A DNA stretch of 30,132 nucleotides from a virus: positions 1 to 30,132 of the IMG/VR virus record IMGVR_UViG_3300032323_000996; one strand, 5' to 3'. Every line of letters begins with the position of its first letter. The first letter of the stretch is position 1. Both the position numbers and the translations under genes were made by a program. Below, one piece after another: positions 1-30,132 of this stretch. Below the pieces are notes generated by a model. The model did not search any database and was not told where the DNA came from. It worked only from the letters and a program-made list of their open reading frames with translations.

Positions 1-3000
1 CTTAATATCAACATCTGTGTGGAATGTAACAATGATAACATTTCCTACATTCTGAGGATCTTTAGATAATTCAATATTGGTTATTACGGGAGCTGTTGGC
101 TCTTGTACAGGAATATCAAAAGGTATTGTAGATGTTACGCTAACATCTTCAACTATATTGACATCATTTAATTCGTCGGCTTGAATAAATTTATTACCAA
201 TTTTATTATATAGGTAAACTGTGCCAGCATCAGGTAATGATTCATTGAATTTTGTAGAATCATTATCAAACGTAGTCTTTCCCGAATTACCATATTCATC
301 AAACACTTGCTCACGACTTCTAGTTTTTCCTAGAGCACCAATGCCTACAGTTTGCTCGTCTTTACTAATAGAGATAGAGTAGCCAAATTTTAAATCATTT
401 GTTGATAGAGGATTATTAATAATTTGATCTAGGACATATACTCCTAAATTATTTTTATATATTGCAACTTTACCGTAAGGCGTACTTGACGATACTGGAC
501 CATCAGTAGATTCGGGCGCGGAAATTAATAAGTAATTTCCATTATTAGAAACTGCAATATCATGGCCAAAGCGGCCGCCTACACCAAATGGTGAAGAAAT
601 TGTTTGAGAATATGCTAAGTTATTATTAAACAACTGAACAACACCAGTGTCGGTTAGATAACCAGGAGCACTGATTGCAAATCCAATCGAGCAGCTGGCA
701 ATCTTATAACCCCACTGATCTCCAGCAGCTAATGTAATCGATGAAGTTGAGTATAGATTAATACCATTAGGATGTACTGTTATTGTAGATGCCGTTGTGA
801 TGCTATACGCATATACTGATCCGCTAGTAGCAAAAGTAGTAGTACCAGGAGCACTGATTAATAAAGTAGTAGGCGTATTTTCAGATACTTGATCGATACA
901 AACAGAATGACCAAATCTAGTATTATTAGCAGGTGCGGGATTAGCTATTACAATTTCTGTAAAAATTGGAAAATCTTCTTGACGGCTATCAATCTTAACC
1001 AATCCTTCATTAACGAATGGCCTAGCATACCCAGTACCGGTACTAAAAGTTAATACATTGGTCCCAGTTGCTCTAACATAGGTAGCTTCAGGAGCACCTG
1101 TTACATACAATTTTTTTGCAATGTCATACTGTAGAGCATAACCAAATTGTGTAGAACTAGTAGCACTGCAATATGTATTTTGACTACTATTTAAAATGTA
1201 ATCGTATTTTCTTACCCATGCACCATTTACTTTATTAAAAACCTTAACTCGACCCCAATTAAATGTTCCTTCAATTCTCCATCCTGGTGCAGACACTAAC
1301 ATTACAGGACTATCGTCAGATGCAAAAATAGATGAACCAAATTTTTGTCCAGGAGGCGTGTTAACAGTGTCTGACACTGCTGCAGAATAGTTTTTAATTT
1401 TTTCGTAAACTTGCCACTTATCGGCAATGCCTTCGTCAATCCATACTTTGTCACCGGCATTTAATTTTAATAAATCAGTGACTGCTGATAGATCATCAAG
1501 ATTGCTATATCTAGCTTCTTCAAATTTATATAAAGAGCCGTAATTTAACAATTCTTCATTTTCTATACTGGCTAGCTGACTAGAAACTGTAAATCGATTT
1601 AGTGCTACAATGGAGTTAACAATATAAACTCCATTGACTTGATCATTAAATCTCACCACAGAGATAACATCCCCAGGTTGAAGACTATGATGTCCGTCAG
1701 TTACAAAAGTAATCTCACTGTTCGGGGCACTGACAAACACACCTGTAATTTCAGCCAGTTGCTTTGTATATCTGTATACAGTCCAGTCTCCGTTCTCTTG
1801 GAAACCTAACCAAATTGTATCACCTTCTTGTATTGCAGAATTATTAGCAATGTCTAACAGACTATTTTTATTGTAAGCAGTTGACGTAACATCATCAAGA
1901 CGTACATATCCTGCTGTGGTCAATTTTAGATTATTATCTAACCAAGTACTAGGATAGGAATCAATAGTGCTAGCAGGAACATGATCAACTGGAGTTAGCA
2001 ATAAGTCTGAAGGTGTTACATAATTAATTAAAGGAGTTGGATTAGCTGGTAGAGAATCAACAAACTTAATCAAATAAGGATTTTCTAAAAAGGTTCCTTC
2101 TTCCAAAGAAAATTCTATTTCGTTTAAGGTACCAAAACTGCCATAATGGCCTATTCTAAATGCCCATTCTTCTTTGAAAGAAATTTCACCTTTGTTTTCA
2201 AATTCACTAGCCTTAGATAATTTGTCAACTGCATTTTTAGTTCCTTTGTCTTTAATCATTCCTTGATAGAATTTATACTGACTAATTGGATTAGTAAAAA
2301 TGTTATTCAAGTATACTCTAGGAGTATACCCTGTTAAATGCTGCGCTAGTTGTTGCTGACTATAATCAAAATTATCAATATCTAAACTATAAAAATCTTC
2401 AAACTGATTAATCTTATAATCAAAATTAGGGAATAATTCAGAAATTGGTTTATCTGTTAGTTGGCCCCATTCCGTAAAATCAAATACTGCATTTGCACTA
2501 ACGGACATCTTTGATTGATAATATCTACCATTGTATCTTACAACCTTACCTGGTAGGTATTTTTTATAAGGTTGCCAATCAACAATTTCAACATTGTCAT
2601 AAACAAATCCCGGACTGAACAAGTCACCGTTCCAGTTCTTTGTTCTGAATCCTGCAAGTTTAACTCGACGTTGTTTATATCCAGTCGCAATGTCATAGAT
2701 TGTATCGTTAAACACAGTAAAATTGTTAAACACGATTCCGTGTTCTTTCTGTACAGAATTTAAAATTGCAAAAAATAATCCTTCGTTGGCATCTCTAGTT
2801 TTAATTGTGCAAATAGTATCTTCTCTAGACATAGTAAACCTATCAATAGGATAAGGTTTACCATCTGCCTTTAGCAGGCTATATTCATATTTTCCAGTAG
2901 AAATATTATCTACTACTGAGTTAGGGAAATTGTATTTGATATAATTTGCAAAAGGACTTAAAGTAATTAGATTACCATCGGCCCAATTTTGAGTAGTCCA

Positions 3001-6000
3001 GTATAAGAATTCTTTTCCAGTGAATTTCCAATTTAAGATCTCGTTTAAGTCTGTATTAAATTCATCGAATACAAACCCTCGAGTTTCTAAGTATGCACCA
3101 TAACCTAAAATAACATCATATACTTCTTGTACAGTTGTAAATTCTGATCCGTAAGGGATCTGTGTTACATTTGTTTCAAACTTAGTAGGTAACTGAACTG
3201 TTACACCGCCCTTAACAGGTAACTCAGGCAGGGCTTGGAATAATGTAGGATCAAATGTCAATCCTGCATTATGTCCAATTTTAACTCTATAAAATTTATT
3301 ATTGTGCCTAACAAGCTGTCCCTGTTTGTAATATCGGCCTGTAGGAGATTCTGCCGATGTAGTATCAACGCTGCTTACACCTTTATTGCCGTTATTGACT
3401 ACGTCAGACCATTCAGAAAATTCTTCAGATACCCCGCCAACCTTAACAACACCCGAAGAGGCTGTAATTATAGGACGTAATATTTCAAAATAAGGATTTG
3501 CTATATCATATCCCCTGATAACAAAGTTACCGTTAGATTTCTGAACAATAATTCCGGAAATACTAACAGTGTCTACAGGGTTACTTACATTTAATATTAA
3601 CGAATAGTCTTCAGATGGCAATACAACTCCAGGACTGGTAGATGTTGGATCCACTGAATCAATAATAATTTGTAATTTCTCTTTACTAACAAAGCCACCA
3701 ACCTTATGGAAAAGGTTAAAATTCAAATAGTTAAGATCTTGCCTTAATTGTGTAATATAATTTTGATCTTTATTTCTACCAATTTCTATAACATAAGATC
3801 CAAATCCAGAAATTTGATTATTATTCTCTCCTTCGATTACTAGTTTTCTAGGATCTAAATATAAATCATCATTTGTATAGGTCACCTGACCGGTAACATT
3901 AATGTCAACCCTACTAACATCATATAAGTTAGCACAAAATAAGCAAGGGTTTAAAAGTGCAGCAGCGGCTAGTGCTGCAAAAGGATATTGAGGGCCAGAA
4001 CGCCAAGTAAATTCAGCAGGTCCGATGTCTCCAAACTTCCACTTTTCTTTTTTGTTTTGATATGCGCTTGCAGAAACTAAAAACGTGTCAGGTGTTTTTA
4101 AATTGCCGTTAGTATCAACTGGAATAATAGAAGTTAACCCCGGTCGATTATATTCGGCAAGATACACATCTTCGCCTCTTACATAACCATCTTCTAAATC
4201 TGTCCAAAGACTAGTATTAGTAGACGTGTATGGACCGGCTCCGTATTCATCAACCCACCACAGAGGTTCGGTTGTAAATCCTAACATTTCCCAGGGAGCA
4301 ATGTTAGGGCGAATAGTATCGTAAAAATGTAGGAATAATGATTTCCATGATCCGGAAACTTCTAATCCTACAAGGCTATCAACTGTTCCTACGTAGTTCC
4401 AGGTAAAGGAGTTTCCTTCGTCAAATGTACTATTTGTAGATATATCAACACTGTACTTTCCCGCCCAGCGTGAAAAATCACTTATAAGTATACTGTTTAC
4501 GTCAGCTAAAGTATACTGCTTTTCTCTAAAAGCTGCAGGACTAAATGACGACATGTCAAATAGATTTTTATTATAGGCAACTTTAATATTATTAAAAATT
4601 CGAGTTTCAAATTCGAGAATAATAGCATCTCTATAATCACTATAGGCAACCATTGTGCTACCGTCGTGACGTCTTAATGATAAAACTGGTCCATTCGCTG
4701 GAGTAGTATCTGTAAATAATTCAGGCTCATATGCTGGCCATAATCCTAATTTACTAGGAGTAGGTGGAATATAACATCCCAGTGTATCGGGATAACAATG
4801 AATTGATATAACATCAGAGATCGATAACGGTTCTAATATAGAAACAGACCCATCAATATAATTAAATGAATATTGTCGATCTCGAATTAATTGTACTCCA
4901 TTTAGATAAATGATAACTGATTGAAAACTTAATCTTGTCAAATCAAATTCAAAACCAATCGGATACTCGGTATTGAAGACATCAGTAACTGTAAATGTTC
5001 TTACTATCTTATTCTGTCCGTAACCAATCATATCAGATCTCTGATATAATGATTTAATATCTCTAGCAGTGTTAAGATTTTTCATAATTAAATCTACTGC
5101 ATCTGCAGGAGTCACCTGACTATCAATTTGCACTAATAATCTTAAAAAATTCATTACAAATTGATCATAATGATTTCCGGCTGCACGCAATGCGTCAACT
5201 ACATTGTGTTCTTTTTTTCCAAAGAAAATTTGTGCAAAAGAAATCGGGTTGGCATTAGTAACTAACCTTGATCCGTACTTTGTATAGTCTGCTAAATCTC
5301 TTAAGTTAGTTCCTGTATAGGCAGGTGTCTTGTTAATCATTGTAGATAAATGATCACCTAACTCACTAAGAGTTAAACTCAGTGGGGCCCCATTTAATGG
5401 ATTATTTGTTAACCCAATTGGTGTTTCATAATAGCCATTCTCATTAGGAACCTGGTCTGTTTCTATTTTCAATAATACTGTGTCGTTTTCTAATAATGTA
5501 TCAGTAGTAGTTAACTCAACTTTACCAGAAGTAATAGATGCAGTAGAAGAAACTTTTATATTGTTTACATAAACAGATACGATTAAATTAGGATCTATCG
5601 GAGAATCTAAACAAGTTATATTAATTGTATTTGTATTAGCCGTTACAGTTTGTATTTCTAATACTGGAATTTTATAGTTTACTGCTTCAGCCCAAACATT
5701 GACTAGCCTATCATCTAATTTTAAATAGGTAATAGCAGTTGAAATAGTCTTACTTAAATTATTGTCAATCAGTGTAATAGAGTCTGACATGAAATAATTT
5801 TTAAATAGGTAGCTCCCAATGCCAGCACTATTTTGAAATTTTAGTGGGAATCCTAAAACTTGATCGTTAGGTCCAGTTCCTAATTCGTATCCAAAAATTT
5901 GATTTCCTGTAAAACTGTTTGGTTCAGAAGTGTTAGTGTAGCTAATACCATCTTTAGTAAAGAGGTCAAATAATGGTGGTTGATTTACCTTAGTATGTTG

Positions 6001-7218
6001 CTGTGCATACATCCATTTGCTAGTAGCGACATCAAAATACCAACTTGTGCCGTAATATTCTGTACCTAAATTTACACTAATAGAATCTTTATCATTTGGA
6101 ATTAAATCGTCGGCGCCAATAAGATGTAATACCGGGACTTCTCCTGTTATATCAAAATCAACAAAAAATATTTTACCCCTAACATCTATGTCAGTATCTG
6201 CATTAAAAACCACTCTATGTCCTTGTTGCAATAATACACCATCAATGTAATATCCAAAGGTACCATCGACTGTAGCAAATGCATCAGTAGTATCGTTATC
6301 AATTAAATCGATATTTTTAATTCCAATCTTTCCAAAATTATATAATTGTAGATTGGGCTTAAATTCAATAATAGGACGTTTAGCTCTTGATTCTAGAGGA
6401 TATATAACTGACACATTGTTAATCTCAGATGTAACTCTAATAATTTCTTTATGGAACCATCTATTATAACGTGTCCACGGATTTAAGTCGGCGCTGGCTC
6501 TATTAATGGTGGTATAGTCAGGAGTTAATGGTAATTTCATATCTCCGTCGAACGGGTACTCATCAAACTCCACATTATCAAATCTTTCATCAAATACAGT
6601 AGCAGTTATATCATACGAATCTAGCAATGCAAAATTAATTAAATTAATCGATGATCCTACACCCTCAACTATATACACGATGCCTGCAATTTTAATCTTC
6701 ATTCCGTTGCTTAATGCATAACCATTAGACATAGTATAAGAAGAGTTACCTACAATATCATTAACTGTTTCAGTTACATCTAAAGTAATAACGTCAGGAC
6801 CTGTTGGCAACCAATAGTAGTCAGTGAAATTTATCAACATGTCCCAATTAATTAAAGGATCGTAAGAATAAAATTTTGAATTAAAAATCGAATCAAGATT
6901 GGAATTCTTTCCACCTTGTATTTTAATTTCGTTAATTAAGTCGTCATAAGAGACAACATCAGTAATGTTGTTATTAGCATCTTTAAAAACTAATGCAGGT
7001 TCTAAACTATAATTTTTTCTTAAAGAAGATACTTCTTTAATATAAAAATCCGCAGCAGGATTATAATTAGGAGTTATTTTTGACCCGACGAATCCGTCAA
7101 GTCTCTCAACTTGGGGAGTTTGGATAAATTGATCAATTGTACTAGATAAAAATTTAGAATTTTTATCAGTTCGTAGATATTCTGGTAATAGGTTAACTGA
7201 TTTCTTAATATCCGCCAT
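1..7218 (-). CDS. Giant baseplate/tail structural protein with FG-GAP propeller, C-terminus cut off
   Basis: An uninterrupted minus-strand frame of 2406 codons runs from ATG at 7218 off the left edge, so the protein is longer than 2406 residues. It starts 1 base after the gp6 stop, inside the baseplate operon. The N-terminus (MADIKKSVNLLPEYLRTDKN) resembles, from memory, very large virion proteins encoded next to gp6 in marine T4-like phages, some of which are labelled VrlC. Two segments near residues 1300 and 1550 share a Y-x-x-G-x-x-V-R-x-N-x-x-Y-Y/F pattern like small carbohydrate-binding modules. From about residue 1950 to 2330 there are about six FG-GAP-like repeats (FGSS, FGYA, FGHS, WGYK, FGHD, FGYS, most followed by an SAPG-like turn), typical of an integrin-type beta-propeller. 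Role inferred: a wedge-peripheral or fibre-network protein, possibly host-binding, in the place of T4 gp7/gp8/gp10. The exact T4 counterpart is uncertain. Confidence 0.85.
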   Translation of the reverse strand, partial: MADIKKSVNLLPEYLRTDKNSKFLSSTIDQFIQTPQVERLDGFVGSKITPNYNPAADFYIKEVSSLRKNYSLEPALVFKDANNNITDVVSYDDLINEIKIQGGKNSNLDSIFNSKFYSYDPLINWDMLINFTDYYWLPTGPDVITLDVTETVNDIVGNSSYTMSNGYALSNGMKIKIAGIVYIVEGVGSSINLINFALLDSYDITATVFDERFDNVEFDEYPFDGDMKLPLTPDYTTINRASADLNPWTRYNRWFHKEIIRVTSEINNVSVIYPLESRAKRPIIEFKPNLQLYNFGKIGIKNIDLIDNDTTDAFATVDGTFGYYIDGVLLQQGHRVVFNADTDIDVRGKIFFVDFDITGEVPVLHLIGADDLIPNDKDSISVNLGTEYYGTSWYFDVATSKWMYAQQHTKVNQPPLFDLFTKDGISYTNTSEPNSFTGNQIFGYELGTGPNDQVLGFPLKFQNSAGIGSYLFKNYFMSDSITLIDNNLSKTISTAITYLKLDDRLVNVWAEAVNYKIPVLEIQTVTANTNTINITCLDSPIDPNLIVSVYVNNIKVSSTASITSGKVELTTTDTLLENDTVLLKIETDQVPNENGYYETPIGLTNNPLNGAPLSLTLSELGDHLSTMINKTPAYTGTNLRDLADYTKYGSRLVTNANPISFAQIFFGKKEHNVVDALRAAGNHYDQFVMNFLRLLVQIDSQVTPADAVDLIMKNLNTARDIKSLYQRSDMIGYGQNKIVRTFTVTDVFNTEYPIGFEFDLTRLSFQSVIIYLNGVQLIRDRQYSFNYIDGSVSILEPLSISDVISIHCYPDTLGCYIPPTPSKLGLWPAYEPELFTDTTPANGPVLSLRRHDGSTMVAYSDYRDAIILEFETRIFNNIKVAYNKNLFDMSSFSPAAFREKQYTLADVNSILISDFSRWAGKYSVDISTNSTFDEGNSFTWNYVGTVDSLVGLEVSGSWKSLFLHFYDTIRPNIAPWEMLGFTTEPLWWVDEYGAGPYTSTNTSLWTDLEDGYVRGEDVYLAEYNRPGLTSIIPVDTNGNLKTPDTFLVSASAYQNKKEKWKFGDIGPAEFTWRSGPQYPFAALAAAALLNPCLFCANLYDVSRVDINVTGQVTYTNDDLYLDPRKLVIEGENNNQISGFGSYVIEIGRNKDQNYITQLRQDLNYLNFNLFHKVGGFVSKEKLQIIIDSVDPTSTSPGVVLPSEDYSLILNVSNPVDTVSISGIIVQKSNGNFVIRGYDIANPYFEILRPIITASSGVVKVGGVSEEFSEWSDVVNNGNKGVSSVDTTSAESPTGRYYKQGQLVRHNNKFYRVKIGHNAGLTFDPTLFQALPELPVKGGVTVQLPTKFETNVTQIPYGSEFTTVQEVYDVILGYGAYLETRGFVFDEFNTDLNEILNWKFTGKEFLYWTTQNWADGNLITLSPFANYIKYNFPNSVVDNISTGKYEYSLLKADGKPYPIDRFTMSREDTICTIKTRDANEGLFFAILNSVQKEHGIVFNNFTVFNDTIYDIATGYKQRRVKLAGFRTKNWNGDLFSPGFVYDNVEIVDWQPYKKYLPGKVVRYNGRYYQSKMSVSANAVFDFTEWGQLTDKPISELFPNFDYKINQFEDFYSLDIDNFDYSQQQLAQHLTGYTPRVYLNNIFTNPISQYKFYQGMIKDKGTKNAVDKLSKASEFENKGEISFKEEWAFRIGHYGSFGTLNEIEFSLEEGTFLENPYLIKFVDSLPANPTPLINYVTPSDLLLTPVDHVPASTIDSYPSTWLDNNLKLTTAGYVRLDDVTSTAYNKNSLLDIANNSAIQEGDTIWLGFQENGDWTVYRYTKQLAEITGVFVSAPNSEITFVTDGHHSLQPGDVISVVRFNDQVNGVYIVNSIVALNRFTVSSQLASIENEELLNYGSLYKFEEARYSNLDDLSAVTDLLKLNAGDKVWIDEGIADKWQVYEKIKNYSAAVSDTVNTPPGQKFGSSIFASDDSPVMLVSAPGWRIEGTFNWGRVKVFNKVNGAWVRKYDYILNSSQNTYCSATSSTQFGYALQYDIAKKLYVTGAPEATYVRATGTNVLTFSTGTGYARPFVNEGLVKIDSRQEDFPIFTEIVIANPAPANNTRFGHSVCIDQVSENTPTTLLISAPGTTTFATSGSVYAYSITTASTITVHPNGINLYSTSSITLAAGDQWGYKIASCSIGFAISAPGYLTDTGVVQLFNNNLAYSQTISSPFGVGGRFGHDIAVSNNGNYLLISAPESTDGPVSSSTPYGKVAIYKNNLGVYVLDQIINNPLSTNDLKFGYSISISKDEQTVGIGALGKTRSREQVFDEYGNSGKTTFDNDSTKFNESLPDAGTVYLYNKIGNKFIQADELNDVNIVEDVSVTSTIPFDIPVQEPTAPVITNIELSKDPQNVGNVIIVTFHTDVDIK

Positions 7219-7219
7219 G

Positions 7220-10200
7220 TTAAGTTCCGCTAGTTGTTACAATTGCTGCTGTTGCTTTTATCTGCGATGCTGTAATAGCATCAATTATTTCTATGTCTGC
7301 AATTTCTGCGCCGTTAATAAAGAGTTCGTTGCTTTGTGCAGCTACTTCGTATAAGCTACCGAAGCTACCAACACTCTTAGGAGTGACAACAAAGTTAGTT
7401 ATATCCGGAGTTAATCTGTTCATTACGTAAGCTGACAACTCGCTAAAATAAAAAGATTGGCCAAAATTCCAATTTTCTAAAGCGAAAAATTCATTAATTG
7501 CTGTTAGTATTCTAGTTTTCAAATCGTTATCTGTAGTTGGTTTTTCAGAATTTCTCACTGCTTTAAATTTAGCCTGTAGACTAGCAGTAGCTTTGCTTCC
7601 AAATAACACTTTATATTTTACCGAATGAAAAATAATTTCATCGCTGATGGCTTTAATTGGCACTAAACTACTGGCATAATTTTGTTCTAAACTATTACTA
7701 GTAGGCGGTAGTGGTTCGCTAGGAGAATTTCCAGCAAGCCAACTTCTTATGTCATTGTCATACCCGGTAGTTAATACATAGATATCTATAATATTTGATT
7801 TACTAGGATCAACTCGTCTATCAGATCCACTATTATGAATATAGTGGAAATTTAAATCTGATCTACCAACTCGAGCAAAATATTGATCAGTATACACTAA
7901 TCTCTGAGTTAACTCAGACCAATACTTAACAACATTTAAAGCAGGATTGTAGAAATAAAATAAATCTCCGTCAGCTATTAAATTTGTAGACTTATAGATA
8001 AAAAAATCATCTTCGGTGTCAAAAGGAGTTACTCCTGTTGTAAGAGTATATCGCAGTCCGTCACTTAATTTTTTAAAGTAAACAAAATTTTGTTTAAATC
8101 CTGTTGTAGGATCAATGTATTCGGGATTAACTATTGATTTGAAAGAATCTGGATCTGTTATTTGTCCTGTATTATTATAATCGTAAAAACTTACTTTAAC
8201 TTTTTTAGGTTCTATATATCCGTCGGCCTCAATTACCGGTCCATCAATTTGCCAAATATAATCTGAGGTTAATTTTCCCGAAAAGCTATTCCCTAATAAC
8301 CAAGCACCTGATACTTTTCTAAATGCATTGTTAGTAGCAATATTAATAAAATAATCTCCGTTCTGTCCTATTATAGAAGACGGGTTTGTCGTTCCACTAT
8401 ACCACTGGCGAGTAGATTTAGGTTCTGGATTAACTGATAGGACATCAATTCTATCTTTTATAACAGAATTATTTGTAAAGTCATAGTTAACTGAATCGTT
8501 ATCTATATAAAATGATGTTTCAGCTTGACTTTCAAATATAAAATACAAATTCCTATAACGGACTTTATAATTTTTTCCAGTCCATACAAATGCAATGATC
8601 CAGCTAGAATCCAATCCAGCATCACTAACATTACCTTGGTTGTCTAGATTAAAAGAATTGGTTAAATTTAAATTAGAATTTAAAATTATATCCCAAGTTC
8701 TAGAATCACTCGATATTGTTAAACCAAAGTTTCGTTGGCTCATGCAAAGATTTGCAATTTCATTTTCAATTGAATAGTTTAAAGTGTGAATATACTTAGG
8801 TAATACTTCAACTGGCACAGCACCCTGTGGAACACGACTTGCAAATATTACAGGTCCAGTTCCGTCATTCAATGCACCGACTCCGTTATTGCCGCCGTCT
8901 CCGATAACTTGATATACCATAGACCACAGATAATCTCGGCCGCCGGAAGGAATAATTCCAGAAGTAGGAATATTCACTAGATTATTATTGCTATCAAAAT
9001 ATTTGCCAGTTATTGAATTAAATTTAACTAATGCGCCAGGAGTAACATATCTTAAATTAAGTTCAGAATATTCTCCTACTGGAATAACTCCTGCAACATT
9101 AGAGAAGTATCCTCGACTCTGTCCAGGTGTCTTATTAACTTCATTCCATGTTAATCCCAAAGAAGTTAGATCTAAATTTGTATATTTTTCAATATAAAAA
9201 GAGCGAACACTGTTAGACAAAACAACAGGTGCTAGTGTATTCTTAATAACAGATAATACTTGATTTCTACTAGTAAATTCAAACTCAAAATATTCTTCAG
9301 TTTCTTCTTGATACAAAATTCCATCAGCTGCAAATATATTTGTCTTACTATATCCGCCAGTAACGTCTGAAATATCATAATATTTGCTTAAGCCGCTACT
9401 TACTCTATTAACACTCTTAATCTTTAATATATTAGAACCGGCAATCAAAGGAGCAATATTATAATCTTCTCCAGTAATCATTCTATTTTGTAGATAATAA
9501 TTTTGAGGAGCTTTAGTTTGAATACTAGCATTAGTTTCTGGTCCAGAGCTATTGCTAACTGTATACTGTAGACTTAATGTTAATTGTAATGTATGTGTTT
9601 GATTTGACTTATTAACATATGGTACTTGAATAACAATACCGCTCATTTGCTCAGGCTTAATGACGTAAGACTGTCCATTGCTCTGTCTATAGAATAATCT
9701 AAACTGCCCTTTAGGCAAATCACCAAACACTCCATCGGCAAAATTTAAATCAATTTGATCATTTTCTCTAGGTGTGATTGCATAGATGGTTCTTAAATTT
9801 TTATCAAGACTATTGTAAATTACGTTATTACTATTATTGATAGTAGGTACATCTGTCCATAATGTAGAAAAGTTGCCGTCGTTATCTAATTGCCACAACC
9901 ACACATCTGTATCATTAATGTCAGGAGTATTGATCCCCACAATTTCATTAGGCACCGGATTATCTAAATTAAAAGGAATCATGCTCAAAGAGCCTTGCTT
10001 AAACATAGTAAAAAATCCAGTATCAGCACTACCTGATCCTTGATTGTCATTTTTGTAAACAAAACTAAATTTGTTTGCAGGTTCAGGTGCAGCTTCATAT
10101 ACAAATGTTTTACCAACAAATGTGCATGGTGCTACTTCAAATGCCATTGAAACGCCGTCAATGTTTTTGTTATAGTTAAACAATGGAACATCAGTTGTTG

Positions 10201-10765
10201 CTCCGTTGAAATAATATTGCTCTGTTAAAATACCGTCTAATGTTTCTCTGTCGGCAGGATTTCCAAAATTAGAACTCATTGCAGAATTCATAATATTAAT
10301 AAATTGCTGATACCAGTTAGAATTTGTAGCATCATTCCAACCAATGGTAGTATTAGCCAAGTTATTGCCATTAGAATCAATTACGCTATCAGTTGTAGAA
10401 ATAGCCGTAACTTTTAAAAATCCACTTGCAGGAATATTACGTTTAGGTCGATAGCTAATCAACTGTGCTAAACGCAGAATGCTGTCACGTCGTTGTGCTG
10501 TTTCTAAGAAGTTTTCACGAGCATTTAGATCAACACGAAATGATAAGTTTTGTCCTAGATATGCAATAAGATCAATAAGAGCAATATACTCACTACTGTC
10601 GATAAAATCATTAAAATCTTCAGGGTAATTTTCCTGAAGATATGAAATCATAGTTCTACGAAGGGTTTCAAAGTCGTAGCTTTTAAAATCAGCATTGCGG
10701 AAACTTTGATAAATCTTTTTCCAGTCTTCGCCGACGAGTAATTGAGAGTTAGTTGAAGGGATCAT
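7220..10765 (-). CDS. 6: Baseplate wedge protein gp6-like (enlarged)
   Basis: This 1181-residue protein is read as T4 gp6, the wedge protein that forms the inner ring of the baseplate. The N-terminal 110 residues carry the family pattern: a short helical leader, ALIDLIAYLGQNLSFRVDLN, then NFLETAQRRDSILRLAQLISYRP. The C-terminal 130 residues show the gpJ-like ending (LENWNFGQSFYFSELSAYV, then LTPDITNFVV). T4 gp6 is about 660 residues, so roughly 500 extra residues sit in the middle, beta-rich, including a GDYFINIATNNAFRKVSGAW segment typical of phage appendage modules. It lies between gp25 and the giant protein, as expected for a wedge operon. Its start has only a weak AGAAAAGA ribosome site, but an AATAAATA late-promoter-like box lies 18 bases upstream. 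Family assignment is firm; the role of the inserted region is unknown. Confidence 0.85.
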   Translation of the reverse strand: MIPSTNSQLLVGEDWKKIYQSFRNADFKSYDFETLRRTMISYLQENYPEDFNDFIDSSEYIALIDLIAYLGQNLSFRVDLNARENFLETAQRRDSILRLAQLISYRPKRNIPASGFLKVTAISTTDSVIDSNGNNLANTTIGWNDATNSNWYQQFINIMNSAMSSNFGNPADRETLDGILTEQYYFNGATTDVPLFNYNKNIDGVSMAFEVAPCTFVGKTFVYEAAPEPANKFSFVYKNDNQGSGSADTGFFTMFKQGSLSMIPFNLDNPVPNEIVGINTPDINDTDVWLWQLDNDGNFSTLWTDVPTINNSNNVIYNSLDKNLRTIYAITPRENDQIDLNFADGVFGDLPKGQFRLFYRQSNGQSYVIKPEQMSGIVIQVPYVNKSNQTHTLQLTLSLQYTVSNSSGPETNASIQTKAPQNYYLQNRMITGEDYNIAPLIAGSNILKIKSVNRVSSGLSKYYDISDVTGGYSKTNIFAADGILYQEETEEYFEFEFTSRNQVLSVIKNTLAPVVLSNSVRSFYIEKYTNLDLTSLGLTWNEVNKTPGQSRGYFSNVAGVIPVGEYSELNLRYVTPGALVKFNSITGKYFDSNNNLVNIPTSGIIPSGGRDYLWSMVYQVIGDGGNNGVGALNDGTGPVIFASRVPQGAVPVEVLPKYIHTLNYSIENEIANLCMSQRNFGLTISSDSRTWDIILNSNLNLTNSFNLDNQGNVSDAGLDSSWIIAFVWTGKNYKVRYRNLYFIFESQAETSFYIDNDSVNYDFTNNSVIKDRIDVLSVNPEPKSTRQWYSGTTNPSSIIGQNGDYFINIATNNAFRKVSGAWLLGNSFSGKLTSDYIWQIDGPVIEADGYIEPKKVKVSFYDYNNTGQITDPDSFKSIVNPEYIDPTTGFKQNFVYFKKLSDGLRYTLTTGVTPFDTEDDFFIYKSTNLIADGDLFYFYNPALNVVKYWSELTQRLVYTDQYFARVGRSDLNFHYIHNSGSDRRVDPSKSNIIDIYVLTTGYDNDIRSWLAGNSPSEPLPPTSNSLEQNYASSLVPIKAISDEIIFHSVKYKVLFGSKATASLQAKFKAVRNSEKPTTDNDLKTRILTAINEFFALENWNFGQSFYFSELSAYVMNRLTPDITNFVVTPKSVGSFGSLYEVAAQSNELFINGAEIADIEIIDAITASQIKATAAIVTTSGT

Positions 10766-10783
10766 ATTCTTTTCTAGATACCA

Positions 10784-10791
10784 TATTTATT
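10784..10791 (-). promoter_or_regulatory. Late promoter-like box AATAAATA before gp6
   Basis: The minus strand reads AATAAATA, one base different from the T4 late consensus TATAAATA, 18 bases before the gp6 ATG and inside the 46-base gap between gp25 and gp6. gp55, the sigma factor that reads such boxes, is encoded in this window. No start-site data; function is inferred. Confidence 0.45.
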
Positions 10792-10811
10792 GAAAAAATT
10801 AACCATGCATA

Positions 10812-11249
10812 TTATTGCAATACTAGGCCAACTTTTTGATCAAACACTAACTTTAATGCTGATGATTGATCTGTATTTTTTAATACAAGGACAATATCAA
10901 TTAGATAGCCTTGTTCATACTCGTTAACTTGTATCTGTGTAGGATAGACTCTTGGATCAGAGGTGCAAATTGCTTCAATATCTTTAGTCAATAGATTTTG
11001 AATTTGCGGAGTTAACGGTTCCATTAATGTATCCCAGATGATTGTACCAAATTCGGGATTCATTACTCGCTGCCCTTTTCTAGTGTTGAAATGATTGAGA
11101 ATGTTTTGCTTAATCAAATCAAAATCGTAGAGCTTAGATCCTCTGTTTTCTGGATTAGTGGTACTGAATCCTTTGTAATAATGAGTCAACTTATCTGTAT
11201 GTTGACCAGTATAATTTGTGGGAGTAATCTCTAAATTCTTGTAAGGCAT
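10812..11249 (-). CDS. 25: Baseplate wedge subunit gp25
   Basis: This 145-residue protein belongs to the gp25/GPW family, the wedge component that links the baseplate to the sheath. The signature follows a short leader: YDFDLIKQNILNHFNTRKGQ, then RVMNPEFGTIIWDTLMEPL, matching the T4 NTRKGERIMDPEYG-type block. The length fits T4 gp25 (132 residues). It lies 18 bases after the gp5 stop and before gp6, the usual gp5-gp25-gp6 order in T4-like phages. An AAAGGA ribosome site lies about 13 bases before the ATG, rather far. No oddities in the protein. Confidence 0.92.
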   Translation of the reverse strand: MPYKNLEITPTNYTGQHTDKLTHYYKGFSTTNPENRGSKLYDFDLIKQNILNHFNTRKGQRVMNPEFGTIIWDTLMEPLTPQIQNLLTKDIEAICTSDPRVYPTQIQVNEYEQGYLIDIVLVLKNTDQSSALKLVFDQKVGLVLQ

Positions 11250-11267
11250 GGTATATTTATTATCCTT

Positions 11268-13568
11268 TTAAGAACCAGTTTTTATAGGATTACCGCTGCT
11301 GTCAGTTAAGATTCCGCCTGAACCTGTTCCGACAGTCTTACCTTTTAATTGTCCTAAGAAACATTCGTAGTATCCTTTCTTTCTTGCCTTGACATTGGCA
11401 ACATTATTAGCACCTACAGCTTTCATTGCGGCTTCAAAGTATCCAGGATCGTTTGGATCGACTTTACATCTGCGAAGCATGTATTTGACACTAACTTCAG
11501 CTGCAATTTCTGGTTGATTCAATAGCTGAGGATTATTAATTAAATCTCGTCCTGTTAAATCTGAATATACTTTATAATTTCCTCTACCTGTAATCTGAAT
11601 ATAGCCTCTACCTATATATTTAAGTCCGTCACCGGGTTCTTTATTTCCTAACTCTTTACCTTTAGGAACATCATAACCATATAAAAATTCTGGTAAACTA
11701 TTGTTAGGGTTTCCTGCATACTTTTGTGCAAGGGCGCGATCACCTTTAAATCTTCCAGGAAAAACTTCTAATAGCCTGTCAGCAGTGTAGTTGAAGTTTT
11801 CTTCAACTACTTTCCATCTAGTTTCGCCACCGGCAATACCTAATAAGGATGCAATAGCATTGGGGTTTGTTAAACCAAATTTAGCACAGGCAGCTTTGAT
11901 TGCAGCAATACCTGCTTGACTTGCTGGATTATTAATGTCTTTGGCATACTCAGGAGAGCATGTTCCAGGAACAATTTCTGGCTGGTTAACTGGAGCTTGT
12001 TGTTCAGCTGCGGGGTTAGGCGGAACTGCTCCGGAAGCTACTCTTTGAGAGCTAGTCGTATTAGCAAGAGTAACATCAGTAGCAGCAGGTGCAAATTGTG
12101 GGGGGTTTAGATTTTCATGTTGAGGCCAAGGTTCGTGTGTAGGCACACGTTGCATAATACTCTTAATATCTTCAGATTTATAAAATTGACTATTTGCCCA
12201 ACCTGCACTAGATTTTCGATTAGGCAAAGAAAATATTTGCAGAAATGGCGGAGCTTCAGCAGAATCGGCAGCTTCGGGTGCTGCCGCAGAAGGACCGTTC
12301 CAGTGAATTACTGACCCGGACCCAATAATGTTTCCGCTAGCGCCAAGATTTAGTGTAGCGGCTGTTCCTATATTAACGTTTCCTTCGCCGCCAATATCGA
12401 TTCCTGCGCCAGCTGTTAGTTTAATCCCGTTAGATACAGAAAGATTATATTCGTTCCCTACAGAGAATTTTACTGTTTCTCCAACAATGTCATCACGAGA
12501 ACCTCGAACTGAGATCTTTTGATCTCCGTCAACGATCAAATAATTATAACCTCCAATATTAGTCTCTATATTCTTACCTGATCGAACGTGGATGTTTCTT
12601 CCTGCTTCAAAATTAATATCTCTATCTGCCTTAAAATTAAAATCTTGTTCACTATGAATACTAACGCTATCTTGTGCATAGATATCAATTTTGCCATTAC
12701 TGGTCATTTCAATCCACGCAGTGCCTTTACTGTTAGCAATGTAAATTAAATCATGACTATTATGCATTAAGATTTGATGACCGGTTCTAGTACGAAGTCT
12801 CACTAATTCGTTTTGTCCATTTACATCTCCGTCGTCCATTACAAATGTACTACCGCCTAACCTGCTCACAGGCGCTTGAACATTGCCTTCGTAGCCTAAC
12901 TTGCCCCGTTTTGCACCAGAGCTAGCATCAAGCGGTCCAGGCGTACTAATGCCAAATACACCGCTAGGTATTTCTCTACGAGCACTACTAGAAGTAACAC
13001 CACGAATAGTGTCTAGCAACAGCCCTTGCTGAACTAATCTATCTGCAAATGGATGTACAGGTTTGGCGAACCGTTCAACATTTGGATTTTCTAATTTCTT
13101 AGAACTTTTATGAAATTCAGCAACCGGTAGATAATCTGTTCCGTATTTTCTACGTTGTTCTTCAGTAACTGCAACTTGTTTGCTAGCGGCGATCCCAGGA
13201 ATCATATGATTCTGAAATGCATCAAGCACACATCCCATCCAAAATCCCTGATTAGGATCGCCGTCGATAAAAATAACCATAACCGTAGTACCAATATCGG
13301 GCGGTACTGCCCAAAAGCCATAACTCTTTTGTACATCATTAAAGTCGCTACTGTTAGTTCCTTCATGACGTATAGAAGTGTTGCCGGCAAACGGACTTAG
13401 ATATCGAACTACGTAAGTCTCTCCTTGAATTTTTGTAGACCCTGGTATACCTTTAATTAGAGCGACCTCTAAGCCGCCCATATAAGTCGGATCTAGGTGA
13501 TTGGTTACTTCTGCAAGAAATGGTCCTGAAGAAGGAAGCGGTGCACGATTTCTCGTTTCAAATGCCAT
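11268..13568 (-). CDS. 5: Baseplate hub spike gp5 with C-terminal GH19 lysozyme/chitinase domain
   Basis: This 766-residue protein is the central spike and cell-wall-degrading hub component. Residues about 10-125 form the gp5 OB fold (QKSYGFWAVPPDIGTTVMVI, then GDPNQGFWMGC and FQNHMIPGIA). Residues about 255-415 are VgrG-like beta-helix repeats (RTGHQILMHNSHDLIYIAN; then D-x-N-F-x-A-x-R-D-I-N-F type repeats). A Pro/Ala-rich linker follows. Residues about 536-743 look like glycoside hydrolase family 19: GIAGGETRWKVVEENFNYTA with probable catalytic Glu, then GDGLKYIGRGYIQITGRGNY. In T4 the lysozyme domain (a different fold) sits between OB fold and helix; here that slot is empty and the hydrolase is at the C-terminus. 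Start supported by AGGA nine bases upstream; the gene follows the hub-like gene by three bases. Confidence is high for gp5, good for GH19. Confidence 0.92.
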   Translation of the reverse strand: MAFETRNRAPLPSSGPFLAEVTNHLDPTYMGGLEVALIKGIPGSTKIQGETYVVRYLSPFAGNTSIRHEGTNSSDFNDVQKSYGFWAVPPDIGTTVMVIFIDGDPNQGFWMGCVLDAFQNHMIPGIAASKQVAVTEEQRRKYGTDYLPVAEFHKSSKKLENPNVERFAKPVHPFADRLVQQGLLLDTIRGVTSSSARREIPSGVFGISTPGPLDASSGAKRGKLGYEGNVQAPVSRLGGSTFVMDDGDVNGQNELVRLRTRTGHQILMHNSHDLIYIANSKGTAWIEMTSNGKIDIYAQDSVSIHSEQDFNFKADRDINFEAGRNIHVRSGKNIETNIGGYNYLIVDGDQKISVRGSRDDIVGETVKFSVGNEYNLSVSNGIKLTAGAGIDIGGEGNVNIGTAATLNLGASGNIIGSGSVIHWNGPSAAAPEAADSAEAPPFLQIFSLPNRKSSAGWANSQFYKSEDIKSIMQRVPTHEPWPQHENLNPPQFAPAATDVTLANTTSSQRVASGAVPPNPAAEQQAPVNQPEIVPGTCSPEYAKDINNPASQAGIAAIKAACAKFGLTNPNAIASLLGIAGGETRWKVVEENFNYTADRLLEVFPGRFKGDRALAQKYAGNPNNSLPEFLYGYDVPKGKELGNKEPGDGLKYIGRGYIQITGRGNYKVYSDLTGRDLINNPQLLNQPEIAAEVSVKYMLRRCKVDPNDPGYFEAAMKAVGANNVANVKARKKGYYECFLGQLKGKTVGTGSGGILTDSSGNPIKTGS

Positions 13569-13571
13569 AAT

Positions 13572-16500
13572 TTATGATCCTGATGAGGTTGCAGGCAAGC
13601 CCAATCTTGCCCTAATTATAGGGTCGTCGCCTGTATAAGGAGGTGCGTTAGGGTCGCCTAAGTTGTTTACTAATTTATCCAACGGACTAACTCCTACAGA
13701 ACTTCCGTACTTAGCAGACACCGAACCTGCAAAATTTTTATCTAGAACAGGTAGCTTTCCAGTTATTTGAGAAACTTGAAAATTAGCAGATCCAAATTTA
13801 TCTTTTAAAACATTAGCATCTACTGTGCTTAATTGACCTAGTATGTTATTAGCATAGGGATTAACTCGATATCCGGGAATATTATTCAACGTTGCAGCAA
13901 GTACATCTGCTGGAATTAAATTCCCAGACAACTCTTTCACGCTATTAACTCCATATAAATTAGCTACAGCCGTTGCGCCACCTTTAGCCGCAACTTCTCT
14001 GACATAAGCAATATCAACTGGAGCCTCTGGTGCAACAGAATACGGAGTTGTTGGAGGAATATTTTGTATCTTACTAGGAGGGATGTAATCCAATACTACT
14101 CCTGCATCGATAGCTTGAGATAGGTTAACACCTTCTGGAGTATTATTTCCAAAATTTGCAATTTGATTTAATATCTTACTCTGGTATTGGCTACCTAATC
14201 CAGATAGCTGAGCAGTATCTAATCCCAGACGAGCTCCTATTGCTTTAGGATCTGCAGGAGTTCCAGCAAACGCAGATATCTTATTACCTATATCTTTAGC
14301 AAACGTCGATACTCCTGTACCAAGACTGTTAACTATACCAATAGCAGCAGTGCCTAATTCTTTACCAGCGCCTACTACAGTGCTAACAGCTTCAGATGCA
14401 ATTTTAGTCGGGCTAATTGTTGATCCAAATTTAATATCTACAGCCGTAGGATCAGTTACAACGCTAGGTAATTTAATAGTGGCTCCTTCTCCAATTCCAG
14501 AACCTTGATTTGGTATGTTAAGTGCAGAGGATATTGCGGCACCACCAATAGCTACTGCTAGGGCACCTACCGCTCTAGGAGCCGGAATGTTTCCGGTCAA
14601 TACATTAGTTGCTACTGCAAGTAAGGCTGCAGAACTTAGACCTGTCTGATTTATATTAGCAAGTCCTGCTGAACTTAATCTAATATTAGAAGCTATATCA
14701 TTAGGCAAAGGCTGACCAATTATAGAAGATCCTGCAGCCAGTGCTCCTGATTTTAAAACTCTTCCAGGAGTTTGCATTAACATACCAACTGTTGAACCAC
14801 CGAGACCTCCAGTAGCATCAGTAAAGTTACTCATTTCCCCAGGCAACCCGGGACTTGGAAGACCTCGCTCAAGTTGTTCCATTGCCGTACTTGAATCTAA
14901 ACGCTGACTAGGATTTAATGACCTAGTAGTATCTGGTATTATTCGGTCTACAACAGACGGAGTAGTAATTATTCTATCTGCAGGATCGCTAGGTTTAATA
15001 TCTTGATCTAGTATTTGTCCAGGTACTCTTAAAATTTCTAAACGTTGCTTAAATGTTCCGTCTTTAAAAGTACTAGTTGCTTTGTTAACTCTATACACTC
15101 CACTAAATGGAACAAGTTTAGGATCAAAGTACATCATACCTGTTTTAGGATCGATGTCAACTGGGTTACGAAAGTTTATAGTGATCAATACTTCACTATA
15201 AATGTGATCAGCTTCGCCGTCTGTCGTCTTTCCTCGACCATCAGGAGTACTAACATAATTTCCAACGCCCCCTGTAGCAATGTAAAAAGGATCACCTAAC
15301 AATTCTATTTCACCTGTAATCATGCTGGCTTGAGAATCAATAATAGCACTGTGCATCTTCTTTGCTAGTATACCGTATGAATCATTTAACTGTTGACCGG
15401 CATTACCTCCAGTAGCTTGTACAGGACTTGGTTCAACTTTTGTCGGCGACTGAGGGACTTGCAATGAATTAGGTGACCCAGACGATGTTGGATTTTGTCT
15501 AGTATCAACTCCGTTATTAGGAGCAGCACTAGTTTTTGCAGAAGGTACATCATTATTTCCCATTGCAGCAGGAACTGCTTCAAAAAATAATGTATTAAAA
15601 TTTAATTTAAAATTTAAAATATCTATATTTTTTCCTGTATAGATATAATTGTATTCTCTTAAACTTAATTTTTTTAAATTTTTATCATCTATTTGTTCTT
15701 GGCCGTAAGTAGGAATTCTAGTATAGTGAACTTTATAAGGTGTCACTACATACTTAAAATTCTGAAATGGTTTTTTAGTCGATTCATTAATAATATTAAG
15801 ATTAGTAACTTCTATCTTGACCATGAAATATTCAATCATTCCAAATTCGTCAATACTTTTCTTTACATCTTTTAAAATATTTCTAACATATTCACTGTCA
15901 CGTACCACTGAACTTATTGCTTCATGTATATTCATCCCTTCGGCAAACTGAACTATTGTTTTTCCTGGCGTATATTTAATTGCTTCTGGTTCTTTAGCTT
16001 GTTGACTTGTAGATGGTTGTTGCGTACCTTCTTTTTTATAAGCTGTAGCTTTTTCAGCAGTAGCCGGATCTACCATTTTATATAGTGCATTGTCTTTTAA
16101 AATTTCAACTAATTTTGATGTTGCAATTTTATTATCAGGAGTATCTTTCCAACCTTCTTTTTCATCTCGGCTAGGAAACGCTATACTATAAGTGTCGTGT
16201 TGATTAGTAGTTGTTGCTTTACCGTCTTTATCAGATGTCGAAACTTGTGCGTTAACGTTTTTGATTAAGTCTGATAAAATTTCTTTAACAGTTGTACCTG
16301 ACATTTGTATTGGTTTTTTAACAACATTAGGTTCTCCAAACGCACGCTCGTTAAAAGGTACTGCACTGCATCGATATCTTGTACCTCGTTCTGTAATATC
16401 AACATCTATGCCTGTAAGACCAAGTGCAAAATATCTCTCAGACTTTGAAATTTTTTCTGGTTCTGAAAATTCGCCAGCGTCGGGGTAACCCCAAAATTCC

Positions 16501-17114
16501 ATCTTCAATAGAAAACTGGCTTGTAGGTATGAAGGATATCCTGCTGCTATAGATGCAACATGTAATGCTTCAATAAATCCGTTAACACTAAACGGCTCAA
16601 TAACTTCAAACTTAATCTGAGTAGGTAGTGTGGCTCCGCTACCTGATGTAAAAGCCATCAGTGTATCAATTTCTACGTTTTCCATAAACATATCAAATCG
16701 ACCGGGACTTTGATTATTGAATCCTTGAATCAAACTGAGATTATTATTAGATACGTCAACATTGGCTTGAGCAGCACTTTGCAATCTACGGTCTCGAGCA
16801 TCAGCGTCATCATTTCGCTGAGACAATCTTACATCTCGTTCAGTTGGACCAGAACCTGATAGTATAGAAGAACCCTTGCCACCAGATTTTAAAATAACTA
16901 ACTCTAATTCACTTTCTCTATATTTTTTAGGATCTGTTAAATAGTCCTTTTTTAATCCTGCAAGAGTAAAACTATAAGACACCGACCTGTAAGAATTTAA
17001 GACATTGGCTTCGGCAGACTGTACAACTCGTTGTCTTGTGTCAGTTTCACTTTTAGAAGAATCAGTGAACGGGTAATTCTTTCGAAGTAGTTTATCAAGT
17101 TGTCGTTCGCTCAT
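13572..17114 (-). CDS. Large baseplate hub-like structural protein (gp27-type candidate)
   Basis: This 1180-residue protein lies between gp53 and gp5 in the baseplate operon. Residues about 135-260 form a beta-rich domain (GYPSYLQASFLLKMEFWGYP, then YFALGLTGIDVDITERGTRY). Residues about 590-700 form a second one ending VYRVNKATSTFKDGTFKQRL, the kind of strand pair seen in hub proteins of the gp27/gpD/VgrG group, where a value is 'recovered' and written as a rotated beta-barrel. Between them is a charged, Ser/Pro-rich stretch; the last 400 residues are Ala/Gly/Leu-rich, helical-looking and unrecognised. T4 gp27 is only 391 residues. The role as gp5 partner is inferred from domain look and neighbours; the C-terminal half could act in hub assembly or membrane contact, but nothing shows it. 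An AGG ribosome site is six bases before the ATG. Confidence 0.6.
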   Translation of the reverse strand: MSERQLDKLLRKNYPFTDSSKSETDTRQRVVQSAEANVLNSYRSVSYSFTLAGLKKDYLTDPKKYRESELELVILKSGGKGSSILSGSGPTERDVRLSQRNDDADARDRRLQSAAQANVDVSNNNLSLIQGFNNQSPGRFDMFMENVEIDTLMAFTSGSGATLPTQIKFEVIEPFSVNGFIEALHVASIAAGYPSYLQASFLLKMEFWGYPDAGEFSEPEKISKSERYFALGLTGIDVDITERGTRYRCSAVPFNERAFGEPNVVKKPIQMSGTTVKEILSDLIKNVNAQVSTSDKDGKATTTNQHDTYSIAFPSRDEKEGWKDTPDNKIATSKLVEILKDNALYKMVDPATAEKATAYKKEGTQQPSTSQQAKEPEAIKYTPGKTIVQFAEGMNIHEAISSVVRDSEYVRNILKDVKKSIDEFGMIEYFMVKIEVTNLNIINESTKKPFQNFKYVVTPYKVHYTRIPTYGQEQIDDKNLKKLSLREYNYIYTGKNIDILNFKLNFNTLFFEAVPAAMGNNDVPSAKTSAAPNNGVDTRQNPTSSGSPNSLQVPQSPTKVEPSPVQATGGNAGQQLNDSYGILAKKMHSAIIDSQASMITGEIELLGDPFYIATGGVGNYVSTPDGRGKTTDGEADHIYSEVLITINFRNPVDIDPKTGMMYFDPKLVPFSGVYRVNKATSTFKDGTFKQRLEILRVPGQILDQDIKPSDPADRIITTPSVVDRIIPDTTRSLNPSQRLDSSTAMEQLERGLPSPGLPGEMSNFTDATGGLGGSTVGMLMQTPGRVLKSGALAAGSSIIGQPLPNDIASNIRLSSAGLANINQTGLSSAALLAVATNVLTGNIPAPRAVGALAVAIGGAAISSALNIPNQGSGIGEGATIKLPSVVTDPTAVDIKFGSTISPTKIASEAVSTVVGAGKELGTAAIGIVNSLGTGVSTFAKDIGNKISAFAGTPADPKAIGARLGLDTAQLSGLGSQYQSKILNQIANFGNNTPEGVNLSQAIDAGVVLDYIPPSKIQNIPPTTPYSVAPEAPVDIAYVREVAAKGGATAVANLYGVNSVKELSGNLIPADVLAATLNNIPGYRVNPYANNILGQLSTVDANVLKDKFGSANFQVSQITGKLPVLDKNFAGSVSAKYGSSVGVSPLDKLVNNLGDPNAPPYTGDDPIIRARLGLPATSSGS

Positions 17115-17115
17115 A

Positions 17116-17412
17116 TTAACCTAGCACTTTTTGTAATGTTGATGCTTTAGGAAGATAAATTTTAACACCTGCTACCATATCAAATACTGGATCTTTAATA
17201 ACAGATTTGTTCCTAACAGAAAAGACCCACCACAATTTTTGATCATTATACAAGTCATAGGCTAGCAAATCAGGACGATACTCGTAAGTTGCAGTTAGTT
17301 CAAATAAGATATCGTCTCTTTCTTTAGGAATATCTCTAAAATTAATAACATCAAGATAGTTATTAACTATCAATGTGTTATAGTAAGGACTAGTTTTATT
17401 ATAGGTTGTCAT
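17116..17412 (-). CDS. 53: Baseplate wedge subunit gp53
   Basis: This 98-residue protein matches the short T4 gp53 family, a wedge component with a LysM-like fold that clamps gp6/gp25 in the inner baseplate. The diagnostic run is YEYRPDLLAYDLYNDQKLWW followed by VFSVRNKSVIKDPVFDMVAG and the terminal KIYLP. T4 gp53 is 196 residues; the shorter form is common outside enterobacterial T4. Its ATG shares a base with the stop of the upstream gene (TAATG), pointing to coupled translation, and its stop is one base from the next ATG. Confidence 0.9.
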   Translation of the reverse strand: MTTYNKTSPYYNTLIVNNYLDVINFRDIPKERDDILFELTATYEYRPDLLAYDLYNDQKLWWVFSVRNKSVIKDPVFDMVAGVKIYLPKASTLQKVLG

Positions 17413-18197
17413 TAAATGTATCCTTGTTTCCTGAATGAGCCGCTATTATAGTTAGCTACAGAGAATTTTTGCATTTCGTTTCTACTGTACATAGGTACAC
17501 ATGCAATTGCAATAGTGGATACTGTAGGAACCGCAGTTGTTCCAAATTTTGAATTTTGAAAAATTGTAAAATAGTCCACGTTATCGGGCAATTCTATTCT
17601 ATAACTTGTGATTGCTACTGGCACATTATGTAACATTGCTTCTCCGTTGGCATGTAATCTACAAACTGGAGGTGGTGCACCGGCATCTGGATCAGTTCCA
17701 AATCGCATTCGTGTTAGTGATTTTAAAAGGTGCATAGTTGCCAGATAAATTTCAGCATCAGTAGTATTCTCTACAGAAAATTTTCCACTAATTGAAATAT
17801 TACCTATACTACTTCTTTGATAAAAATTAATAGAAAAATTCGAATGTAAAGGTTTTGCTTCGGAATACTCAGCTTTGGCTTCATAACTGATGCTAGGAGT
17901 GTATGGAAATAATATGCCACCATTATTTGCAATTTCATTATTCGGTCCAGCAACAAAGTTAGTAATATATTTTGGAGGTACTAATAGCCTAACTCTTAAA
18001 TCATCCTTTGATAAGTTACCATTAATATCTTGAAAATTTACCTGCGGAGGTTTGATTTGTACTGGTTCGGCACCAGTTGGAACACCAGGGACTACTCGTT
18101 CTCCGATAGCAGCCATAGTTTGTTCGGCAGTGGTCATTGGAGGTAATCCCAAATCACCCTGTATAACATTTCCAAGTTCATCGTATTCGATAGCCAT
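17412..18197 (-). CDS. Tail-tube initiator-like baseplate protein (gp48/gp54 type)
   Basis: This 261-residue protein is first in the minus-strand baseplate operon. After a 55-residue Pro-rich leader comes a compact beta-rich domain: DDLRVRLLVPPKYI, NGGILFPYTPSISYEAKAEY, SIGNISISGKFSVENTTDAE, then ATMHLLKSLTRMRFG and PPPVCRLHANGEAML. The pattern of a tube-like fold plus a short helix is that of T4 gp48/gp54 and other myovirus tube-initiation proteins that cap the hub and start the tail tube. Which of the two T4 proteins it corresponds to cannot be told. The start is supported by AGAGGA eight bases upstream. The role is inferred from fold pattern and place beside gp53. Confidence 0.6.
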   Translation of the reverse strand: MAIEYDELGNVIQGDLGLPPMTTAEQTMAAIGERVVPGVPTGAEPVQIKPPQVNFQDINGNLSKDDLRVRLLVPPKYITNFVAGPNNEIANNGGILFPYTPSISYEAKAEYSEAKPLHSNFSINFYQRSSIGNISISGKFSVENTTDAEIYLATMHLLKSLTRMRFGTDPDAGAPPPVCRLHANGEAMLHNVPVAITSYRIELPDNVDYFTIFQNSKFGTTAVPTVSTIAIACVPMYSRNEMQKFSVANYNSGSFRKQGYI

Positions 18198-18218
18198 TCT
18201 ATAATTCCTCTTATAGTA

Positions 18219-18226
18219 TATTTAAC
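18219..18226 (-). promoter_or_regulatory. Weak late promoter-like box before the baseplate operon
   Basis: The minus strand reads GTTAAATA, one mismatch from NATAAATA, 21 bases before the ATG at 18197 and just ahead of its AGAGGA ribosome site. Position suits the long baseplate operon, which otherwise has no visible promoter, but the match is imperfect. Confidence 0.3.
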
Positions 18227-18252
18227 CAATAAATAAAACGCTCTTATAACCG

Positions 18253-18281
18253 TTGACAGCCGCATTTCCACATGCTATACT
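18253..18281 (+). promoter_or_regulatory. Strong sigma70-type promoter for gp55
   Basis: TTGACA at 18253-18258 and TATACT at 18276-18281 are separated by exactly 17 bases, a near-perfect host vegetative promoter. Transcription would start near 18288, leaving about 20 bases before the ATG at 18308. This places gp55 under host polymerase control, as expected for a factor needed before late genes. Confidence 0.85.
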
Positions 18282-18307
18282 GTCTTAATAAGGATAATAA
18301 CAACAAT

Positions 18308-19240
18308 ATGACCATTACACCAACTCCTGTTTCTACAGGTATCATCTCGTCAGGGAGAAAAGTAAAGTACCTAAACAATAGAGATTTACTAGCAGAGATT
18401 CATAGAAGTAAGAGTTCATTTTCAAGTTTTACTAACCCAGAATATAGCCAACATGATATAATTTTATCCAATTTAAATAAGATTAATATTAGAACGATTG
18501 CAGATGCAAAACGTGCTAAAGCAAAACGTATAGGGATTGCAACGTTTTCTTTGGCAAGAGCTAACGGGGATAAAAAAGTTAAACTAATTGAATGTACTCC
18601 AGATTATAAAACAATAGCAAAAACCGATGTTGTATTTAGAATTATGACATTTGATCATATTCCGCTTGCTCCGGGTCGTAAGAAAACTGTCAAAAATACA
18701 GCAGACGGCCATGAAAAGGTAAATTTCCCACCATATCAACATTGGAAGTTTGATGAAAACGATGAACTTATATGTGTAGGGAAGAGCCACTGGAAAGGTC
18801 CAGTTAACACAGGAAAGTTTAGCAAGGACCACGGACGCATTACTGAAAATCTCGGTAAAATGTTTATCAAACTAAGCGAGCGTTATGCACAGCGTAGCAA
18901 TTGGCGAGGTTATACTTATGTTGAAGAGATGCGGGGACAGGCAATATTACAGTTGAGTCAAATTGGATTACAGTTTGACGAATCTAAATCAGAGAATCCG
19001 TTTGCCTATTATACAGCCGCAGTGACTAATAGCTTTACTAGAGTCCTTAATATTGAAAAAAAGAACCAGAACATTCGAGATGATATGCTTGAATCACACG
19101 GTCTTACTCCTAGTCTAACTCGACAGAATCAACAAGAGTACGCAGAAGAAACTGCACGACAAGCAGAGCTATACAAGAACTTCCGTATGCCTAAGAGCGA
19201 AGAAGACAACTTGGAAGAATCTGAAGAGACAGACATTTGA
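18308..19240 (+). CDS. 55: RNA polymerase sigma factor for late transcription gp55
   Basis: gp55 replaces sigma70 on host RNA polymerase and reads TATAAATA late promoters. Residues about 174-263 carry the conserved region: GRITENLGKMFIKLSERYAQ, GYTYVEEMRGQAIL, NPFAYYTAAVTNSFTRVLN and EKKNQNIRDD, the sigma region 2-like block. A KYLNNRDLLAEIHRSK motif near residue 20 also recurs in marine T4-like gp55. T4 gp55 is about 185 residues; this one is 310, with about 110 residues of unknown function inserted between those motifs. ATG 18308 is chosen over ATG 18272 because the latter lies inside the promoter spacer, upstream of the expected transcript start; AAGGA lies 13 bases before 18308. The acidic C-terminus lacks an obvious hydrophobic clamp-binding tail. 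Confidence 0.88.
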   Translation: MTITPTPVSTGIISSGRKVKYLNNRDLLAEIHRSKSSFSSFTNPEYSQHDIILSNLNKINIRTIADAKRAKAKRIGIATFSLARANGDKKVKLIECTPDYKTIAKTDVVFRIMTFDHIPLAPGRKKTVKNTADGHEKVNFPPYQHWKFDENDELICVGKSHWKGPVNTGKFSKDHGRITENLGKMFIKLSERYAQRSNWRGYTYVEEMRGQAILQLSQIGLQFDESKSENPFAYYTAAVTNSFTRVLNIEKKNQNIRDDMLESHGLTPSLTRQNQQEYAEETARQAELYKNFRMPKSEEDNLEESEETDI

Positions 19241-19265
19241 CTTTGCCTATTAAAAAGTGTAAACT
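19237..19265 (+). promoter_or_regulatory. Sigma70-type promoter for gp47/gp46
   Basis: TTGACT at 19237-19242 and TAAACT at 19260-19265 with a 17-base spacer form a good sigma70 match overlapping the gp55 stop codon. The expected start is about 12-14 bases before the gp47 ATG, close to its AGGAG ribosome site (19272-19276), so the leader would be very short; start site needs mapping. Confidence 0.6.
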
Positions 19266-19285
19266 GTCAATAGGAGACAATATAT

Positions 19286-20299
19286 ATGGCCTTGTTTAAA
19301 AAGGTAGCGTGTTTTACTGACATACACTTTGGTTTAAAATCAAATTCAGGAACACACCTGCGAGATTGCGAAGAATTTGTAGATTGGTTTATCGAAACTT
19401 CTAAGAAAGAAGGCTGCGAAACAGCAATCTTTCTTGGAGACTGGTCTCATAATCGAAATAGTCTTAATTTAATTACATTAGATACAAGCCTACGATGTTT
19501 AGAAAAGCTAGGCGCGGCATTTGAACAGTTCTTCTGGTTTCCAGGTAACCATGATTTGTTCTATAAAGACAAGCGTGATATCCATAGTTCGGCGTTTGGA
19601 CGGCATGTCCCCGGTGTAACCGTAGTCGAAGGTGTAACAACTATCGATGGAGTCACGCTTGTCCCGTGGCTAGTAGGCGACGAATGGAAATCAATGAAGG
19701 AGCTCGACAGCAAATATGTGTTTGGGCACTTTGAATTACCGTTGTTCTATATGAACGCAATGGTACAAATGCCAGATCACGGCGAATTAAAATCTGAAGA
19801 CTTTGGTAAGCCTGAATATGTATTCAGCGGGCATTTCCATAAACGACAAAGCAAAGGTAATGTGCATTACATTGGTAACGCATTTCCTCATAACTTTGCA
19901 GACACATGGGATGACGAACGAGGAATGATGACACTAGAATGGGGAGGCGTTCCAGAATATCACAACTGGGAAGATTGTCCCAAGTATAGAAATATCAAAC
20001 TAAGCGATCTATTAGATCGTAAAGACGAAGTGATGAAATCTAAAATGCACTTTAAAGTTAATCTTGATATTGATATTAGCTATGAAGAAGCAAACTTTAT
20101 TAAAGAAACATTTACAAGTGAATATGATATTCGAGAAATAAGTCTTATTCAAGATAAAACTACACTAGACGGTACGATTGATGACAATCCAGATCAAAAA
20201 TTCGAAAGCGTAGATCAAATTGTTTCTGAACAATTGATTAATATCGAATCTGAACAATTTGATAAAACGGTATTACTCGGGATTTATAACAATCTATGA
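19286..20299 (+). CDS. 47: Recombination endonuclease subunit gp47 (SbcD/Mre11-like)
   Basis: gp47 is the nuclease half of the gp46/gp47 complex, which resects DNA ends for recombination-dependent replication and helps degrade host DNA. The calcineurin-like metal motifs are all present in order: FTDIHFG (residues about 10-16), GDWSHNR (about 52), GNHD (about 88), GHFE, and SGHFHKR (about 182-188). Length of 337 residues matches T4 gp47 (339). AGGAG nine bases upstream supports the start. The stop overlaps the gp46 start by four bases (ATGA), so the two subunits are translationally coupled. Confidence 0.95.
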   Translation: MALFKKVACFTDIHFGLKSNSGTHLRDCEEFVDWFIETSKKEGCETAIFLGDWSHNRNSLNLITLDTSLRCLEKLGAAFEQFFWFPGNHDLFYKDKRDIHSSAFGRHVPGVTVVEGVTTIDGVTLVPWLVGDEWKSMKELDSKYVFGHFELPLFYMNAMVQMPDHGELKSEDFGKPEYVFSGHFHKRQSKGNVHYIGNAFPHNFADTWDDERGMMTLEWGGVPEYHNWEDCPKYRNIKLSDLLDRKDEVMKSKMHFKVNLDIDISYEEANFIKETFTSEYDIREISLIQDKTTLDGTIDDNPDQKFESVDQIVSEQLINIESEQFDKTVLLGIYNNL

Positions 20300-22080
20300 A
20301 TTTTAAAATTAAGAATATTACAGTAAAGAATTTTCTTTCGGTAGGAAATCAAACACAGGCTGTTGATTTTGACAAAGAGCACCTAACATTAGTTCTAGGT
20401 TCTAATATGGACTTGGGTGGTGACGATACTGGTTCTAGAAACGGTACTGGTAAAACTACAATGATTAATGCACTTAGCTATGCATTGTACGGACAGGCAC
20501 TGACTAACATTAAAAAAGAAAATTTAATCAACAAAACTAATGGTAAGGCCATGCTAGTTACTGTTGAGTTTGAAAAAAATACAATAAAATATAAAATTGA
20601 AAGAGGTCGCAAGCCTAATGTATTAAAGCTCTATGTTAATGATCAAGAATTAAAGACGGATGAAAAGAGCGAGGACGAGGCTCAGGGAGATAGTAGAGAA
20701 ACTCAAAAGGCCATTGAACACATGCTGGGCATGTCGCATACTATGTTCAAACATCTATTGGCCCTTAATACCTATACCGAACCGTTCTTATCTATGAAGG
20801 CGGCGGAACAACGAGAAGTTATTGAACAACTACTAGGTATTACTTTACTTTCTGAAAAAGCAGAAGCATTGAAAGTACAAATTAAAGAAAGCAAAGATGC
20901 TATTCAAATTGAAACAGTTAGAATAGAAGCTATTAAAACTGCCAACAGTAATGTACAAAAAAGTATTGACAGTTTAAAAATTAAAAGTTCAGCCTGGGAA
21001 TCTAAGAAAGAATCTGACATAGAAAACTTAGGTCGTGCTATGATGAGGCTTGAAAATGTCAATATTGAAGCAGAATTACTAGCACATACACAACTTAAAC
21101 AGTGGAATGAACACAATACCAAGATACAAAACTTAAACAAGCAGAGGGCCACTCTAGAATCTGCTCTAAGTCAAGCTGAAAGAACTGTTAAAAAATATGA
21201 AAAAGAACTAGCAAGTCTAGGAAATAAGACTTGCCATGCTTGCGAACAGGAATTGCACGATCATAAACACGAAGAAATGACTGCAACTGCTACAACACAT
21301 TACAGTGAAGCATTTGATTACTTTCAAAAAATAACTGCCCAACTTAAACAGATTGTAGAAGAATTAGGAACAGGCGATCTTCCGCACATGCCCGCAACGT
21401 TCTATGATACAGAAGCAGAAGCATTAGGACACAAAAATAATTTAAATAGTCTCGAAACTAGTTTGACAGCTAAAATTAATGAATTAAATCCCTACGAAGA
21501 ACAAATTCAAGAATTAAATCATACAGCTATTCAAGAAATTAATTGGGAAACTGTTAACACCTTGACAAAACTTAGAGATCATCAAGAATTTTTACATAAG
21601 CTGTTGACAAATAAAGATAGTTTTATCCGTAAGAAGATTATTGATCAAAACTTATTATACCTAAACAAACGTCTAAGTTATTATATTGATAAACTAGGGT
21701 TACCACATCGTGTAGTTTTTCAAAACGATCTCACTGTTGAAATTACACAGCTCGGCCAAGATTTAGATTTTGATAATTTATCTCGTGGAGAACGCAATAG
21801 ATTAATTTTAAGCATGAGCTTTGCATTTCGTGATGTATGGGAAGGATTATATCAAAGTATCAATCTATTGTTTATTGACGAACTAGTAGATGCTGGTATG
21901 GATTCAGCCGGAGTAGAATCTGCCTTAGCAGTCTTGAAAAAAATGGCCAGAGAGAGAAATAAGAATATATACTTAATATCACATAAGGATGAACTTGTCG
22001 GCCGTGTAAACAATGTACTACGAGTTATCAAAGAAAACGGATTTACCAGTTACTCAAACGATGTCGACTATGTTGAATGA
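20296..22080 (+). CDS. 46: Recombination endonuclease subunit gp46 (SbcC/Rad50-like ATPase)
   Basis: gp46 is the SMC-like ATPase partner of gp47. Walker A is GSRNGTGKTT (residues 46-55); the ABC signature is LSRGERNRL (about 495); Walker B is LLFIDELVD (about 525), followed by a SHKDE switch region. Two coiled-coil arms flank a zinc hook C-H-A-C (Cys313, Cys316), the dimerisation site. At 594 residues it is close to T4 gp46 (560). All catalytic motifs are intact. It is followed without a gap by a small ORF overlapping its end. Confidence 0.95.
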   Translation: MNFKIKNITVKNFLSVGNQTQAVDFDKEHLTLVLGSNMDLGGDDTGSRNGTGKTTMINALSYALYGQALTNIKKENLINKTNGKAMLVTVEFEKNTIKYKIERGRKPNVLKLYVNDQELKTDEKSEDEAQGDSRETQKAIEHMLGMSHTMFKHLLALNTYTEPFLSMKAAEQREVIEQLLGITLLSEKAEALKVQIKESKDAIQIETVRIEAIKTANSNVQKSIDSLKIKSSAWESKKESDIENLGRAMMRLENVNIEAELLAHTQLKQWNEHNTKIQNLNKQRATLESALSQAERTVKKYEKELASLGNKTCHACEQELHDHKHEEMTATATTHYSEAFDYFQKITAQLKQIVEELGTGDLPHMPATFYDTEAEALGHKNNLNSLETSLTAKINELNPYEEQIQELNHTAIQEINWETVNTLTKLRDHQEFLHKLLTNKDSFIRKKIIDQNLLYLNKRLSYYIDKLGLPHRVVFQNDLTVEITQLGQDLDFDNLSRGERNRLILSMSFAFRDVWEGLYQSINLLFIDELVDAGMDSAGVESALAVLKKMARERNKNIYLISHKDELVGRVNNVLRVIKENGFTSYSNDVDYVE

Positions 22081-22384
22081 AGAGATAAACAAGTATACAG
22101 AAATGTATTCTCAGTTGATTACTGAATTTGCAGGTCTGCATAACACACATTCGGCGTTTGTAAAACATGTTGGCAGAGAAACAGGATTTGCCACTAGAAA
22201 ACACCTACACCAAATATGTGTTATCGCTTTCAACATGAAAAAACAGGGTCAAAAGATTCGTAGGGAAAGTATCGCAGCTAAAGAAACTGCAAAAAAAGAA
22301 GCAAAGTTAGAAAAAGCAAGGCTCAAAGCAATACCAAAAAAGCGTGGGCGTAAACCAAAAGGAAATAAAAATGACAACAACTAA
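22061..22384 (+). CDS. Small basic protein with AT-hook-like C-terminus
   Basis: Not recognised. The first half (from MLNEEINKYTEMYSQLITEF) looks helical; the second half is very rich in Lys/Arg and ends IPKKRGRKPKGNKNDNN, where RGRKPKG resembles an AT-hook that lies in the minor groove of AT-rich DNA. Possible starts are ATG 22013, 22061 and 22070; the first overlaps gp46 by 68 bases, while the later two give an overlap of 11-20 bases, so 22061 (107 residues) is preferred without a clear ribosome site. The next gene starts within its last 14 bases. A DNA-binding role, perhaps with gp46/47 or late transcription, is inference only; no gp33-like sequence was recognised. Confidence 0.6.
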   Translation: MSTMLNEEINKYTEMYSQLITEFAGLHNTHSAFVKHVGRETGFATRKHLHQICVIAFNMKKQGQKIRRESIAAKETAKKEAKLEKARLKAIPKKRGRKPKGNKNDNN

Positions 22385-22568
22385 TGAGCAATTACAAGCA
22401 CAATTTGCAGAATTTCTAGCAGAGGATGCAAAATTCTCAAGCGGCAATAGTGCAGCCGGTACTCGTAGTCGCAAGGCTCTTGCAGAGTTAAGTAAGCTAG
22501 TAAAAACAAGACGCAATGAAATTACAGCAGAAAAGAATGCTCGCAAGGAAGCTAAAGCAGCAAAATAA
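22371..22568 (+). CDS. Small histone H1-like (Hc1-type) protein
   Basis: This 65-residue protein (from MTTTNEQLQAQFAEFLAEDA) has an acidic first third, then AGTRSRKALAELSKLVKTRR and an Ala/Lys tail ending ARKEAKAAK. The AGTRxRKAL..L.KL pattern with a Lys/Ala end resembles the small histone H1/Hc1-like proteins found in many marine phages, thought to bind DNA or modulate nucleoid structure. ATG 22371 is chosen because AAAAGGA lies just upstream; a longer in-frame start at 22344 would overlap the previous gene more and lacks a ribosome site. Function is inferred from composition. Confidence 0.6.
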   Translation: MTTTNEQLQAQFAEFLAEDAKFSSGNSAAGTRSRKALAELSKLVKTRRNEITAEKNARKEAKAAK

Positions 22569-22571
22569 TTA

Positions 22572-23000
22572 ATGACTTGGACTTATCAGGGACAAGTTGT
22601 AAGTGAGTTACCTGAAGACTGTATTGGTTTTGTATATTGCATTACTAATATAGTTTCAGGGCGCCGATACATTGGCAAAAAACTAGCAAAATTTAGTAAA
22701 ACGACCTACAAGACTGTAAAGTTAAAGAACGGCACCAAGAAGAAAAAGAAAATTAGAAGTAAAATTAACAGCGACTGGCAGGAATACTACGGGTCCAGCG
22801 TTGAATTATCTAAAGACATAGACACTTTAGGCAAAGATAAATTCTCTCGCGAAATATTATATTATTGTAAATCTAAAGCAGAAACATCTTACATTGAGGC
22901 CCGCGAACAATTCGACCGCAAAGTATTAGAATCCGACGATTATTATAACGGACATATTCAAGTCCGTGTACATGGCTCTCACATTAAAACAAAAATTTAA
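22572..23000 (+). CDS. GIY-YIG-type endonuclease-like protein
   Basis: This 142-residue protein opens with the GIY-YIG core pattern: GFVYCITNIVSGRRYIGKK at residues about 18-36, a variant where GIY is GFVY and YIG is intact. A Lys-rich loop, then INSDWQEYYGSS and a Glu-containing helix (AETSYIEAREQF) follow; the helix Glu may be the metal ligand. The compact size and absence of a separate DNA-binding domain are unlike classic homing enzymes such as I-TevI or Seg proteins; similar stand-alone proteins occur in many T4-like phages. Substrate unknown: DNA repair, recombination or host-DNA cutting are all possible. It starts three bases after the H1-like gene and precedes the structured non-coding region. 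Confidence 0.7.
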   Translation: MTWTYQGQVVSELPEDCIGFVYCITNIVSGRRYIGKKLAKFSKTTYKTVKLKNGTKKKKKIRSKINSDWQEYYGSSVELSKDIDTLGKDKFSREILYYCKSKAETSYIEAREQFDRKVLESDDYYNGHIQVRVHGSHIKTKI

Positions 23001-23005
23001 GGCAT

Positions 23006-23445
23006 CTTAAACGGTAATGGCTTGCTCCTGCTAATTTCTGGAGTCCTAAACCAGGTCCTCGGGACGCTGGGATGGAAATCTCTCGCCGTTAAGAGTACTC
23101 AATCACTATCCTTTACAGGACGAAGATCGCTAAACTGCCGCGGTTTGATTGTTTGAAGATAATTTTTTAAGGCCCAAGGATGGGGAACTAACCATAACCC
23201 CACGCTTTACAAATATGATAGCGTATATTTGTAAGCCGCCGTTGTTAAGACAGAGCTCGTGGTACCGGACAACCGCCACTGTAACCGCTCTAACGCTATG
23301 TGACTGTGCAACTCAGATAATGTTCACAACATACTTTGCCCTTAGCGGGCTTAGTGTGACCGCTTAATCTAGATAATATTATTATCGTCTTCGACGAAAT
23401 ATTGCTCTGAGTGCTAACGAAAGAGCAAATGAGCGCAAGCTCATT
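23006..23445 (+). ncRNA. Candidate large structured RNA in a 475-base gene-free stretch
   Basis: No convincing gene lies between 23001 and 23475; GC over 23001-23400 is 180 of 400 bases (45%), above the flanks. Helices found by eye: 23006-23014 with 23086-23093 (8 bp, one bulged A), enclosing hairpins 23025-23043 (CTCC/GGAG) and 23051-23070 (8 bp, TCG loop, bulged G). Next 23100-23105 with 23146-23151, enclosing TCCT/AGGA and 23133-23145. Then 23181-23202 (TGGGG/CCCCA), 23204-23236 (12 bp, one bulge, 8-base loop), 23259-23279 (7 bp with a TAC bulge), 23324-23359, 23385-23397 (5 bp, TTC loop), 23402-23428 (7 bp) and 23428-23445 (7 bp, GCAA loop). It matches no tRNA, tmRNA or RNase P pattern I could see. 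Strand is assumed from the neighbours; a set of separate regulatory hairpins is the alternative. Confidence 0.5.
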
Positions 23446-23452
23446 ATAAATA
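23445..23452 (+). promoter_or_regulatory. T4-type late promoter TATAAATA
   Basis: A perfect TATAAATA lies 23 bases before the ATG at 23476, directly after a 7-bp hairpin with a GCAA loop. This is the exact T4 late consensus read by gp55, whose gene is in this window. It should drive the two head-type genes that follow. Confidence 0.8.
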
Positions 23453-23475
23453 AGATATAATTTTCGGAAAGTAAT

Positions 23476-25467
23476 ATGGACCTAAAACAATTAACTGCTA
23501 GATTAGATCAAATAGAAAATAATAAGTTATATGAAGGTCTAACTCTGACTGAAACAAAATCAGTAATACTTTGGGAAAATGCTAGCCGTGCTATCAAAGA
23601 AGCAGCATTAACACCTGATCAAATAGAACAATTATTTACTAGTGTCGAGCAAGGTGCTACCGCAGCAGGCGGTAACCGAACAATGATTGGTAAAGGCAAA
23701 GACGCTGCCAGCGCAGTTAACCAAGCATGGGAAGATCTAAAGGCCAAAGTACAAAGTTCTGGGCCCGTTCAAAATGTTGACAAATTATATGACCAAGCTG
23801 CTGAAAAACTAAAACAAGCAACTGGTGGTGATCAAGGGGTCATGAAGTATGTTCAGAAATATCGTGACTTTGCCAAAAAACATCCAATTGCACAGAGTTT
23901 GATTTACTCTGCATTGATTGCAGCAGCAGGTATTTCGGGTGCTGGCCTAGGTGGCGCAGCAGCATTAGGTCTATTCAAGATGGTAGACAAGTTGTTGCAA
24001 GGTGAAAAGTTTAGTAGTGCTGCCTACAGTGGCGCTAAGACAGGTGCAATGGCCTATGCCGCTGGACAGATTGGTAAAGCAATTCGTGGCGATCAAGCAC
24101 CTGCTGGCGGAGCCACAGATGCTGCTGGGACTCCAATTAAAGGAGCTCGCGGACTTGCTGACGAAGCAGACAGAATTTTCCGTGAAAAAGTTGCCAACGG
24201 AGAAGTTACAGACTATAATTCATATCAACAAGGTATGCAAGATTCTTTAGATCAGGCTTTACAAAATGCTGGAGGAAAGATGTCTTTCCAATCGCAAGAA
24301 ACTGCAAGAATGATATTAAAAGCTAAACTTGATAATGTAGTAGCACAAGGTAATGGCGGTCAATTTACTGGAAGTGGTCCTGAAAAAGCCGCTGAATTAA
24401 TTAAACAATTAGGCGGACAAGTTAATGCTGACACAGTTGCTCAACAAACTTCTGCTGCCGCCCAAATGGCACAAAATAATGCTGCCAGTGGCGCATTTAA
24501 TGCTGCCAGTGGCGCATTAAATACAGCAGGTGATGTAGCTCAATCTATTGGAAGTAAACCACCAATATCAGTTAATTTGCCAGGTGGCGAAATGAAATTT
24601 GCCGACCGAGCTGCATACGATGCTTGGCAAAATGGGCAGCAGTTAAAACAAGTGCAAATGCCGGGTGGTGCAGTTTATTCTTTACCACAAACCGCAATTG
24701 ATCAAGCAGCTGATGTTGCACAATCATCTGCGCCGATTGACTACACTAAACCCGGTCCTACTAGTGTAGACTCTGCAGGACAGAAACTCGAATATGGCAT
24801 TCCGATAAATGACAAAGGTGCTTTTATAGCACCGAACCCTAACTTGCCACCTGAAGAATTGGCTCAACAGACTACTGCATATAATGCTTGGAAACAAAAT
24901 TATATGTCTAGATTTCCTAACGCTACACTGCGTCCTGATGGTACCATGCAAGCATTCAAGCCTGGTTTGGCTCCTATGTTCCCAGGAGGCAATCGAGTTC
25001 AAGAAACTGCTGGTGTACAGAAAAAAGGACAAAAGTTAGTTCAAACTCGATCAAAGAAACTTTCAGAATCTCAAATATATTTGATTATAGATAAAGTTGT
25101 AGAGAAGCAAAAGTTAAAAGAAGGAATAACAGACACTATCAAGGGTGCTGCTGGCAAAGCCGCAAATTGGGCTGCAACAAAAGGTAAAAATTTAACAACT
25201 AAAATTACAGCAGACAAATTATTACAAGCATGGAAAAAAGCAGGATCGCCAACAGACAGCGAAGAAGTTGCTAAAATTTTACAAAATGCCGGAGTTGATC
25301 CAGCTGTAATTTCTAAAGCATTTAGCGATATGTCATTGCCGGCACCTGGGCAAGCAGCAACTTCTGCTCCTACAGGAATTGCAGTAAATACTAAAGACAT
25401 ATTAGCACAAATTTTAAAACTTACACTAGAACAGCAAAAACAAGTGTTGGCCCACTTAAAAAAATAA
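23476..25467 (+). CDS. Ala-rich virion protein with prohead-protease-like sites (putative internal head protein)
   Basis: This 663-residue protein is not a known T4 homologue by eye. It begins with a short helical leader ending KLYEG (residues about 16-20) and near residue 548 has KLKEG; both fit the T4 gp21 protease rule (Leu/Ile-x-Glu before Gly/Ala). Residues about 135-200 are Gly/Ala-rich and hydrophobic (YSALIAAAGISGAGLGG), like a glycine-zipper helix pair able to meet membranes. The middle is Ala/Gln-rich and low in complexity, with an ASGAFNAASGAL repeat. The segment LSESQIYLIIDKVVEKQKL before the second site looks like a conserved helix. It sits behind a perfect late promoter, with GGAAAG before the ATG. 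Best guess: a head-packaged, processed, perhaps injected protein; evidence is indirect. Confidence 0.6.
   Translation: MDLKQLTARLDQIENNKLYEGLTLTETKSVILWENASRAIKEAALTPDQIEQLFTSVEQGATAAGGNRTMIGKGKDAASAVNQAWEDLKAKVQSSGPVQNVDKLYDQAAEKLKQATGGDQGVMKYVQKYRDFAKKHPIAQSLIYSALIAAAGISGAGLGGAAALGLFKMVDKLLQGEKFSSAAYSGAKTGAMAYAAGQIGKAIRGDQAPAGGATDAAGTPIKGARGLADEADRIFREKVANGEVTDYNSYQQGMQDSLDQALQNAGGKMSFQSQETARMILKAKLDNVVAQGNGGQFTGSGPEKAAELIKQLGGQVNADTVAQQTSAAAQMAQNNAASGAFNAASGALNTAGDVAQSIGSKPPISVNLPGGEMKFADRAAYDAWQNGQQLKQVQMPGGAVYSLPQTAIDQAADVAQSSAPIDYTKPGPTSVDSAGQKLEYGIPINDKGAFIAPNPNLPPEELAQQTTAYNAWKQNYMSRFPNATLRPDGTMQAFKPGLAPMFPGGNRVQETAGVQKKGQKLVQTRSKKLSESQIYLIIDKVVEKQKLKEGITDTIKGAAGKAANWAATKGKNLTTKITADKLLQAWKKAGSPTDSEEVAKILQNAGVDPAVISKAFSDMSLPAPGQAATSAPTGIAVNTKDILAQILKLTLEQQKQVLAHLKK
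24478..24518 (+). repeat. Direct repeat, two 20-base copies, period 21
   Basis: Two identical 20-base copies (24478-24497 and 24499-24518) encode NAASGAF and NAASGAL in the Ala-rich part of the 663-residue protein. A recent in-frame duplication by slippage is the simplest reading. Confidence 0.85.
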
Positions 25468-25482
25468 TATCGGAACACTCAA

Positions 25483-26283
25483 ATGAAAATTAATGAACTT
25501 ATCGCAGAGCGACAAGATATAGACGAAGGAATTGGATCTTTCTTAGGAAAAGCTGCCGGCCATGCTGTTGGAGGAATTAAAGCAGCTTGGAGAGATGCTA
25601 AACAAGGGTATAAAGATGCAAAGGCAGTATGGGATCCAAAAGATCCTCCAGGAACTTATAATAATTCTACGGCAGAACCAGCAACTACACCTGCGGCAAC
25701 TACACCTGCGGCAACTACACCTGCGGCCCAACCAACGGCGGCAACTGCACCAGCACCAGCAGCCCAACCAGCAGAACCAGCAGCCCAACCAGCAGCGCCT
25801 GCGGCAGAACCGGCACCCGCAGCGGCACCTACAGCAGCAAACGCTCCAGCTAGTGATATTGGTAACATTATGCAAACAATTGATAAGTTAGACAAAACAA
25901 CTAAGCAACAACTTGCTAGCGAGTTAGAAAAAAGTATTGCAGCAGCACCTGCTACTGCAAAACCAACGCCTGCTGGAACAACATATGATCCAGCTAAAGC
26001 AGCCGCAGATAAATTAGCAAAAGGTCAAGCAGATCAACAGCAAGCACAGCAACAAATGGCGGCTACTAAACAAGCAAATGCGGCAACTAATCAGCAAGAT
26101 GCTGCAATCAAAGCCGCAGCAGACGCTGCTAAAGCTAAACCGCCATTTCAACAGACTGCATCTGATAAAATGGCTATTAAAGCTGCTGCCGACAAAGGCA
26201 TTAGAGAAGCTAAAGAAAAGAAATTAAAGAAGAAAAAAATAGTTGCAGAATTTAAGAGCAATTTCTTAGGTAGACATATTTAA
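25483..26283 (+). CDS. Ala/Pro-rich protein with T4 internal-protein-like N-terminus
   Basis: This 266-residue protein starts MKINELIAERQDIDEGIGSF. T4 internal head proteins start with MKTYQEFIAEA, a capsid targeting sequence removed by gp21; here MKxxELIAE and the I-D-E-G cleavage-like site look similar. After an amphipathic stretch (KAAGHAVGGIKAAWRDAKQG) comes a 75-residue TTPAA/AQPAE linker, then a helical Ala/Gln/Lys region, an IREA site and a very basic tail (KEKKLKKKKIVAEF). The segment after the predicted cut resembles the one after the second site of the upstream protein (both start GI and contain K-x-A-A-G). It lies 15 bases after that gene, likely one transcript, and its stop overlaps the convergent ORF by four bases. 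Role as DNA-bound head cargo is inferred. Confidence 0.6.
   Translation: MKINELIAERQDIDEGIGSFLGKAAGHAVGGIKAAWRDAKQGYKDAKAVWDPKDPPGTYNNSTAEPATTPAATTPAATTPAAQPTAATAPAPAAQPAEPAAQPAAPAAEPAPAAAPTAANAPASDIGNIMQTIDKLDKTTKQQLASELEKSIAAAPATAKPTPAGTTYDPAKAAADKLAKGQADQQQAQQQMAATKQANAATNQQDAAIKAAADAAKAKPPFQQTASDKMAIKAAADKGIREAKEKKLKKKKIVAEFKSNFLGRHI
25681..25725 (+). repeat. Perfect 15-base tandem repeat, three copies
   Basis: GCAACTACACCTGCG occurs three times head to tail with no change and encodes A-T-T-P-A repeats in the Pro/Ala linker. Further AAQPA-coding copies follow at about 25760-25795. The copy number is likely variable between relatives. Confidence 0.95.
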
Positions 26284-26498
26284 AAGAACGGTAATCCAGT
26301 ATCTTTAGTTATTTTTAAGTTTTCTTCAATTAGTTGATTAACTAATAATCTATCATCCATAGTTAATAAGAATGCTTCTGATATGGTTATGCCTCCGCGC
26401 ATGTACCAACATATCTTAATAAGTTCTTCTCTCAAGGCTTTTGTATCTTTTTCATATTCTTTAACAACACGATCTATACCGTCGTTGTCAAGATACAA
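26280..26498 (-). CDS. Small tail/hub assembly chaperone-like ORF (gp51-like), probably made by frameshift from gp26
   Basis: The 72-residue reading frame contains ICWYMRGGITISEAFLLTMD and ends TKDTGLPFF, resembling the short ORF next to gp26 in many T4-like phages and the C-terminal half of split tail-assembly chaperones. It has no ATG at its head: the first start-like codon is TTG at 26498, with AAGG only three bases before it. The frame is open upstream as far as the T TTT TTC site in gp26 and is in the -1 frame, so the likely product is a gp26 fusion of about 365 residues. Independent start at TTG by coupling remains possible. It meets the plus-strand gene tail to tail with a 4-base overlap. 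Confidence 0.65.
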   Translation of the reverse strand: MYLDNDGIDRVVKEYEKDTKALREELIKICWYMRGGITISEAFLLTMDDRLLVNQLIEENLKITKDTGLPFF

Positions 26499-26503
26499 AA
26501 GCC

Positions 26504-27376
26504 TTAGACGAAAAAAGTTGCAGGATCAAATACCAATGGTACTTCAACAGTTTCACCTGTAAATCCTTTTTCACGCATCTCGTCTGTAATAGTAACTGTT
26601 ACTGGTTTAATAGTATTAATTTCTCTTAATCGATCTAGATGTTCTTGAATTTTATTAAAGATTTCTTTATCAACGTTTTCGATAAACTCAGCAATAAATT
26701 TTGGATTATCGGTACTACCTTCACTAGAATCAATTCTAATAATACTTGTCTGTACCATGCCTAGTGTAATATCGGTCAATTTGCTAAAACTTTCTTTAAA
26801 CAATCTTAATTTTTCATCTTCTTCAATTTTATCGTTGTTAACTACCTGCATAATCTTTTGAGTTTCAAAAGTTTTTAAGGCGCTTTCGCTGATCTGTTTA
26901 TAAGTCATCGGGCGCACAAACACAGTTAGATCATCACTGACCTGTACAACAGGATCCCAAGTAACAGAACTTAGTAAGGAATCCATAACAGTTCTTAGGT
27001 CAACAGTATATTCCATTTCGATATCATCACCGAATGTAATAGGAGTTGTCATTTTTTCACCGTAAGTTGCAAGTCTAATAGCAATTAAGACAACATCTAA
27101 ATCAATATTAGGCATGTGCCAAGCATTTTTAATGTTTGGCATACAGTGTTGGATAACGTCAACAACAGCTTGCCCACTCATAACAGCATCGGGTACCTTT
27201 AACATTAGTTCATCTTTTGCAGTCATTGAGTAGACAGGATACTCTCCAGTTTCTGTAGGAATAATGGCTCCTGCAGGCCAGTATTCGCCGTTGCTAGGCA
27301 ACCTAACATAGATCTTAGGTTGTCTCATAAATGACGCTAACGGATTAGATTGTTGCATTGGGACGCCGGTTACCAT
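26504..27376 (-). CDS. 26: Baseplate hub assembly protein gp26-like
   Basis: This 290-residue protein belongs to the T4 gp26 family, needed to build the baseplate hub. Diagnostic segments near the N-terminus are MRQPKIYVRLPSNGEYWPAG, YPVYSMTAKDELMLKVPDAV, VDVIQHCMPNIKNAW and DLDVVLIAIRLATYG, a pattern shared by gp26 and tail-assembly chaperones of other myoviruses. T4 gp26 is 208 residues; the extra length is at the C-terminus. GGAG eight bases before the ATG at 27376 supports this start over the internal Met at residue 7. The end carries a frameshift-like T6C run leading into the gp51-like frame. The tape measure gene starts 73 bases away in the other direction, fitting a chaperone role. Confidence 0.82.
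   Translation of the reverse strand: MVTGVPMQQSNPLASFMRQPKIYVRLPSNGEYWPAGAIIPTETGEYPVYSMTAKDELMLKVPDAVMSGQAVVDVIQHCMPNIKNAWHMPNIDLDVVLIAIRLATYGEKMTTPITFGDDIEMEYTVDLRTVMDSLLSSVTWDPVVQVSDDLTVFVRPMTYKQISESALKTFETQKIMQVVNNDKIEEDEKLRLFKESFSKLTDITLGMVQTSIIRIDSSEGSTDNPKFIAEFIENVDKEIFNKIQEHLDRLREINTIKPVTVTITDEMREKGFTGETVEVPLVFDPATFFV
26510..26516 (-). promoter_or_regulatory. Candidate -1 ribosomal frameshift site T TTT TTC
   Basis: On the minus strand the last gp26 codons read ACT TTT TTC GTC TAA, so T TTT TTC is in the correct X XXY YYZ phase. Slipping back one base gives TTT TTT CGT CTA AGG CTT TTG, which is open and continues into the downstream 72-codon frame. This is the arrangement of lambda G/GT-type tail chaperones. 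No stimulatory hairpin was identified. Confidence 0.6.
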
Positions 27377-27388
27377 ATTTGTATCTCC

Positions 27389-27396
27389 GATAAATA
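27389..27396 (+). promoter_or_regulatory. Late promoter-like GATAAATA for the tape measure gene
   Basis: GATAAATA (one base from TATAAATA) lies 53 bases before the tape measure ATG at 27450, in the 73-base divergent gap. A transcript would begin about 27402. It faces a second GATAAATA on the other strand. Confidence 0.55.
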
Positions 27397-27417
27397 AATG
27401 ATGCTAAATGAATACAA

Positions 27418-27425
27418 TATTTATC
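27418..27425 (-). promoter_or_regulatory. Late promoter-like GATAAATA for gp26
   Basis: The minus strand reads GATAAATA 41 bases before the gp26 ATG at 27376. With the plus-strand copy at 27389-27396 it forms a face-to-face pair whose transcripts would overlap by about 10 bases. Confidence 0.55.
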
Positions 27426-27449
27426 TATGCAGATAACCACTAAAAAACA

Positions 27450-29660
27450 ATGGCAGACGTCACCGGATCGATAGGCAACGAATATGTAGAACTCAATAAT
27501 GCAGCTACGGAAGCTACGTTAAGACAACTGTTGGCAACTGTTCAACGTCAGGGTGGCATTGGCGCCGCTAATGCAGTGAGTTCAACTGCTAGCGCTGCTG
27601 GTGTTAACCCGGCTGCTGTTAAAGCAGCAGAAGCTTCTGCCAAAGCTCAAAAAGAACTTGCTGAAAAAGCAGATAACCTTAAAAAGACGTTCTCAGCCCT
27701 AGGTGAGGGCATGATGGATCTTACTGGTAAACTAATCCAGGGTACTGACAAAAGTAGCGATCTATTTTCGGCGTTTGAAAGATTACCGGGAGTTATTGGG
27801 TTAGTTGCCGGTGCATTTGCAAAGGTAGCAAGGTTTCAAGAAGAAAACTTAGGAGCTTATCAAAAGATTACAGATGCCGGAGTTAGCTTTGGTGGTAGCT
27901 TAACTAACATGAGAACTGCGGCGGCCAGCACCTATATGACATTAGATCAGTTTACAGGTTTAATGAAACGCAATAGTGAAACATTTGCCAAATTAGGCGG
28001 CACAGTTGATCAAGGTGCCAGGGCATTTACCGGACTTAGCAACTCTTTATTAAAAAGTGAAGCTGGTGATAATCTTCGAGCATTGGGTCTTACTTCTGAA
28101 CAAGTTAACGAAGGACTTGCTGGATATCTAGCAGTAACAGGAGGCCGCAACAAACAAGAAATGCAAAATACTGCGGCTATAACAAAAGGAGCATCAGAGT
28201 ATCTAACACAATTAGATGCGTTGGCAGCAATTACAGGTAAGAGTAGAGAAGAACAAGAAAAGCAATTAAAAGAAGCTAGTGCTAACGCAGCATATGAAGC
28301 ATATCTTCAAACGTTAGACGAAGAAGGAAAGAAAAAAGCAACACTAGCTATGCAAAATGCATTGGCTACAGGAGGTAAAGCTGGTGCAGATTTACTTAAA
28401 TCTCAACTGTTAGGTTTGCCTCCAATGACTGAAGCTGCACAAAAATTAACAGCATTAGGTCCTAACGTTGCTAACGGCATTAAACAAATGGGCGATGCAG
28501 TTAAAGATACTGGTAAGTCTATGCAAGATGTTGAAAAAGGCCGTGCTGCTGCACAAGCAGGTGCTAGTAAAGATGTAGAAAGATTAGGAAAAAGCACATT
28601 AGCAGCTATGTCATTTATGTCAGGATCTGATGCTCAGACAGCAATGGCATTGCAAAAACAAGATAATTTGAATAAACAACAAGGTATTAAAACTAGTGCA
28701 GATGCTGAAAAGCAAATGAAGGAAATTGAAGAAGAACAGAAAAAACGTAAAGAGTCTGAAGCTAAACGTGCAGTAGAAACACAAAAAGCTATACAAGAAC
28801 TTGGTCAAGCAATCTTGAGTCTCTTAATGCCTGCTATCAAACTGCTAACTTCTATAATAAATCCGTTGGCTAAATTTGTTAGTATTGCTATGGTACAGTT
28901 TCAAAAATTAGATGGAGTTATACAATCTTTAATTGTTGCTGGCTTAGCATATCTGGCATTTAAAAAGTTACAACTTGCTCGAGAAGCAGCAGGACAAATA
29001 GCAGGATCAGGTAAAGGCGGCATAGCTGACAAAGTAGGAGATCTTGGAAAAAGAGCTGCCGGAGGAGCTGGGGGAGGAGCTGGCGCTGCCGGAAGTGCAG
29101 CTGGTAAGGCTGGCGGTCTTGGCAGCAATCTAGCTAGTGGTATTAAAGCAGGCGGTCTTGGGGTTGTGGGAGGTCTTGCACTGGGTGCAGCCTCAGACTA
29201 TGCTAAAGAAAAAGGAATGGAAAAAACAGGTGCAGGACTAGATGTTGCAAGTCAAGCGGCAACTTATGCAGGCACTGGCGCAATGATAGGCAGTATTATA
29301 CCAGGGCTAGGCACAGCTATCGGTGCCGCACTGGGTGGATTAGTTGGCGGTGGAATGGGACTTTATCAAAACTGGGGCAAGCTGTTTGGCGAAGCAGGAG
29401 CAGCAGATACAAAAAAGATGTCCGATGCTCGTCCAATGGCTGATGGCGGCATTGTTAGTAAACCCACAAATGCATTAATTGGTGAAGCAGGTCCAGAAGT
29501 TGTGGCTCCGATTCAGTACTTTATTAATTTACAAACCGAGCTACAGACGTTAAATAAGCAAACTGCTGAAGTTTTACGATATATGAAAGAAACAGCAGAA
29601 TATTCGAGACGCAATAATGATTCTATTAAGAGTCTTAGCGGTGATCTTTTTAAATTTTAA
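27450..29660 (+). CDS. Tail tape measure protein
   Basis: This 736-residue protein sets tail length and is ejected with the DNA. The C-terminal motif ADGGIVSKPTNALIGEAGPE (residues about 667-686), followed by VVAPI, is the hallmark ending of phage tape measure proteins. The rest is long alpha-helix: an Ala/Lys-rich start, helical segments, a charged coiled coil (KQMKEIEEEQKKRKESEAK, about 425), hydrophobic helices (about 455-510) and a Gly/Ala-rich membrane-like region (IIPGLGTAIGAALGGLVGGG, about 610-635). T4 gp29 is 590 residues; at 0.15 nm per residue 736 residues would suit a tail near 110 nm (inference). It is next to the gp26/gp51-like chaperone genes and before the portal gene. No clear ribosome site precedes the ATG. 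Confidence 0.88.
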   Translation: MADVTGSIGNEYVELNNAATEATLRQLLATVQRQGGIGAANAVSSTASAAGVNPAAVKAAEASAKAQKELAEKADNLKKTFSALGEGMMDLTGKLIQGTDKSSDLFSAFERLPGVIGLVAGAFAKVARFQEENLGAYQKITDAGVSFGGSLTNMRTAAASTYMTLDQFTGLMKRNSETFAKLGGTVDQGARAFTGLSNSLLKSEAGDNLRALGLTSEQVNEGLAGYLAVTGGRNKQEMQNTAAITKGASEYLTQLDALAAITGKSREEQEKQLKEASANAAYEAYLQTLDEEGKKKATLAMQNALATGGKAGADLLKSQLLGLPPMTEAAQKLTALGPNVANGIKQMGDAVKDTGKSMQDVEKGRAAAQAGASKDVERLGKSTLAAMSFMSGSDAQTAMALQKQDNLNKQQGIKTSADAEKQMKEIEEEQKKRKESEAKRAVETQKAIQELGQAILSLLMPAIKLLTSIINPLAKFVSIAMVQFQKLDGVIQSLIVAGLAYLAFKKLQLAREAAGQIAGSGKGGIADKVGDLGKRAAGGAGGGAGAAGSAAGKAGGLGSNLASGIKAGGLGVVGGLALGAASDYAKEKGMEKTGAGLDVASQAATYAGTGAMIGSIIPGLGTAIGAALGGLVGGGMGLYQNWGKLFGEAGAADTKKMSDARPMADGGIVSKPTNALIGEAGPEVVAPIQYFINLQTELQTLNKQTAEVLRYMKETAEYSRRNNDSIKSLSGDLFKF

Positions 29661-29672
29661 AGTAATTAAATT

Positions 29673-30132
29673 ATGGCTGGTTGGAAAAAATACTTCACGT
29701 TAGTTGACACATCGGGCGCAATGAGCCCGATTAACGGATCTGTTAATTCAGATAATCGTGCCAACCCTGCACATCGAAATTATTCTAGCTATTTGCCCGA
29801 TGTATATTCTGGACACCCTAATCGTTTAGAGCGCTATGGACAATACGACACAATGGATGCAGACAGCGAAGTTAATGCTGCATTAGATATTTTGGCTGAA
29901 TTTTGCAGTCAAATAAATGAAGAAAACGGCACACCGTTCCGTGTGTTCTTTAAAGAACAGGCTACTCCTACCGAAGTAAAAATCATTAGAAAGTTCATGC
30001 AACAATGGACTAAACTGAATAAGTTTGAGAAAAGAATTTTTAAAGTTGTACGCAACGTATTCAAATATGGTGACGTATTCTTTGTTCGAGATCCAGAAAC
30101 ACAAGCATGGATGTATGTAGATCCTCAGAAAG
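29673..30132 (+). CDS. 20: Portal vertex protein gp20, N-terminal part
   Basis: The frame is open from ATG 29673 to the right edge, giving 153 residues; T4 gp20 has 524. The portal dodecamer forms the unique head vertex through which DNA is packaged and ejected. Recognisable gp20 pattern: RLERYGQYDTMDADSEVNAA, LDILAEFCSQ, then FKVVRNVFKYGDVFFVRDPE near the edge. It begins 12 bases after the tape measure stop, with only a weak purine run upstream, so it likely shares that transcript. No sign of damage; truncation is due to the window. Confidence 0.9.
   Translation, partial: MAGWKKYFTLVDTSGAMSPINGSVNSDNRANPAHRNYSSYLPDVYSGHPNRLERYGQYDTMDADSEVNAALDILAEFCSQINEENGTPFRVFFKEQATPTEVKIIRKFMQQWTKLNKFEKRIFKVVRNVFKYGDVFFVRDPETQAWMYVDPQK

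Follow-up and report, generated by a model that had tools for sequence, protein, structure and literature searches.

The window analysed here, a 30,132-nucleotide stretch of a viral record, carries on its minus strand a gp26-like gene followed by a second, overlapping open frame, and the question this locus raises is whether it encodes one protein, two separate proteins, or a short and a long form of the same protein. We conclude that the locus very probably contains the tail assembly chaperone gene of a T4-related phage, in which a stem-aided -1 slip yields a minority long form of 365 aa beside a form of 290 aa.

The gp26 gene, encoding the TAC-N short form (26504-27376, minus strand; 290 aa), has a GGAG in front of its ATG and a TAA stop at 26506-26504. 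At its end the minus strand reads ...GCA ACT TTT TTC GTC TAA GGC TTT TG..., so that the heptamer T TTT TTC at 26516-26510 has TTT and TTC as 0-frame codons, i.e. the slippery phase for a -1 shift. The -1 frame is open from there until a TAA at 26282-26280, and the predicted products are 290 aa without a shift and a fusion of 289+76 = 365 aa after the slip. On phase, absence of an intervening stop and product sizes (about 290 and 365 residues), the first-pass annotation is thus borne out. It placed the slip site four codons before the stop, which is slightly off, as GTC alone separates the heptamer from TAA; its ORF of 72 codons is only the portion after the first TTG. The full stretch read after the slip (26280-26510, minus strand) has 76 codons plus the stop and would encode a TAC-C (gpT-like) domain.

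Relatives were collected by a search of viral contigs with gp26, which gave 80 IMG/VR matches at 62-92% identity. All 80 have T TTT TTC at position -10 relative to the stop and a -1 frame that stays open as far as a shared end point; the junction alignment that had been proposed as a check therefore finds both the T6C run and the -1 phase kept. The same arrangement is present in Sinorhizobium phage Phosso and Agrobacterium phage Atu_ph07. Serratia BF, Pseudomonas Paride and Klebsiella RaK2 keep the heptamer with shifted stop positions, and it is retained in jumbo phages at 25-33% protein identity. T TTT TTC also occurs in Vibrio 2.275, Salicola SCTP-2, rhizobiophage IC12, Vibrio D484 and Aeromonas Ah1, in the cyanophages Sf-FS3 and Syn19, and, as shown by a further search in which a cyanophage gp26 served as query, in 80 out of 80 cyanophage-type loci. 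Variants are T TTT TTG in Rhizobium phage RL38J1, which returned one locus when used as a query for relatives, and T TTT TTT in XacN1 and CM1. A 595-kb uncultured phage has T TTT TTC 70 nt ahead of its short-form stop and an open -1 frame that resembles the extra domain; it is possibly a distant member.

Within the window clade, each of the 53 distinct sequences has the end of its -1 ORF at an identical offset (+224 or +221). Given the codon usage of the gene and assuming independence, the presence of TTT TTC in all 45 representatives has a log10 P of -37.6 and the invariably T-ending preceding codon a log10 P of -15.9, both values being overstated owing to relatedness. Judged from these comparisons, the conservation of the heptamer is not explained by codon usage or chance. 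Synonymous constraint in the clade is in greatest excess at ACT TTT TTC, AGG CTT TTG and GAT ACA ... GCC, which correspond to the slip site and to both arms of the stem described below.

The frame behind the slip site, conserved-looking at first sight, has a mean column identity of 71% among 45 sequences, with R1, R3, L4, L5, W35 and R38 invariant. Taken alone, the domain matches neither T4 gp51 nor any PHROG significantly in profile comparison, and a fold search gave no match. It could be a separate gene, translated from a non-ATG start (TTG at 26498) or by reinitiation, with the heptamer merely encoding a conserved Phe-Phe. A TTG does occupy -1 codon 5 in most relatives, in 7 of the 53 distinct relatives, where separate initiation is possible, one of the first four -1 codons is an ATG, and in cyanophages an ATG lies 2 nt past the gp26 stop. 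Against this, in 4 of the 53 none of the first 12 -1 codons is ATG, GTG or TTG, and the second ORF therefore cannot be an ordinary separate gene; moreover, an SD-like match of at least 4 nt is missing ahead of the first candidate starts in nearly all relatives scanned. The small ORF had been noted to lack an ATG start, and no start codon is conserved among the 53 distinct relatives; translation of a separate gene from TTG 26498 was rejected because this start is not conserved. As for the dipeptide, Phe-Phe alone allows TTC and a varied third base in the preceding codon, whereas TTT TTC and the preceding T are invariant; in T4 gp26, which ends in GLKEFFELL and is not followed by a -1 domain, the corresponding Phe-Phe codons are TTC TTT. 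The superfamily does include cases of separate translation: Cygsa01 and Vibrio K474 are without the heptamer, and their short ORF and domain ORF overlap in TAATG, which suggests two separate polypeptides. For the window, we consider a separate gene highly improbable. In two loci from Ackermannviridae the heptamer is absent at the gp26 end (ATT TTC ATT TAA) and the -1 domain still follows; an ATT, possibly a weak start codon, stands at the position of the Cygsa01 ATG.

The RNA after the heptamer folds in the window with -32.2 kcal/mol (z = -7.2), and 0 out of 200 shuffles are as good. Its main element is a 15-bp stem, UAAGGCUUUUGUAUC/GAUACAAAAGCCUUG (5' arm 26492-26506, 3' arm 26433-26447, both on the minus strand), with a loop of 44 nt; it begins about 3-6 nt past the heptamer, the invariant core 6 nt past, and the 3' arm is in the same register in nearly all relatives. 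Across 46 sequences, pairing is found in 91.6% of cells and both-sided compensatory changes at 6 of the 15 pairs. Compensated cells number 30, compared with 6.3 in shuffled and no more than 7 in slid versions; the covariation score is 0.195 versus 0.099 shuffled, with slid versions reaching at most 0.068. The 8-bp core of the stem is intact in 52 of the 53 distinct window-clade sequences. In Phosso the stem recurs with unchanged spacing (arms GGCUCUUG/CAAGAGCC), and Atu_ph07 folds GGCUCUUUGU/ACAAAGAGCC. An inverted repeat of such stability, for which an Rfam search returned no family and chance-level matches below gathering score alone, might instead be a transcript-level element, such as a terminator or processing site, unrelated to slippage. 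We think this very unlikely: the register of the stem is fixed 4-6 nt past the heptamer across the clade, the stem lies inside the coding -1 frame, where a terminator would leave the domain untranscribed, and other lineages put different structures at the same spot. Programmed -1 frameshifting at the gp26 end, as first proposed, is on sequence grounds supported by the invariant heptamer, the retained phase, a coding -1 ORF whose start is not conserved, and the covarying stem at the right spacing.

The stimulators differ by lineage. The window clade has the long covarying stem and no conserved upstream SD-like motif. The cyanophages combine GGAGG or GAGG 10 nt upstream of the heptamer (21 of 22 representatives) with a 9-bp downstream hairpin, which shows weaker covariation (one pair) and contains the cyanophage ATG. 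Cinqassovirus Ah1 possesses both stem and SD-like motif; neither is obvious in RaK2 or Serratia BF, where the heptamer is kept, yet no strong local stem was found. From their position and conservation, the stem and the SD-like elements presumably stimulate slippage. In some lineages the heptamer is replaced by an overlapping start, and T4 has separate genes for short and long form. For the T4 superfamily as a whole, T TTT TTC may be fixed while the stimulator is swapped by lineage, the changing cis-elements holding a selected long:short ratio; we see the chances of this model as evenly balanced. The long form might also be a product of transcriptional rather than ribosomal slippage, since T runs can make RNA polymerase slip. 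T6C is a short run, however, and a covarying RNA stem at ribosomal spacing fits ribosomal slippage, as does the cyanophage SD-like motif 10 nt upstream; a polymerase-based origin appears extremely improbable.

According to the model of ribosomal slippage, most ribosomes would terminate at the TAA at 26504-26506, which yields the short form of 290 aa (TAC-N, annotated gp26). A minority, paused by the stem, would slip back one base on U UUU UUC (T TTT TTC) and give the 365-aa long form (TAC-NC) with an added helical domain of 76 aa. Slippage, its efficiency and the chaperone activity are what we infer for the locus.

The neighbouring gene (27450-29660, plus strand; 736 aa) probably encodes the tape measure protein. 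Its product shows a weak similarity to phrog tape-measure proteins (E=2e-5 over 35 aa), a match to a phrog virion structural protein (E=5e-8) and a relation to RaK2 ORF088, which is annotated as tape-measure-like. The first-pass annotation was right about adjacency; the gene lies, however, on the opposite strand, diverges from gp26 and is weakly identified as a tape measure gene. A putative function as tape-measure chaperone is suggested by membership of the gp26/gp51 family, by the neighbouring candidate and by the precedent of lambda. Divergent GATAAATA late-promoter-like motifs, one per direction, lie between the two genes (27389-27425). Downstream of gp26, a convergent Ala/Pro/Gln-rich ORF of 266 aa (25483-26283, plus strand) shares 4 bases with the end of the -1 domain.

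Against PF12322 (T4_baseplate), the short form scores E=2e-9 and 37.9 bits, above the curated cut-off of 24.5; it also matches phrog_150 with E=1.3e-13. In fold, its AlphaFold2 model (pLDDT 85) matches baseplate hub assembly proteins of the T4-like type; the fold search in PDB gave no match. Larger uncharacterised proteins (about 440-690 aa) from the jumbo phages Erwinia Special G, Ralstonia RSF1, Achromobacter Motura and Erwinia phiEaH2 are partly fold-similar to it (TM about 0.5). T4 gp26 and gp51 each match PF12322 strongly. The profile of the cyanophage fusion aligns with gp51 through the junction (E=8e-18, 241 columns), and its alignment with gp26 stops at the junction (E=2e-26). The cyanophage -1 domain matches gp51 as well (E=1e-7), and its ORF belongs to the phrog_634 family ('baseplate hub assembly catalyst'), which also matches gp51. 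A first alignment of window-clade fusions gave no significant profile match to gp51 or gp26. After the addition of distant jumbo phages, it matches gp26 (E=9e-5 over 57 columns), still not gp51, and its alignment with the cyanophage fusion crosses the junction (E=2e-16). Reversed controls in the profile comparisons were not significant. The -1 domain of the window is too divergent for a direct match to gp51, and the description of its frame as gp51-like therefore holds through the chain from the window clade via the cyanophages to T4. Because gp26 stops where the slip would occur and gp51 extends across the extra domain, the profile alignments support the view that the two T4 proteins are separate-gene equivalents of the two frameshift products, gp26 corresponding to the short and gp51 to the long form. 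The shared PF12322 and the cyanophage alignments likewise favor the tie, suggested at the outset, between T4 gp26/gp51 and the split-chaperone system. T4 differs in having two genes on opposite strands and no slippery heptamer at the gp26 end.

T4-like tail assembly chaperones (TAC-N/TAC-NC) were reportedly identified by Vladimirov, Gautam and Davidson (2022, Virology 566:9-15). A statement in a 2016 review has G-T frameshifting conserved in long-tailed phages 'except T4' (PMC5009743). Passages citing Vladimirov, Gautam and Davidson 2022 mention T4-like phages with one short and one long gene and no frameshift (the PRFect paper; PMC10885494) and poly-T slippery sites in T4-like TAC-N genes (the Adele paper; PMC12846349). 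As cited there, frameshifting in T4 relatives and the gp26/gp51 equivalence were already published in 2022 and are not new; the covarying stem of the uncultured clade and the cyanophage SD-like motif may not have been described before. The locus is a clear case of the published relationship, in which T4 relatives frameshift and gp26/gp51 represent the separate-gene version, and it makes a well-defined stimulator available for assay. It also bears on annotation: an ORF that follows gp26 and is labelled 'baseplate hub assembly catalyst' or 'hypothetical protein' is in many cases the terminal part of a fusion protein, and such -1 ORFs are mis-annotated or missed in public genomes, with the records of Atu_ph07, RaK2, Syn19 and Ah1, for example, beginning them late or omitting them.

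Among known systems, lambda gpG/gpGT and P2 gpE/E+E' likewise have a small C-terminal domain in the -1 frame, and a tape-measure candidate is adjacent here. No sequence relation to the lambda and P2 chaperones was detected; Pfam and PHROG gave no lambda-type family match beyond a weak one to the tail-assembly-chaperone phrog_1749 (E=0.0064), and the PDB fold search none. Unlike in lambda and P2, the gene diverges from the tape-measure candidate instead of preceding a tape-measure gene, and heptamer and stimulator are different. The -1 frameshift of E. coli dnaX, as here, uses a heptamer and a downstream stem, and an SD-like motif 10 nt upstream is common to dnaX and the cyanophage members; dnaX encodes an unrelated protein, however, and the window clade is without the conserved upstream motif. 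The T4-like chaperones of Vladimirov et al., as described in the citing papers, belong to the same gp26/gp51 family and have a short and a long form made by frameshifting or from separate genes, depending on the group. The present locus is set apart from them, as cited, by its uncultured jumbo-type clade and its covarying stem-loop.
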